From: Kallipyga massiliensis ph2
GTDB lineage: Bacteria; Bacillota; Clostridia; Tissierellales; Peptoniphilaceae
DNA: 64,000 nt
Assembly (NCBI RefSeq): GCF_000311985.1
Contig: NZ_HE978585.1
Coordinates: 894,247-958,246, forward strand
Reading direction: 5' to 3'
This document shows positions 1-64,000 of the stretch, one piece after another. The notes beneath the pieces are model-generated. The model searched no databases. It had not been told where the DNA came from and was given only the letters and a program-made list of their open reading frames with translations. Made by a program: the position numbers and the translations under genes. Numbering within the stretch: position 1 is the stretch's first letter; each line of letters begins with the position of its first letter.

Positions 1-2529
1 GAATTAATGGAATTTCCGGAAATTCTTAAGCTCACGGACTGTGACGTGACAAAACCCTATGTGCCGGTTTGTGTCTGGGTAGACGCTATGGACGCCTTAG
101 CATCCGGGGGTGCCACCTCTTATGACCAGATCATACAGGGCAAAGGCGAACAGAATGCGAAATTAACACCGGATTGGAGTAAGGCCGAAAAATTAGCAGC
201 AGGAACCGATTTAGAAGCGGCGCTGTTGCAAGCCGGGATCAAGCAGTATGTGCAAGATGCATCTCGTGCCGAGGCGAAATACAGCGCAAAGAGCTATGCG
301 CCGTACAAAAAGGCACTGGAAACTCTGGAGAGCCTAGCTTCCGGTGAACTCCAGGATGCGAACACACTGTTTAACGCGCTGCAGGAGTTTAAAGCAGCCC
401 GAAACAACCTAGTCGATGCCAAGAAGGCAGCTCTCAAAGATCTGTTGGATCAGGCGAAAGAATTGAAGGAAAAGGACTATACAAAGGAGAGCTGGGACGC
501 CCTGCAAAAGGCGGTAAAGGATGCATCGAAGACCTTCCACAAATCCATGGCGAACGAGACAGAGATTAAGAATGCAGAGAATGCGTTAAAGGACGCCATT
601 GCCGCTTTGCAGAAAAAGGAAGATCCGCAAAAAGCACAAGCCTTAAAGGAGCTACAAGAACAATTGGCGGCGATTCGCGTTTTAAAAGAATCCGACTACA
701 CGTCGGAGTCTTGGAAGCCATTGGCATTACAAAAAGAAGCAGCGGAAGCCTTATTGGAAAAACAAAATACTACGGCAGAAGAGTTGAATCAGCAGGTGAA
801 AGCCCTAAAAGCTGCTGTTGACGGTTTAAAAAAAGCTGCACCAAAACAGATGCCAATGTTAGATTCTAAGAATCAAGCACCGAAGGTGTGGAAGAAGAAC
901 GAAACGAAATCCTTTACTTGCCGTATTATAGCCCCCATGAAGAACTTAAAGAGTGTCGAAGTGGACGGTAATGAGCTTGCGAAGGAAAACTATACGGTCA
1001 CCGAAGGCAGTACCATTATTACTTTAAAAGAGTCGTATATGAACTCTTTAGCGGCCGGTAAGCACACCTTGACGGTAGCCTTCAAAGAAGGCAACGGTTT
1101 CGCAGCAGGAACGGTCGAACACACCTTTGAGGTAAAAGAAGCTCAACCGAATCCGAATCCGGATCAACCAAAACCGAATCCGAACCCGACGCCGAACCCG
1201 GGCGAGTCAAAGCCGCAGCCGGCAGAAGTCTATTATGAGGTTCCTGTGGAGCTGATGCATGCCTATGAGAAGAATAAGCAGTCCATGGGAAACAAGGCAT
1301 TAGTGCACACGGCGAAAGTATTTGTAACCAAAGATGGTTTGTCCTATGAATTGGAATTTACCGGCATGTCGTTTATGGGCATGTACGGTCACCTATGGAA
1401 TCTCTTCTATCGCAACGAACCGTGCGGCGCGGAAGCATGGACACCGGCAGTTGTCTTGGAAGAGAAGAGCGACAAGGATTTGGAAAACAAGATGCGTAAA
1501 TTCCCGTCCAAGTTCCGTTTAAATTGCACGGGAGAAGCGCAGAAGAACCTGCCGAATCTGAAAACAAAGAGCCGCATTCACGTAAAAGTTTGGGTGGACG
1601 CAATGGATGCGCTGAACAATGGCGCAAAGACCTATGACAAAATTGTTAAGGGCTCCGGAGCACAGAAAGCATATTTAGTATTTGACTGGAGCAAGGCGGT
1701 AAAACACGAATCGACGCAACCGGCACCGAACCCGAACCCGAATGAGCCGCAACCGAATCCGAACCCGAATGAGCCGCAACCGAATCCGAACCCGAATGAG
1801 ACTAACCCGGGCAATACGGAGCAGCGCGGTTCGGGAACCTCCCATGGCACGCAGTCAAAACCTCAGGGCAACACTAAGGGGCAAAGCAACATTACAAGCA
1901 AGATTTATAATGTGCCCGTAAAACTTATGCATGCGTATGAAAATCGTCCATCGATGGGCAATCCGGCGCTGGTTAAAACTGCGCGTGTCATTTGTCAGTC
2001 GAACGGCAAAACGCAAGTGATTCTTTCCATCAACGGCATGGAGTTTATGAATATGTACGGCCACGTCTGGAATTTCTTCCATTATGTCGGAGGCAACCCG
2101 GTGGCGGCACAAGTCATGAAATGGCACAACGACAAGAACCTGGTCGGAAAACTGCAAAAATTCCCTTATCAGTTCAGTCTGTTGCGCAGTGGAAAAGAAA
2201 GTCGGATTAAAGTACGTGTGTGGGTGGATGCGATGGATGCTCTGAAGAATGGAGCAAAAACGTATGATAAAATCCAACCGGGCTCCGGCGCACAGGACGC
2301 GTATCTTGTTCTCGACTGGTCAAACGCCACGTTGATTCAAGAAACGCATAGCGCACAGATTGCGGGAGGCAAAGAAAGTGCTAATCCGGCATCCTCGCGT
2401 CAGGAAGGTATCGTAACGAATCCAAGTACTTCGGATTCCTCCCATATCACTCTTGCAGCAGCGGTTCTCATCGGCGGTATCGGTATCTTGGAACTGATGT
2501 ATTACTTCAAGAACAGAAAGAAAGCGTAA
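1..2529 (+). CDS. Cell-wall anchored surface protein with FIVAR and NEAT-like domains, 5' end outside window
   Basis: The frame is open to base 1, and the first ~62 residues match the C-terminal half of the NEAT-like domains found later, so the gene starts upstream. Order (residues counted from base 7): partial NEAT-like domain to ~62; three helical FIVAR-type repeats ~80-280 (pattern KDYTKESWDAL and SDYTSESWKPL); a beta-rich segment ~290-375; Pro-Asn linker; second NEAT-like domain ~408-565; second Pro-Asn linker; third NEAT-like domain ~633-770. The two complete domains share LMHAYE, SMGN, MYGH and VWVDAMDAL. The C-terminus has NPSTS, a hydrophobic stretch and the tail KNRKKA, which looks like an NPxTx sortase signal. 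NEAT domains usually bind heme or hemoproteins at the cell surface; binding here is inferred, as the usual YxxxY heme ligand motif is not obvious. A terminator follows. Codon use is unlike the genes beyond 7.5 kb. Confidence 0.8.
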   Translation, partial: ELMEFPEILKLTDCDVTKPYVPVCVWVDAMDALASGGATSYDQIIQGKGEQNAKLTPDWSKAEKLAAGTDLEAALLQAGIKQYVQDASRAEAKYSAKSYAPYKKALETLESLASGELQDANTLFNALQEFKAARNNLVDAKKAALKDLLDQAKELKEKDYTKESWDALQKAVKDASKTFHKSMANETEIKNAENALKDAIAALQKKEDPQKAQALKELQEQLAAIRVLKESDYTSESWKPLALQKEAAEALLEKQNTTAEELNQQVKALKAAVDGLKKAAPKQMPMLDSKNQAPKVWKKNETKSFTCRIIAPMKNLKSVEVDGNELAKENYTVTEGSTIITLKESYMNSLAAGKHTLTVAFKEGNGFAAGTVEHTFEVKEAQPNPNPDQPKPNPNPTPNPGESKPQPAEVYYEVPVELMHAYEKNKQSMGNKALVHTAKVFVTKDGLSYELEFTGMSFMGMYGHLWNLFYRNEPCGAEAWTPAVVLEEKSDKDLENKMRKFPSKFRLNCTGEAQKNLPNLKTKSRIHVKVWVDAMDALNNGAKTYDKIVKGSGAQKAYLVFDWSKAVKHESTQPAPNPNPNEPQPNPNPNEPQPNPNPNETNPGNTEQRGSGTSHGTQSKPQGNTKGQSNITSKIYNVPVKLMHAYENRPSMGNPALVKTARVICQSNGKTQVILSINGMEFMNMYGHVWNFFHYVGGNPVAAQVMKWHNDKNLVGKLQKFPYQFSLLRSGKESRIKVRVWVDAMDALKNGAKTYDKIQPGSGAQDAYLVLDWSNATLIQETHSAQIAGGKESANPASSRQEGIVTNPSTSDSSHITLAAAVLIGGIGILELMYYFKNRKKA
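1726..1800 (+). repeat. 27-bp tandem repeat encoding Pro-Asn linker
   Basis: Two full copies of a 27-bp unit (1744-1770 and 1771-1797) encode the nonapeptide EPQPNPNPN. A partial copy precedes them and the start of another follows. The unit lies between the second and third NEAT-like domains and probably acts as a rigid wall-spanning spacer. Copy number may vary between strains by slippage. Confidence 0.85.
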
Positions 2530-2565
2530 CAGCCTGATGGGCTAATAAACGCTATATTACAGGAG

Positions 2566-2613
2566 AGAAGCCACGAAACGGCATGAAAAATGCGGATTCG
2601 CGGCTTCTTTTCC
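2566..2613 (+). terminator. Intrinsic terminator after the NEAT-like surface protein gene
   Basis: AGAAGCCACGAA (2566-2577) pairs with TTCGCGGCTTCT (2597-2608) apart from one internal mismatch, followed by a T-rich run. It separates the surface protein from the transporter operon. A TATTATAAA stretch at 2623-2631 could be the -10 box of that operon; no clear -35 is seen. Confidence 0.7.
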
Positions 2614-2653
2614 TATTTTTTGGTATTATAAATGATGCTATTAGGAGGGAATG

Positions 2654-3052
2654 ATGAAACGATTTCGCCTTTTTTGGCTGCTTTTAGGAATGGTAACGCT
2701 CGTTTTGGGCACCATAGGTATTTTCCTGCCGTTATTGCCCACCGTTCCGTTTTATTTGGCAACGGTTTTTTGCTTTGCGCGAAGCTCGGATCGACTTCAT
2801 GATTGGTTTTTGCAGACTTCTTTATATGCGAGTACCGTCGGTACGTATAAAAAGCAGGGCGGAATGACATGTGGTATGAAAGCCCGCGTTCTGCTATTGG
2901 TCAGTGTGTTGTTTGGAATGGCCATCTTTTTCATGAGAAAGCACTGGATTCCTTGCGGCATCGTTGCGGTGGTTTGGCTGGTGCACATCTATGTTTTCTT
3001 GTTTCGCATCAAAACACTGAAATCGTCAGAATTGAAAAGGGAGGAGAAATGA
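2654..3052 (+). CDS. DUF454 (YbaN-family) small membrane protein
   Basis: A 132-residue membrane protein with two hydrophobic pairs (about residues 7-40 and 75-115). It carries the DUF454 hallmark LPLLPTVPFYLATVFCFARS near the N-terminus. The start at 2654 is preferred over the ATG at 2651 because AGGAGGG lies at 2643-2649. Its stop overlaps the next start (ATGA), so translation is coupled to the ABC transporter gene. The family's function is unknown. Its position beside a two-gene ABC exporter-type system and a NEAT-like surface protein suggests a shared role in iron/heme or redox metabolism; that is inference. Confidence 0.85.
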   Translation: MKRFRLFWLLLGMVTLVLGTIGIFLPLLPTVPFYLATVFCFARSSDRLHDWFLQTSLYASTVGTYKKQGGMTCGMKARVLLLVSVLFGMAIFFMRKHWIPCGIVAVVWLVHIYVFLFRIKTLKSSELKREEK

Positions 3053-4791
3053 TAAAAAAAGAATTGCTGGCTTTGGTGCCGCAGGCCAAGAGGTATATTG
3101 CGCTGACAATACTCTGCCAGTGGCTCCAGTTAGTATCGCAGATTGCTATGGTGTTTTCTCTGTCTGCTTTTTTGCAAGCGCAGCTCTTCGAACAGGATCC
3201 GAGCGTTCTGGCTATGTGTCTTCCGGCGTTTGCTGCCGCCATCGTGTTGCGCTATGTCGGACAAAAAGGCCAGAGCCTTTTTTCTTATCGCGCCAGTGCG
3301 GATGTGAAAAAAGTATTGCGCGAAAAGTTATTTCAAAAATTGCTGCGTCTGGGACCAACCTATATGGCGCAGGTATCCACGGCAGAAGTGGTGCAGCTTT
3401 CAACAGAAGGCGTGGATCAGATGGAGAGCTATTTTGGTGGTTATTTACCGCAGCTTTTTTATGCTCTTTTGGCACCGATAACGCTCTTTGCCGTACTGGC
3501 ACCGCGTTATTTTAAAGCGAGTGTCGTCCTTTTGCTCTGCGTGCCTCTGATTCCGCTCTCTATTGTTGCTGTGCAGAAAATCGCCAAACGTATTTTGGCA
3601 AAATATTGGAATTCTTATATCGGCATGGGAGATCACTTTCTTGAGAATCTGGAAGGCATGACCACCTTGAAAGTGTACGGCGCAGATGCCGAAAAAGCAG
3701 AGGAAATGGATGTCGAAGCGGAAGACTTTCGTATCGCTACAATGCGCGTTCTTACGATGCAGCTTAATTCCATTAGCGTGATGGATCTTGTTGCTTACGG
3801 CGGAGCTGCTATCGGTATGTTTTTTACCTGCCATGCGTTTTTGAACCATACTATTAATTTTTCCACTGCATTGAGCGTGGTACTGCTTGCCAGCGAATTT
3901 TTCCTGCCTTTGCGCTTATTGGGTTCTTTTTTTCATATTGCGATGAATGGGATGGCGGCCGCCGATAAGGTTATGCGCATTTTATCGCTCGAAGAGCCAA
4001 AAGACGGAACCGAGCCATTTCCGGACGGACAGGCGCAGCTCTCCATCAAGAATCTGTACTTTTCCTATCATGAAAATGAGCCGGTGCTGCAAGACATTCG
4101 CTTGACTTTCCCGGAGAAGGGGATGGTTGCAATCGTCGGAGGATCCGGCTGCGGAAAATCAACGTTGGCAAATATTATAGCCGGTAAGTATCGCAACTAT
4201 GGGGGAAACATTCTATTCTCCAGACAAGAAGCTAAGAATATCAAAGCACGTAGCTTGCATCAGGCGATCGTCCGTGTTGGCATGGACAGTCATCTTTTTA
4301 AAGGCACGGTAAAACAGAATTTGCGTATAGGAAATTCGAAGGCATCCGAAGAAGATATGCGACAGGCCCTTGCGGCGGTGAAACTGCAAGATGAAATACA
4401 ATCTTTCGGCGGCCTCGATGCGGCCATTGCTGAACGCGGTAGCAATCTTTCCGGAGGGCAAAGGCAGCGGCTGGTATTGGCGCGTGCGCTTCTGAAGCCT
4501 GCGAAATTCTACATTTTTGATGAAGTGACCAGCAATATTGACATGGAAAGTGAAGCCGTCATCATGGAGCAAATTTATGCGTTAGCCAAGGAAAAACCGG
4601 TGCTGTTAATTTCCCATCGCTTAGCCAACGTGGTTTTGGCGGAACAAATTTATTTGCTGAGTAAGGGAGAAATCGTACAACAGGGGACGCATGAGACGTT
4701 GATGCAAGAGAAAGGACTATATCGCGACCTCTATGAAAAGCAGGAGAGCTTGGAGCAATTCGGATGGGAGGATCATGATGAAGACAGATAA
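3049..4791 (+). CDS. ABC transporter, fused membrane and ATPase domains (first half of a heterodimer, CydD-like layout)
   Basis: A 580-residue half transporter: about six membrane segments over residues ~15-310, then an ATPase domain. Walker A GGSGCGKSTLANII, signature NLSGGQRQRL, Walker B IFDEVTSNID and H-loop ISHRL are all present, so ATP hydrolysis should work. The start at 3049 follows AAAGGGAGGAG and overlaps the DUF454 stop by 4 bp; the frame is open further upstream but that part overlaps DUF454. The next gene encodes a second half transporter of almost equal size, as in heterodimeric exporters such as CydDC (thiols/heme-linked) and IrtAB-type iron systems. The substrate cannot be read from sequence. 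Confidence 0.85.
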   Translation: MIKKELLALVPQAKRYIALTILCQWLQLVSQIAMVFSLSAFLQAQLFEQDPSVLAMCLPAFAAAIVLRYVGQKGQSLFSYRASADVKKVLREKLFQKLLRLGPTYMAQVSTAEVVQLSTEGVDQMESYFGGYLPQLFYALLAPITLFAVLAPRYFKASVVLLLCVPLIPLSIVAVQKIAKRILAKYWNSYIGMGDHFLENLEGMTTLKVYGADAEKAEEMDVEAEDFRIATMRVLTMQLNSISVMDLVAYGGAAIGMFFTCHAFLNHTINFSTALSVVLLASEFFLPLRLLGSFFHIAMNGMAAADKVMRILSLEEPKDGTEPFPDGQAQLSIKNLYFSYHENEPVLQDIRLTFPEKGMVAIVGGSGCGKSTLANIIAGKYRNYGGNILFSRQEAKNIKARSLHQAIVRVGMDSHLFKGTVKQNLRIGNSKASEEDMRQALAAVKLQDEIQSFGGLDAAIAERGSNLSGGQRQRLVLARALLKPAKFYIFDEVTSNIDMESEAVIMEQIYALAKEKPVLLISHRLANVVLAEQIYLLSKGEIVQQGTHETLMQEKGLYRDLYEKQESLEQFGWEDHDEDR

Positions 4792-6478
4792 AGCTATTCA
4801 GCGACGCAGCAGCATTGCGATAATGCGCCGCATGGTCGGACTGATTCGATCCCTTTTACCCATCATGATTTTGGCCATTCTTTTTGGCGTAGCGGGTTTT
4901 CTCTGCGCGATATCTCTTACGGTTTTTGCGACTCAAGCACTTTTACGCGTCTTGATGGAGATGCATATCGTGGAGGGAATGCCAGGACTTCTTCAACCTC
5001 TATCATTTTCCACCCTGCTTGGCGTTATGCTTGTATTTGCAGTGTTGCGCGGTATTTTGCACTATGTAGAGCAATATTGCAACCATTTCATTGCCTTTAA
5101 AACCTTGGCGCTTATTCGCCACAAAGTTTTTGCCGCCTTGCGCCTTTTGTGCCCCGCAAAACTCGAAGGCAAAGAACGCGGTAATCTTATCTCTGTTTTG
5201 ACCAACGATATCGAGCTCTTGGAGGTGTTTTACGCCCATACGATTTCGCCCATTGCTATTTGTCTTGTCGTTTGCCTCTTTCTTTTGGCGTTTTTCTGGC
5301 AATACCATTGGTCTGTAGCCATGCTTGCCCTGCTCTCTTATCTTGCCGTGGGGGTATGGATTCCGCTAAGAAACGGCAAGAGAGGCGCCGAGGCAGGTCT
5401 TTCTTTCCGCCAAAAAGCAGGCGATATGAATAGCTTGGTATTGGAATCCTTACGCGGGCTCGAAGATATTATCGCTTTTGATAAGGGGGAAGAACGCACA
5501 AAGCGAATCATTGAAGAATCGGATGCACTGTCGCGCGACGCTAAGAAACTGGCGGATAATGGCGGCACTCAGCGTGCCTTGACTTCTCTTATCATTCTTT
5601 TGGCGACCTTTGCGAACCTTTTTCTCACCACCTGGCTTTATCGCCATGGGCAGGTTAGCGTCGGTACCGTTGTAATTACCACAGTTGCATTGATGGGTTC
5701 TTTCGGCCCTACGGTCGCCTTATCGAACCTCTCCAATAATCTGACGTTAACACTGGCTTCCGGCGAGCGCGTACTGCGGTTATTGGAAGAAAAGCCGGAA
5801 GTGGAAGAAGTGCCGGGCGGTGGCGATGTAGACGTATCTTTTGAAGGCATGGCCGCGGAAGAGATCACCTTCAGTTACGGAGCGAGTCCGATTCTGGAAG
5901 ATTTTTCTTTGTCGATTCCCCCCAAACAGATTTTGGGCATTCATGGACCGAGCGGATGTGGGAAATCTACATTGCTAAAGCTGTTGATGCGTTTCTGGGA
6001 TGTACAAAAGGGTTGCATCACTTTAAATGAAGTGGATCTGAGAAAGGTGCCCGGTGCATCGCTTCGAAAAACGCAGAGCTACATCAGTCAGGACACACAC
6101 CTCTTTAAAGCCACCATTGGCGAAAACATCGCCCTGGCAAAGCGAAATGCCACTGTGAAAGAGATTTCAGAAGCGGCAAAGAAGGCCTCTCTTCATGATT
6201 TCATCATGAGCCTGCCGAGGGGGTACGATACACCTCTTGCCGAATTAGGAGAAGGGCTCTCCGGCGGACAGCGGCAGCGTCTGGGCCTGGCGCGTGCCTT
6301 TTTGCAGGATGGGGATTTGATTCTTCTGGATGAACCGACTTCCAATTTGGACGCCTTAAATGAGGGATTAATTCTAAAAACACTCAAGGAAGAAGCTACG
6401 TCAAAAACGCTGGTATTAGTTTCCCATCGAGAATCGACGTTGCGCATTGCCGATATGCGTGTGCAGATAAAACCGTAG
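4778..6478 (+). CDS. ABC transporter, fused membrane and ATPase domains (second half of the heterodimer, CydC-like layout)
   Basis: A 566-residue half transporter with membrane segments over residues ~25-300 and an ATPase domain holding Walker A GPSGCGKSTLLKLL, signature LSGGQRQRLGLARAF, Walker B LILLDEPTSNLD and H-loop VSHRE. The start at 4778 is placed 6 nt after GGGAGG; the ATG at 4775 is an alternative. It overlaps the end of the previous gene by 14 bp, so the two are translationally coupled and expected to form one heterodimer. Both ATP sites look intact. Codon use matches the genes to its left rather than the block that begins at 7.6 kb. The gene is the last intact one of the island. 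Confidence 0.85.
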   Translation: MKTDKAIQRRSSIAIMRRMVGLIRSLLPIMILAILFGVAGFLCAISLTVFATQALLRVLMEMHIVEGMPGLLQPLSFSTLLGVMLVFAVLRGILHYVEQYCNHFIAFKTLALIRHKVFAALRLLCPAKLEGKERGNLISVLTNDIELLEVFYAHTISPIAICLVVCLFLLAFFWQYHWSVAMLALLSYLAVGVWIPLRNGKRGAEAGLSFRQKAGDMNSLVLESLRGLEDIIAFDKGEERTKRIIEESDALSRDAKKLADNGGTQRALTSLIILLATFANLFLTTWLYRHGQVSVGTVVITTVALMGSFGPTVALSNLSNNLTLTLASGERVLRLLEEKPEVEEVPGGGDVDVSFEGMAAEEITFSYGASPILEDFSLSIPPKQILGIHGPSGCGKSTLLKLLMRFWDVQKGCITLNEVDLRKVPGASLRKTQSYISQDTHLFKATIGENIALAKRNATVKEISEAAKKASLHDFIMSLPRGYDTPLAELGEGLSGGQRQRLGLARAFLQDGDLILLDEPTSNLDALNEGLILKTLKEEATSKTLVLVSHRESTLRIADMRVQIKP

Positions 6479-6612
6479 CGAAGTGTAAGATCCATCTGTC
6501 TCATGAGAAACCTTATGTACATCTATAAAAGATGTCAGACCAAAAACAGGAAAAAATCTCTTGTAGGCTAATCTAATGTAGCAAGACATATGTGATACTT
6601 TCAAAAAAATAA

Positions 6613-6673
6613 AAGAGGTGCTCTGATACAATGTGTTTAACCAAAACTCGTTGTATCGAAAGGAGCACCTCTT
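6613..6673. repeat. Inverted repeat at the left end of the transposase remnant
   Basis: AAGAGGTGCTC (6613-6623) is the exact reverse complement of GAGCACCTCTT (6663-6673). An inner pair, GATACAA (6625-6631) and TTGTATC (6651-6657), extends the stem. It lies immediately before and into the TTG start of the broken transposase. It may be a subterminal part of the insertion sequence or a hairpin limiting transposase expression. Confidence 0.6.
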
Positions 6674-7312
6674 GAGTAAGATTATAACTGAAGAAATGAG
6701 ATATCGTCAAAAAGCATGTGTCGTCAAATACGTAAAAAAGGCTATAGAAAGCCTCAAGCTCATCGTAAGAGCTATACACGCTATGAAGGGCTGGAAGGGA
6801 AGTTTCCGGGAGATAAGGTGCAAATAGACATCAAATATGTCCCGAAAGCATGTGTCCGCTTTCCAAACTATGGATTACGCTACTATCAGATAACAGCTAT
6901 TGATGAATTCAGTCGAAAGCGTGTTCTAAAAATCGTTGATGAGAAGTCGACCTATGAGACAACTAAATTTTTAGATGATTTAGAAGAAAGAATGGGATTT
7001 TCCATTCATACCATTCAGGTAGACAACGGCTTAGAATTTGTGAACGACAATGATCGCACCAATCGGGAAAGTCGCTTTGAACTGGCGGTAAAGCAGAAAG
7101 GCTGGGTTCTGCGAAGGACAAGACCCTATTCGCCGTGACAAAACGGGAGAGTGGAGAGAAGCCATCGAGAAGATGGGAAAATCCTGTATAATCGACACAT
7201 TTTTACAAGAAAAAAAGATTTAATAAGTCAGGTGAAAAAGCATGAGCGACGTTACAATACGACAGCTAAATACGTTCTAAATTTCAAAAGCCCGGAAGAG
7301 ATTGTGCAATAG
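6672..7312 (+). pseudogene. Decayed IS481-like DDE transposase (internal deletion, frameshift, nonsense codon)
   Basis: A TTG start at 6672 opens LSKIITEEMRYRQKAC, a typical N-terminus of this family. The frame then changes near 6705-6716 and most of the DNA-binding region is missing. The catalytic core follows in the other frame, with the first Asp in VQIDIKYVP and the second in IQVDNGLEF. The codon expected to be Trp in SPWQNGRVERSHRED is TGA at 7136-7138. Reading past it in the same frame restores the catalytic Glu region and a normal C-terminus to TAG at 7310-7312. At least two lesions are present, so it should be inactive. It marks the edge of the left island. Confidence 0.8.
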
Positions 7313-7343
7313 TATTTTGAAAGCTCAGTCGCTTAGGCTACTG

Positions 7344-7463
7344 TTTTTTCCGGTTAAAAAGAATAGGCACTTGCTTTCTCCCGGTCAAGGGACGCTCACT
7401 ATGTTCACTCTTCGCCTTTGACAAGTCGAAAGCAAGTGCCTGAGAAATAACCGTCGAAAAAAA
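7344..7463. repeat. Long imperfect inverted repeat between transposase remnant and rpsT
   Basis: AGGCACTTGCTTTC (7365-7378) is matched exactly by GAAAGCAAGTGCCT (7428-7441). The stem extends outward (TTTTTTCCGGTTA at 7344-7356 against TAACCGTCGAAAAAA at 7448-7462) and inward (GTCAAGG at 7384-7390 against CCTTTGAC at 7415-7422). No coding frame is supported. It may be a small non-autonomous mobile element (MITE-like), an insertion-sequence end, or a transcribed hairpin. The remaining sequence from 7313 to 7553 shows nothing else recognisable. Confidence 0.6.
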
Positions 7464-7553
7464 GGATAATTGTGTCAGATGCATCTTAAGAAGAATGTGT
7501 AACATATGTCTTGACAGTTAAGACATGTATTGTGGCGAAAGTTTAAAAAGTTC

Positions 7554-7582
7554 TTGAAAGGGGACATTACCTGTGTTACAAT
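7554..7582 (+). promoter_or_regulatory. Sigma-A type promoter of rpsT
   Basis: TTGAAA (7554-7559) and TACAAT (7577-7582) are 17 bp apart. Transcription would start about 40 bp before the rpsT start. It is the first promoter of the GC-rich block. Confidence 0.7.
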
Positions 7583-7628
7583 AACCTGGTATCGAATTTA
7601 TGATTTCACGCTAAGGAGGTGAAAGCAC

Positions 7629-7901
7629 ATGGCCAATATCAAGTCAGCAAAGAAACGCATCGCCATTGCTGAGCGGAATCGTCTGAGAAATAAGAGCAAG
7701 CGGTCCGAAATCAAGACCTATATCAAGAAGTTTGACCAGGCACTTGAGGAAGAAAAGACGACAGATGCCCAGGAACTGCTCAAAGTCATTGACAAGAAGT
7801 TAAAACGTGCTTCGCTTTCAAGCGGAGTTTCGAAAAATGCAGCCAGCCGTCGGATTTCCAAACTTCAGAAAAAGCTCAACGAAGCGGTTGCTGCTCAATA
7901 A
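7629..7901 (+). CDS. rpsT: 30S ribosomal protein S20
   Basis: A 90-residue, highly basic protein beginning MANIKSAKKRIAIAERNRL, the standard S20 N-terminus, with SGVSKNAASRRISKLQKKL near the end. It binds 16S rRNA early in small-subunit assembly. AAGGAGGTG lies 8 bp before the ATG. It has its own promoter and a strong terminator, so it is probably monocistronic, and it sits upstream of lepB-lepA as in other Firmicutes. Confidence 0.97.
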   Translation: MANIKSAKKRIAIAERNRLRNKSKRSEIKTYIKKFDQALEEEKTTDAQELLKVIDKKLKRASLSSGVSKNAASRRISKLQKKLNEAVAAQ

Positions 7902-7916
7902 TTTTAGCCGGACGAA

Positions 7917-7949
7917 AGAGTAACTTCATTTTGAAGTTACTCTTTTTTT
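7917..7949 (+). terminator. rpsT terminator
   Basis: AGAGTAACTTCA pairs with TGAAGTTACTCT around a short loop, followed by seven T residues. Confidence 0.9.
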
Positions 7950-7988
7950 ATTTCAGTAACGGTCGGGGACCCCGGCCCGGACCTGTGA

Positions 7989-8003
7989 TATAATTTCTAT
8001 AAT
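7989..8003 (+). promoter_or_regulatory. Possible -10 elements upstream of the first signal peptidase gene
   Basis: Two TATAAT hexamers (7989-7994 and 7998-8003) lie ~80 bp before the gene. Neither has a recognisable -35 at the right distance, so the promoter is weakly supported. Confidence 0.4.
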
Positions 8004-8082
8004 CGCCCTCCTTGTAGGGAGGATTTCCTATATGTATTCGCTACGCTTTTATTGAAGATGGTTAAGTTGCAAAGGGGTCTAT

Positions 8083-8892
8083 ATGAAAGACTTTTATCAA
8101 GATAAAGAATGGGATATGGCGGATACCAAGCCCTTCCGACCTGTCCCCGATCCGGCTGAGGTCTACCGGGATACGGAGGAGATGATGGCTGAAGACGGGG
8201 ATGCCGGTTCCCTTAAGGACCGGAAGGACTCTTTCGACCGAGAGATGGAGGATGCCGCCCCTGACCAAGCTCAAGAAGTTATCTTCTCGGGAGAAGAAGA
8301 GGATGATTTCCAAGGACAGGAAAGCCTGAGGAATCCCGCCTATGAGATGAAAGAAAAAGCGGAAGACTCTTCCTTCTTTGTTGGCCTCCGGGACTGGATC
8401 CTCCCCCTGGTGGTGGCCCTGGCCCTGGCCCTGGTCATCCGGATGTTCATCGGTGGCCCGACCACGGTCAAGGGTCAATCCATGGAAACCACCCTTCATT
8501 CCGGGGACATCCTCCTGGTCTCCAAGATTCCCACCTATTCCGGCAGGTTCCAACGAGCAGACATCATTATCATGGACTCGCCTTCGGAAGCAGGTGAACT
8601 CTATGTCAAGCGGATTGTCGGTATGCCGGGGGAGACGGTGGAGATCAAGGATGGCCATGTCTTCATCAACAATAAGTTGCTCAAGGAATACTATATCCGC
8701 GACCTTCCGACGGGAACCTACAATGAAACGGTCTGGCAGCTCCGGGATGATGAGTACTTTGTCATGGGGGACAACCGGGAAGAAGGCGCCTCATCCGACT
8801 CCCGGCTTTTCGGGCCGGTGAAAGCCGACCAGATCGAGGCAGTCGCCCGCTTCCGGATCTTCCCCCTCTCCCGTATCGGGTCCTTTTATTAA
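8083..8892 (+). CDS. lepB: Type I signal peptidase with long acidic cytoplasmic N-terminus
   Basis: A 269-residue protein. Residues 1-~100 are hydrophilic and acidic, then one membrane segment (WILPLVVALALALVIRMFI) precedes the S26 catalytic domain. The nucleophile Ser is in KGQSMETTLHSGD and the general-base Lys in YVKRIVGMPGE; GDNREEGASSDSR is the conserved distal box. It cleaves signal peptides from exported proteins on the outer face of the membrane. The N-terminal extension is longer than in usual ~180-residue Gram-positive enzymes. The start at 8083 follows AAAGGGGTCTAT. A second, shorter signal peptidase gene follows directly. The gene symbol is generic. Confidence 0.9.
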   Translation: MKDFYQDKEWDMADTKPFRPVPDPAEVYRDTEEMMAEDGDAGSLKDRKDSFDREMEDAAPDQAQEVIFSGEEEDDFQGQESLRNPAYEMKEKAEDSSFFVGLRDWILPLVVALALALVIRMFIGGPTTVKGQSMETTLHSGDILLVSKIPTYSGRFQRADIIIMDSPSEAGELYVKRIVGMPGETVEIKDGHVFINNKLLKEYYIRDLPTGTYNETVWQLRDDEYFVMGDNREEGASSDSRLFGPVKADQIEAVARFRIFPLSRIGSFY

Positions 8893-8946
8893 ATCTGAAC
8901 CGTCTTTAACTATTCACCAATCTCCAATTTGCAATGGGGGTATCTT

Positions 8947-9489
8947 ATGTCCCATGAAAAAACACAAGAGGGAAAAAAAGAATTTCGCCTGATTGATGGG
9001 CTAAAAATCTTCTTCCTGGCCTTGATGGTCGCCTTCTTGATCACCCAATTTGTGATGAACTCCACCCTGGTGGAAGGATCCTCCATGGCGGACACCCTCC
9101 ACAGTGGGGACCGGCTTCTCGTGATGAAGCTGGGAACTTCCATCAACCGGCTCAAGCGGGGGGATATCGTCGTTTTTGACGCCCCGGGTGAAGACAAACT
9201 CTATATCAAAAGGGTGATCGCCTTTCCCAATGAATTTGTCCAGATCGAAGACGGCCTGGTCTATATCAATGGAAAGAGGTTGGATGAGCCCTACATCTCG
9301 ACAGCCTATACCTATACTTCCGGGCCCAAGGAGTGGTACATCCAAGAGGGTGAAATCTTTGTCCTAGGCGATAACCGACAGAGGGGGGCCTCTAAGGACT
9401 CCCGGGTTTTCGGCCCCATCAAAGCGGAGGCCCTGGAGGGCCATGCCATCTTCCGATACTTCCCTCTCGACCACATGGGCGCTTTTTAG
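8947..9489 (+). CDS. lepB: Type I signal peptidase, short form
   Basis: A 180-residue S26 peptidase with one N-terminal membrane segment (~residues 18-40), nucleophile Ser in [17 protein letters not shown], catalytic Lys in [11 protein letters not shown], and [13 protein letters not shown]. Size and layout are those of standard Gram-positive SipS-type enzymes. The start at 8947 follows TGGGGGT. It is only ~54 bp from the first signal peptidase, with which it probably arose by duplication and divergence. lepA starts 8 bp after it, so the three genes likely share a transcript. Confidence 0.92.
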
Positions 9490-9497
9490 GAGACACC

Positions 9498-11309
9498 ATG
9501 AACTATACCAGCCAACAAATTCGAAATTTTTGCATTATTGCCCACATCGACCATGGGAAATCCACCCTGGCCGACCGGCTCATTGAAAAGACAGAAGCCA
9601 TCGCCAAGCGGGTCATGAAGGACCAGCACCTGGATTCCATGGACCTGGAGCGGGAGCACGGGATCACCATCAAGCTCAAGGCAGTTAAGCTTTTTTACCA
9701 GGCCAAGGATGGGCGGGAGTATGTCCTTAACCTGATCGACACCCCGGGCCATGTGGACTTTCACTATGAGGTTTCCCGGTCCCTGGCTGCCTGTGAAGGG
9801 GCCCTCTTAATTGTCGATGCCTCCCAGGGGGTGGAAGCCCAAACCGTGGGTAACACCTATTTAGCCCTGGAAGAGGACCTGGAAATCCTCCCGGTCATTA
9901 ACAAGATCGACCTCCCCGGGGCAGATGTGGACTTTGCCAAGCATGAGGTGGAAGACATTCTGGGCCTGGAGGCCGACGATGCTCCGGCCATTTCCGCCAA
10001 AAACGGGATCAACATCGAAGATGTCCTGGAATACATTGTCGACCGGGTGCCTGCCCCCCAGGGCGACCCGGAGGCCCCCCTCAAGGCTCTGATCTTCGAC
10101 TCCGTCTACGACCCCTACCGGGGGGTCATCCTCTTCGTCCGGATTGTGGACGGCCAGATTAAGGCGGGGGACCGTATCCGCCTCATGGCCACGGGCAAGG
10201 AGTATTCCGTGGATGAGGTGGGTTATGTGACGGAGGACCATATCCCCTGCAAGACCCTGATTACCGGGGACGTCGGTTATATCACGGGCTCCATTAAGAA
10301 CGTGTCGGATGCCCGGGTGGGCGATACCTTAACCCATGCGGACCGGCCGGCTGACCAGGCCCTTCCCGGTTATAAGAAGGTCATGCCCATGGTCTTTGCC
10401 GGCATCTACCCCACCGAGTCGGAATCCGTCAACTCCATCCGTGAGGCCCTGGAAAAGCTCCAGGTCAACGATGCCGCCCTGACCTTTGAAAAGGAGACTT
10501 CCGTGGCCCTGGGCTTCGGCTTCCGATGCGGATTTTTAGGCATGCTTCATATGGAGATTATCGAAGAGCGTCTGATCCGGGAGTTTGATCTGGATATGAT
10601 CGTGACGGCTCCTTCGGTGGTCTACAAAATCATGTTGAACTCGGGCAAGGAAGTGGAGATCCAGAACCCTTCCGACTTCCCCGACCCCACGGATATCCGC
10701 CACGTCAAAGAGCCTGTGGTTGACGCGGCCATCATGACCCCCAAGGACCATATCGGGGCCATCATGGAGCTCTGCGAGGAAAAGCGGGGGGTCTATAAAA
10801 CCATGGAATACCTGGATGAGCGCCGGGTGACTATCCACTATGAGCTCCCCTTAAACGAGGTCATCTATGACTTCTTCGATGCCCTCAAGTCCCGGACCAA
10901 GGGCTATGCCTCCCTGGACTACGACCTCAAGGACTACCAGGTTTCCGACCTGGTCAAGCTGGACATCCTGGTCAATGAGAAGCCTGTGGATGCCCTTTCC
11001 CTGATCGTCCACCGGGACAAGGCCTATGAGCGTGGCCGGTCCATCTGCGAGCGGCTGAAAAAAGAAATTCCTCGCCACCAATTTGCCGTCCCCATCCAGG
11101 CGGCTATCGGCGGAAAGATCATTGCCCGGGAGACGGTATCCGCCCTTCGGAAAGACGTCATTTCCAAGTGCTATGGGGGGGATATTTCTCGGAAGAAGAA
11201 GCTTTTGGAAAAACAGAAGGAAGGGAAAAAGCGGATGCGGCAGATCGGCAATGTCTCCATTCCCCAGACAGCCTTCCTCTCCGTTCTCAAGTACGATGAC
11301 GATGAATAA
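9498..11309 (+). CDS. lepA: Elongation factor 4 (ribosomal back-translocase GTPase)
   Basis: A 603-residue translation GTPase of normal length. G1 [14 protein letters not shown], switch 1 REHGITIK, G3 DTPGHVDF and G4 NKIDLPGAD are all intact. The C-terminal EF4-specific domain ends [22 protein letters not shown]4 binds the ribosome and can move tRNAs backward, helping under ionic or other stress. An AGGAGACACC site precedes the ATG. The start of hemW overlaps its end. Confidence 0.97.
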
Positions 11310-12498
11310 AGAAGAGAAACGAAGACAAAACAAAAAAGTCGCAGGAAAGAGCCTAGGCCTCTACCTCCACATTCCCTTTTGTGAGGAGAGGTGCTCTTAC
11401 TGCGACTTTTTAACTTTTCCCAAGGTCCCCTTCCTCCACCAGGGCTATGTGGATACCCTTTGCCGGGACATTGTCCTTAGCCGGGAGGAGGGAATTTTTG
11501 AGGGAAGGACTGTGGACACCATCTATATTGGAGGAGGGACCCCCACGATCTTGACCCTTCCCCAGTTGGATCAAATTTTGACCACCCTCCACAGCCTTCC
11601 TCTGGATATCAGGGAGTGGACCGTGGAGGTCAACCCGGGGACCCTGTCCGACGAAAAGTTGGGCCTCTTCATCCAAGGCGGGGTTAACCGGATTTCCTTC
11701 GGGGTCCAGACTATGGATCCCGGCCTACTCGCTTTTTGCAAGCGGACCCACCGGTCGGAGACCGTTTACCGGGATATGGACCGGATCAGGAGCCGAGGGG
11801 CCGGGGACCTGGCCATCAACATGGACTTTATCTATGGGATTCCCGGCCAGGAGACTAGCCATATTGACCGGGACCTGGCCGCCATCCGGGTTTTGGACCC
11901 CGACCACATTTCCTGGTATTCGCTTATTTTGGAAGAGAAAACTCTCTTGGATTTTTGGATCCGCCAGGGGAGGGCCAAGCCTCTTTCCCCGGACCGGGAA
12001 CTTATCCTGATGGAGAGGGCCTTCCGGGGTCTGGAAGACCTGGGCTACGACAGATATGAGGTCTCCAATTTTGCCCGGACCGGCAAGGTCTCCCTCCACA
12101 ATCTCAAGTATTGGACCGGACAAGATTACCTGGGCCTGGGCCTGGGCGCCTCCTCCTACCTGAACCACCGGCGGTTCAAAAAGGCCAGGGGAATAGGAAC
12201 CTATAGTAAAGAAATCAACCAGGGACGACCGGCCTGGACTGAGGAAGTCCGGACAGAGGACGACGATCTCTTTGAAGGCCTCATGATGGGCCTGCGAAAG
12301 CTTGCCGGGATAGACCGGGCCGCCTTCCGGGAAAGGATGGGGGTGGACCCCCTGGTCCGGTCCCGGGCCATTTTTGAAAAGGAAAAAGCCCTTGGGCTGG
12401 TGGATTGGACGGAGGAGACCCTCTTTCTAACGCCGAAGGGACTTGATCTTCAAAATGAGGTTCTTATGGACCTCATGGAAGACTTTCATCTTTCCTGA
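11302..12498 (+). CDS. hemW: HemW, radical SAM heme chaperone (formerly HemN-like)
   Basis: A 398-residue radical SAM protein. The 4Fe-4S motif is [11 protein letters not shown] (CxxxCxxC) at ~residue 30, followed by [10 protein letters not shown]. The extra Cys found in true HemN coproporphyrinogen oxidases is not seen, in line with HemW, which binds heme and hands it to target proteins. ATG 11302 is chosen because the family signature begins soon after; 11296 is an in-frame alternative, and neither has a strong ribosome binding site. It overlaps lepA by 8 bp and precedes the hrcA heat-shock operon, a common Firmicutes order. Confidence 0.9.
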
Positions 12499-12506
12499 AC
12501 CGGTGC

Positions 12507-12535
12507 TTGACAAAGGGGAGGGGAGGCTTTATACT
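12507..12535 (+). promoter_or_regulatory. Promoter of the hrcA-grpE-dnaK operon
   Basis: TTGACA (12507-12512) and TATACT (12530-12535) are separated by 17 bp, a near-consensus vegetative promoter. The CIRCE operator begins 5 bp downstream of the -10 box, so repressor binding would cover the transcription start. Confidence 0.85.
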
Positions 12536-12539
12536 ATTT

Positions 12540-12566
12540 TTAGCACTCAATGATATAGAGTGATAA
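12540..12566 (+). promoter_or_regulatory. CIRCE operator (HrcA binding site)
   Basis: TTAGCACTC, nine bases, then GAGTGATAA. The consensus right arm is GAGTGCTAA, so one position differs. The location just past the promoter fits HrcA autoregulation of the heat-shock operon. Confidence 0.93.
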
Positions 12567-12630
12567 CAAGAAAGAAAAAACTTGGCCCTGAGAGAAGAAG
12601 GGCCGGAAAAGCAGAGAAAGGAAGGACTGG

Positions 12631-13650
12631 ATGAACGAAAGAAAATACTTTATTTTGGGTGCCATCCTTTCCTCCTATCTCCAGTCCAAGGAGCCCCTGG
12701 GGTCGAGAACTTTGAAGCGCCTCTATAATATGGATATTTCCGCCGCTACGATTCGGAACGAGATGAGCGACCTGGAGGTCCTGGGTTATTTGGAAAAGAC
12801 CCACGTCTCCTCCGGTCGGATCCCCTCCCAAAAGGCCTATCGCTGGTATGTGGACCAGGTACAGGAAAAGGGATGGGTCCAGGATGAAATCCTCCAGCTT
12901 CCGGACAAGAGCTTGCTGAGCCGGACCGATGACCCCCAAAGCGTCCTGGACTCGGCCCTCAACCTTCTTTCGGATATCACCGGAACGGCAGCCTTCACCT
13001 ATACCCCTGGACGGGGGAACGACCGCCTGTCCATGATCCGCTTCCTTCCTATGTCTGACCGGGAGATCCTGATTCTAATGGTCTTCCACTCCAAGTTCGT
13101 CCAGACCGACCGGGTCCATCTGAAAGGGACCTACGCCATGGACCGGCTCTTCCGGGCCGAGGAGATTTTCCAGAACCTCTTGGAGGGAAAGAACTTGGAT
13201 GAGATCGCATCCTTCCTCCAGACAGGCCCCTTTTCAGGGACCTATGTCGCCGGAAACCTTCTGAGCGAGTTGGTTCCGGTGGTGAGGGACCGGGTGATGG
13301 CCCACAAGAAGCCCAACCTGGTCTTCAATGGTCTCTTCAAGCTTTTAGCCCTGGACGATTATGTTCCGGACAAGGCCATGGCCTTTATCCGGAAGCTCCA
13401 GGACGATCCGGACCTTTTGAACTTCCTGGCCGGCCTGGATGACCAAGACGGAATCCGGGTTTACATCGGTCAGGAGAACCCGGTGGATTGGCTCAAGGAG
13501 GCCAGTTTGATCATGGTCCCCTACCGGGTACGGGGGGACATCACGGGACGCCTGGGCGTCGTCGGCCCCATCGACATGGACTACCGACGGGTGATGAGCG
13601 ATGTTTATCGGATGGGACGCTATATTAATGCCATTACAGGAAGACAATAG
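12631..13650 (+). CDS. hrcA: Heat-inducible transcription repressor HrcA
   Basis: A 339-residue protein with an N-terminal winged helix (~residues 1-75, including SAATIRNEMSDLEVLGYL and SSGRIPSQKAYRWYV) and a GAF-like dimerisation core. HrcA binds CIRCE and is kept active by the GroE chaperonin in other Firmicutes, releasing the operator during heat stress. The gene is first in the hrcA-grpE-dnaK operon and follows its own CIRCE site. GAAAGGAAGG precedes the ATG. Confidence 0.96.
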   Translation: MNERKYFILGAILSSYLQSKEPLGSRTLKRLYNMDISAATIRNEMSDLEVLGYLEKTHVSSGRIPSQKAYRWYVDQVQEKGWVQDEILQLPDKSLLSRTDDPQSVLDSALNLLSDITGTAAFTYTPGRGNDRLSMIRFLPMSDREILILMVFHSKFVQTDRVHLKGTYAMDRLFRAEEIFQNLLEGKNLDEIASFLQTGPFSGTYVAGNLLSELVPVVRDRVMAHKKPNLVFNGLFKLLALDDYVPDKAMAFIRKLQDDPDLLNFLAGLDDQDGIRVYIGQENPVDWLKEASLIMVPYRVRGDITGRLGVVGPIDMDYRRVMSDVYRMGRYINAITGRQ

Positions 13651-13688
13651 ATAGAGAATTTTTCAAGAGATGAATGAAGGAGGCAGGG

Positions 13689-14297
13689 ATGACCAAGAAA
13701 AGAAATGAGGCGGAAAAGCTGAAGAAGAAAGTTGAGATCGAGGATAGCCAGGAAGAAAAGGAAGAAAGGAAGGATTCCGACCCGGACCGGGAAAGTCCAC
13801 AGAAGGATCCGGAAGATGAGGTTGTTGAAGCGGAGATTGTGGATGAGGAGGAAGACCAGGTCGTCCAAGAAGAAAAAACGGAGGAGTCCCCTGACCGGGC
13901 CCGACTGATCCGGCTCCAGGCTGACTTCGAAAACTTCAAGAGACGGACGGAAAAGGACCGGCAGGACACCATCAAGTACGCCAACGAGAAACTCATTCTC
14001 AAGTTGGTGGATGTGGTGGACAACTTCCACCGGGCCCTTGAAACGGAGAGGGAGGAGAAGGATTCCTTCTACGAAGGGATGGAACTCATCTTCGCCCAGC
14101 TGACGGATGTCCTGGAGGAAGAGGGGCTGGAAGCCATTGACCCGACCGGGGAGGCCTTTGATCCCAACTTCCACGACGCAGTCCTTTCGGAAGAAAGCGA
14201 AGAAGTCCCCTCCGGGCATGTGATCGAAACCATGCGGAAGGGCTATACTCTTAAGGGACGGCTCATCCGTCCGGCCATGGTCAAAGTGGCACAGTAA
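13689..14297 (+). CDS. grpE: GrpE, nucleotide exchange factor of DnaK
   Basis: A 202-residue protein with a charged, low-complexity N-terminus (~residues 1-65, rich in Glu, Lys and Asp), then the coiled-coil core with LQADFENFKRRTEKDR and the C-terminal beta domain (EGLEAIDPTGEAFDPNFHDA, GYTLKGRLIRPAMVKVAQ). It speeds ADP release from DnaK. The start at 13689 is set by AAGGAGG at 13677-13683; a longer frame from 13674 would overlap that site. It lies between hrcA and dnaK. Confidence 0.96.
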   Translation: MTKKRNEAEKLKKKVEIEDSQEEKEERKDSDPDRESPQKDPEDEVVEAEIVDEEEDQVVQEEKTEESPDRARLIRLQADFENFKRRTEKDRQDTIKYANEKLILKLVDVVDNFHRALETEREEKDSFYEGMELIFAQLTDVLEEEGLEAIDPTGEAFDPNFHDAVLSEESEEVPSGHVIETMRKGYTLKGRLIRPAMVKVAQ

Positions 14298-14380
14298 GGC
14301 AGAAGCAGAAAAGAATCCCCTGAAAAGGGGTCCAGATATAGAGACAATCAGGAAAATTAGAACCATTAGGAGGTTTTCTC

Positions 14381-16222
14381 ATGAGCAAGATTATTGGTAT
14401 TGACTTAGGAACAACAAACTCGGCTGTTGCCGTTATGGAAGGTGGGTCACCCACCATCATCCCCAACGCCGAAGGCAACCGGACCACCCCCTCCATCGTG
14501 GCCTTCACGAAAGAGGGCGAGCGCCTGGTCGGCGAAACCGCCAAGCGCCAGGCCATCATGAACCCCCACCGGACCATCGCTTCTATTAAGAGGGATATGG
14601 GTTCGGACCGGAAGGTTTCCATTGATAAAGATTATTCTCCGGAAGAAATTTCGGCCATGATCCTTCAAAAGCTGAAAGCGGATACCGAAGCCTACTTGGG
14701 CGAGAGTGTTAAGGAAGCGGTCATCACCGTACCGGCCTACTTCACCGATGCCCAGCGTCAGGCCACCAAGGACGCCGGACGGATCGCCGGTTTGGACGTC
14801 AAACGGATCATCAATGAGCCGACGGCTGCGGCCCTGGCCTATGGGATGGACAAGGAGACCGACCAATCCAAGATCATGGTCTATGACCTGGGCGGGGGCA
14901 CCTTCGACGTCTCCATCCTGGAAGTGGGCGACGGGGTCTTCGAAGTTCTGGCTACCCGCGGGAACAACCGCCTGGGCGGGGACGACTTCGACCAGGTCCT
15001 GATGAAGTACATCAACGATGAATTTATGAAGGACCATGGAGTGGACCTCCTGGCTGACCCGACTTCCGACCAGCGTTTAAAGGATGCGGCGGAAAAGGCC
15101 AAGAAGGAGCTCTCTTCTTCCATGACCACCACCATCAACCTCCCCTTCATCACGGCCGTCAACGGCCAGCCGGTCCACCTCAACATGGACCTGACCAGGG
15201 CCAAGTTTGATGAACTGACTGCTAGCCTGGTCAAGAAGACCGAGCAGCCGGTCATGGATGCCCTGAAGGATGCCGGCATCTCCGCTTCCGACCTGGACAA
15301 GATCCTTCTTGTCGGAGGATCCACCCGGATCCCTGCTGTCCAGGAGTCCGTCAAGCGCTTGACCGGCAAGGAGCCCCAGAAGGACATCAACCCGGATGAG
15401 TGCGTGGCCATCGGTGCAGCTATCCAAGGCGGCGTTCTGACCGGTGAGGTCAAGGACCTCCTCCTCCTGGATGTTACCCCCCTGTCTCTGGGACTGGAGA
15501 CCCTGGGTGGGGTCATGACCGTCCTCATCCCCAGAAACACGACCATCCCGACCAAAAAGAGCCAGGTCTTCACCACCGCTGCGGACAACCAGACCACCGT
15601 GGACATCCACGTCCTTCAAGGGGAACGTGAATTTGCCACCGACAACACCACCCTGGGTCGCTTCCAGCTGACCGGAATTCCGGCAGCCAGACGGGGCATC
15701 CCCCAGATCGAAGTTACCTTCGATATTGATGCCAACGGCATCGTCAACGTATCCGCCAAGGACCAGGGGACGGGCAAGGAGCAGAAGATCACCATCACCT
15801 CCTCCACCAACCTGTCCGAGGACGAGATCAACCGTCGGGTCAAGGAAGCCGAGCAGTTCGAGGCGGAAGATAAGAAGCGGAAGGAAGTGGTGGAAGCCAG
15901 AAACCAGGCGGAGACCATGATCTACCAGACCGAGTCCACCCTTAACGAAGTGGGCGACAAGGTCAGCGAGGAAGAAAAGAAGAAGGTCCAGGATAAGATC
16001 CAGGCCTTGAAAGAAGTCAAGGATTCGGACAATTTGGACGAGATCAAGTCCAAGTCGGATGACCTCATGGCTGAGCTCAACCAGCTTTCCCAGAAGCTCT
16101 ATGAGCAGGCGGGTGGCCAGGCTGGACCCCAGGGTCAGGCTGACCCCGGTCAGGCAGGCCATGATGACGACGTGGTCGATGCTGACTATGAAGTGGTCGA
16201 CGATGACGAGGCCGATTCCTAA
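14381..16222 (+). CDS. dnaK: Chaperone DnaK (Hsp70)
   Basis: 613 residues, normal length. N-terminal ATPase domain starts [20 protein letters not shown]; phosphate loop 2 [14 protein letters not shown], and [13 protein letters not shown]. The linker [15 protein letters not shown] leads to the substrate-binding domain. The C-terminal tail is acidic and ends [15 protein letters not shown]. It folds and refolds proteins with GrpE and DnaJ. TTAGGAGG precedes the ATG. A small CCCCT/AGGGG hairpin sits in the gap after grpE. A strong terminator follows, splitting it from dnaJ. Confidence 0.98.
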
Positions 16223-16237
16223 TCGGAAAGATGCTGA

Positions 16238-16270
16238 CGAGGGCCGGAGCTTAGCTCCGGCTCTTTTTTC
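16238..16270 (+). terminator. Terminator between dnaK and dnaJ
   Basis: GAGGGCCGGAGC pairs with GCTCCGGCTC around TTA, followed by TTTTTT. It ends the CIRCE-controlled transcript before dnaJ. Confidence 0.88.
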
Positions 16271-16308
16271 TTGGAGAAGGCGGGAAAGGGGCTTTTCCCT
16301 CCCCGGGC

Positions 16309-16338
16309 TTGTGGATTTTTGCCGATTTCCCTTATAAT
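16309..16338 (+). promoter_or_regulatory. Separate promoter of dnaJ
   Basis: TTGTGG (16309-16314) and TATAAT (16333-16338), 18 bp apart. No CIRCE site is visible here, so dnaJ appears to be outside direct HrcA control. Confidence 0.6.
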
Positions 16339-16371
16339 GGGTAGATATGAGCCATGAGAAAGGAGCCTGTC

Positions 16372-17502
16372 TTGAAAGATCCCTACCAGGTGTTGGGCGT
16401 TGAAAAAAACGCCGACAAGCAGACCATAAAAAGAGCCTACCGGACCAAGGCCAAAAAATACCATCCGGACCTGAACCCCGGAAATGAGGAGGCGGCGGAG
16501 AAGTTCAAGGAACTTTCCTCGGCCTATGATATTTTGCAGGACGATGAAAAGCGCCAGATGTACGACCGCTATGGAGCCGCGGCTTTTGAAAACGGAGGGA
16601 TGGGAGGAGGCGGATTTTCCGGGGGATTCGGCTTTGATCCCACGGATATTTTCGGCGACCTCTTTTCCGACCTCTTTGGCGGGGGTGGCCGTCAGCGCCG
16701 CCAGGACCCCAACGCTCCCCGTCCGGGGGAGGATGTCCGTGTGGAGGTCAATTTAACTTTTAAAGAAGCGGTTTTCGGGACGACGAAAAAGATCAAACTC
16801 CGCCGCTTCCGGACATGCGACCACTGTCATGGAAAGGGGGCTGAGCCCGGCAGTGAGAAGAAGACCTGCCCCTCCTGCCAGGGGTCGGGGATGATGGCCC
16901 AGGAAGTCCGGACCCCCTTCGGCCGGATGGTCAACCAGACCACCTGCCCCCGTTGCCATGGGGAGGGCTTCATCATCGAAAAACCCTGTAAGGATTGCCA
17001 TGGCCAGGGCCGGGTCAAGAAGGAAACCACCATCTCGGTCGATATTCCGGCCGGGGTGGATGATGGCAATATCCTCCCCATCCGGGGCCAGGGTCATGAT
17101 GGGGTTAACGGCGGGGTGGCCGGGGATGTCTATGTCATTCTCCGTGTGGCCCCTTCGGAGGTCTTTACCCGGCGGGGATCCGACCTTTACTTAGACCTCC
17201 CCATCCGGTTCAGCCAGGCCGCCCTGGGCGACACCATCCAAGTTCCCGGCTTGGAGGATAAGCTCTCCTTTGACCTCCCGGCCGGCACCCAAACCGGCAG
17301 CCTGTTCACCATAAAAAAGGAAGGGGTTCCCAATGTCCGTTCAGGTCAGAAGGGGGACCTCCATTTCCGAGTCAACATCGTTACCCCCAAAAAACTCAAC
17401 AGCGAGCAAAAGGAAGCTCTCCGGGCTTTCCAGGCGGCCATGGGGGAAGAGAGCGAAGAGTCCCACAGCTTTTGGGACAAGGTAAAGGACATTTTTGACT
17501 GA
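16372..17502 (+). CDS. dnaJ: Chaperone DnaJ (Hsp40)
   Basis: A 376-residue type I J protein. The J domain holds KKYHPDLNPGN (HPD motif); then a Gly/Phe-rich stretch (~70-110), four CxxCxGxG-like zinc repeats (CDHCHGKG, CPSCQGSG, CPRCHGEG, CKDCHGQG) and the C-terminal substrate domain. It delivers clients to DnaK and stimulates its ATPase. The TTG start at 16372 is chosen because AAAGGAG lies at 16359-16365; an in-frame ATG at 16354 lies before that site and too close to the predicted transcript start. It heads a unit with prmA, mtaB and the HIT gene. Confidence 0.95.
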   Translation: MKDPYQVLGVEKNADKQTIKRAYRTKAKKYHPDLNPGNEEAAEKFKELSSAYDILQDDEKRQMYDRYGAAAFENGGMGGGGFSGGFGFDPTDIFGDLFSDLFGGGGRQRRQDPNAPRPGEDVRVEVNLTFKEAVFGTTKKIKLRRFRTCDHCHGKGAEPGSEKKTCPSCQGSGMMAQEVRTPFGRMVNQTTCPRCHGEGFIIEKPCKDCHGQGRVKKETTISVDIPAGVDDGNILPIRGQGHDGVNGGVAGDVYVILRVAPSEVFTRRGSDLYLDLPIRFSQAALGDTIQVPGLEDKLSFDLPAGTQTGSLFTIKKEGVPNVRSGQKGDLHFRVNIVTPKKLNSEQKEALRAFQAAMGEESEESHSFWDKVKDIFD

Positions 17503-18472
17503 TATGAGCCAAGACTATTTTTCCCTCCTGGTCATCTATCCCCGGGAGGACAACGACCTGATCAACCTCCTCTTCATGGAAGCAGGCATGATCGGGTCGG
17601 AGGTTATCGACCCTGAAACCATTGAAAGCTACCGGAAGCGGGCAGCCGAGTGGGAACTCTCCAACCGGGAGGAATTGCTCCGGGCCCAGGAGAAGGACCT
17701 GGGTCAGGAAATCCAGGAAGGCTTTATGGCCCAGAGAATTTTCTTCATGACGGACAAGAAGTCCCTGGCCAAATTGGACCGGGCGGAGCGCCAGGTCTAT
17801 GAGCAGTATGGGGAGACCGTCCTGATTATCGAAGAGGGAAGCGTTGACAACAGTCATTGGAATGAAACCTGGCGGTCCTTCTATAAGCCCCTGGATGTGG
17901 GCCGGACTATCCGGATCCTTCCCGCCTGGATGGAGGAAGAAGGAGGGGACAGGGAGGTCATCAAGATCGATCCCGGTATGGCCTTCGGGTCAGGCTCCCA
18001 TGAAACCACCCTGGTCTCCTTGGAATTTATGGAGGAAATGGACCTTAAGGACAAGGCCTTCCTGGACCTGGGAACAGGCTCAGGAATTTTAGCCATCTAT
18101 GCCGCCCTCCAAGGGGCCGGTCCCGTGGAGGGGACGGATATCGACCCTGATGCCATCCGGACCGCTCGGAAGAATGCCGGAATCCAGGACCGGGACCTGG
18201 ACATTGCTTTTTATGTCTCTGATCTTTTAGACCGGGTGGAGGGGACCTTTGACCTGGTGGCAGCCAACCTCCTCTATCCTCTTTTAGTCCGTCTCCTCCC
18301 GGACTTCCACCGGGTCCTCCGGCCAGGTGCCGGGATCATCCTCTCCGGCCTTTTGGCTGACCAGGCGGAAGCCATTCGAACCCAAGCTGAGGGCCTGGGC
18401 TACCGGGTCCTTGAAGACCGGGTCAAGGGGGAATGGGCGGGACTTGTTTTAGAATGGACGGGACGGGAATGA
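17495..18472 (+). CDS. prmA: Ribosomal protein L11 methyltransferase
   Basis: A 325-residue methyltransferase: N-terminal L11-binding region, then the SAM-binding fold with FLDLGTGSGILAI (motif I) and the family's DPGMAFGSGSHETT before it. AANLLYP replaces the usual NPPY-like ANI-L motif of PrmA. It trimethylates L11. A TTG at 17495, 5 nt after AAAGGA, is the preferred start and overlaps dnaJ by 8 bp; ATG 17504 is possible. The next gene starts within its stop codon (ATGA). Confidence 0.93.
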   Translation: MTDMSQDYFSLLVIYPREDNDLINLLFMEAGMIGSEVIDPETIESYRKRAAEWELSNREELLRAQEKDLGQEIQEGFMAQRIFFMTDKKSLAKLDRAERQVYEQYGETVLIIEEGSVDNSHWNETWRSFYKPLDVGRTIRILPAWMEEEGGDREVIKIDPGMAFGSGSHETTLVSLEFMEEMDLKDKAFLDLGTGSGILAIYAALQGAGPVEGTDIDPDAIRTARKNAGIQDRDLDIAFYVSDLLDRVEGTFDLVAANLLYPLLVRLLPDFHRVLRPGAGIILSGLLADQAEAIRTQAEGLGYRVLEDRVKGEWAGLVLEWTGRE

Positions 18473-19797
18473 AGACCGTTGCTTTTTACACCCTGGGTTG
18501 CAAGGTCAACCAATATGAGTCCGAGGCCATGGAAGAGGCCTTCCTGGACCGGGGCTACCAACCGGTGGGGAAGGATGAGGGGGCGGATGTCTTTGTCATT
18601 AACACCTGCACCGTGACCCATGTCGCGGATGCCAAGTGCCGCCAGGCCATCCGCCGGGCCAAGCGGAAGAATCCAAATGCCCTGGTGGCGGTGGTGGGCT
18701 GCTATGTCCAGGTGGCCCCGGAAACCGTCCGGGTCATCGAGGGGGTAGATGTCCTCATCGGAACCAAGCGGAGGGACCGGATTGTGGATGCCGTGGAGGA
18801 AGTGGCGGCGACCGGGAGGAAGGTGGAGGACCTGGTCGACCTCAACCAGGTCCGGACCTTTGACGAATTGGGGATCTCCACCGAGCTCTCCACCACCAGG
18901 GCGGCCATCAAAGTCCAGGAGGGCTGCGAGATGTACTGCTCCTACTGCATCATCCCCTATGCCCGAGGCCATATGGCCTCCAGAGACCGGGAGGCCATCT
19001 TGGAGGAGGTCCGCCGCCTGGTTGCCAAGGGGATCAAGGAGTATGTCCTCACAGGGATCCATGTGGCCTCCTATGGGAAGGAAAGAACGGCCGAGGGAGT
19101 GGCAGAACTTGCCCAAAGACCCAAGGACCTCATTGACCTGGTAGAGGCTGTGGCTGAAATTCCCGGTGTAGAGAGAATCCGCCTCTCTTCCATTGAACCC
19201 CGGTGGGTGACCCCCGACAAGCTCCAAAGGCTCAAGGCCTGCGGGAAATTCGCTGACCACTTCCACCTCTCCCTCCAGTCGGGGTCGGACAAGATCCTGG
19301 AAGCCATGAACCGGAAGTACGACAAGGCCCTTTACCTGGAAAAAATAGAGGAAATCCGCCGGGTCTTTCCCCGGGCCGGACTGACGACCGATGTCATCGT
19401 GGGCTTTCCGGGTGAGACGGAGGAGGACTTCCAAGAGACCCTTGCCTTCGTGGATGAGGTCGGTTTTTCTAAAATCCACATCTTCCCCTATTCCAAGAGG
19501 GAGGGGACCCCGGCCGCCCTTTTCACGGACCAGGTTCCTTCTCCCATCAAAAAGGACCGGGCCGTCCGCCTGGCTGAGCGGGAGCTTGTCCTCCGCCATG
19601 CTTTTATGGACCGGATGGAGGGGGAGGAGGTCCAAGTCCTCTTTGAAGAAGGGGAGGATGGGACCATGATGGAAGGGTATACGGGCAATTACCTCCGAGT
19701 TCATATGGAAAGAAAAGAAACTTGGGTTAACCGGCTCATTTCAGGTAGAATAGGGAAAAGGGAGGGGGACCTCCTCCACTTTGAACCCGAACAATAA
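18469..19797 (+). CDS. mtaB: tRNA (N6-L-threonylcarbamoyladenosine(37)-C2)-methylthiotransferase MtaB
   Basis: A 442-residue radical SAM methylthiotransferase. N-terminal UPF0004 domain with three Cys (TLGCKVNQYES, INTCTVTH, VVGCYVQ) for the auxiliary cluster; radical SAM motif CEMYCSYCIIPYARG; C-terminal TRAM-like domain. It converts t6A37 to ms2t6A37 in tRNAs reading ANN codons. ATG 18469 overlaps the prmA stop by 4 bp. Its placement after dnaJ-prmA is standard in Firmicutes (yqeV). Confidence 0.93.
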   Translation: MKTVAFYTLGCKVNQYESEAMEEAFLDRGYQPVGKDEGADVFVINTCTVTHVADAKCRQAIRRAKRKNPNALVAVVGCYVQVAPETVRVIEGVDVLIGTKRRDRIVDAVEEVAATGRKVEDLVDLNQVRTFDELGISTELSTTRAAIKVQEGCEMYCSYCIIPYARGHMASRDREAILEEVRRLVAKGIKEYVLTGIHVASYGKERTAEGVAELAQRPKDLIDLVEAVAEIPGVERIRLSSIEPRWVTPDKLQRLKACGKFADHFHLSLQSGSDKILEAMNRKYDKALYLEKIEEIRRVFPRAGLTTDVIVGFPGETEEDFQETLAFVDEVGFSKIHIFPYSKREGTPAALFTDQVPSPIKKDRAVRLAERELVLRHAFMDRMEGEEVQVLFEEGEDGTMMEGYTGNYLRVHMERKETWVNRLISGRIGKREGDLLHFEPEQ

Positions 19798-19807
19798 GGA
19801 GGTTGTC

Positions 19808-20152
19808 ATGTCGGATTGCATTTTCTGCAAGTTAGCCAATAAAGAGATTCCTACGGAAGTGGTTTATGAAAATGAAGACGTCTTTGTTTTCAAAGATATG
19901 GAGCCGATGGCCAAGATCCACTACCTTTTCATCCCCAAGGCCCACCTGGAATCCGTCCAGGCCTTGGATGATTTTTCTATCATGGGCAAGCTCTTCGCCG
20001 CCATTCATGAAGTGGCGGAAAAAGAGGGCTTCGCAAAAGAGGGCTACCGGGTCATCTCCAATGTGGGGAATAACGGCAACCAGTCCATCCACCACCTCCA
20101 TATCCATGTTTTAGCAGGAGAACCTATCCGCTTCCCCGGTTTTGACCATTGA
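19808..20152 (+). CDS. HIT-family nucleotide-binding protein
   Basis: A 114-residue protein starting CIFCKLANKEIPTEVVYE and carrying the histidine triad HHLHIHVLAG. This is the HinT-type branch, purine nucleoside phosphoramidase/AMP-lysine hydrolase in characterised members. ATAAGGAGG precedes ATG 19808. It begins 10 bp after mtaB and ends the dnaJ-prmA-mtaB unit. Confidence 0.94.
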   Translation: MSDCIFCKLANKEIPTEVVYENEDVFVFKDMEPMAKIHYLFIPKAHLESVQALDDFSIMGKLFAAIHEVAEKEGFAKEGYRVISNVGNNGNQSIHHLHIHVLAGEPIRFPGFDH

Positions 20153-20185
20153 TGTCCATTGTTGACGGGGCCGGACTGTGATGGC

Positions 20186-20214
20186 TTGCATTCTACTACT
20201 TCCCGTTGTATAAT
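20186..20214 (+). promoter_or_regulatory. Promoter of rpsU
   Basis: TTGCAT (20186-20191) and TATAAT (20209-20214) with 17-bp spacing. Confidence 0.7.
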
Positions 20215-20249
20215 GATTTGTATTTATTTTGCTCCAAGGGGGTGAGAAT

Positions 20250-20432
20250 TTGCCAGAGATTCACGTTCGAGAGAATGAATCCATTGAAAGTGCTCTCAAA
20301 AGATTTAAGCGTTCCTGTGCTCGTGCAGGCACTCTTGCTGAGTACCGCAAGCGTGAACACTACGAAAAGCCTTCGGTGATTCGTAAGAAGAAGAACGACG
20401 CGGCCAAGCGCAAGAACCGGAAGAGAAAATAA
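20250..20432 (+). CDS. rpsU: 30S ribosomal protein S21
   Basis: 60 residues, (M)[20 protein letters not shown] then a Lys/Arg-rich tail, typical S21. The TTG at 20250 is the start: it follows AAGGGGGTG at the right distance and gives the family N-terminus. S21 joins the 30S subunit late and helps initiation. It has its own promoter and terminator. Confidence 0.95.
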
Positions 20433-20499
20433 GCAAAATCATACGACAGAATTTTTTTATCGATGATTTTCAGGCTCCGGTTGCCGGAACCTGTCGAGA

Positions 20500-20534
20500 A
20501 GACTGTGCAGTTTTCCTGCACAGTCTTTTTTTTG
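20500..20534 (+). terminator. rpsU terminator
   Basis: GACTGTGCAG (20501-20510) pairs exactly with CTGCACAGTC (20516-20525), followed by a run of T. Confidence 0.92.
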
Positions 20535-20555
20535 CCCGGTGCCGATAAAGGACCA

Positions 20556-20585
20556 TTTGGGTAGGCCCATAATCTGGGGTATAAT
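20556..20585 (+). promoter_or_regulatory. Probable promoter of the nfeD-floA genes
   Basis: TATAAT at 20580-20585 with a weak TTTGGG at 20556-20561 (18 bp apart). An AAGTCGG/CCGACTT-like hairpin follows in the leader. Confidence 0.5.
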
Positions 20586-20658
20586 AAGAGTGTTGGGGAA
20601 GTCGGACTTTTCCGACCTTAAATCTGTAAATTTGAAGTTTTTTTAGAAAGGAGGAATG

Positions 20659-21285
20659 ATGACTCCATCAATGCTTGCCAGTATTCTTCTTATCCTGGCC
20701 ATCCTTCTCATCGTAGCAGAGGTCTTTTTACCCAGCCATGGTATCCTGGGATTTCTCGGCGCCTTGGCCATAGGAGGCTATCTTTACTTTTCCATCCAGG
20801 CCGGCTATTGCTCGACCCTGGAGATCATCCTCTTTGTGGCGGGCCTGGTCCTCCTGGTCTTTGAGGCGGTCCTTCCCGGTTTCGGCCTGCCCGGCATCAC
20901 CGGGACCATCCTTCTCTTCATCGCCATCACCCAATCCGCTGAAAACCCCGGACTGGGTCTGACGACGCTGGCGACGGGGGCCCTTGCCGGCTTGGGACTG
21001 GGCTTTATCCTGGTCAAGGCCGGTTTTACCAGCAAGCTTTTCACTCAGTCCGTTCTCGATACCAAGTTGAGCTCGGAAGAAGGCTTCCTGGCCCGGAAGA
21101 ATCCGGATGCCCTCTTGGGCCAGGAAGGGATCACCCTAACCCCTCTCCGCCCCTCCGGAAGGATCCTGGTTGGTGACCAAAAGCTGGATGCCATGAGCCA
21201 GGGGGAGTTTATTGAAAGCCAAGCTACTATTGAAATCTATGAAGTCTCGGACGGAAGGATCCTTGTCCGTCCCAAGAAGAAGTAA
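20659..21285 (+). CDS. NfeD-like membrane protein
   Basis: A 208-residue protein with several N-terminal membrane segments (to ~residue 120) and a soluble C-terminal OB-fold region (~140-205: [30 protein letters not shown]). No protease domain is present, so it is the short NfeD type. NfeD proteins pair with flotillin-like scaffolds; floA follows 70 bp downstream. ATG 20659 is preferred to 20656 because of AAAGGAGG at 20647-20654. Confidence 0.88.
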
Positions 21286-21317
21286 AAGGACCGGCAGAGT
21301 ATAGCCGGCCCCTTTTT
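21285..21317 (+). terminator. Terminator-like hairpin between nfeD-like gene and floA
   Basis: AAAGG-A-CCGGC pairs with GCCGG-C-CCCTTTTT. It probably attenuates rather than blocks transcription into floA, as no promoter is obvious in the short gap. Confidence 0.6.
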
Positions 21318-21356
21318 CCACCGGTCGCACTCGATAAATCATTAAGGAGGTTACCT

Positions 21357-22349
21357 ATGCCCTTTGGACTATCCCCGGGCTACATCCCCATCGTCATTAT
21401 CGTTATCGCTTTTTTATCCCTCTTTTTCTCCTTTGTCCCCGTGGGGCTTTGGATTACCGCCCGTTTTTCAGGCGTTCCTGTAGGGATTTCCGACTTGATC
21501 GGCATGCGGCTCCGCCGGGTCAATCCTTCGAAGATCGTTAACCCCATGATCAAAGCCACCAAGGCCGGCCTCAAGCTCGACATTGGCGAGCTGGAAGCCC
21601 ACTACCTGGCCGGCGGACGGGTCAACTCGGTCATCGATGCCCTGATTGCCGCCCAAAGAGCCAACATCGCCCTGGACTTCAAAGAAGCTACGGCCATCGA
21701 CCTGGCCGGCAGGAATGTCTTTGAAGGAGTTCAGGTTTCTGTCAACCCCAAGGTTATTGAGACCCCGACTATCGCCGCCGTGGCCAAAAACGGGATTGAA
21801 GTCATGGTCAAGGCCAAGGTCACCGTCCGGGCCAATATCCAACGCCTGGTCGGTGGTGCCGGTGAAGCCACCATCATCGCCCGTGTCGGCGAAGGCATTG
21901 TCACCACGGTAGGTTCCTCCGAATCCCACACCGAGGTCCTGGAGAACCCGGACAACATTTCAAAAACAGTCTTGAATAAGGGCTTGGACTCCGGGACCGC
22001 TTTTGAAATCCTCTCCATCGATATCGCTGATGTCGACGTGGGCCGGAACATCGGGGCCAAGCTCCAGACAGACCAGGCTGAAGCGGATAAGCGAATTTCC
22101 CAGGCCAAGGCCGAGGAGAGACGGGCCCAGGCCGTTGCTGCCGAGCAGGAGATGATCGCCGAGATCCGCCGCCAGCGGGCCAAGGTCGTCGAGGCGGAGG
22201 CCGAAGTGCCCAGAGCCCTTTCCGAAGCCCTCCGGTCCGGAAAACTGGGCGTCATGGACTACTATAATATGAACAATATCCAATCCGATACCCGGATGAG
22301 GGAATCCATCGCCGGCAATGAGAAGCATGATGGCGACGAAGAGAATTAA
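21357..22349 (+). CDS. floA: Flotillin-like protein FloA
   Basis: 330 residues. An N-terminal hydrophobic hairpin ([25 protein letters not shown]) anchors it in the membrane, then an SPFH domain ([14 protein letters not shown]..) and an Ala/Glu/Arg-rich coiled coil (residues ~235-300). Flotillins organise membrane microdomains and fluidity. Length and start match the Firmicutes FloA (YqfA) family. TAAGGAGG precedes the ATG. Partnered with the NfeD-like gene upstream. Confidence 0.94.
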
Positions 22350-22381
22350 GCCATTGCAGGAATAAAGAGAAGGGACACACC

Positions 22382-22810
22382 ATGTCCATAAAAGCCTTTT
22401 TAGACCGTCTTGAAGAGGAACTGAAGGAAGCCCAGAAGGCCCAGGAAGCCTTGCAGGCCCAAAAAACCAACCGGGCCCGGAAGAGGAAGAAGGCCTCCAA
22501 AAAGCCGACTGAAGGCTCTTCCCGAGACCGGGAAAGCGCCGGTTTGGCTGAAGAAAGGTCCCGGGCAAATAAGGAAGAAGCCCGCCGGGTCATCCAGGAA
22601 TCCCGTCAGACCTTCCGTGACTATAAAGACGAAGGCGGGGAGGAGACCGGGACGGGGGGTCTTGCGAGTGAGAGAAGTGGCCTGGGCAAGACCCAAGTCA
22701 TGGAAAGAGACCCTCGTTTTTCCAAAGCCAGCCGCCCCTCCCGAGAAGAGATGCGAAAGGCTCTGGTTTGGAAGGAAATTTTAGGGCCCCCGAAGGCGCG
22801 TAGAAGATAA
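22382..22810 (+). CDS. Small charged protein of unknown function between floA and phoH
   Basis: 142 residues, not recognised. Residues 1-35 look like an amphipathic coiled coil (FLDRLEEELKEAQKAQEAL), followed by a Lys/Arg-rich low-complexity middle. The C-terminal tail RKALVWKEILGPPKARRR resembles short tails seen on many Firmicutes proteins of unknown role. There is no membrane segment or signal peptide. GAGAAGGGACACACC precedes the ATG and phoH follows closely, so it is probably expressed. In related operons this slot holds yqfB/C/D-type genes; this protein does not look like them. Confidence 0.6.
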   Translation: MSIKAFLDRLEEELKEAQKAQEALQAQKTNRARKRKKASKKPTEGSSRDRESAGLAEERSRANKEEARRVIQESRQTFRDYKDEGGEETGTGGLASERSGLGKTQVMERDPRFSKASRPSREEMRKALVWKEILGPPKARRR

Positions 22811-22830
22811 GGAGAGTGATTCAAGAGTTT

Positions 22831-23871
22831 ATGTCAACAGCGATTTGGCAGGACCAATCAGGCCGGGGCGAGGATACCCCGGCCTTGTTTGGGCATTTGG
22901 ATGAAAATAAAAAACTAATCGAGGACCGCTACGACGTGACCATCCGGGTTAAGGATGGTCAGCTGGAAATTACCGGGGAGGACTACGACCTCCAGGCCAC
23001 CCGGGCCGTCCTCGACTCCATGGAGGAGATTATCCACCGTCAGGACTATGTGACCAAGGAAGAAGTGTCTTATCTTTTGGATGTTCAGGATCAGGATGCC
23101 GATCTTCCGGTGGGGGACATGCTCAAGGATGTCATCGTCACTACTTCCCGGGGCAAGCCCATCCGGGCCAAGACCATCGGCCAGAAGCGGTATGTGGATG
23201 CCATCAATGAGAACGGCTATACCTTCGGGATCGGTCCTGCCGGGACCGGAAAGACCTACCTGGCCATGGCCATGGCCGTCAAGGCCTTTAAGGCAGGCCA
23301 GGTGTCACGGATCATCCTGACCCGTCCGGCCGTGGAAGCCGGGGAGAGCCTGGGCTTCCTGCCGGGTGACCTCCAGGAGAAGATTGACCCCTACCTCCGT
23401 CCACTTTACGATGCTCTTTTTGAAATCCTGGGTAATGACACTTACCTCAAACTCAAGGAAAGGGGCCTGATCGAGGTAGCTCCCCTGGCCTATATGCGGG
23501 GCCGGACCCTGGACAATTCCTTTATTGTCCTGGATGAGGCCCAAAACACCACTCCCCAGCAGATGAAGATGTTCCTGACCCGGATGGGTTACGGGTCCAA
23601 GGCGGTCATCACCGGAGACATTACCCAGGTGGACCTGCCCAATGGGAAGTCTTCCGGTCTGAAAACCATCCAGCATATCCTCCGGGATATTGATGGAATC
23701 GCCTTTTGCTACTTCAACCGGGCGGACGTGGTCCGTCACCCCCTAGTCCAAAAGGTGATCGATGCCTTTGAGAAGTATGAAGGCAGTCAGGGAGGCGGCC
23801 ATGGCCCGGGGAAGGGGTCCCCAAAGAAGGCGAAAGGAGACCGGTCGAAGGACCGGGGAAGGAACAAGTAG
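22831..23871 (+). CDS. PhoH-family ATPase (PhoL-like)
   Basis: 346 residues. An N-terminal KH-like region (KDGQLEITGEDYDLQATRAVL) precedes the ATPase with Walker A GIGPAGTGKTYLAMAMAV and Walker B FIVLDEAQNTT. The C-terminal tail is Gly/Lys-rich. PhoH/PhoL proteins are linked to RNA metabolism and ribosome maturation, and lie next to ybeY in most bacteria. The start is uncertain: AAGGAG at 22809-22814 is 16 nt from ATG 22831, while GTG 22816 is only 1 nt away. Confidence 0.92.
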   Translation: MSTAIWQDQSGRGEDTPALFGHLDENKKLIEDRYDVTIRVKDGQLEITGEDYDLQATRAVLDSMEEIIHRQDYVTKEEVSYLLDVQDQDADLPVGDMLKDVIVTTSRGKPIRAKTIGQKRYVDAINENGYTFGIGPAGTGKTYLAMAMAVKAFKAGQVSRIILTRPAVEAGESLGFLPGDLQEKIDPYLRPLYDALFEILGNDTYLKLKERGLIEVAPLAYMRGRTLDNSFIVLDEAQNTTPQQMKMFLTRMGYGSKAVITGDITQVDLPNGKSSGLKTIQHILRDIDGIAFCYFNRADVVRHPLVQKVIDAFEKYEGSQGGGHGPGKGSPKKAKGDRSKDRGRNK

Positions 23872-23880
23872 GCGGGAAAG

Positions 23881-25269
23881 ATGATCGTAGATATTGATAA
23901 TCGGGATAAAAACCTTAGTCTGAGCCAGGCCCGACGGGACCTCCTGGAGGAGGCCCTGTCGACGGCCCTTTCTATGGAAGGCATTGAGGAGGAGGTCACC
24001 CTCTCCCTGTCTTTCGTGGAGGGGGAGGAGATCCGGACCCTCAACCGGGACTACCGGGGGGTGGATCAGGAAACAGACGTCCTCTCCTTTCCCGCCCATG
24101 AGCCGGAGGAGATTGCGGCCCTGAAGGACCAGGGACGGTTGGCTATCCTGGGGGATATCGTCATCAACCAGGACCGGGTCCGGACCCAGGCTTTGGACTA
24201 CGGCCACTCTGAAGATCGGGAGTCCGCCTACCTGGCTGTCCACTCCCTCCTCCACCTCCTGGGCTATGACCATGAGAGGGAGGAGGATAAGGCGGTTATG
24301 CGGGCCAAGGAAGAGGCGGTCATGGACCGGCTGGGCCTTTCCCGGGAGGCGGAAGTCCCCTTCCACTCGGGCTATGTGACCATCCTGGGCCGGCCCAATG
24401 TGGGGAAGTCCACCCTCCTCAATGCCCTCATGGGGGAAAAGCTCACCATCACCTCCAACAAGGCCCAGACCACCCGAAATGAGATTAAACTGATTTACAC
24501 GGATGACCGGATGCAGGTCATCTTCACCGATACCCCGGGCTACCAGACCCCAAAGAATAAGTTGGGGGAGGCCATGCTCAAGATGAGCCGGGATGCGGTG
24601 AATGGGGTGGACCTGGTCATTTACATCACGGATCCCTCCCCGGAAGCGGGGCGGCTGGATAACCTTCTGCTGGACTACCTGGAAGGGGTAAAGCTCCCCA
24701 AGATCTGCCTCATCAACAAGGCGGATCAGGCGGAGGACCTCCTTCTTTTTGCGGTATCCGACCGCTATGAGAAGATGGGGACCTTCGACCGGGTCATCCT
24801 CTGCTCAGCCAAGGAGGGGGAGGGCCTGGACCGGGTCAAGGAGGCACTCTATGAGGCCCTTCCCCCCGGCCCGGCCTACTACCCGGAGGACATGGTCACC
24901 GACCGGCCCGAGCGCTTTATTGTTGCTGAGCTCATCCGGGAGAAGTGCCTGAAGAACCTGGCCCAGGAGGTCCCCCATGGGATCTATGTGGCCATCGACC
25001 AGATGACTTACCGGGAGACCGGGGACCTGGTGGATATCTATGCCACCATCGTAGTGGACCAGACCTCCCATAAGGGAATCGTCATCGGCAAGGGCGGGGC
25101 CATGCTCAAGAAAATCGGAACCCAGGCCCGGCGGGACATCGAAAACTTCCTCCAATGCCGGGTCAACCTCAAACTTTGGGTTAAAATAGAGAAGAATTGG
25201 CGGCAGAAGGGGCGACTGATTGACTCTTTCGGCTACGGGTCCGATGACCGGGGCCTGAACCAAAACTGA
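23881..25269 (+). CDS. YbeY-Era fusion protein: rRNA maturation factor joined to ribosome-assembly GTPase
   Basis: A single 462-residue frame. Residues 1-~160 are YbeY, with the zinc motif HSLLHLLGYDHERE and TDVLSFP. Residues ~163-462 are Era: G1 GRPNVGKSTLLNAL, switch region TTRNEI, G3 DTPGYQTP, G4 NKAD, G5 CSAKEGEGL, and the KH domain with GIVIGKGGAMLKKIG. The normal Era N-terminus follows the YbeY C-terminus with no stop, start or linker to speak of. In most Firmicutes these are separate neighbours, often with dgkA/cdd between. YbeY acts on 16S rRNA 3' ends and Era binds the same region, so fusion would tie both to one site. Both halves look functional. recO follows 8 bp later. Confidence 0.95.
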   Translation: MIVDIDNRDKNLSLSQARRDLLEEALSTALSMEGIEEEVTLSLSFVEGEEIRTLNRDYRGVDQETDVLSFPAHEPEEIAALKDQGRLAILGDIVINQDRVRTQALDYGHSEDRESAYLAVHSLLHLLGYDHEREEDKAVMRAKEEAVMDRLGLSREAEVPFHSGYVTILGRPNVGKSTLLNALMGEKLTITSNKAQTTRNEIKLIYTDDRMQVIFTDTPGYQTPKNKLGEAMLKMSRDAVNGVDLVIYITDPSPEAGRLDNLLLDYLEGVKLPKICLINKADQAEDLLLFAVSDRYEKMGTFDRVILCSAKEGEGLDRVKEALYEALPPGPAYYPEDMVTDRPERFIVAELIREKCLKNLAQEVPHGIYVAIDQMTYRETGDLVDIYATIVVDQTSHKGIVIGKGGAMLKKIGTQARRDIENFLQCRVNLKLWVKIEKNWRQKGRLIDSFGYGSDDRGLNQN

Positions 25270-25277
25270 GGGGCAGC

Positions 25278-26039
25278 ATGAAGCAGGATTTGAAAAATGT
25301 GGAGGGCCTGGTTCTTCGGGCCTACAACATCAAAGACTCTTCCCGGATCGTGGACCTTCTTGCCCGGGACCAGGGGCGGATTTCCTTCATGGCCCGGGGA
25401 GCAAGAAGGGATAAGTCCCCCTCCCTCAACCTGACCCAACCCTATGTGGAGGGGCGTTATAACCTTCAACCCGGTCGGTCCATATACTATTTCAAGGATG
25501 GGCAAATCCAAAATGCCCACCTGGGTCTCCGCAAGTCCATCCGACGCCTGGCCCTGACGGAGTTTTCCATCGAGGCCCTGACCTCGGTGGTCTTTACAGA
25601 GGGGGACCCCATCCTGTATGATTTCATGGTGACCTATTTGGGGACTGTGGAAGAGGCAGGAGAGAGTGACCTGACCCGGCTCCTTGGCGCCTACCTTTTT
25701 AAGTTGGTTTCCCTGGTGGGTTTCCGGCCCAGCCTAGGCTCTTGCCTGGAATGCGGGGGAGGGGTCAAGCTTCCCCTGGTCTTTGACCTCCATGGCGGGG
25801 GGATGGTCTGCGATGACCACCCGGGCCGGCCCGGCCAAAGAACCCTGTCCATGGACCAGTATCAGGAGCTGGTGGCCTACCTGACCCAACCCTTCCGGGA
25901 GATCCGGGAGGGAAGTCGGGAGGAGAAAGGGGAACTTTACCGGACCACGGCAAGGCTCTGCCTGGCTTATTTTCAAATTCAAACCGGTCGAGACCGGTTC
26001 AAAAGTTTAGCAATGCTGCAAGATCTGGGCCTGGTGTGA
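25278..26039 (+). CDS. recO: DNA repair protein RecO
   Basis: 253 residues: N-terminal OB fold ([32 protein letters not shown]) and helical C-terminus with a zinc site (CLECGG then CDDH, the last ligand being His rather than the usual Cys). RecO helps load RecA at gaps through RecR. It sits directly after the ybeY-era fusion and before glyQ, as in many Firmicutes. Confidence 0.93.
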
Positions 26040-26070
26040 TAGAATCAATCGGCCAATAGGAGGATATCGA

Positions 26071-26946
26071 ATGCATCTACAAGACATGATACAAAAACTG
26101 ACAAGTTATTGGGCCGACCATGGCTGTGCCATCCTTGAGCCCTACGATGTGGAGAAGGGCGCCGGGACCATGTCCCCCCACACTTTCCTTCGGACCCTGG
26201 ATGCCAGCCCTTGGCATGTAGTCTATGTGGAGCCTTCCCGCCGGCCGGCGGACGGACGTTATGGGGAGAACCCCAACCGTCTCTACCAGCACCACCAGCT
26301 CCAGATCATTCTCCAACCTGCTCCGGACGACATCCAGGACCTCTATCTCAAGAGCCTGGAAGTCATCGGGATTGACCCCCTTGCCCACGACATCCGCTTC
26401 GTGGAGGATAACTGGGAATCCCCCACCCTGGGCGCCTGGGGTGTGGGTTGGGAAGTCTGGTTGGATGGGATGGAAATCACCCAGTTCACCTACTTCCAGC
26501 AGGTCGGTTCCATCCCTCTTGAGGTGGAAGCCGGAGAGATCACCATGGGTCTGGAACGGATCGCCATGTATATCCAGGGGGTCAACAACGTCTTCGACCT
26601 CCAGTGGAATGATGAGCTGACCTATGGGGATATTTTCCATTTGCCGGAATATGAGAACTCCATGTACGCCTTCCAGACGGCCAATGTGGACCGTCTCCGG
26701 AATTTCTTTGAGGAATATGAGAAGGAAGCCCAGGACCAGATCGCCCGGGCCCTGGTCTATCCCGCCTACGACTATGTCCTGAAGTGTTCCCACACCTTCA
26801 ACATCCTGGATGCCCGGGGGGCCATCGCCGTCTCCGAAAGAAACCACTACATCAGCCGGATCCGGGACATGGCCCGTCAGGTTGCCGAACTCTACCTGGA
26901 GAAAAAACAAGGTAAAGAGGAAAAGGAGGAGGAAAGTCATGAATAA
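26071..26946 (+). CDS. glyQ: Glycyl-tRNA synthetase alpha subunit
   Basis: 291 residues, the usual length. Class II catalytic chain with [25 protein letters not shown]-type opening, [17 protein letters not shown] (motif 2 region) and [12 protein letters not shown] (motif 3). It forms an alpha2beta2 enzyme with GlyS. An AGGAGG site precedes the ATG. Its C-terminus is Lys/Glu-rich and overlaps the glyS start by 8 bp. No T-box leader is visible in the 31-bp gap from recO. Confidence 0.97.
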
Positions 26947-29011
26947 GTATTTTCTTGAAATAGGGGTGGAAGAATTTCCCTCCCGCTTTATCGCCTCCAC
27001 CAAGGAACAGCTCATCAACAACGTCCTCAAGATTCTATCAGAGGAGGGTCTTTCTGTAGAAAGCACGCGGATCGAATCCACCCCCCGGCGCTTTGCCCTC
27101 TGGCTGGAGGGTATTGGAGCGGAGGACACGGAAGCTTTCGAGGTCGTCCGGGGCCCCTCGGTCCGGGTGGCCTATGACCAGGAGGGCCAGCCCACCAAAG
27201 CCTTGGAGGGCTTCCTCCGGTCAAAGGGCCTGAGCCCGGACGATGTCTATGTGGAATCCAACGGTAAAGAGGACTATGTCTTTGCAAAAATCACTAAGGA
27301 GGCGGTTTCTCCTGAGAAGGTCTTGAAAAAGGCTATTCCGGAAGCCATCCGGCAAATCTCCAACCCCCGGTCCATGCGTTGGGGAGGGAAGAACCTCCGC
27401 TTTCTCCGCCCCATCCGCTGGCTGGTCTCCCTCTATAACGACGAAGTCCTGGACTTCGACCTGGAAGGGATTCCTGTCGGACGGACGACCAAGGGTCACC
27501 GCTTCCTAGGCCACGGTACGGTGGAAATCACAACGATCGATAGCTATGAGGAGACCTTAAAAGAAGAGTTTGTCATCGTGGATGAGAGCGAACGGCGGAA
27601 CATCATCGTCCGCGGGCTCAACCGCAAGGCCAGAGAGCACGGGGGCCTGCCCATGCATGATGATGACCTCCTGGATGAAGTCGTCTCCATCGTTGAATAC
27701 CCCACCGTCTTTATCGGAGAGATCCCCCAAAACTATCTGGACCTCCCCCAGGAAGTCATTATCACGCCTATGAAGGACCACCAGCGCTATTTCCCTGTGG
27801 TTGATGATGAGGGTAAGCTCCTGCCCTACTTCCTCTCCGTCCGCAATGGGAACGAAGAGGGAATCGAAAATGTGGTGGCCGGAAATGAGAAGGTCTTGGT
27901 TCCTCGCCTGGAGGATGCCAAGTTCTTCTACGACCAGGACCTCTCCCAGGCCCTGGAAGACTACCTGCCCAAGCTGGATGACCTGGTTTTCCATGAGAAC
28001 CTGGGGACCATGCTGGATAAGACCGGGCGTTTGGAATCCCTGACCCGGTCCCTGGCGGAAAATATGGACTGCGGGCCCGAAACCATGGCCGCGGCGACCC
28101 GGGCTGCCCGCCTCTCCAAGGCCGACCTGGTCACCCAGATGGTGGTGGAGTTTACGGAACTCCAGGGAATCATGGGCCGGATCTATGCAGAAAAGAATGG
28201 GGAAGAGGGCCTGGTTGCCCTGGCCATTGAAGAACAGTATATGCCCAAGGGGGCTGACGGCCAGGTTCCCCAGTCTACCCCCGGGATCATCCTTTCCCTG
28301 GCGGATAAAATGGACAACATCGCCGGCCTCTTTGCCATCGGTGTCCGGGTCACGGGTTCCCAGGACCCCTTCGGCCTCCGTCGGGCCGCCAACGGGATCA
28401 TTGACATCCTTTATGAGGCTTCCCTCCATATCAATCTATGGGAGGGCTTCCGGGACGCCCTTGTTCTTTATGTCGAAGAGGAGGGCCTGGTCTTTGACTA
28501 CGATGAGATCATGGAGACCATCTACAACTTCTTCCTGGGCCGCCTCCGGACAAAGATGGATGACCTGGGGATCCGCTATGATGTGATCGATGCGGTCTTT
28601 GCTTCCAAGGAAAAGGACCTCCTCTCCCTGATCAACATGGGGGAGGCCATCGACGGCTACCTTAAGGAAGAGGGGGGTGACCTCCTGATCACGGACTTTG
28701 TCCGGATTGAGTCCCTGGCCAAGAAGTATGAGGGCCAGCCTTTAGTGGAGGAGGTCCTGGAGGATGAGGACCGGGTCCTCTACCAGTCCCTCAACCGGAG
28801 GGAGACGGTTGAAGAAGCCATCGAAAAGGGCCACTATAAGGAAGCCCTGGACCTGCTCAAGGATTGGATGCCCCTGGTCAACGACTACCTGGACAAGACC
28901 ATGATCATGGTGGAGGATGAATCCCTCCGGGCTGCCCGCCTGGCTATGCTCCATACGATCAACGAAGTCATTTCCCGGATTCTGGTTCCTTCGGCCATTG
29001 TTCGAGAATAA
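26939..29011 (+). CDS. glyS: Glycyl-tRNA synthetase beta subunit
   Basis: 690 residues. Starts [16 protein letters not shown], the family N-terminus; contains the HD-like core ([28 protein letters not shown]) and a C-terminal anticodon-binding DALR-like domain. It binds tRNA-Gly for the catalytic alpha chain. GAGGAGGAAAGTC precedes ATG 26939; a longer frame upstream lies inside glyQ and is not the start. Confidence 0.96.
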
Positions 29012-29042
29012 GAGGGAAGGCCCGGGGGAAAAGGAGGCCGGT

Positions 29043-29903
29043 TTGCGTACGGTAGACATCTACATCATTTCTGATTCCAGCGGAGAAACGGGGGAGGCCA
29101 TGGCCCGGGCCCTTATGGGGCAATTTCCGGACCTGGAAGCTCGCTTCCTCCGCTATCCGGACTTAACAGAGCCGGCGGAGGTGGATTCGGTCATATCTCG
29201 GATCCTGGAACAAGGCCGGAAGTCATCTTCCCTGGTTGTCATCTCGGTCGTCCTGGCGGAAATCCACCATTCTTTGGTGGAGGCCTGCCAGGCTGCCGGA
29301 CTCCCCTTCATCGACCTCTATGCCGATGCCATCACCACCATCATGAAGGCCTTCGACGTTCATCCGGTTATGGAGGCGGGGATGACCCGAAAGCTGACGT
29401 CCAACTATTTTGACCGGATCTCTTCGATGGAATTTGCGGTCCGCTATGACGACGGTAAAGATCCCCGGGGCTTTCTCAAGGCTGACCTGATCCTTCTGGG
29501 AGTTTCTCGGACCTCCAAAACCCCCCTGTCCATGTTCCTGGCCACCAAGGGCTACAATGTCGCCAACCTCCCCCTCCTCCCGGAAGTGGACTTGGCTGAG
29601 GAGGTCTTCCAGGCGGACAAGAGGCGGATTGTGGGCCTGACGGTTTCCGAAGCCCAACTCTTTGAAGCCCGAAAGAACCGCTTATCTACCTTGGGGATTG
29701 CCGAGGATGCGGACTACATCGCGGACTCTCGGATTGAAAAGGAGCTGTCCTATGCCCGGTCTGTCTTCGATCAATTGGGCTGCAAGGTTATCGATGTGAC
29801 CGACTCAGCGATTGAAGTCACGGCAGCCCGGATTGTCAACTACCTCCAGGAGACCTTTGGCGACGAGGCCAAGCGTCAGTTGGGCCAGGAGGCTATGATC
29901 TGA
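29043..29903 (+). CDS. PpsR-type pyruvate phosphate dikinase / PEP synthase regulatory kinase-phosphorylase
   Basis: A 286-residue DUF299 protein. Starts (M)RTVDIYIISDSSGETGE; P-loop GVSRTSKTPLSMFLA; then LLPEVDLAEEVF. These enzymes phosphorylate PPDK or PEP synthase using ADP and reverse it with phosphate. The TTG start at 29043 follows AAAAGGAGG at good distance. It sits between glyS and dgt, the usual Firmicutes slot (yqfL). Whether the target is PPDK or PEP synthase cannot be told from this window. Confidence 0.92.
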   Translation: MRTVDIYIISDSSGETGEAMARALMGQFPDLEARFLRYPDLTEPAEVDSVISRILEQGRKSSSLVVISVVLAEIHHSLVEACQAAGLPFIDLYADAITTIMKAFDVHPVMEAGMTRKLTSNYFDRISSMEFAVRYDDGKDPRGFLKADLILLGVSRTSKTPLSMFLATKGYNVANLPLLPEVDLAEEVFQADKRRIVGLTVSEAQLFEARKNRLSTLGIAEDADYIADSRIEKELSYARSVFDQLGCKVIDVTDSAIEVTAARIVNYLQETFGDEAKRQLGQEAMI

Positions 29904-29950
29904 GAACCGCTTTAGGGAGGACCCGGCGAATCACTTTCAACAAAAGACTA

Positions 29951-29981
29951 AGGAGACGGCAACCGTCTCCTTTTTGTTTTT
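29951..29981 (+). terminator. Terminator after the ppsR-type gene
   Basis: AGGAGACGG pairs exactly with CCGTCTCCT around CAA, followed by T-rich sequence. Confidence 0.9.
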
Positions 29982-30033
29982 CCCCTTGAAGGGTATAGAT
30001 ATGTTGATCAAAATTTGGGAAGGAGGGGGAGGC

Positions 30034-31062
30034 ATGCGACAGCGAAAAGACATTGAAAAGATCGAGGAGACCCTCTTGGCCCCCCGGGCCAGCCGGGCCA
30101 GCCAGTCTCGGGGGAGGGCTTTTCCCGAGGAAGAGGACCCCTACCGGACCATCTACCAGAGGGATCGGGACCGGATCCTCCACTCCAAGGCCTTCCGTCG
30201 GCTCAAGCACAAGACCCAGGTCTTTATCGCCCCGGAGGGGGACCACTACCGGACCCGCCTGACCCACACCTTGGAAGTGGATCAGATCGGCCGGACCATG
30301 GCCCGGGCCCTGGCCCTGAATGAGGACCTGGTGGATGCCATCGCCCTGGGCCACGATGTGGGCCACACCCCCTTCGGCCATGCCGGCGAGTACGTCCTGG
30401 AGAAAATCCTGGGGAAGTTCTCCCATGCGGAACAGTCGGTCCGGGTCCTTTCCTTTATGGAGCAGGGGTCCAAGCGCCACGATTATGTGGGCCTCAACCT
30501 CTCCTGGGAGGTCCTGGACGGGATCAGGAACCACTCGGGCGGGAACCAGGCTGCCACCCTGGAGGGCCGCCTCCTCAAGTTTGCCGACCGGATCGCCTAT
30601 GTCAACCACGACATTGACGACTCCATCCGGGCGGGGGTCCTTAAAGAAGAGGACCTGCCCAAGGAGTGCACGGATGTCCTGGGCCACTCTTTCTCTGACC
30701 GGATCAACCGGATGGTCATGGCGGTCATCGAAGCTTCTGATGGCCAGGATGATATCCTTATGACCGAGGAAGTCTGGGCGGCCTCCCGGAAGCTCCGAGC
30801 ATATATGTATGAGAATGTCTACCACAATGCCCTGGTCAAGAGCGAGAACGACAAGCTCCTTAAGGTCATCGAAGATATTTTTCATTTTTATTTGAAGGAG
30901 CCCGACCGCCTGCCTGAAAGCCACCGGGCCCTCTACATTAAGGATCATGCGGAGGATCCCCTGGAAAGGGTGGTGGCGGATTATGTGGCCGGGATGACGG
31001 ACGACTACCTCATCTCCACCTACCGCAAGCTCTTTATCCCCCGGGCATGGACCGAAATGTAG
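30034..31062 (+). CDS. dgt: dGTP triphosphohydrolase-like HD-domain protein
   Basis: 342 residues. HD motif residues are in YRTRLTHTLEVDQIGRTMAR and ALGHDVGHTPFGHAGE, followed by HNSGGNQ-type and NHDIDDSIRAG. It matches the Dgt-like HD family that lies before dnaG in Firmicutes and probably hydrolyses dNTPs. ATG 30034 follows GGAGGGGGAGG. Symbol by family; substrate preference is not shown by sequence. Confidence 0.9.
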   Translation: MRQRKDIEKIEETLLAPRASRASQSRGRAFPEEEDPYRTIYQRDRDRILHSKAFRRLKHKTQVFIAPEGDHYRTRLTHTLEVDQIGRTMARALALNEDLVDAIALGHDVGHTPFGHAGEYVLEKILGKFSHAEQSVRVLSFMEQGSKRHDYVGLNLSWEVLDGIRNHSGGNQAATLEGRLLKFADRIAYVNHDIDDSIRAGVLKEEDLPKECTDVLGHSFSDRINRMVMAVIEASDGQDDILMTEEVWAASRKLRAYMYENVYHNALVKSENDKLLKVIEDIFHFYLKEPDRLPESHRALYIKDHAEDPLERVVADYVAGMTDDYLISTYRKLFIPRAWTEM

Positions 31063-31105
31063 GAAACTTTCTTTATCTTCAGACATGGTTTGAAAGCAGG
31101 TAACG

Positions 31106-33043
31106 GTGTATATTTCCGATCAAACAATCGATAGGGTCAGGGAGGCCATCGACATCGCCGGCCTGGTGGGCGATTACCTGGACTTAAAGCCGGCCGGCCG
31201 GTCCCTCAAAGCCTGCTGCCCCTTCCACCAGGAGAAGACCCCTTCCTTTATGGTGACGCCCGACCTGGGACGGTATAAATGTTTCGGTTGCGGGGAGTCG
31301 GGGGATGGGATCACCTTTGTCATGAAGATGGAACATCTGGATTTTCCGGATGCTGTCCGCTTTTTGGCGGACAAGTACGGGATCCCCATTGAAGCAGCGG
31401 ATCCACGGGAAGTGGAGAGGCAGGAGAAGAAGGAAGCCCTCTTCCGGATCAACCGGGAAGCCGCCTTTTTCTACTACCGCCGCCTCCTGACCAACCGTCG
31501 GCCTCAGGCCTACCTCCGGAGGCGGGGGATGACCTCGGCCATCATCAACCCCTTTCTTTTGGGCTATGCGGACGGCCAGGGCCAGTCCCTCTACCGGTAT
31601 TTGAAGGACAAGGGGGTTGAGGAGGCGGACCTTTTGAGCCTGGGCTTAATCGCCCGGTCCAATTCGGGTCAGGGCTTCTACGACAAGTTCCGCAACCGGC
31701 TCATCTTCCCCATTTTCAACAACCAGCGCAAAATTGTGGGTTTCGGAGGCCGGGTCATGGGGGATGGAATCCCCAAATACCTTAACTCTCCGGAGTCGGA
31801 GGTCTTTCACAAGGGCCACAACCTCTACGGAATCCACACCGTCATGGAACGCCCCCACCGGGACCGGATTATTATGGTGGAGGGCTACATGGACGTGATC
31901 GGCCTCTACGGCCAAGGGATCGACTATGCCATGGCCAGCCTGGGGACTGCCCTGACCCCGGACCAGGCCCGGCTGATTAAGCGGTATACGGACCAGGTTT
32001 ACCTTTGCTACGACGGGGATTCCGCCGGAATCAAGGCCGCCAGGCGGGCGATCGGGGTCTTTAGGAAGGAAGACATCGTCCCCAAGATGATCCTCCTCCC
32101 AGACGGCCTGGACCCGGATGAGTATATTCATGCGAAAGGGAAGGAAGCCTTTGAGGAGGCCATCCGCCAGGCGGTGGACCCCCCTTCCTTTGAGATCAAG
32201 CTCATCAAAGCTGCCCATAACTTGGAGGAGGCCGGGGGGCGGATGGACTTCCTCCGCCAGGCAGTGGACTACCTGGCGACCCTGGAAAGTCAGGGCGTTC
32301 GGGATATTTACCTCCAAGAGGTGGCGGACTTGGCCGGGGTCAAGCCCGCTTCGGTGGAAAGCGACCTGGAGGAGGCGGTGAAAAAGAAGGAGGCCCTGGA
32401 AGAAGAAGCCAGGGCGCGTCGGGCCCGGGTGAGTGGCCCCGGCCCTTCGGGACCGATAGATGAGGCCTATGATGATGAGCCGGATTATTATGAGGAGATG
32501 GACCCCTTTTATGAGGATGGTCCGCCTCCCTATATGGAGGAGGGGATGGATAGGGCTCCGGACCAGGCGGCCGGGGAGATCCGGGACCTCCGGGTTCGGA
32601 GCCGGCTGGAGGAAGCCCTCCTCTTCCGCCTCCAGGAAGGACCCCTTGATGACGAGGATCTAGACCTCCTCATGGACTACATGAGCCCGGGTTTGGAGAA
32701 GACCCTGGCCGAGACCATGGTGGCCCTCCGAAAGGAAGGGATTGCCCCATCAGCTCAGGCACTCAAGGAGAGCTTGGGGGAGGCCCTGCCGGAGGTCCTT
32801 TACATGAAATTAGTCAGCCGGGAAAAAAGGGACCGGGTGAGTCCCCAAGACCGGGAGACCCTGGACAGGGAACTCTTCCACCGGGTCCGCCTGGCCCGGT
32901 TGAATGAAAATCGACGAGAGCTCGAAGGGAAGATCCGCCAGGCGACCCGGGAAGGCGGTGGTCAGGAGATCCCGGCGCTTTTCCAGGCCCTACAGGAGAT
33001 TGACCAAAAGATGATGCAAATGAAAGAGGGAGTAGACCTATGA
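31106..33043 (+). CDS. dnaG: DNA primase
   Basis: 645 residues from a GTG start. CHC2 zinc domain ([21 protein letters not shown]), TOPRIM catalytic core ([24 protein letters not shown]), and a C-terminal DnaB-binding region. Between core and C-terminus, at ~residues 450-485, is an acidic Tyr/Pro-rich linker ([19 protein letters not shown]). It makes RNA primers at the replication fork. The stop overlaps the rpoD start (ATGA). Confidence 0.97.
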
Positions 33044-35133
33044 CGGACAAGAAGTTGGAGAAGGATGAGATTGTTGATCTGGACGATTATAAACAGGAAA
33101 TCATCGAAGAACTTCAAAAAGTAGCCGACCAGAACCACGACAAAATTGCCCTGAAGAACCTGGAAGACCTGGAAATCTTCGACCGCTTGGAAGACGACGA
33201 CCGCCAGGACGTCCTCAAGGAATTGGAGGAGAGGGGGGTGGAAATCGAGGAAGAGGTCTACCGGTCCGCCTTGGAAGAGGAAGAAGAGCTAGAGGAAGAG
33301 GCTTTGGCTGAAGATGAGGACCTGGAGGACTTGGACGACCTGGATGAAGAGGTCGAAGAGAAGGAAGAAGAGGAGTCCAAGGCCAGGAAAAAGACCAAGA
33401 AGCAGCAGGCCGCCGAAGCCAGAAAGGCTATGCGGAATGTGGCTGTGGATGACCCGGTCAAGATGTACCTCAAGGAAATCGGCAGGGTGGACCTCCTGAC
33501 TGCCCAGGAGGAGGTCATCCTGGCCAAGCGGATGGAGAATGCCCAGATGGTGGAAAAGGCCCTCCGGGGAGAGCGGCCCACCCTCCGTGAAGCCATCGAA
33601 CTCGCCAAGAAATCCCTCAACCTGACCCAGGCTGACCTTCTTTTGGAAGTCATCCATGTCCTCAGTCAGGGAAAGGACCTCTCGGAGGACCTGGCCTCCC
33701 GGCTCAACCGCCTGGATATTTTCATCAACCGGGTCCTTCATGCGGAAGGTGACCGCCCCGACCCGGATTCCGATATTGCCAGAGCGGTGAAGACGGCAGC
33801 CTATGTGGAAAGATATATCCGCCGGAGATTGTCCAAGAAATCCATGACCGAGGAGGAATCCCGGGCCCTCAACTTCTGCATCAAAATTGAAGAGGCTGTG
33901 GTGACCAAGACCCTGGCCCCCGACCAGGTTACCAAGGACCAAGAAAAAATCATCACCTATGCCCTGGAAAATGAGGAGGCCATCAAGGCGGCGGTGGACC
34001 AGGTCTACAAGAAAAAGGAGGACAAGGATAGTGAGGTAAAATCTCTCCACCAGCTGGCCGAGGAGGCCGGCCTGCCTCCCTTCTCTGACAAGGACCAACT
34101 GAGCCCGGAGGAACGCCGGATCATCTACGAGCGCAATACGGAGATGGACAAGATGAACATCGCCCTCCGCAAGGCCCAACCAAAGGACGAATTGACCGAG
34201 CAGGAGGTGATTTCCTATGAGGTTTTGGGGAGGGAACTGGATAAGGTGAAGAAGGTCCTCGATGGCGAAATGACCGCCGACCAAGCCGAATTTGACCTGG
34301 ACGGCCTGGCCCAGGTCCGGGAGGCCACCATCCCTGCCCGGAAGTTCCTTATGGGAGAGCCCATGGCGGAATCCGACCAGGCCCACCTTAAACGGGTCCG
34401 CTGGCAGGGGTCCGAGGCCAAGCAGTACCTGGCTGAAACCAACCTCCGTCTGGTCGTCTCCATCGCCAAGCGCTATGTGGGTCGGGGGATGTCCTTCCTG
34501 GACCTCATCCAAGAAGGGAACCTGGGCCTCATGAAAGCCGTCGACAAGTTCGACTACCACCGGGGCTTCAAGTTCTCCACCTATGCCACCTGGTGGATCC
34601 GCCAGGCGATCACCCGGGCCATCGCTGACCAGGCCCGGACCATCCGGATCCCGGTCCACATGGTGGAGACCATCAACAAGCTCTCCCGGGCCCAGCGCCA
34701 GCTCCTCCAGGAGCTCAACCGCGATCCGACCAATGAGGAGATTGCGGCCGAGATGGGGATTGACGTCGAAAAGGTCCGGGTGGTCCGGAAGATTGCCCAG
34801 GAGCCCATCTCCTTGGAAACCCCGATTGGGGAAGAGGAAGATTCCCACTTGGGTGACTTTATTGAAGATGATACGGCTGTAGCCCCGGATGAGGCAGCGG
34901 ACTTTATCATGCTCCGGGAAGAACTCAAGAATATCCTCTCCACCCTCTCCGAAAGGGAGAGAAAGGTCCTCGAGCTCCGATTCGGCCTCAATGACGGGAC
35001 CCCCAGGACCCTGGAAGAGGTGGGCAGGGAGTTCGATGTCACCCGTGAGCGGATCCGCCAGATTGAGGCCAAGGCCATCCGGAAGCTCAAGCATCCCACC
35101 CGTTCCCAGAAGATCAAGGATTTCATTGAATAG
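33040..35133 (+). CDS. rpoD: Primary sigma factor (sigma-A/RpoD) with large insert
   Basis: 697 residues, against ~370 in typical Firmicutes. Region 1.1-like N-terminus (~1-70), then an acidic Glu/Asp stretch (~71-120), region 1.2 ([20 protein letters not shown], ~137), about 290 residues of charged helical sequence, and regions 2-4 from ~461: [43 protein letters not shown], and the C-terminal helix-turn-helix with [17 protein letters not shown]. The insert lies where E. coli sigma-70 has its non-conserved region. It directs housekeeping transcription. It overlaps dnaG by 4 bp and ends at a strong terminator. Confidence 0.97.
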
Positions 35134-35155
35134 TCGGTGGACAACCACCCTGCCT

Positions 35156-35189
35156 CCTCCCTCTCGGCCTACCGGGAGGGAGGTTTTTT
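35156..35189 (+). terminator. rpoD terminator
   Basis: CCTCCCTCTCGG (35156-35167) pairs with CCGGGAGGGAGG (35172-35183, one G-U pair), then TTTTTT. Confidence 0.9.
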
Positions 35190-35214
35190 CAGGAGGGGAG
35201 AGAGGAGGGGGAAG

Positions 35215-35961
35215 ATGACAAAGAGAGACCTCGGCGGTGACCGGATTCAAGCCCTGGTGGACCGGGTCCTGCCCTGCCGGCGAGTGATTGATGTGGGCTG
35301 TGACCATGGCTATACCTCCATGGGTCTGGCCCAAAGGGAGGATATCGGCCAGGTCCTTGCCACGGATATATCCGGTCCTTCTCTGACCAAGCTCCAGGAG
35401 GCGCTCGAAGATGGGGGAGAGGGCTGGAAGATAAAAATTACCTGCGTCAGGGCCGATGGACTTCGGGACCTTCCTTGGAAGGAGGCGGATGCCCTGGTCA
35501 TCTCCGGCATGGGGGGTGGCCTGGTCCGGTCCATCCTGGAAGGAGAGGTCAATCTCTCCCGGTCCTGTCGCCAGTGGGTCTTGAGTCCCCAGAGCGACCT
35601 GGCCCATTTCCGGACCTACCTGGCCTCCCTTTCCTATGAAATACGGGAAGATATGGTGGAAGAAGGGGGAAAGTTCTATACCCTCTTCGACGTCCGTTTA
35701 GATGGAAAAATCCAGCCGGATTACCTTGAAAAGCTGGAGGCAGGGGACCCCTTCTTTTTGGACTATGGTCCTGACCTTCTGGCCAGGAGGGACCCGGTCC
35801 TTCTCCGGAAGATGAGGAAGGATCTGGCCGGTCTGGAAGACTTGGAAAGGAAGCTATCAGCTAGGCATCCGGAGAAAAGAGGGGATAAGCAGGAAAGACG
35901 CTTGAAAGAAGTGATCGAAGGAAAAAAACGGTTGGCGGCCTGGTTAGGGCCTGACCGATGA
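35215..35961 (+). CDS. trmK: tRNA (adenine(22)-N1)-methyltransferase
   Basis: 248 residues. SAM motif VIDVGCDHGYTSMGLA followed by ATDISGPSL, and SGMGGGLVRSIL, the TrmK signature; C-terminal coiled-coil helices (~190-240). It methylates A22 in the D-loop of tRNA-Ser and others. ATG 35215 is 4 nt after an AGGAGGGG site. The frame is open upstream but that stretch spans the rpoD terminator. nif3-like gene follows with coupled start. Confidence 0.93.
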   Translation: MTKRDLGGDRIQALVDRVLPCRRVIDVGCDHGYTSMGLAQREDIGQVLATDISGPSLTKLQEALEDGGEGWKIKITCVRADGLRDLPWKEADALVISGMGGGLVRSILEGEVNLSRSCRQWVLSPQSDLAHFRTYLASLSYEIREDMVEEGGKFYTLFDVRLDGKIQPDYLEKLEAGDPFFLDYGPDLLARRDPVLLRKMRKDLAGLEDLERKLSARHPEKRGDKQERRLKEVIEGKKRLAAWLGPDR

Positions 35962-35972
35962 GGGAGGATGCG

Positions 35973-36788
35973 ATGAGAATACAAGATTGGGTAGACCGTT
36001 GGGAAAAAATGGTTCCTCTGGACCTCCAGGAGGCCTGGGACCATTCGGGAAAGCAGGTGGGGGACTTCGGGGGAGAACTAACCGGGGTGGTCATGGCCCT
36101 GGACCTGACCCATGAGGCCATTGATCGGGCGGTGGAAGAGGGGGCTAACTTCATCTTCACCCACCACCCCCTCTTCTTTTCTCCCCTGGAGGACCTGGTC
36201 TACGGGTCACCCCGAGTCGACCTCCTGGTGGCCTGTATTGAAAAGAAAATTGCGGTTTATGCCTCCCACACCCCTTTTGACCGGGTGGATGGGGGAGTCA
36301 ATGATGTCCTGGCGGAGGAGATCGGCCTCCGGGGCCGCCTTCCTCTGGAAGATGCCCCCCTGGATTCTCCCCACTGGGACCTGGCCAAGGGGATGGGACG
36401 GTTGGGCCGTCTTGTGGACCCCATGCCCTTAAAAGAGTATGCGGAAAGGATCCAGGAGAAGCTGGGTCTTCCTTCGGTCACCTTCTATGGAGACCCGGAG
36501 GCCCCGGTGGACCGGGTAGCTTGCCTGGGCGGGTCGGGGATGGACTTTGTCCCCCAAGCCCTTGAAAAGGGGGCCCAGGTTTTGGTGACCTCGGATGTCA
36601 AGTACCACGATGCCCAGGATGCCCTCAGGCGGGGCCTCTTCCTGGTCGACCTTTCCCACTACGGGTCGGAATTTCCGGCCATGAAAAGGGCCATGACCTG
36701 GGCCGGGGATTTCGCTCCTGAGGTCCCGGTCATTCTGGTGGAAAACGGGTTGGATTCAAAACGTTGGTCGACAGGCTACAGCTTGTGA
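35973..36788 (+). CDS. NIF3-like (DUF34) metal-binding protein
   Basis: 271 residues. Metal motifs FIFTHHPLFF and SHTPFDRVDGGVNDVLAE near the N-terminal half, and TSDVKYHDAQDALRRG plus DLSHYGSE in the second half. The family may act as a GTP cyclohydrolase I type 2-like or metal insertion protein, but the role is unsettled. ATG 35973 is 5 nt after GGGAGG; an earlier ATG at 35958 overlaps trmK. The trmK-nif3 pair after rpoD is standard in Firmicutes. Confidence 0.92.
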   Translation: MRIQDWVDRWEKMVPLDLQEAWDHSGKQVGDFGGELTGVVMALDLTHEAIDRAVEEGANFIFTHHPLFFSPLEDLVYGSPRVDLLVACIEKKIAVYASHTPFDRVDGGVNDVLAEEIGLRGRLPLEDAPLDSPHWDLAKGMGRLGRLVDPMPLKEYAERIQEKLGLPSVTFYGDPEAPVDRVACLGGSGMDFVPQALEKGAQVLVTSDVKYHDAQDALRRGLFLVDLSHYGSEFPAMKRAMTWAGDFAPEVPVILVENGLDSKRWSTGYSL

Positions 36789-36794
36789 TATTAT
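36766..36794 (+). promoter_or_regulatory. Possible promoter of RNase P RNA
   Basis: TATTAT at 36789-36794, preceded by TG, lies at the end of the NIF3-like gene and 8 bp before the RNA start. The -35 (TTGGTC near 36764-36769) is weak. Confidence 0.45.
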
Positions 36795-36802
36795 AGGAAA
36801 TC

Positions 36803-37118
36803 GGAAGTAAGCCGGACTATCGCGACAGGTTCGAGGAAAGTCCGTGCACCATAGAGCAGGATACCGGATAACGTCCGGTGGAGGTGACTCTAAGGCCAGT
36901 GCAACAGAAATAGACCGCCCGCAAGGGTAAGGGTGGAAAGGTGAGGTAAGAGCTCACCAGCAGGCTGGAGACAGTCTGGCTCTGTAAACCCTATCCGGTG
37001 CAAGATCAAACGTCCAATGGGTTGCTCGTCCGGACAAAGGATCGCTGGAGCCCGGTGGTGACGCCGGGCCGAGACAGATGATAGTCGAAAACAGAACACG
37101 GCTTACCGGCTTGCTTCC
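36803..37118 (+). ncRNA. rnpB: RNase P RNA, bacterial type A
   Basis: Helix P1 ends GGAAGTAAGCCGG (36803-36815) and CCGGCTTGCTTCC (37106-37118) pair along their full length with one G-U. The conserved core GAGGAAAGTCCGTGCACC, ACAGAAATAGACCGCC, AAGGGTGGAAAGGTG and ACAGAACACGGCTTACC are all present. About 316 nt. It removes 5' leaders from pre-tRNA. A T-rich stretch follows. The core fits the ancestral A type rather than the B type of Bacillus; that class call is by eye. Confidence 0.95.
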
Positions 37119-37151
37119 CTATTTTTTCATATTCATGCGGAGGAGGAAACC

Positions 37152-37595
37152 ATGAAAATTGCCATTGCATCCGACCATGCCGGCTTTATCCTAAAGCCTG
37201 CCATTGTAGACTATATCCGGGAATTGGGCCATGAGGTCAAGGACTTCGGTCCCTCCGACGATGGCCGAGTCAACTATCCGGACTATGCCCTCAAGGTATC
37301 CGAGAGCGTAGCCGGGGGAGAGTGCGACCTGGGCGTCCTCATCTGTGGGACCGGCATCGGCATGGCCATCACCGCCAACAAGGTCAAGGGGATCCGTTGC
37401 GGGTCCGTCTCGGAATCCTATTCCGCCCGCATGTCCAGGGAGCACAACAATGCCAATGTGATCTCCTTCGGCGCCCGGGTGGTGGGGGAGGACATCGCTA
37501 AGGACATCGTCAAAGCCTTTTTGGAGGGAGAATTCAAGGGCGGCCGCCATGGTGACCGGGTAAAGATCATCAGGGATTATGAAAGCTGCCATTAA
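37152..37595 (+). CDS. rpiB: Ribose 5-phosphate isomerase B
   Basis: 147 residues. IAIASDHAGFILKPAI at the N-terminus, active-site Cys in GVLICGTGIGMAITANK, and CGSVSESYSARMSREHNNAN. It interconverts ribose 5-phosphate and ribulose 5-phosphate in the pentose phosphate pathway; RpiB-family proteins may also act on allose or galactose phosphates. GGAGGAGGAAACC precedes the ATG. Confidence 0.94.
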   Translation: MKIAIASDHAGFILKPAIVDYIRELGHEVKDFGPSDDGRVNYPDYALKVSESVAGGECDLGVLICGTGIGMAITANKVKGIRCGSVSESYSARMSREHNNANVISFGARVVGEDIAKDIVKAFLEGEFKGGRHGDRVKIIRDYESCH

Positions 37596-37605
37596 AGCGA
37601 TTTTT

Positions 37606-37637
37606 TTGACAGCCCCCCTCGATCTTGCTATTATAAT
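37606..37637 (+). promoter_or_regulatory. Promoter of rplM-rpsI
   Basis: TTGACA (37606-37611) followed by TATTAT (37629-37634, 17 bp) overlapping TATAAT (37632-37637, 20 bp). Confidence 0.75.
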
Positions 37638-37644
37638 TAGGTAT

Positions 37645-37795
37645 CATTATGGGCAAAAATGCTTTGCCCTTTGATTCTTCTTCAATCTCATTCGCAGCGT
37701 CGGCGTGCGAAACAGAAATTGTCGAATATCCAAAACCCGCCACCTCGTAGTGCGGAGGCTAAATTTGCGAGGGTAGAAAAAGAAAAGGAGCAAAG
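37645..37795 (+). promoter_or_regulatory. Structured 5' leader of rplM, candidate autoregulatory RNA
   Basis: About 150 nt untranslated. GGGCAAA/TTTGCCC hairpin (37651-37669) near the start, and CCTCG/CGAGG or CCGC/GCGG alternatives between 37740 and 37780 just before the ribosome binding site AAAAGGAG. Ribosomal protein L13 leaders are known in Firmicutes; I cannot match this one to that model by eye. Confidence 0.45.
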
Positions 37796-38227
37796 ATGAA
37801 AACGACCATGGCAAAACCCTTAGAGGTCGAGCGCAAGTGGTATGTCGTTGACGCTACCGACCAGGTTGTCGGACGTCTGGCGACCAACGTTGCCGCTGTC
37901 CTTCGGGGAAAGCACAAGCCCACCTTCACCCCCAATGTTGATACGGGTGACTATGTGATCATTGTCAATGCGGACAAGGTCCGTCTGACAGGCAACAAAG
38001 AAAATAAGAAGACCTACCGTTATCATACCGGTTATCCCGGCGGCATCCGGGAGATCCCCTATGCAGAGCTCTTGGAAAAACATCCGGAAAGGATTTTGGA
38101 AAAGGCCATCAAAGGGATGCTCCCCCACAACAAACTGGGACGGCAAATGTACAGAAAGCTCAAGGTCTATGCAGGCCCTGAACATGCCCATGCTGCCCAG
38201 ATGCCCGAAGAACTCAAGTTTGATTAA
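37796..38227 (+). CDS. rplM: 50S ribosomal protein L13
   Basis: 143 residues. Core motifs [45 protein letters not shown] and [15 protein letters not shown]. Normal length. It binds 23S rRNA domain I early in assembly. Paired with rpsI 11 bp downstream, as in nearly all bacteria. AAAAGGAG precedes the ATG. Confidence 0.98.
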
Positions 38228-38238
38228 GGAGGTCATCT

Positions 38239-38628
38239 ATGGATCAATTTTATCGCGGTACCGGCCGTAGAAAATCTGCGGTAGCCCGTGTCCGTCTCCT
38301 TCCCGGCCAGGGCAAGGTGACCATCAACGACACCCCATTTGAAGAATATTTTGTCTATGAGGACCTCCGCCAGGATGCCCTTTCTCCCCTGACCCTGACC
38401 GGAAACCTCAACGGTTTCGACGTGGTCGCCACGGTCAAGGGCGGCGGTTATGCCGGCCAGGCCGGCGCCCTCCGCCTGGGCATTGCCCGAGCCCTCCTGG
38501 AATTCAACCCTGACTTGAGAAAGACTCTCAAGTCCTCCGGCTTCCTGACCCGGGACTCCCGGAAGAAGGAACGCTACAAATACGGATTCAAGAAGGCCCG
38601 TAAGAGCCCACAGTTCTCCAAGCGTTAA
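38239..38628 (+). CDS. rpsI: 30S ribosomal protein S9
   Basis: 129 residues. [19 protein letters not shown] at the N-terminus, [19 protein letters not shown], and the conserved basic tail ending KSPQFSKR, which reaches the P-site tRNA. TTAAGGAGG precedes the ATG. A strong terminator ends the rplM-rpsI operon. Confidence 0.98.
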
Positions 38629-38650
38629 GGGAGACAATTCCGATTTCAAA

Positions 38651-38700
38651 AAGAGGCGGTGTCGAACGATTGGTTCGTTCGACACCGCCTCTTTTTATTT
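38651..38700 (+). terminator. rplM-rpsI terminator
   Basis: An 18-bp perfect stem (38652-38669 with 38675-38692) followed by TTTTTATTTTT. The first half reads AGAGGCGGTGTCGAACGA. Confidence 0.95.
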
Positions 38701-38836
38701 TTGCAGGTATTTCTTTCCATGACTCATTTTCTCTAGCCCATCGGGGTTGCCTAATTCCAAGGTGACCTCGCTTTGCCGGTGACCATATCACCTAACCCTC
38801 TCAATTTGATCATTCTTAAAATTTTTTGAGGAAGAA

Positions 38837-39089
38837 ACCCTGACAATTTAATAAATCATAATAAAAACAGGGTGAGGAACCCTGACAATTTATTAAATCT
38901 AAAAATAATCAGGGTGGAAAAACACCCTGGCAATTTGCCGGATTGTTAGAATATCAGGGTAAATCCCCTGATAATTTGTCGAATTACGATAACATCAGGG
39001 CCAAAACACACCCTGACAAATTGCTAAATCATGAAATTGTCAGGAACAAAAACCCCGATAATTATAGCAATTCACAGGATTATCAGGGT
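38837..39089. repeat. Array of six imperfect palindromic hairpin repeats
   Basis: Six units start at about 38838, 38880, 38925, 38966, 39011 and 39053, a period of 41-45 bp. Each begins close to CCCTGACAATTT and ends close to ATTATCAGGGT, so each unit is itself an inverted repeat (CCCTGA with TCAGGG). Units diverge in the middle. The stretch is far more AT-rich than its surroundings. No credible gene is seen on either strand. The 38701-38836 part before it shows nothing recognisable. It is not CRISPR: there are no uniform repeats with unique spacers. Confidence 0.75.
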
Positions 39090-39113
39090 CAGGAGCCCTA
39101 TTTTTCACAAAAG

Positions 39114-39141
39114 AAGGGTGGCATTTCAACATGCCACCCTT
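39114..39141 (-). terminator. Terminator of the TIM44-like gene
   Basis: AAGGGTGGCAT pairs exactly with ATGCCACCCTT, with a T-rich run on the - strand side. It lies 15 bp past the stop of the gene on the - strand. Confidence 0.8.
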
Positions 39142-39155
39142 GTCTATATGAGAAA

Positions 39156-40103
39156 TCACACGGTTTTTTGGGAGAGGGGCTGGAGGCCGGACAGGACCCA
39201 TTGGTAGGCGCCTGTGGTGACCGTCGACCCGCAGTATTCGCACTTGCCCTTCTGGTCGATGGAGATGTTGGCTCCGCAGTTGGGGCACTCGGTAACCCTG
39301 GTTTCCTGGTTGCTCTCGGTCCTGGCATCGATCTTCCGTTGGAAGGTCATCCGGTAGGTCATGAGGTATTTGCGCTTCGGATTGCCCTTGACCACCTTGC
39401 CCGTCTCATCATCCACGACATAGTCCTTATAGCGGGCCTGGAGGATGACGGTCAGGTACTGGTTCTGGGCATCTTGAGTAAATTCTTCCAGTTTTGTGGA
39501 AAGGACGCTGATGTCCTCAACCACATTGGTCTGTCCCTTTGCTTCAAAGGCCTCCAGTTGCTGCTGGTGCTGGAAGAAGAGCTGGTCCGCCTCGAAGGGC
39601 CGGATGGAAGGCCAATTTTTCTCTGTCCAGGCCCTTTGGAGGGTGACGAAAACGTTGGAAGCCCTAGTCAGGAAATTGGGTTTGGAGAAATTGGGGTCCA
39701 GGTCCATGAGCTGGGCAAGGCCCTTGTCTTCAGGGAAGTGGTTTGTGCCGGATCCTGCCTGGTAGGAGGACCGCTTTTTCCGGCCCTTAACCCCTCTGGC
39801 ATTCATGTAGCGTAAGAAGAGGAAGAGGAGGACAACCGGTAGGATGAGCCAGGGTTGGCGTTCAAAGAGGTAGAGGAAAAAGAAGAGGTCTCCTGAGGAA
39901 CTGGAACCTCCACCCCAGTCGTCATCCCAGTCATTGCCACCGCCCCAGTCATTGCCGCCACCCCAGTCGAAGTCGCCGCCACCACCCCAATCGGTATCCC
40001 AATCCACCCCGCCACCGACATCAGCCAGGGCATGAGGAAGGGCCAGAGCGCTGATGAGGATAAGGGCGACGAGGAATAAGATGATCACTCTCCGTTTTTT
40101 CAT
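39156..40103 (-). CDS. TIM44-like domain membrane protein with Gly-Asp-Trp stretch and C-terminal zinc ribbon
   Basis: 315 residues. A signal peptide or first membrane segment (~5-28), then a low-complexity region with repeats of the type GGGNDWGGGNDWDDDW (~30-66), a second hydrophobic segment (~73-100), a TIM44-like region (~130-270, ASNVFVTLQRAWTEKNW) and a zinc ribbon CPNCGANISIDQKGKCEYCG near the end. Proteins of this build are common in Firmicutes but their role is unknown; the name reflects fold similarity to the mitochondrial import subunit. GAGGAGG precedes the ATG on the - strand. It stands alone between a repeat array and a divergent gene. Confidence 0.8.
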   Translation of the reverse strand: MKKRRVIILFLVALILISALALPHALADVGGGVDWDTDWGGGGDFDWGGGNDWGGGNDWDDDWGGGSSSSGDLFFFLYLFERQPWLILPVVLLFLFLRYMNARGVKGRKKRSSYQAGSGTNHFPEDKGLAQLMDLDPNFSKPNFLTRASNVFVTLQRAWTEKNWPSIRPFEADQLFFQHQQQLEAFEAKGQTNVVEDISVLSTKLEEFTQDAQNQYLTVILQARYKDYVVDDETGKVVKGNPKRKYLMTYRMTFQRKIDARTESNQETRVTECPNCGANISIDQKGKCEYCGSTVTTGAYQWVLSGLQPLSQKTV

Positions 40104-40161
40104 GAAAGCCTCCTCTTCCTTCTTTGTTTATCTTTTTCATTTTTACCCCAAATGGGGAATT

Positions 40162-40190
40162 TTGTCAGGGAGTTTCATTCGTGGTATCAT
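40162..40190 (+). promoter_or_regulatory. Promoter of the small membrane protein gene
   Basis: TTGTCA (40162-40167) and TATCAT (40185-40190), 17 bp apart. Confidence 0.65.
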
Positions 40191-40217
40191 TATACAAAAT
40201 AAGTCAAGGAGACTTCT

Positions 40218-40655
40218 ATGGCAAGTATTTTCGGTATCATCAATAAATACAAGGGTCAGCTCAACCTCCTGCCCATCCTGATCCTCATCTTTGTGGCGGC
40301 AACCATTCTTGTTTACGTCTTTTTTAACCGAGAACCCAAATTCAAGTATTTCCCTGCCCTGGTTGGTATCCTGGGGGGGCTCATCATAATGTGGGTGGGG
40401 TCCATGAATTTTACCACGGACAACGGGCTCCGTTGGGTCTGGTATGGGGTGGCTACCTTTGTCGCCGGCTGCATCGGCCTGGGGACAGCATGGCTCCTGG
40501 CTCTTTTTACCTCCATGCCGGGGATGGGGGACTTCAGCAAGAAGACCCGTCGTTCTGTGGGCAAAGGCGGTCCCAAGCCAAAGACAGCGAGGAAGAAGGT
40601 TAATAGGCCAACCACCAGGTCCACCGACAAGGTCCGCCGCCGGGGCGATGAATAA
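40218..40655 (+). CDS. Small membrane protein of unknown function
   Basis: 145 residues, not recognised. Three hydrophobic segments (about 17-37, 46-63 and 73-97) are followed by a strongly basic tail (~105-145, rich in Lys and Arg) that should be cytoplasmic and could touch nucleic acid or lipid headgroups. CAAGGAGACTTCT precedes the ATG and it has its own promoter and terminator, so expression is likely. Monocistronic, between divergent and convergent unrelated genes, so context gives no function. Confidence 0.65.
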   Translation: MASIFGIINKYKGQLNLLPILILIFVAATILVYVFFNREPKFKYFPALVGILGGLIIMWVGSMNFTTDNGLRWVWYGVATFVAGCIGLGTAWLLALFTSMPGMGDFSKKTRRSVGKGGPKPKTARKKVNRPTTRSTDKVRRRGDE

Positions 40656-40676
40656 AATATGGAATGATGATGAAAC

Positions 40677-40716
40677 AAAACCCCTTCCGGGAGGAACGAT
40701 CCCGGGAGGGGTTTTT
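40677..40716. terminator. Bidirectional terminator
   Basis: AAAACCCCTTCCGGGA pairs with TCCCGGGAGGGGTTTT (one mismatch), with T runs on both strands. It serves the + strand membrane protein and the - strand gene that ends at 40739. Confidence 0.9.
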
Positions 40717-40738
40717 TGTATGATGAAGAAAGGAGTAT

Positions 40739-41443
40739 TTACAGGAGTCGGTATTCCAGGGTCAGGGAGTCCGGGGCCAGGGAGGCCACTTCGAGAGACC
40801 AGGGACCGATCTCGGCCGTAGAGGTCAGGTGGGGTCCTCTCCATGGTCCGGAAAAGAGGCCGAAGACGGCGGTTTTCAGGCTATCCTCCCGGCTGGTTTT
40901 GACCTGGAGGGCGGCCCGACTGACCTGGTCAACCCGGACCTTGAGGATCCGGGTCATGTCCAGGACCTCCTCCCGGGTAAAGTGTCCCTGGACGGTCAGG
41001 AGGGTGGGGGAAGGAGAGGACTCAGGATTTTCGGGCTGATCCTCCTCCAGGAAGGTGACCTGGGCGGACTGGATCCGGTCGCCCTCCTTCCGACGGAAGT
41101 TAAAGGCCTGGCGGTTAAAGTAATAGGCCAGGGCGTGGCTGGTTAAGATCCGGAGGGTGACATCCCTCTGGTTGTTGATCCGGTCCCGGGGATCGACTTC
41201 AATGGTAACCTCGGAAGAAGAGGGCGCACCCTGGACAACATGAACCAGCTTGCCTCCTGATGTATAGGTTCGGATTAGGCGGAGGCCGGACAGGCTGGCC
41301 TTCTCAAGAGGAAGCCCCAATTGACTGTAGTCCATCAAAATGCTGTCCTTGAGGACAAGATGGCTGGTAACCCCCTCCCTCCGGCGTTGGATGATTTCGC
41401 TATTAAGTGTGATCTGATAGGGATTGCGTATAAGGCTCTTCAT
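40739..41443 (-). CDS. Degenerate AlaX/AlaRS editing-domain-like protein (tentative)
   Basis: 234 residues from ATG 41443, which follows AGGAGGATCT on the - strand; the frame continues upstream but lacks that site. The N-terminal half lines up by eye with the alanyl-tRNA editing fold: LKDSILMDYSQLGLPLEKAS, then SGLRLIRTYTSGGKLVHVV, then VTIEVDPRDR and ILTSHALAYYF. In active AlaX proteins these would be the GGQ-type opening, the HVV strand, the ID..R strand and HTATHLL zinc/active-site helix. Here GGQ is missing and only one His of HxxxH remains. The C-terminal half (FTREEVLDMTRILKVRVDQ) is unassigned. It could be a non-catalytic tRNA-binding relative. Function unknown. Confidence 0.45.
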   Translation of the reverse strand: MKSLIRNPYQITLNSEIIQRRREGVTSHLVLKDSILMDYSQLGLPLEKASLSGLRLIRTYTSGGKLVHVVQGAPSSSEVTIEVDPRDRINNQRDVTLRILTSHALAYYFNRQAFNFRRKEGDRIQSAQVTFLEEDQPENPESSPSPTLLTVQGHFTREEVLDMTRILKVRVDQVSRAALQVKTSREDSLKTAVFGLFSGPWRGPHLTSTAEIGPWSLEVASLAPDSLTLEYRLL

Positions 41444-41530
41444 AGATCCTCCTCGGCCTATATTGTAGCACAGGAACGAAAGGGTTTTCATAAACTTTGA
41501 CCGATTCTTTATCCGGTGAAAGGGGGTCGG

Positions 41531-44029
41531 GTGTCCTCTGTTGAATGTTTTCTTGGTGGGCTTCTCGCCTCCTACTTCTTGACTCCTCTGGGCCTGGGCC
41601 CCTTCCTTCAAAGGGGAATTTTTCTTTTTTCAGGACTCTTTCTTTTTTTTATCACCTTTCGCCGAGGGGAGAGGGAGGGGGAAAAGTCCACCCGCCTCAT
41701 GACCCGCCGGACTTGGCTCATGGCCCTGGTCCTGGGCCTGGTTCTGGGTCAGGCCAATCTGTCCCTTCGACCCGTCCATATTGATGAGGCCCTCTTCCCG
41801 GAAAAGTCTCAGATCCTCCGCCTGACCTGGACAGGGTCCCTGGAAGGAGGAGAGGGGAACCTGGGCTTATTTCGTGCGGAAAGCGGCCCTTTTAAAGGAA
41901 AAACATTTATTTCTGCATCACCGGTCAGCGAGTCCGAGGCCATCCTCCAAGTGGGACAGAGGGAAGAAGCCTGGGCCCACTACCTTCCCTTGGATAAATC
42001 GGCCTATAACGGGGCCTTCAACCGGGAGGCCTGGCTGGAGGGAAAGGGGATATCGGGCCAGGTCCGTTTGACACGGAGGATCGTCACCAGCCGGCCCGGC
42101 TCCCTCCAAAGGATAAGAAACCGGATCAAAGATCGGGCCTTAAGAAGGACGGAGGGTCTGGGTGGCCCGGCCGGATCCTTTTTTCGCCGGGTTTTCCTGG
42201 GGAGAACCGGGAGTGGAGGCCTTGACCTCAAGGACCCCATGAAAAAGCTAGGACTCTCTCACCTCCTGGCGGCCTCAGGTCTCCACGTCAACCTCCTTTT
42301 CGCTTGGGGGCTCCAAGTCCTGGCCGGCCTGGGTCTTTCCAGGAAGAGTGCCGACCGGGTCCTCTTTGTCCTCATAACCGCCTATGCCGGTCTTCTTTCC
42401 TTCCCGGCCTCTATCGTCCGGGCCGGCCTTTTCCTGGCCTTTAGTGAGGCGGGCATCCTTTATCGGGGGAAAGTCAAGCCGGTCCGGACCTTCCTGGTCC
42501 CCCTGGACCTCTACCTGACCTTCCGTCCCTATGCGGCCTATGACCTGGGGCTCCTCCTCTCCTTCACTTGTGCCCTGGCCCTTCGGATTGTGGACCGGGT
42601 TAATCGACTCCACCCGATAAAGGGATCCTTCCTCAAGGATGTCCGGACCAGCTTCTGGATCAACCTCTTTACCCTCCCCCTCATGTCCGGTGTCGTTCAG
42701 GAGATTTCCCCCGTCATCCTCCTGGCCAATCCCTTGGCCATCCCCTTCTTTTCCAAACTCTTTGCCCTGGGCCTGGTCGCCTATTTTCTGGTCCATTTCC
42801 CCCTGCTAGGTACTTTCCTTTGTGGGCTCTTTAATCTGGCTTATGGGGGATTTTCCGTCATGGTCCAGGGCTTGGAGGCCCTCCCCCTTCCCCGCTTTCC
42901 CTTAGACTCATGGTTGACCTTCGGTGGAGCCTATATTTTTTTCTTGGCCCTCCTTCTGGCCTTCCGCCTAGGTGGTCAGGACACTTGGACCCGTTTTTGG
43001 AGGAGGCTAAATGTCTGGGAGAAAAGGAAGCTGGAGGAAGCGACTTTGGACTTCCTCTGCCTGACCCTGATCTTTTTCCTTTCTTTTTCCCCGGGTCCCC
43101 GGGTCGATCGTTTTGTCGCCCTGGATGTGGGCCAGGGGGATGGTCTCCTCCTCCAGTCCCAAGCCGGCAATTTCCTCTTCGACTGTGGGGGGAGGATCAA
43201 TTTCCGGACCATGAAGAATGAGGAGGCCCCACTTTTTGTGGACAAGATCCGGTCCATGGGGGTAGACCACCTGGATGGGGTTTTCCTTTCTCATAGGGAC
43301 TATGACCACATTGGAAACCTGGATGGGCTGGTCAGCTCCCTCCCGGTGAAGGCGATTTTTCTTCCTCCAATGGCGGATGGATCCTCGGCCCGCCCCCTCC
43401 TTCCTCCTTCCTTGCGGGAAGGAGGAGAACAAGGCGACCTTCCACTCATTTCTTTCGAGGAGGGGAGGACCTATTCCTGGCCCGGCCGGGGAGGAGGGGT
43501 ACGGATCCGAGTGGTCCGAGAAGGCCTTTTTGACAGCTCATGGCCCAATCGGGATTCCGCCGTCCTCCTGGTGGATTTCGGACCTCGTGTCCTCCTCATG
43601 GGGGACCGGGAGGAGGATTTGGACCCCAAGGACATGGCCGGGCTTCAGGGGAAGGTGGACCTTTTGAAAGTTGCCCACCATGGGTCACGGAAGGGGTCAT
43701 CCATGGCCTTTCTGAAAGGAATCCACCCCCGCCTGGCCATCCTTTCTTCAGGCCGGAATAACTCTTACGGCCACCCCCACAAGGAGGTCCTAGACCGTTT
43801 GGAGGGAGCAGGAATTCCTTATGTTAGAACGTCAAGGCTGGGCGACCTCTTCTTTGAAGGGCGGGGGGAGGGGACCAGGGAATTTCTGGTTCTCACAAAA
43901 GAAGCCCAGGTCCAAAGGGACCTGGGCAGGATCATGATCGATCTTTTTCTTTTCCTCCTCCTTTTTACAGGATCCCGCCTCCTCCGGAGAAGTCCAGGGG
44001 ACGACGCTGGGTGGAGATGGAAAGGATGA
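41531..44029 (+). CDS. comEC: ComEC/Rec2 family competence DNA channel protein
   Basis: About 832 residues. N-terminal membrane segments and OB-like region, a Competence domain (HLLAASGLHVNLLFAWGLQV), further membrane helices, and a C-terminal metallo-beta-lactamase domain: DVGQGDGLLLQ, SHRDYDHIGNLDGL, KVAHHGSRKGSS and NSYGHPHKEVL. It carries single-stranded DNA across the membrane during natural transformation. GTG 41531 follows AAAGGGGG; GTG 41516 is an upstream alternative. No comEA lies beside it. Its 3' end overlaps the convergent rodA-like gene by 65 bp. Confidence 0.92.
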   Translation: MSSVECFLGGLLASYFLTPLGLGPFLQRGIFLFSGLFLFFITFRRGEREGEKSTRLMTRRTWLMALVLGLVLGQANLSLRPVHIDEALFPEKSQILRLTWTGSLEGGEGNLGLFRAESGPFKGKTFISASPVSESEAILQVGQREEAWAHYLPLDKSAYNGAFNREAWLEGKGISGQVRLTRRIVTSRPGSLQRIRNRIKDRALRRTEGLGGPAGSFFRRVFLGRTGSGGLDLKDPMKKLGLSHLLAASGLHVNLLFAWGLQVLAGLGLSRKSADRVLFVLITAYAGLLSFPASIVRAGLFLAFSEAGILYRGKVKPVRTFLVPLDLYLTFRPYAAYDLGLLLSFTCALALRIVDRVNRLHPIKGSFLKDVRTSFWINLFTLPLMSGVVQEISPVILLANPLAIPFFSKLFALGLVAYFLVHFPLLGTFLCGLFNLAYGGFSVMVQGLEALPLPRFPLDSWLTFGGAYIFFLALLLAFRLGGQDTWTRFWRRLNVWEKRKLEEATLDFLCLTLIFFLSFSPGPRVDRFVALDVGQGDGLLLQSQAGNFLFDCGGRINFRTMKNEEAPLFVDKIRSMGVDHLDGVFLSHRDYDHIGNLDGLVSSLPVKAIFLPPMADGSSARPLLPPSLREGGEQGDLPLISFEEGRTYSWPGRGGGVRIRVVREGLFDSSWPNRDSAVLLVDFGPRVLLMGDREEDLDPKDMAGLQGKVDLLKVAHHGSRKGSSMAFLKGIHPRLAILSSGRNNSYGHPHKEVLDRLEGAGIPYVRTSRLGDLFFEGRGEGTREFLVLTKEAQVQRDLGRIMIDLFLFLLLFTGSRLLRRSPGDDAGWRWKG

Positions 44030-45095
44030 TGCCTATTGAAGTTATGGTGAGGAGCTGGAAGGTCCCTCCGTTGGAAATGAGGGGGAGGGGGATGCCGGTG
44101 ACGGGCATGAGGCCGATGGTCATGCCGATATTCTCGAAAACGTGGATGAAGATCATGGAAGCGATCCCGATGACCAGGAGGCCCTCGAAGGGGTCCTTGG
44201 CCCGGCGGGCGATGAGGACCATACGGAAGAGCATGATAAAGTAGCAGGTGATGAGGAAGATTCCGCCGATGAAGCCGAACTCCTCAGCGATGACCGAGAA
44301 AATGTAGTCGGTGTCCTGCTCAGGGATGAAGCCGAAGTGGGTTTGGGTCCCCTGGAGATAGCCACGACCGGACAGCTGGCCTGACCCGATGGCCACAATC
44401 CCCTGGAGGATCTGGTAGTTGGATCCCCGAGGATCCCGGAGGGGGTCGATGAAGTTCAAGATCCGGTCCTGCTGGGTCACGCTCAGGGAAGCGTAGAGGA
44501 GGGGGACAGCGATGAGGGCTAACACAAAGGCGGCCAGGATGTAGCCCCAATGGATGTCGGCATAGAAAATCATGACGGCAACAAAGAAGATGATGACGGC
44601 CGCGGTCCCCAGGTCCGGCTGCTTGAGGATGAGGAAGATGGGGATGGCCATGGTCACTGCCAGGATGAGGATGGTGGTAGGCTTGTTGATCTTTGATTTG
44701 TAGCGTTCCAGGAGCCAGGCCAGGAAGATGATGATGCCCAGCTTGGAAAATTCCGAGGGCTGGAAGATGACCGGGCCCAGCTTGAGCCAGGAATCCGCCC
44801 CCCATTGTTCCATGCCGAAGCCGAATAGGCGGGTGGCGACGAGGAGGGCAAGGATGATCAAGTAAATGGGGATGGCCAGCTTCCGGAGGTAGTCAATATC
44901 CACCCATTGGAGGATGGCAATGACGCCGAATCCCAGGAGGGTAGCGATAATTTGGGTAACCAGAGGGGCGATAGAGGGGTTCTTGGAGTAGGTGGCGGAC
45001 CGGACAGCAAGGAGGCCTAGGATGCATAGGATGATAGTCACTATGAATAGAACCCAGTCGAACTGGGCAAATTGTTTTTTGTTTCGGTTAAACAT
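43965..45095 (-). CDS. rodA: RodA/FtsW-family peptidoglycan glycosyltransferase (SEDS)
   Basis: 376 residues with ~10 membrane segments. SEDS motifs: WLKLGPVIFQPSEFSKLG, LKQPDLGTA (with Asp), GSGQLSGRGYLQGTQTHFGFIPEQDTDYIFSVIAEEFGFIG and GIPLPLISNGGT. GRGYLQGTQTHFGFIPE fits RodA rather than FtsW. It polymerises peptidoglycan with a class B PBP, which is not adjacent. ATG 45095 is preferred: a TATAAT box sits at the first possible ATG (45143), so transcription must begin after it. Converges with comEC. Confidence 0.92.
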   Translation of the reverse strand: MFNRNKKQFAQFDWVLFIVTIILCILGLLAVRSATYSKNPSIAPLVTQIIATLLGFGVIAILQWVDIDYLRKLAIPIYLIILALLVATRLFGFGMEQWGADSWLKLGPVIFQPSEFSKLGIIIFLAWLLERYKSKINKPTTILILAVTMAIPIFLILKQPDLGTAAVIIFFVAVMIFYADIHWGYILAAFVLALIAVPLLYASLSVTQQDRILNFIDPLRDPRGSNYQILQGIVAIGSGQLSGRGYLQGTQTHFGFIPEQDTDYIFSVIAEEFGFIGGIFLITCYFIMLFRMVLIARRAKDPFEGLLVIGIASMIFIHVFENIGMTIGLMPVTGIPLPLISNGGTFQLLTITSIGIILSISTQRRPLDFSGGGGIL

Positions 45096-45137
45096 AGGGG
45101 TCCTTTCCATCTCAAAGGATTTGGGAATCGATTCGTT

Positions 45138-45146
45138 CTCCATTAT
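45138..45146 (-). promoter_or_regulatory. -10 element of rodA
   Basis: On the - strand TATTATAAT overlaps the upstream in-frame ATG of rodA, which places the transcript start downstream of that ATG. No clear -35. Confidence 0.55.
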
Positions 45147-45206
45147 AATAGAAGAATCTCAGAATGAATAGGTAGAACGTCGAGTCTTTAGAGAAGGAGT
45201 CCCACC

Positions 45207-45866
45207 ATGCAGTCCATGACCCGCAAGGAGGCGCATGAAATCGCCCAAATTCTAAAAGAAACTTATCCCGGCCTGGAGCCCTTCCTCCATGCAAAAAATC
45301 CTTTTGAATCCCTGGTCGCCACCATTCTTTCGGCCCAGACCACCGACCGCCAGGTCAACAAGGTCACACCCGCCCTGTTTGCCGCCTACCCGGACCCGGA
45401 GGCCCTGTCCCGGGCCGCTGAGGAGGAAGTCATGGACTATATCCGGTCCATCGGATTTTTCCGGACCAAGGCTCGGAATATCATCCTGACTGCCCAAAAG
45501 CTGGTTGGGGACTTCGGGGGTAAGGTTCCGAATACCATGGAGGAGCTGATGAGCCTGCCCGGCGTTGGGAGGAAGACGGCCAACGTGGTTCTGGCCAATT
45601 CCTTTGGTCAGGCCTCCATGCCGGTGGACACTCATGTTTTCCGGGTTTCCAACCGCCTGGGCCTTTCAAGGTCCAAAAATCCGGAGGAATGTGAGCAGGA
45701 CCTGAGGAAGATCTTAGAAGAGGAATCCTGGAACTACTTCCACCTTTCCATCATCCAGCACGGGAGGGACATCTGTTCCGCCCGGTCTCCTAAGTGCGAA
45801 ATCTGCCCCTTGAGGGACCACTGCCGCTATCTGGATTCCCTGAAGAAGGAGGGACCATCTTGTTAG
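45207..45866 (+). CDS. nth: Endonuclease III
   Basis: 219 residues. Helix-hairpin-helix LPGVGRKTANVVLANSFG with the catalytic Lys, catalytic Asp in VDTHVFRVSNRLG, and the 4Fe-4S ligands C-x6-C-x2-C-x5-C (CSARSPKCEICPLRDHC). It removes oxidised pyrimidines and nicks abasic sites. GAGAAGGAG precedes the ATG. The next gene overlaps its stop by 7 bp. Confidence 0.96.
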   Translation: MQSMTRKEAHEIAQILKETYPGLEPFLHAKNPFESLVATILSAQTTDRQVNKVTPALFAAYPDPEALSRAAEEEVMDYIRSIGFFRTKARNIILTAQKLVGDFGGKVPNTMEELMSLPGVGRKTANVVLANSFGQASMPVDTHVFRVSNRLGLSRSKNPEECEQDLRKILEEESWNYFHLSIIQHGRDICSARSPKCEICPLRDHCRYLDSLKKEGPSC

Positions 45867-47143
45867 AAGGTCGGGCCCGGCCCTACCGGGTGGCCATTAT
45901 TGGCGGGGGAGCCTCCGGGGTCTGCTTGGCCGGACTTTTAGCTGAACAAAGTCGCCCGGATTGTCCTCTTGAAGTGGAAATTTTCGACCAAGGGGAAGCC
46001 CTCCTCCGCAAGGTCCTGGCTACGGGCAACGGGCGGTGTAATTTCACCAACCGGGACATTTCCCTGGACCATTATACGGGAGAGAGCCGGGAATTTCCGG
46101 GCCCCATCCTGGAATCCTTTGGTTTTGAGGAAGCAACCGCCTTCTTCCGGAGACTGGGCCTCCCCTCCAGGGTCCTGGACTCCGGCATGACCTACCCGGC
46201 CACCATGAAAGCGGACTCCCTGGTCCGGATTTTGGAAGCCTGGGTCCGCCACCAGGGGGTCAGGGTCCGGCTCTCCTGTGAAATCCGGGCGGTTGAAAAA
46301 AAGGACGGAGCCTACCGGGTCCAAGACGGAGAGGGGAAGGTCCGGGGTCCCTACCAAGCCCTGGTTCTAGCGACCGGTGGAGCCTACGGTATTGGCAAGA
46401 AGGAGTGGTCCCGGGGCTATTCCCTGGTCAAGGACCTGGGCCACCGACTGACCCCCATCCATCCTGCCATCTGTGGCCTGGTCGTTCGGAAATCGGATTT
46501 TTGCAGGAAGGCCACGGGAGATAAGCTGGAGGCGGGTCTCCGGATGGTCGATGGGGAAGGGAGGATCAAAATTCGGTCCGGTGACCTCCTCTTTACCGAC
46601 TATGGGATTTCAGGCATGGGGGTCTTCCGCCTGTCCAATGACCTCTTAGCTCTGGTAGGAGATGGGGTGAACCCTGAAGTAAGGGTCGACCTCCTCCCCG
46701 ATCTTTCCCTGGATGAGGGGGTGGATATCCTGGGATCCCTCTATGAATCCAGGAAAGACTGGAAGGCCGAAGAGGCCCTGGCCGGCTTCTTCCCCGCGAA
46801 GGTCCTCCGGGCGAGTTTGGAAGAAGGGGGAATCCAAGCCGACCAAGCCCTCTCCCAAGCCCCCCTCTCCCACTATGAAGTCTGGTTGGCATCTTCCAAG
46901 ACGATGACCTTCCATGTCCTGGGGGCCCGAAAGAAGGACCATGGTCAGGTGACCTGTGGGGGCCTGGCCACGGGTCAGGTGGACCCTCAAAGCCTGGAAT
47001 CCGTCCTCACCCCGGACCTCTACTTCATGGGAGAGGTCCTGGATGTCCAGGGGGAGTGTGGAGGTTACAACCTCCACTGGGCCTGGGCCTCCGCCCATGC
47101 GGTTTCCCGGGCCATCCAGCACAGGATTGCCAAGGAAACCTAG
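45860..47143 (+). CDS. BaiN/HI0933-family FAD-dependent oxidoreductase
   Basis: 427 residues. FAD-binding N-terminus VAIIGGGASGVCLAGLLAE, then GNGRCNFTNRDIS, ATGGAYG, and the C-terminal signature GEVLDVQGECGGYNLHWAWAS. Members include BaiN of bile-acid dehydroxylating clostridia and many uncharacterised flavoproteins, so the substrate is unknown. The TTG at 45860, 6 nt after AGGAGGG, is the start; it overlaps nth by 7 bp and should be translated by coupling. Confidence 0.88.
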   Translation: MLEGRARPYRVAIIGGGASGVCLAGLLAEQSRPDCPLEVEIFDQGEALLRKVLATGNGRCNFTNRDISLDHYTGESREFPGPILESFGFEEATAFFRRLGLPSRVLDSGMTYPATMKADSLVRILEAWVRHQGVRVRLSCEIRAVEKKDGAYRVQDGEGKVRGPYQALVLATGGAYGIGKKEWSRGYSLVKDLGHRLTPIHPAICGLVVRKSDFCRKATGDKLEAGLRMVDGEGRIKIRSGDLLFTDYGISGMGVFRLSNDLLALVGDGVNPEVRVDLLPDLSLDEGVDILGSLYESRKDWKAEEALAGFFPAKVLRASLEEGGIQADQALSQAPLSHYEVWLASSKTMTFHVLGARKKDHGQVTCGGLATGQVDPQSLESVLTPDLYFMGEVLDVQGECGGYNLHWAWASAHAVSRAIQHRIAKET

Positions 47144-47177
47144 TCGTCCCTACTTCCATCAAAGACCCGGAAAGAAT

Positions 47178-47206
47178 CTGGACGGGAGTGAAAAAAGTGC
47201 TATCAT
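47178..47206 (+). promoter_or_regulatory. Possible ileS promoter
   Basis: TATCAT at 47201-47206 with CTGGAC at 47178-47183, 17 bp apart. The -35 matches weakly. Confidence 0.45.
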
Positions 47207-47253
47207 AGATACAGTTGTAAATTTGTAAATTTATAAAGAAGAATGATTAACCC

Positions 47254-47335
47254 CAAGATGAGTCCAGGGGAAGGTCAAGCGCTTGGCCCATGGCGGCAAG
47301 TGGTTGCCGAGACCATTGGACCAAGCGGAAAGGAG
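47254..47335 (+). promoter_or_regulatory. Structured leader hairpins upstream of ileS
   Basis: A small CCCC/GGGG stem-loop (about 47251-47270) is followed by a long hairpin, 47280-47327: CGCTTGG with CCAAGCG, CC with GG, ATGG with CCAT, and GGCAA with TTGCC around GTGG. The ribosome binding site AAAGGAG (47329-47335) comes at once after it. The canonical T-box sequence GGGTGGNACCGCG is absent, so it is not called a T-box. Confidence 0.5.
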
Positions 47336-47341
47336 CAAGGC

Positions 47342-50300
47342 TTGACATATAAAGAACTGCCGAAAGACGCGCGACAAGGCGAGCTTGATTTGATCGAACG
47401 CTGGGAAAAAATGGACCTCCTGGACCGGTCGATTAAAGAAAGAGACGGCAAGCCCAATTACGTTTTCTATGACGGCCCCCCAACGGCTAACGGGAAACCC
47501 GGAGTCCACCACGTCATTGCCCGGACACTCAAGGATATGACCTGCCGGTATAAGACTATGCAGGGCTACCAGGTCCGCCGGAAGGCGGGTTGGGACACCC
47601 ATGGGCTCCCGGTGGAAATTGAGGTGGAGAAGAAGTTGGGCTTCCATGACAAGCAGGATATCGAAGCCTATGGTGTTGAGAAGTTCAACGAGAAGTGCCG
47701 GGAATCGGTTTTTGAATACCGGGACCTTTGGATGGATATGTCCCACCGGATGGCCTTCCTGGCGGACATGGACAACCCCTATATTACCCTGGATAATAAT
47801 TACATCGAGACGGTTTGGCACCTCTTGGATGATTTCTACCGGAAGGGGCTAATTTACAAGGGGGCAAAGATCCTTCCCTACTGCTCACGCTGCGGGACCG
47901 GCCTGGCCTCCCATGAGGTAGCCCAGGGCTATGAGGAAGACGACGTGATGACCGTCTACCCCATGTTCCCCATCAAAGGCAGGGAGAAAGAATATTTCCT
48001 GGCCTGGACCACCACCCCTTGGACCCTCCTTTCCAACGTGGCCTTAACCGTCCACCCTGATGCCGACTATGTCAAGGTCAAGCAGGGGGATGTCAAACTC
48101 ATCTTAGCCAAAGACCTCATGGGCCAGGCCCTCCGTGAACAATACGGAGAGATCGAAGTCCTGGAGACCATGAAGGGCAAGGACCTGGAGTATATGGAAT
48201 ACGACCAGCTCCTTCCTTTTGTCCAGGTCAAGGGCAAGGCCTTTTTTGTCACTTGTGCGGATTACGTCACCATGGAAGACGGGACCGGGGTCGTTCATAC
48301 GGCACCCGCCTTCGGTGAAGAGGACTACCAGACCGGCCGCCGCTATGACCTGGCCCTGGTCAACCCGGTGGGGGATGACGGGACCTTCCTGGAAGGCCCC
48401 TACAAGGGGACTTTCGTCATGGATGCTGACCCTCAGGTGATCCAATACCTCAGGGACAATGGCCTTTGCTACGGGACCCAAAAGATCACCCACAATTACC
48501 CCCACTGCTGGCGCTGCCACACTCCACTGATTTATTACGCCAAGCCCTCCTGGTATATTGATGTCTCTTCCCATGCCCAGGAGATGGTGGAAGCCAACAA
48601 GAAGGTCAATTGGTTCCCTGGCCACGTGGGCGAGAAGCGCTTCGGCAATTGGTTGGAAAATCTCAAGGATTGGGCCATCTCCCGGACCCGTTATTGGGGG
48701 ACCCCCCTCAACCTCTGGGTATGCCCTGACTGTGGCCATGTCCACTCCGTGGGCTCCCGCAAGCAGTTGGCGGAAGAGGCCATCGAGGAGATCGACGAAT
48801 CCATCGACCTCCACCGCCCCTATGTGGACAATGTCCATATCAAATGCCCTGAATGCGGGGGGACCATGTCCCGCGAGCCGGATGTCATCGACGTTTGGTT
48901 CGATTCCGGGGCCATGCCCTTTGCCCAATACCACTATCCCTTCGAGCATAAGGATGACCTGGAGAAGGAATTCTTCCCGGCCGACTTTATTTCCGAAGGC
49001 ATCGACCAGACCCGGGGTTGGTTCTACTCCCTCATGGCCATTTCCATCCTTTATAAGGGAGTGGCCCCCTATAAAAACGTCCTGGTCAACGACCTGGTCC
49101 TGGATAAGGATGGGGCCAAGATGTCCAAGTCCAAGGGCAATACCCTGGACCCCTTCGAGCTTTTCGATAAATATTCAGCGGACGCCATCCGCTTTTACTC
49201 CCTCTTCGTCTCCCCACCTTGGGTTCCCACCCGCTTTGATGTGGAAGGGGTAAAAGAGGTCAACGCCAAGTTCTTCCGGACCTTGAAGAACGTCTACCAG
49301 ATGTTCGCCCTTTATGCCAACACCAACGGCTGGGATGTAGCCTCCTTTGATATCCCGGTGGAGAACCGGCCGGAAATTGACCGCTGGCTCCTCTCCCGCT
49401 TCCAGTCCCTCTACAAGACCTACCGGGAGGAGATGGAAATCTTCGAATATACCAAGGTGGTCCATGCCCTATCGGACTTTGTTGTGGAGGACCTGTCCAA
49501 CTGGTATATCCGCCGGAACCGGTCCCGCTTCTGGTCCTCTGAGGATAGTGACTACGTTAAATCCTGCTTCCTGACCACCTACGAAGTGGTTCTGGACCTG
49601 TCCAAGCTCATTGCCCCCATCACCCCCTTCCTAGCTGACCAGGTTTACCTGGCCCTGACCCATGGGGAGGCGATGGATTCCGTCCACCTGGAATACCTGC
49701 CGGAGGCTCATGAGGAAATGATCGACAAAGCCCTGGAAGAGAAAATGGACCTGGTCCGCAAGATCGTCAACCTGGGCCGGGCCTCCCGTGAGGATGCCCA
49801 AATCAAGGTCCGCCAGCCCCTTCAGGAGATTATGGTGGACAAAAAATACCGGGATAAGGTCGCAGATCTGGTGGGTCTGATCAAAGAGGAGCTCAACGTC
49901 AAGGAAGTGGTCTTCTCCGATGCCCTGGCGGACTACGCCAATATCGCCCTAAAACCCAACTACAAATTAGCGGGGTCCATCCTGGGCGGCCGGATCAAGG
50001 AATTTGCCCAACAACTCAGGGAAGTGGATGCCCATCAGTTCTTGGAGAAAATCCAGGAGGGGTCCATCACTATGGAACTTGGCGGTGAAGAAGTCTCCAT
50101 CCCCAAGGAATATGTCCTGGCCGACTTCCATGCCAAGGAAGGCTACGATGTGGCTATGGATGGGAATGTCTCTGTGGTTCTGGAGACCGAACTCACCCCG
50201 GACCTCATCCAAGAGGGCTTTGCCCGGGAGTTTATTTCCCGGATCCAGCAAGCCCGGAAAAAGATGGACTTTGACGTGGCCGACCGGATTGAGATCGTCT

Positions 50301-50461
50301 ATGACGGGGATGAGACCCTGGTAGAGGCCATCCAAGCCAATCAGGAGATGATCACCAGCAATGTTCTTGCCCTCAAGTTGACCTTTGAAAAGGGGACAAA
50401 AGGAGAGGAAGAAGACCTGAACGGGCACACCATCCACTTCTCCCTAAAGAAGGCGGATTAA
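47342..50461 (+). CDS. ileS: Isoleucyl-tRNA synthetase, type 2 (eukaryote-like class)
   Basis: 1039 residues. Class I motifs: GPPTANGKPGVHHVIARTLK (HIGH as HHVI) and DGAKMSKSKGNTL (KMSKS), with AGWDTHGLPVEIEVEKKLG and a CP1 editing domain. The HHVI form, the length and the lack of a C-terminal zinc finger point to IleRS type 2, the group that is naturally less sensitive to mupirocin in studied cases. The TTG at 47342 is chosen: YKELPKDARQGELDLIERW is the family start and AAAGGAG lies 6 nt upstream. An ATG at 47243 would place the leader hairpin in the coding frame. Confidence 0.94.
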   Translation: MTYKELPKDARQGELDLIERWEKMDLLDRSIKERDGKPNYVFYDGPPTANGKPGVHHVIARTLKDMTCRYKTMQGYQVRRKAGWDTHGLPVEIEVEKKLGFHDKQDIEAYGVEKFNEKCRESVFEYRDLWMDMSHRMAFLADMDNPYITLDNNYIETVWHLLDDFYRKGLIYKGAKILPYCSRCGTGLASHEVAQGYEEDDVMTVYPMFPIKGREKEYFLAWTTTPWTLLSNVALTVHPDADYVKVKQGDVKLILAKDLMGQALREQYGEIEVLETMKGKDLEYMEYDQLLPFVQVKGKAFFVTCADYVTMEDGTGVVHTAPAFGEEDYQTGRRYDLALVNPVGDDGTFLEGPYKGTFVMDADPQVIQYLRDNGLCYGTQKITHNYPHCWRCHTPLIYYAKPSWYIDVSSHAQEMVEANKKVNWFPGHVGEKRFGNWLENLKDWAISRTRYWGTPLNLWVCPDCGHVHSVGSRKQLAEEAIEEIDESIDLHRPYVDNVHIKCPECGGTMSREPDVIDVWFDSGAMPFAQYHYPFEHKDDLEKEFFPADFISEGIDQTRGWFYSLMAISILYKGVAPYKNVLVNDLVLDKDGAKMSKSKGNTLDPFELFDKYSADAIRFYSLFVSPPWVPTRFDVEGVKEVNAKFFRTLKNVYQMFALYANTNGWDVASFDIPVENRPEIDRWLLSRFQSLYKTYREEMEIFEYTKVVHALSDFVVEDLSNWYIRRNRSRFWSSEDSDYVKSCFLTTYEVVLDLSKLIAPITPFLADQVYLALTHGEAMDSVHLEYLPEAHEEMIDKALEEKMDLVRKIVNLGRASREDAQIKVRQPLQEIMVDKKYRDKVADLVGLIKEELNVKEVVFSDALADYANIALKPNYKLAGSILGGRIKEFAQQLREVDAHQFLEKIQEGSITMELGGEEVSIPKEYVLADFHAKEGYDVAMDGNVSVVLETELTPDLIQEGFAREFISRIQQARKKMDFDVADRIEIVYDGDETLVEAIQANQEMITSNVLALKLTFEKGTKGEEEDLNGHTIHFSLKKAD

Positions 50462-50489
50462 TAAGAAAAAAATTCATAATAAGAGAGAA

Positions 50490-50528
50490 ACGCCTGGATT
50501 CATCACACCACGGATCCGGGCGTTTTTT
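50490..50528 (+). terminator. ileS terminator
   Basis: ACGCCTGGAT (50490-50499) pairs with ATCCGGGCGT (50514-50523, one G-U), then TTTTTT. Confidence 0.88.
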
Positions 50529-50530
50529 AC

Positions 50531-50559
50531 TTGATTTTTAGGGGAACTTCCGCTATACT
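50531..50559 (+). promoter_or_regulatory. Upstream promoter of rpoBC (P1)
   Basis: TTGATT (50531-50536) and TATACT (50554-50559), 17 bp apart, directly after the ileS terminator. Confidence 0.7.
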
Positions 50560-50624
50560 ATAAGCAAGTCATTTCAACAAACGAGTTTTCTTCTCCATAT
50601 TTCCTTTTTTGGACCGGCCATGTC

Positions 50625-50654
50625 TTGACCTGGTTCCTTTTTTCGTGTTATACT
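50625..50654 (+). promoter_or_regulatory. Downstream promoter of rpoBC (P2)
   Basis: TTGACC (50625-50630) and TATACT (50649-50654), 18 bp apart. Confidence 0.75.
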
Positions 50655-50673
50655 CACATATTGCAACAGTGTT

Positions 50674-50700
50674 AAATCGGTACTTATGCCGATTTTTTCT
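50674..50700 (+). terminator. Terminator-like hairpin in the rpoB leader (possible attenuator)
   Basis: AAATCGG (50674-50680) pairs with CCGATTT (50689-50695), followed by T residues. It begins only ~12 nt after the expected P2 start and lies before rpoB, so it could reduce read-through into rpoBC. Confidence 0.55.
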
Positions 50701-50757
50701 TGTCTATATCTGAAATGACCGGTTTTCTCAACTTCTAAAAATTAGTAAGGGGTGGCT

Positions 50758-53700
50758 ATGGTAATGCACAATCATACAGAAATGTATGGGCGGACGGCGC
50801 GTGAGACCTTCTCTCGCATCCCTTCCGTGCTGGAATTTCCCAACCTGCTGGACATCCAGAAGAACTCTTTTCAGTGGTTCCTGGATGAAGGCCTGGGTGA
50901 AGTCTTGGCCGATATTTCTCCCATTCGGGACTATTCGGGTGGATTGGTCTTGGAATTTGTGGACTACAGCTTTGATGAAGAGTCCGAATATTCGGTGGAA
51001 GAAGCCAAGGAAAGGGACGTCAACTACTCCAAAAAACTCCGGGTCAAGGTCCGCCTGATCAAGATGGATGAGGGCGAGATCATGGACGTCAAGGAGCAGG
51101 AAGTCTTCTTGGGCGATATCCCCATGATGACCCCGACCGGGACCTTCATTATTAATGGTGCCGAGCGGACCATCGTCTCCCAGCTCATTCGGTCACCCGG
51201 TGTCTACTACACCTCTTCTTATGACAAATCCGGAAGCCTGGAGGTCGCCTCCACCGTCATCCCCAACCGGGGTGCCTGGCTTGAGTATGACAATGACGCC
51301 AACGGGGTGGTCAATGTCCGGATTGACCGGACCCGGAAACTTCCGGCCACCACGTTGATCCGTGCCCTTCTCTTTGAAAGCAACCAGGAAATGGTGGATG
51401 TGTTGGGGGAGAGCGAAGCCCTGTCCAAGACCCTGGAGAAGGATGTTTCCACCAACCGGGAGGAAGCCCTGCTGGAGATCTACCGCAAGCTCAAGCCCGG
51501 TGATATGGCTTCGCTGGAATCCGCCGAGCCCCTGATTTATAACCTCTTTTTCGACCCCAAACGCTATGACCTGGCCCATGTCGGCCGTTATAAATTCAAT
51601 AAGAAGCTGACCGTATTCAACCGGATCCATAACCGGATCCTGGCCGCTGACGCCATCTCTGAGGATGGGGAAATCATCGCCAAGGAAGGGGACTTCCTGG
51701 ATGAAGACTTGGCCATGGCTATCGAAAATTCCGGGATCAACATTGTCGATGTCTACACCGACCGGACCATGGAAAAGCAGGTCCGGGTGGTGGGGTCCCA
51801 CTTTGTGGACTACCGGACCTTCCAGGACCGGATTCCCGATGTGGACCTGGACCAGTTCAAGTTCTCCGATAAAATCTATAAGCCCGCCATGGATGCCGCC
51901 CTGGAGGCTTTTGAGGCTAATGAAAACGGGGCCTTTGATGAAAGCCGGCGGAAGGTTCAATACATCAACCGCCATATGGATGAGATCAGCCCCCGCCACA
52001 TCACTCCGGCGGACATTTTGGCTACCCTATCCTACCAACTCAACCTTTACGACGGGATCGGAGATACGGACGACATTGACCACCTGGGCAACCGCCGGGT
52101 CCGCTGTGTCGGCGAGCTCCTCCAGAACCAGTTCCGGATCGGCCTCTCCCGGATGGAGAGGGTAGTTCGCGAGCGGATGACGACCGGAGACCAGGACTTG
52201 GCCACCCCCCAATCCCTCCTCAACGTCCGCCCGGTGACGGCAGCCATCAAGGAATTCTTTGGCTCCTCCCAGCTCTCCCAGTTTATGGACCAGACCAATC
52301 CTATGTCGGAATTGACCCACAAGCGCCGTCTCTCGGCCTTGGGCCCGGGCGGACTCTCTCGAGACCGTGCCGGTGCGGAGGTCCGTGACGTCCACGATTC
52401 CCACTATGGTCGGATCTGTCCCATTGAAACCCCGGAAGGTCCCAACATCGGCCTGATTACCTCCCTGACCACCTACGGCCGGATCAACAAGTTGGGCTTC
52501 ATTGAGACCCCCTATCGGAAGGTCAAGAAGGGGACCGGCCAGGTGAGCGATGAGATCATCTATCTGACGGCCGATGAAGAAGATAAGTACATCAAAGCCC
52601 AGGCTAACGAGCCTCTGGATGATAAGGGCTTCTTTATTAATGAGCGCGTTTCCGGCCGGGGCATCCGGGCAGAAAACGGCATTTTCCCACGCAATGAAGT
52701 TGACCTCATGGACGTTTCCCCCCAGCAGATCGTTTCGGTCGGGGCAGCCATGATCCCCTTCCTGGAAAACGACGACGCCACCCGTGCCCTGATGGGGACC
52801 AACATGCAGCGCCAGGCAGTTCCCCTGATCAAGACCACGGCTCCCATTATCGGAACCGGGATTGAGCACAAGGCCGCCTGCGACTCGGGCGTTATGGTCC
52901 TGGCCAAGGAAGACGGGATCGTCACTTCCGTTGACAGTGACCATGTCGATGTCACGGACAAGGACGGGGAAGTCCACCACTACAAGATTCTGAAATTCCG
53001 CAGGGCCAACCAAGGCACCTGCTTCAACCAGCGCCCCATTGTCCGTGAAGGCGAGAAGGTGAAAAAGGGTGACACTCTGGCTGACGGTCCTTCCACGGAT
53101 ATGGGCGAAATCGCCCTGGGCAAGAACATCCTTATCGCCTTCATGGAATGGGAAGGCTATAACTATGAGGATGCTATGCTGATCAATGAGTCCCTGGTCA
53201 TCGACGACACCCTGACCTCGGTCCATATTGAAGAGCACACCTGCGAGGCCCGACAGACCAAGCTGGGTCCCGAGGAAATCACCCGGGACATTCCCAACGT
53301 GGGTGACGAGATGAAGAAGAATTTGGATGAGGACGGGATTGTCCGGATCGGGGCGGAAGTCTTCGCCGGCGACATCCTTGTCGGCAAGGTGACCCCCAAA
53401 GGGGAGACCGAGCTTTCGCCGGAAGAACGCCTCCTTCGGGCCATCTTCGGAGAAAAGGCCCGGGAAGTCCGGGATGCCTCCTTGAAGGTTCCCCATGGAG
53501 AATTCGGCGTTGTCGTCGATATCAAGACCTATTCCCGGGTCAATGGGGACGACCTGGCTCCGGGCATCAATGAGGTGGTCCGGGTCTATATTGCCTCCAA
53601 GCGGAAGATTATGGTGGGGGATAAGATGTGCGGACGCCACGGTAATAAGGGCGTGGTTTCCCGAATCCTCCCCACGGAAGATATGCCCTTCCTTCCTGAT

Positions 53701-54549
53701 GGAACTCCCGTCCAAATCTGCCTGAACCCCCTGGGTATTCCTTCCCGGATGAACCTGGGTCAGGTTTTGGAAGTCCACCTGGGTATGGCCGCCAAAAAAC
53801 TGGGCTGGAAGGTAGCTACCCCGGTATTCGATGGTGCCCAGGACTATGAAATTGAAGAAGCCCTCGAGAGGGCGGGTTACGATATTTCCGGTCAGATCCA
53901 GCTTCGCGACGGACGGACCGGGGAAGAATTCGCCCAGCCCGTCACCGTGGGTTACATGTATATGCTCAAGCTCCACCACATGGTGGAAGAGAAGATCCAT
54001 GCCCGTTCCACGGGTCCCTACTCCCTGGTCACCCAGCAGCCCCTGGGCGGTAAGGCTCAATTCGGGGGTCAGCGTTTCGGAGAAATGGAAGTCTGGGCCT
54101 TGGAAGCCTATGGGGCCTCCCACACCCTCCAGGAAATGCTGACGGTCAAGTCCGACGATGTGACCGGCCGTGTCCGGACCTATGAAGCCATCGTCAAGGG
54201 GGAGAACATCCCCGAACCCGGCATCCCCGAATCCTTCAAGGTCCTGATCAAAGAACTCCAGTCCCTCTCCCTCGATGTCAAGCTCCTGGATGAAGGTGGG
54301 GAAGAGGTCCAGCTCAAGGATGACTTGGACGACCTGACTCGCTTCTCCCAGATCGAGGAGATCGATGAGAGACAGAGTGAAGACCTTCCGGACCGCTTCA
54401 TCCGCGACGCCAGCGAAGGAGATGTGGATGACGATGATGACCTGATCGATGTCGATGAGGATGACCTCGACGACTTGGATGAAGGTCACCTGGATGATGA
54501 AGAAGAGGAAGAATTAAACCGTGCCGTGGAAGATGAAGAGGACGAGTAG
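50758..54549 (+). CDS. rpoB: RNA polymerase beta subunit
   Basis: About 1263 residues. Rifampicin pocket [20 protein letters not shown] and [20 protein letters not shown] has the usual sensitive residues; [12 protein letters not shown] and PHGEFGVV-type regions follow, and the C-terminal anchor [21 protein letters not shown]. The last ~50 residues are an acidic tail ([20 protein letters not shown]). GTAAGGGG precedes ATG 50758; 50764 is possible. Unlike most Firmicutes, ileS and not rplL lies upstream, and two promoters drive rpoBC. Confidence 0.97.
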
Positions 54550-54569
54550 TCCCGGAGAGGAGTTCGATC

Positions 54570-57500
54570 TTGAAAAGAACTAATGATTTTGATGCCATTC
54601 AAATAAAAATAGCTTCTCCGGAAAAAATTCGTTCCTGGTCCCATGGAGAAGTGAAGAAGCCGGAGACGATCAACTACCGGACCCTGAAGCCGGAAAAGGA
54701 CGGCCTCTTTTGCGAAAAGATTTTCGGTCCGACGAAGGACTGGGAATGCAACTGTGGAAAGTACAAGCGGATCCGCTTCAAGGGTGTGGTCTGCGAAAAG
54801 TGCGGGGTGGAAGTGACCAAGTCCAAGGTCCGCCGGGAACGGATGGGCCACATCGAACTGGCCTGCCCGGTTTCCCATATCTGGTATTTTAAGGGGATCC
54901 CTTCCCGGATGGGCCTCCTCTTGGATATGTCCCCCAAGGCCCTGGAACTGGTCCTTTACTTTGCCAACTATATCGTCATCGACCCGGGCGATGCGGAGGG
55001 GGACCTTTATGAGAAGCGCCTCCTCAGTGAGTCGGAATACCATGAGTACCGGGAAAAGTACGGGGATGGCTTCCGGGCCGGAATGGGTGCGGAAGCGGTA
55101 AAAGAACTCCTGGCCAAGTTGGACCTGGAGGAGGAAGAAAAGAAGCTCAAAGAAGAGCTGGAGGATGCCTCCGGACAAAAGAAGGTCCGGATCCTCCGCC
55201 GGATGGAAGTGGTGGAAGCCTTCCTCCTTTCCGGAAACCGGCCTGAGTGGATGTGCCTGGATGTTCTTCCGGTCATGCCCCCGGACCTCCGGCCCATGGT
55301 CCAGTTGGAGGGAGGGCGTTTCGCCACCTCCGACTTGAACGACCTCTACCGCCGGGTCATCAACCGAAACAACCGCTTGAAGAGGCTCCTGGATATTGGG
55401 GCCCCGGATATTATCGTCCGGAATGAAAAGCGTATGCTCCAGGAAGCTGTGGACGCTTTGATTGACAACGGACGTCGGGGAAAGCCGGTCACCGGCGCCT
55501 CCAACCGTCCCCTGAAATCCCTCTCCGACCTCCTGAAGGGGAAGTCGGGCCGCTTCCGCCAGAACCTTCTGGGTAAGCGGGTGGACTATTCAGGACGTTC
55601 AGTTATTGTGGTCGGCCCCCACCTCAAGTTCTACCAGTGTGGTTTGCCCAAGGACATGGCTCTGGAACTCTTTAAACCTTTTGTCATGAGAGAGCTGGTC
55701 GCCCAGGACCAGGCCAACAATATCAAAAATGCCAAGAAGATGGTGGAGAGGAAGGATCCCCGGGTTTGGGGACCCCTGGAGAAGGTCATCAAAGATCATC
55801 CGGTCCTCCTCAACCGTGCCCCGACCCTCCACAGGTTGGGCATCCAGGCCTTTGAGCCCATCCTGGTTGAAGGGAAGGCCATCCAGCTCCATCCCTTGGT
55901 CTGTACCCCCTATAACGCCGACTTCGACGGTGACCAGATGGCGGTTCACGTCCCTCTGTCCACAGAGGCCCAGATTGAAGCCCGCCTCCTCATGATGTCC
56001 ACCAACAACATTCTGGCGCCCAAGGACGGTAAACCCATCAATACCCCGACCCAGGACATGGTCCTTGGTGTTTACTACTTGACCAAGCCACCTGTTTCCG
56101 ACGAAGTCGTCATGAACTTCCGAGACTACGATGAGATGATCCAGTCCCTAGTCAACGGTTTTGTTGACCTTCACTCCCATGTCGGTGTTCGTCTTTTCAA
56201 GGGACCGGAGGACCATGGGAAGCTGGTCAATTCAACAGTAGGTAACTTCATCTTTAACCATTCCATTCCCCAGGACCTGGGCTTTGTTGATCGGTCCAAG
56301 GACCCCTATGGATTGGAGATCACCTGGAGGGTGGCGAAAAAGCAGTTGACCCAGATCATCGACCGCTGCTTCCGAATCCATGGAAATATCCGGACGGCTC
56401 AGATGCTGGATGACATGAAGAGCTTGGGTTACAAGTACTCCACCCTAGCCGCCCTTTCCGTATCCATGAACGACGTCCAGATCCCCCAGGTCAAGTTCGA
56501 CCTTTTGGATGCGGCTGATGAGGAAGTGGATAAAATCAAACGCCTGGCCAGCCGTGGTCGGATGACGGAAAGCGAGCGGAAAAAGGCCGTGGTGGAAATT
56601 TGGAACAATACCACGGACGAGATTGAAAAGGAAGTCTTCAATAACTTGGGCGAGGACAACTCCATCGCCACCATGGCCCTGTCCGGGGCCCGTGGTTCCT
56701 CCAAGCAGATTTCCCAGCTGGCCGGCATGCGTGGGCTCATGTCCTCAGCCACCGGTGAGACGATTGAAATCCCCATCCGGGCCAACTTCCGTGAAGGCTT
56801 GTCGGTTCTGGAATTCTTTATCTCCACCCACGGATCTCGTAAGGGACTGTCGGATACCGCCCTTCGTACCGCCGACTCGGGTTATTTGACCCGTCGCCTG
56901 GTGGACGTTTCCCAAGATGTCATCGTGACTGAAGACGACTGCGGAACCGACCGCTACATTGAGGTATCCGACATCAAGGAAGGGGATGAGCTGATCGAAT
57001 CCCTGTCTGACCGGATTACCGGCCGAACTTCTTTCGAAGACATCCTCCATCCCAACACGGGTGAACTGATTGTCCGCAAGGACGACACCATTACCGAGAG
57101 AATCAGCGAGGAGATTGTTAAGGCCGGAATTGAGAAGGTCAAAGTTCGGTCCATCCTCGAATGCAACACAGTCCATGGGGTCTGTGCTAAATGCTATGGC
57201 CGGAACCTGGCCACCGGCAAGGCGGTCAATATCGGTGAAGCCGTCGGTATCATTGCTGCCGAGTCCATCGGCGAGCCGGGCACCCAGCTGACCATGCGGA
57301 CCTTCCACTCCGGTGGTGTTGCAGGAACGGCCATCACCTCCGGTCTTCCTCGTGTCGAGGAACTTTTCGAGGCAAGAAAGCCCAAGGGCCTGGCGCCCAT
57401 CGCCCGGACTTCCGGCGTCGTTTCCTTCAAGGAAAATAAGAAACGTCGGGACATTGTCATCACCTCGGAAGAGGGACACCAGGAGACCTACACTATTCCC

Positions 57501-58205
57501 TATGATTCCAAGATTGAACTCCGGGAAGGGGAATTTGTGGAGAAGGGCCGGAGGCTGACCGCCGGATCCATCAACCCTGTCGAACTCCTGGAAGTCTTAG
57601 GACCCCAGGCGGTCCAGGACTATATCACTTCTGAAGTCCAGAAGGTTTACCGACTCCAGGGGGTTGACATCGACGATCGCCATATCGAAATCATCATCCA
57701 CCAGATGATGCAGAAGGTCCGGATCCTGGATGCCGGAGATTCCGGCTTCCTCCCGGGCACCCTCATGAACGCCCGGCTTGTGGCCTTGAAAAACCGCCAG
57801 CTCCGGGAAGAGGGCAAGGAAGAAGTGGCCTATGAATACCAGCTCCTCGGGATCACCAAGGCCTCCATCGCTTCTGAATCCTTCCTTTCCGCCGCCTCCT
57901 TCCAGGAGACGACCCGGGTCCTGACCGATGCCTCGATCAAGGGCAAGGTGGACTACCTCCGTGGCCTCAAGGAGAACATCATCATCGGCAAACTCATCCC
58001 TGCCGGTACCGGAATGAAGCTCTATGCTAAAAATGAGATCGACTATGAAGGCATGGAGGAGGACCTGGCAAGGATTGAAGGCCTCCGGGCCGAGAGCGAG
58101 AACCATTCCGATAAGGGATTTGAAGATGAAGACGATCCCGATGAAGAAGGGGACGATCTTGTGGAAGAACCGGATGAAGAGGAAGAAGCTTCTTTGGTCG
58201 ACTAG
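54570..58205 (+). CDS. rpoC: RNA polymerase beta' subunit
   Basis: 1211 residues from a TTG start (54570) placed 7 nt after GAGAGGAG. N-terminal zinc [20 protein letters not shown], catalytic [12 protein letters not shown], trigger-loop region [17 protein letters not shown], and second zinc site around [15 protein letters not shown]. The C-terminus is acidic ([22 protein letters not shown]). Encoded 20 bp after rpoB, one transcript. Confidence 0.97.
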
Positions 58206-58286
58206 GCTGTAATGTGTTAAAGAAAAAAGGGGACGGGCCAACCGGCCTTTCCCCTTTTCTTATGCTCAACCACGAAAGGGGGAGGG

Positions 58287-59084
58287 ATGAGGAAGAAAAT
58301 GAAAAGAGCCTTGGTTCTTGAAGGGGGTGGGGCAAAGGGAGCCTACCAGGTAGGGGCCTATCAAGCCCTCCGGGAGGCTGGTTTTGACTTTGACGGCTAT
58401 ATCGGCGTATCCATCGGCTCCTTAAATGGGGTCATGTTTGCCCAGGGCCGGGAGGATCTCTGCCGGGAACTTTGGCTATCCTTGGATCTGTCGGAAATCT
58501 TCGGACTGGACCAGGAAAAGTTGAACCGCCTCTATGAAGAGGACGATTTTATGGAAAAAATTTCTGCCGGAGCCGACCTGATGAAGGTCCTCATGGACCA
58601 CCGGGGTTTGCCGGTAGAACCCATGATGGAGATCTTCCGCAAGTACGTCGATGAAGAGGCCCTCCGTCAGTCGGACAAGGAATTTGGTCTGGTAACCCTG
58701 AATGCCTCCAAAAAGAAAGGAATGGAACTCTTTTTAGAGGATATTCCCCAGGGCAAGCTCACGGAATTCCTGATGGCTTCCTGCTATTTACCGGTTTTTG
58801 AGATGAAGCCTATCATGGGGGACTACTACTTGGATGGGGGCTTCCACGACCGCCTTCCCATCGCTATGGTCAAGGACCTGGCCGAAGAAATTGTGGCCAT
58901 CGGACTGAACCCGGAAAAGATCCGCTACATGGGCACAGAAATTGGGGACGATGTCCTCTTTATCCAACCTTCCCAAAGCCTGGGAAAAAGCCTTGCCTTC
59001 TCTCCGGCCAATGCCCAAAGAAATATGGACCTGGGTTATGAGGATACCCGGGCTTTCTTAAAGGAACAAAAGGCCCTAAAATAG
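58287..59084 (+). CDS. Patatin-like phospholipase family protein
   Basis: 265 residues. Oxyanion loop EGGGAKGAYQVGAYQAL, nucleophile Ser in GVSIGSLNG (GxSxG), and catalytic Asp in YLDGGFHDRLP (DGG). A lipid acyl hydrolase of the cytoplasmic RssA-like type; substrate unknown. No signal peptide. GAAAGGGGGAGGG precedes the ATG. It sits between rpoC and rpsL, an unusual slot, 81 bp after rpoC and without its own clear promoter. Confidence 0.9.
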   Translation: MRKKMKRALVLEGGGAKGAYQVGAYQALREAGFDFDGYIGVSIGSLNGVMFAQGREDLCRELWLSLDLSEIFGLDQEKLNRLYEEDDFMEKISAGADLMKVLMDHRGLPVEPMMEIFRKYVDEEALRQSDKEFGLVTLNASKKKGMELFLEDIPQGKLTEFLMASCYLPVFEMKPIMGDYYLDGGFHDRLPIAMVKDLAEEIVAIGLNPEKIRYMGTEIGDDVLFIQPSQSLGKSLAFSPANAQRNMDLGYEDTRAFLKEQKALK

Positions 59085-59093
59085 GCCAAAAAC

Positions 59094-59122
59094 TTGACGA
59101 AATACAGAATCCTTTGTATACT
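59094..59122 (+). promoter_or_regulatory. Promoter of the rpsL-rpsG-fusA operon
   Basis: TTGACG (59094-59099) and TATACT (59117-59122), 17 bp apart. Confidence 0.82.
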
Positions 59123-59137
59123 ATGTAAGGTTATCTT

Positions 59138-59161
59138 GGAGGAGATTGCTCAGTCTCCTCC
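59138..59161 (+). other. Leader hairpin upstream of rpsL
   Basis: GGAGGAGA (59138-59145) pairs exactly with TCTCCTCC (59154-59161) about 10 nt into the transcript. The following CTATTTATT is only weakly T-rich, so it is not a firm terminator. The first arm resembles a ribosome binding site. Confidence 0.5.
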
Positions 59162-59227
59162 CTATTTATTGAATAGAACCGCGAGCTCCGGCCCAGCCGG
59201 AAACTATTGAAGAAAAGGAGGAAGAGT

Positions 59228-59641
59228 ATGCCGACAATTAATCAGCTCATTCGTAAAGGGAGAAAGACCGAACGGGCCAAGTCATCCACCCCGGCTTTAG
59301 GGTACAACTTCAACACGTTGAAGAATCGAGCCACTCCGGTTCAGTCCCCTCAAAAGCGTGGTGTTTGCACATCGGTTCGTACCGTTACCCCGAAGAAGCC
59401 GAACTCCGCTCTACGAAAAGTCGCTCGTGTCCGTTTAACGAACGGCGCGGAAGTATTGTCTTACATTCCCGGCATTGGTCACAACCTGCAGGAACACTCC
59501 GTGGTCTTAATCCGCGGCGGTCGTGTTAAGGACCTTCCTGGTGTGCGTTACCACATCATCCGTGGAACCATGGACACCGCCGGTGTTCAGGGTCGTAAGC
59601 AGGCCCGGTCCAAGTACGGTGCCAAGAAGGATGCCAATTAA
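59228..59641 (+). CDS. rpsL: 30S ribosomal protein S12
   Basis: 137 residues, [19 protein letters not shown] start, matching Firmicutes S12. [17 protein letters not shown] and [10 protein letters not shown] hold the lysine and proline residues that are altered in streptomycin-resistant mutants; both look wild type. It shapes the decoding centre. AAAAGGAGGAAG precedes ATG 59228. Codon use shifts to CGT and GTT compared with most of the window. Confidence 0.98.
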
Positions 59642-59656
59642 TTAATGTAAGATGTT

Positions 59657-59698
59657 TGTGCATACAGATTTCCCCATTACCGGGGGTGTCCATGCACA
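59657..59698 (+). other. Hairpin in the rpsL-rpsG gap, candidate S7 regulatory site
   Basis: TGTGCAT (59657-59663) pairs with ATGCACA (59692-59698); inside, CCCC (5972-75 of 596xx) pairs with GGGG (59682-59685). In E. coli S7 represses its own translation by binding the rpsL-rpsG intercistronic RNA. A similar role here is inference. Confidence 0.4.
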
Positions 59699-59774
59699 GC
59701 AGCGCAGGGAGGCCCAGGCTTTCCGCGTTGAGTACCCATAATCTACTTTTAGATTGAGTAAGGAGGGAAGCGAA

Positions 59775-60245
59775 GTGTCTAGAAAAGGACATATCCCCAA
59801 GAGAAAGGTTATGCCGGACCCCAGATTCAATGACGTCGCCGTATCCAAGTTGATCAACCAGGTGATGTTAGACGGCAAAAAGGGCCTCGCTCAAAAGATC
59901 GTTTACGGTGCTTTTGACTACGCCCAAGAAAAAGTGGGACAGGATGGACTGGAGATTTTCCATAAGGCTTTAGAAAACACCACCCCACTGTTGGAAGTAA
60001 AAGGACGCCGTATCGGCGGTGCGACCTACCAGGTTCCTATGGAAGTTCGTCCCGAACGTCGTCAAACTCTCGCCCTGCGCTGGATCGTTTCATTCTCCAG
60101 AGCCCGCAGCGAGAAAACCATGGTCGAAAGACTGGGTAGCGAGTTAATGGACGCCTTTAACAACACAGGCGCGAGTGTAAGAAGAAAAGAAGAAATGCAC
60201 CGTATGGCCGAAGCCAACAAGGCCTTTGCCCATTTCCGTTACTAA
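59775..60245 (+). CDS. rpsG: 30S ribosomal protein S7
   Basis: 156 residues, exactly the usual length, from GTG 59775, 8 nt after [27 protein letters not shown] at the start and [24 protein letters not shown] inside. It nucleates assembly of the 30S head. Located between rpsL and fusA in the standard str operon. Confidence 0.98.
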
Positions 60246-60262
60246 TTTGGAAGGAGACTTCT

Positions 60263-62368
60263 GTGGCAGAAAAGCATACAGAATTAAAAGACATCCGCAA
60301 TATCGGAATTATGGCGCATATCGATGCTGGTAAAACAACGGTCACTGAGCGTATCCTCTTTTACACCGGAAAAATCCACAAGATGGGGGATACCCATGAG
60401 GGAGCGGCTCAGATGGACTGGATGACCCAGGAACAGGAGCGCGGAATCACGATCACTTCCGCCGCAACCACCTGCTTCTGGCAGAGGGATAACCGCACCC
60501 ACCGGATCAACATCATTGACACCCCGGGACACGTAGACTTCACCGTTGAAGTTGAACGTTCCCTCCGTGTCCTCGACGGATCGGTTGCCCTCTTCGATGC
60601 CAAGTCCGGCGTTGAACCCCAGTCAGAGACCGTATGGCGTCAAGCGGATAAGTACAGCGTTCCCCGCATGTGCTTTATCAACAAGATGGATGCAACGGGA
60701 GCCAACTTCTTTATGGCTGTTGACACCATCCGCGATAAACTCCGTGCTAATGCCGTTCCTATCCAGTGCCCCATCGGTTCCGAAGCGGAATTTAAGGGAA
60801 TTATTGACCTGCTCAGAATGAAGGCGGAAGTCTATCACGATGAGTTGGGAAAAGATATTACTGAAGAAGAAATTCCGGCCGATCTTAGAGAAAAAGCAGA
60901 GACTATGCGGTCCGACCTGATCGAAGAGCTCTCTGAAGTTTCCGATGAGATCGCCGAAGCCTATCTGGAAGACCGGGAGGTCACCCCTGAGATGATGAGG
61001 ACCGCCCTGCGGACCGCCACCATCGATCGGAAGGTCTTCCCCGTTCTTTGCGGGTCTGCCTACAAGAACCGCGGCGTCCAGTTCCTCATCGACGCGATTG
61101 TAGACTACATGCCCAGCCCCTTGGATGTTCCTCCTGTTCAGGGAATTGCTCCCGGAAGCCAGGATGAAGAAGATCCGGAAATCATGGAGAGACATGCCGA
61201 TGAGAACGGCCCCTTCTCCGCCCTTGCCTTCAAGATCGTCACCGATCCCTATGTCGGCAAGCTCTGCTACTTCCGCGTTTACTCCGGAAAGTTGGAGAAC
61301 GGATCTTACGTTTACAACTCCACCAAGGGAACCAGAGAGCGTGTTTCCCGGATCCTCCAGATGCACGCGAACAAAAGACAGGAAATTGAAGTCGTCCAGG
61401 CCGGAGATATTGCTGCGGCCGTCGGTCTCAAGGACACCACCACCGGTGATACTCTCTGCGACCAGGAAGACCAGATTATCCTCGAAAACATGACCTTCCC
61501 TGAGCCGGTTATCTCGGTAGCTATCGAGCCCAAGACCAAGGCTTCCCAGGAAAAGATGGGGATCGCCCTCCAGAAATTGGCGGAAGAAGATCCGACCTTC
61601 CGGACCTACACCAATGCGGAGACCGGGCAAACCATCATCGCCGGTATGGGTGAGCTCCACTTGGAGATCATCGTTGACCGACTCCTCCGTGAGTTCAAGG
61701 TGGAAGCCAACATCGGCAACCCCCAGGTTTCCTACCGCGAGTCCATCTCCTCCGAGGCCGAAGCCCAAGGAAGATTCGTCCGCCAGTCCGGTGGTCATGG
61801 CCAGTACGGCGATGCCAGCATCCGGATCAAACCGGGCGAGCCCGGAACAGGCATTGTGGTTCACAACAAGATCGTCGGCGGTGTCATTCCCAAGGAATTC
61901 ATCAACCCGACCATCCAAGGTATCCAGGAAGCCTGCCAGACCGGTCCTATTGCCGGATTCCCGGTTTTGGACGTGGATGTCGAACTCTTCGACGGTTCCT
62001 TCCACGAAGTAGACTCTTCGGAAGCCGCCTTCAAGATCGCCGGATCGCTTGCCATGCAGAATGCGTTAAAGAAGGCCAAGCCCACCCTCCTGGAACCCCT
62101 CCAAAAGGTCGAGATTGTGACCCCCGAGGAATATCTGGGTGATGTCATGGGCGACGTTTCTTCCCGGCGCGGAACCATCGAGAAGATGACCCCACGCGAA
62201 GGCGTACAAGTTGTCGATGCCTACATTCCTCTTTCAGAGATGTTTGGCTACGCAACGGACCTCCGGTCCAAGACCCAGGGTCGTGCTACCTACTCGATGA
62301 ACTTTGACCACTATGAGAAGGTGCCCGATTCCATTGCTGAGGAAGTTTCGGAGAAGAAAAACAAGTAA
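60263..62368 (+). CDS. fusA: Elongation factor G
   Basis: 701 residues from a GTG start after GGAAGGAGACTTCT. G1 [15 protein letters not shown], switch 1 [14 protein letters not shown]3 DTPGHVDF, G4 NKMD. It moves tRNAs and mRNA through the ribosome. Normal length. The only fusA in the window. About 100 bp separate it from tuf, which has its own -10 box. Confidence 0.98.
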
Positions 62369-62400
62369 GGCTTCCTTTGAACGAAGCTCGAACTTAAAAT

Positions 62401-62430
62401 TTGGAAGTTTTGGACGTTTTATCGTATAAT
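62401..62430 (+). promoter_or_regulatory. Probable tuf promoter
   Basis: TATAAT (62425-62430) with TTGGAA (62401-62406), 18 bp apart, between fusA and tuf. Would allow tuf to be expressed above the level of the upstream operon. Confidence 0.6.
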
Positions 62431-62471
62431 CGACATGAGCGTTACTTTTCACAATGAATTAGGAGGAAGCA

Positions 62472-63662
62472 ATGGCTAAAGAAAAATTTGAACGGAGTAA
62501 ACCGCACGTAAACATTGGTACCATTGGTCACGTTGACCATGGTAAGACCACTTTAACAGCTGCCATCACCAAGGTGATGAACGAAAGATTCGGAACCGGC
62601 GCAGCGATCGCCTACGAGAATATCGATAAGGCTCCGGAAGAAAGAGAACGTGGAATCACCATCAACACCTCTGTTGTTGAGTATGAGACTCCCAACCGTC
62701 ACTATGCCCACATGGACTGCCCCGGACACGCCGACTATGTTAAGAACATGATCACCGGTGCTGCCCAGATGGACGGTGCTATCCTGGTTGTTTCCGCTGC
62801 TGACGGTCCTATGCCCCAGACCCGTGAGCACATCCTCTTGGCCCGTCAGGTTGGCGTTCCCAAGATCTGTGTCTTCTTGAACAAGAAGGACCAGGTTGAT
62901 GACGAAGAGCTGATCGAATTGGTTGAGATGGAAGTCCGCGATATGCTCTCCGAGTATGACTTCGACGGCGACAACACCCCCATCGTTGTTGGTTCTGCCC
63001 TGAAGTGCCTGGAAGAGGGTGGCGAATGGGAAGATGCCATCGTTGAGCTCATGGAAAAGGTCGATGAATACATCCCCACTCCTGAGCGTGATACCGACAA
63101 GCCCTTCCTGATGCCCGTTGAAGACGTTATGACCATCTCCGGTCGTGGTACTGTCACCACCGGTCGTGTTGAGCGTGGTACCATCAAGGTTGGCGACACC
63201 GTCGAGATCGTTGGTCTGACCGACAAGCCTCGTGACGTTGTTGTTACCGGTTTGGAAATGTTCCACAAGTCCCTGGACCAGTCTGTTGCCGGCGATAACA
63301 TCGGTGCCCTTCTCCGTGGTGTTCAGCGTGATGAGGTCGAGCGTGGCCAGGTTCTTGCCGCTCCCGGATCCATCCAGCCCCACACCGAATTTGAAGGTGA
63401 AGTTTACGTTCTGACCAAGGATGAAGGTGGTCGTCATACTCCCTTCTTCTCCGGCTACCGTCCCCAGTTCTTCTTCAGAACCACTGACGTTACCGGCGAC
63501 ATCGAACTTCCCGAAGGAACCGAAATGGTTATGCCTGGCGACCACGCTAAGCTGAACATCAAGCTGATCTCCCCGATTGCTATCGAAGAAGGTCTCCGCT
63601 TCGCTGTTCGTGAAGGCGGTCACACCGTCGCTTCCGGCGTTGTTACCAAGATTGTTAAGTAA
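62472..63662 (+). CDS. tuf: Elongation factor Tu
   Basis: 396 residues. G1 [15 protein letters not shown], switch 1 [16 protein letters not shown]3 [16 protein letters not shown]4 NKKDQVDD. It delivers aminoacyl-tRNA to the ribosome. AGGAGGAAGCA precedes the ATG. Codon use is the most biased in the window (GGT, CGT, GTT, GCT), a sign of very high expression. A strong terminator follows. Confidence 0.99.
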
Positions 63663-63681
63663 TTCCCTTTTATAAGAAATC

Positions 63682-63714
63682 TGCCAAGCGCTTTATGCGC
63701 TTGGCATTTTTTTT
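63682..63714 (+). terminator. tuf terminator
   Basis: TGCCAAGCGC (63682-63691) pairs exactly with GCGCTTGGCA (63697-63706), then eight T residues. Confidence 0.95.
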
Positions 63715-63725
63715 AAGGAGAAGTT

Positions 63726-64000
63726 ATGTATCATTACGATTCTATCCTAGGTCGCCTTTATATTGAAATGTCCAGGAATACCCTTTATTCCCTTTACTGG
63801 GAGGATCATAAGGGCTTCCGCCCTCCACGTCGGAGCTTGCCCATCCCCCAAACCGGTGAGGGAATTAACTGGGTGGGACACTGGTTGGATGTTTATTTCT
63901 CCGGCCAGCCGGTTGACCTTCGAGTTTTGGAAGAGGTTGATATTCATTTTGAGCCCCAGGGAACGGATTACCAGGAAGAAGTATGGAAGCTTCTGGTCAA
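63726..64000 (+). CDS. Methylated-DNA-protein cysteine methyltransferase (Ogt type), 3' end outside window
   Basis: 91 codons are visible: MYHYDSILGRLYIEMSR then an ~80-residue N-terminal domain with HWLDVYFSGQPVDLR and FEPQGTDYQEEVWKLL. That last block is the start of the DNA-binding/alkyl-transfer domain of Ogt. The catalytic PCHR lies beyond the window, so activity cannot be judged. TTAAGGAG precedes ATG 63726. Confidence 0.8.
   Translation, partial: MYHYDSILGRLYIEMSRNTLYSLYWEDHKGFRPPRRSLPIPQTGEGINWVGHWLDVYFSGQPVDLRVLEEVDIHFEPQGTDYQEEVWKLLV

Follow-up and report, generated by a model that had tools for sequence, protein, structure and literature searches.

YbeY, a predicted endoribonuclease, and the GTPase Era, two ribosome assembly proteins that are usually made separately, are encoded in the gut bacterium Kallipyga massiliensis by a single open frame of 462 codons, located in the 64,000-nucleotide stretch of DNA analysed here (the window). 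Judging from sequence comparisons, this fusion is real and inherited and is probably functional, and it probably arose once in the family of Kallipyga, by deletion of the dgkA-PAP2 segment that separates ybeY from era in related genomes. The reading that we consider very likely is that of a functional two-in-one 30S assembly factor born by this deletion, whose halves would load and act together in a 1:1 ratio.

The fused gene and its domains

The fused gene, its parts and its neighbours are as follows (window coordinates).

22816..23871, + strand: phoH/ybeZ (PF02562), 9 nt upstream of the fused gene
23881..25269, + strand: fused ybeY-era gene, open frame of 462 aa, from its translation and profile matches
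23881..24342, + strand: YbeY domain (predicted endoribonuclease activity), aa 1-154 (PF02130, TIGR00043)
24241..24273, + strand: YbeY metal-binding motif HSLLHLLGYDH, aa 121-131, from the translation
24322..24324, + strand: internal ATG (Met148) closest to the Era half, an ordinary YbeY consensus Met
24343..24360, + strand: linker, aa 155-160, bounded by the TIGR00043 and NF000908 models
24361..24870, + strand: Era GTPase domain, aa 161 to about 330 (NF000908, PF01926), with G1, G3, G4 and G5 motifs
24967..25203, + strand: Era KH RNA-binding domain, aa 363-441 (PF07650)
25278..26039, + strand: recO (PF11967, PF02565), 8 nt downstream of the fused gene
26071..29011, + strand: glyQ and glyS (PF02091, PF02092), remainder of the usual operon

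The YbeY half matches Pfam PF02130 at residues 17-151 (E 4e-41, 140 bits, cut-off 25) and NCBIfam TIGR00043 at residues 18-154 (143 bits, curated cut-off 45). The Era half, at residues 161-452, spans model positions 1-291 of 291 of NCBIfam NF000908 (346 bits, cut-off 237), and contains matches to Pfam MMR_HSR1 (PF01926) at residues 166-280 and to KH_2 (PF07650) at residues 363-441 (72 bits). The three-histidine metal motif of YbeY, HxxxHxxxxxH, is intact (H121, H125, H131), and HSLLHLLGYDH is invariant among five aligned fusions. Also intact are the GTPase motifs G1 GRPNVGKS (170-177), G3 DTPG (217-220), G4 NKAD (279-282) and G5 SAK (309-311), together with the GKGG loop of the KH domain (403-406). 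About six residues separate the TIGR00043 and NF000908 matches. The frame and the Pfam and NCBIfam matches thus bear out what the sequence-only reading had proposed, an in-frame YbeY-Era fusion of 462 residues with intact motifs and a very short linker. As in the published architecture, YbeY is N-terminal to a complete Era, and no internal stop interrupts the frame that they share.

The AlphaFold2 model, generated from a 23-row alignment, has a mean pLDDT of 80.8, with both domains mostly confident and YbeY mostly at 84-95. An 11-residue loop (151-161) joins the last YbeY helix to the first strand of Era. The pTM for the whole fusion is 0.47, so the model does not fix the placement of the two domains relative to each other. 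Among solved structures, the closest are those of Era and YbeY (9jkp, 1ega, 7y7o, 1oz9).

No second Era or YbeY was found in a search of the K. massiliensis assembly. Separate YbeY (E. coli YbeY, B. subtilis YqfG) and Era (E. coli, S. aureus) share the families, the motifs and the phoH/recO operon with the fused gene, but form two proteins in those organisms and one chain in Kallipyga.

Distribution and origin of the fusion

An Era match is present in 126 of the 130 genomes of Kallipyga's family, and in 10 of these the gene is fused: all three Kallipyga, all five genomes of genus g23, and single genomes of genera g14 and g35 (together G000, G001, G002, G015, G024, G036 and G121-G124). The fusion proteins are 55-59% identical between genera, the frame is kept throughout the ten genomes and four genera, and a return to separate genes is seen in none of the ten. 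The fused sequences form one group in the Era tree (90/50) and one clade in the tree of concatenated YbeY and Era (98/93), where the unfused genus of G125 is sister to the fused clade (100/99 for the fused sequences plus G125).

In G125 the order is ybeY - dgkA/PAP2 - era (L177), as it is in Helcococcus massiliensis (L038). A gap of about 1.1 kb lies between ybeY and era in many other genera, with cdd also inside it in the cases read; the rest of the family carries dgkA-PAP2, often with cdd, between the two genes. None of the 10 fused genomes has a match to the dgkA model PF01219, which is found in 114 of the other 120 genomes of the family; the six unfused genomes without it are three of genus g15 and three that are less than 82% complete. 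Because G125 keeps the ybeY-dgkA/PAP2-era order and dgkA is missing from every fused genome, we infer that a single deletion probably gave rise to the fusion in this family. The event would have taken place in the ancestor of the four Kallipyga-related genera, where it would have removed dgkA-PAP2 along with the stop codon of ybeY and the start codon of era, joining both frames. Fused clade and G125 also have in common an unusual H in the F/Y-H-S-G start of Era, a position at which K or R is usual among relatives.

The fused clade lacks any member of DAGK_prokar (PF01219), a family that includes the Gram-positive undecaprenol kinase. Genus g15 (L178, G016) has apparently lost dgkA independently, and there a cytidine deaminase-like gene lies alone between ybeY and era.

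The sequence-only reading could not tell how widespread the fusion is, and the survey gives part of the answer: one clade of ten genomes and four genera in the family, with no further true fusion, at the thresholds used, in a class-wide draw of 391 genomes (of which 15 are assigned to Kallipyga's family) or a phylum-wide draw of 398 genomes, thresholds below which weaker or more divergent fusions could fall. Class- and phylum-level matches that resembled fusions (span about 1-455, open frame above 450) all contained, once translated, a stop between ybeY and era, and are pairs of closely adjacent genes in the same frame. The Selenomonadaceae and Clostridia matches checked in a scan of named genomes were separate genes, tightly adjacent or overlapping.

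As an architecture, YbeY-Era is known, rare and patchy. According to the 2023 Era review (PMC10582724), YbeY N-terminal to Era is the most frequent Era fusion and has been reported in several Clostridia, some Selenomonadales and Thermoleophilum album (its Fig. 3B). In the available text the published fusions have the same order in one polypeptide, with no difference seen from that of Kallipyga, and groups are named, not Kallipyga itself; the present analysis adds the single origin within a family together with the loss of dgkA-PAP2 (PMC10582724). The Kallipyga fusion thus adds members to an architecture already described, and what is new is the clear single origin in the family.

Several unannotated records of phage collections (H1-H5) contain neighbouring ybeY- and era-like stretches and look like bacterial DNA. 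In four MAG contigs titled Bifidobacterium breve (L066, L076, L085, L089), Era resembles that of Acidimicrobiia/Actinomycetota freshwater contigs, and the titles are probably wrong.

Functional coupling or by-product of gene loss

As separate proteins, YbeY and Era bind one another as well as uS11, they show a genetic interaction, and extra Era relieves the loss of YbeY (PMC5101352, PMC10582724, PMC6912228). Since the separate proteins associate with each other and with uS11 and Era can relieve YbeY loss, the fusion is most naturally read as a single chain that would bring both to the 30S platform. The fused protein is the only YbeY and the only Era of the cell. By analogy with the separate factors, its Era half most likely binds the 3' region of 16S rRNA (h45 and flanks) through the KH domain under the control of GTP, which would hold the YbeY half beside the platform and uS11, and both factors would then load and act together at a fixed 1:1 ratio. 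Such a ratio, which the sequence-only reading had anticipated, follows from a single chain, on the condition that neither an internal start nor cleavage intervenes. It is disputed whether, in Bacillota, YbeY itself makes the 3' cut in 16S rRNA (cf. the B. subtilis YqfG/RNase R work). The shared step, if there is any, is more likely platform assembly or installation of uS11 than this 3' cut, because the review places Era ahead of final 3' processing and argues against its direct participation there (PMC10582724). The same source counts the working of YbeY-fused Era among its open questions.

A competing explanation shares the anatomy and the origin with this two-in-one assembly factor and differs from it in functional coupling only: loss of dgkA would have joined ybeY and era, and the joined gene would have been tolerated without advantage, its halves working independently on a flexible tether. 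We give it a substantial probability, though somewhat below even. It accords with the absence of dgkA from all fused genomes, with a linker that varies in length and sequence among the fused genes, and with the single origin, which implies no repeated selection within Kallipyga's family.

It also accords with other fusions in the family. G030 encodes a three-domain YbeY-DgkA-PAP2 fusion of 392 aa (L155:1184-2362, - strand), and several g24 species have an in-frame YbeY-DgkA-PAP2 fusion of about 450 aa (up to 455 aa; L173-L176). As in YbeY-Era, the frame of ybeY continues there into the next gene of the operon, but the partner is a membrane protein of the diacylglycerol/undecaprenol kinase family whereas that of Kallipyga is Era. 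Since relatives join YbeY to DgkA-PAP2, a shared biochemical step is not needed for a fusion of ybeY, and these nearby cases caution against taking any fusion of operon neighbours as proof of one. The suggestion that the Kallipyga fusion may be direct evidence of a shared step was therefore too strong, both because the fusion is likely a by-product of losing the intervening dgkA-PAP2 and because the relatives fuse YbeY to a partner with no evident biochemical link.

Against a neutral by-product, the frame has been held over deep divergence in 10 of 10 genomes, with no observed return to separate genes. The occurrences in other lineages given in the review (PMC10582724) likewise count against it, indicating that such a fusion can, at the least, be accepted repeatedly.

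A stronger version of coupling, in which the fusion would be an adaptive nuclease-GTPase machine whose short link couples the GTP cycle of Era to the positioning of YbeY, appears unlikely to us. If true, the fusion would naturally trap a step of 30S platform assembly that YbeY and Era carry out jointly. A single-origin clade, an unfused sister genus and the cultured K. massiliensis offer a clean before/after comparison, and the Kallipyga fusion, in which the two factors are tied to each other, lends itself to cryo-EM of a 30S precursor.

Internal initiation at Met148

The 1:1 ratio expected of the two-in-one assembly factor would not be fixed if the gene gave, next to the fusion, a separate Era from an internal start at Met148 (24322). 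Met140 and Met148 are the only ATGs close to the junction, and Met148 sits in the last YbeY helix. An ATG occupies its column in 9 of the 10 fused genes, which would suit such a dual product, but G036 lacks it, and the residue is a YbeY consensus Met (28 of 40 standalone YbeY from Kallipyga's family and its neighbours), so that Met148 needs no special explanation.

The strength of Shine-Dalgarno-like matches was compared with that of synonymous versions in which these codons were redrawn according to each gene's own codon usage. The K. massiliensis match upstream of Met148 (-5.8 kcal/mol) is weaker than about 96% of its synonymous versions, while true era starts in unfused relatives average -8.6 kcal/mol by the same measure. 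Good matches exist in G001 and G124 (-11.8 and -11.5 kcal/mol), in favour of a dual product, but no selected Shine-Dalgarno was detected at Met148, in that no fused gene has its site in the strongest 22% of synonymous versions. By the YbeY consensus and by the synonymous-codon comparison, Met148 is therefore ordinary and was rejected as a special internal start. The internal start that had been raised as a way of producing a separate Era thus has no sign of selection at the sequence level, and some separate Era could still be made; a dual product seems to us quite improbable.

An open and constrained junction

The same open junction is found in K. gabonensis (L036), whose fusion protein is 88% identical to that of K. 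massiliensis, in one MAG (L035) and in three further genera, represented by seven species (open frame at loci L035, L036, L006-L010 and L096-L100). The published genome of K. massiliensis is based on 454 reads, which tend to carry errors in homopolymers; nevertheless, these independent genomes with the same frame, together with the dN/dS across the junction, exclude the error that the sequence-only reading had warned of, and leave a sequencing or assembly artefact that conceals a stop between ybeY and era with a negligible probability.

Around the junction (codons 132-170), the comparison of K. massiliensis with K. gabonensis gives a dN of 0.10 and a dS of 0.83 (ratio about 0.12), and 15 of the 23 differences there fall at third codon positions. 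The corresponding dN/dS values elsewhere in the fusion are 0.087/0.64 for YbeY and 0.053/0.74 for Era. The low ratio, near those of the two halves, therefore points to purifying selection on the junction as protein, and supports translation through it into one polypeptide.
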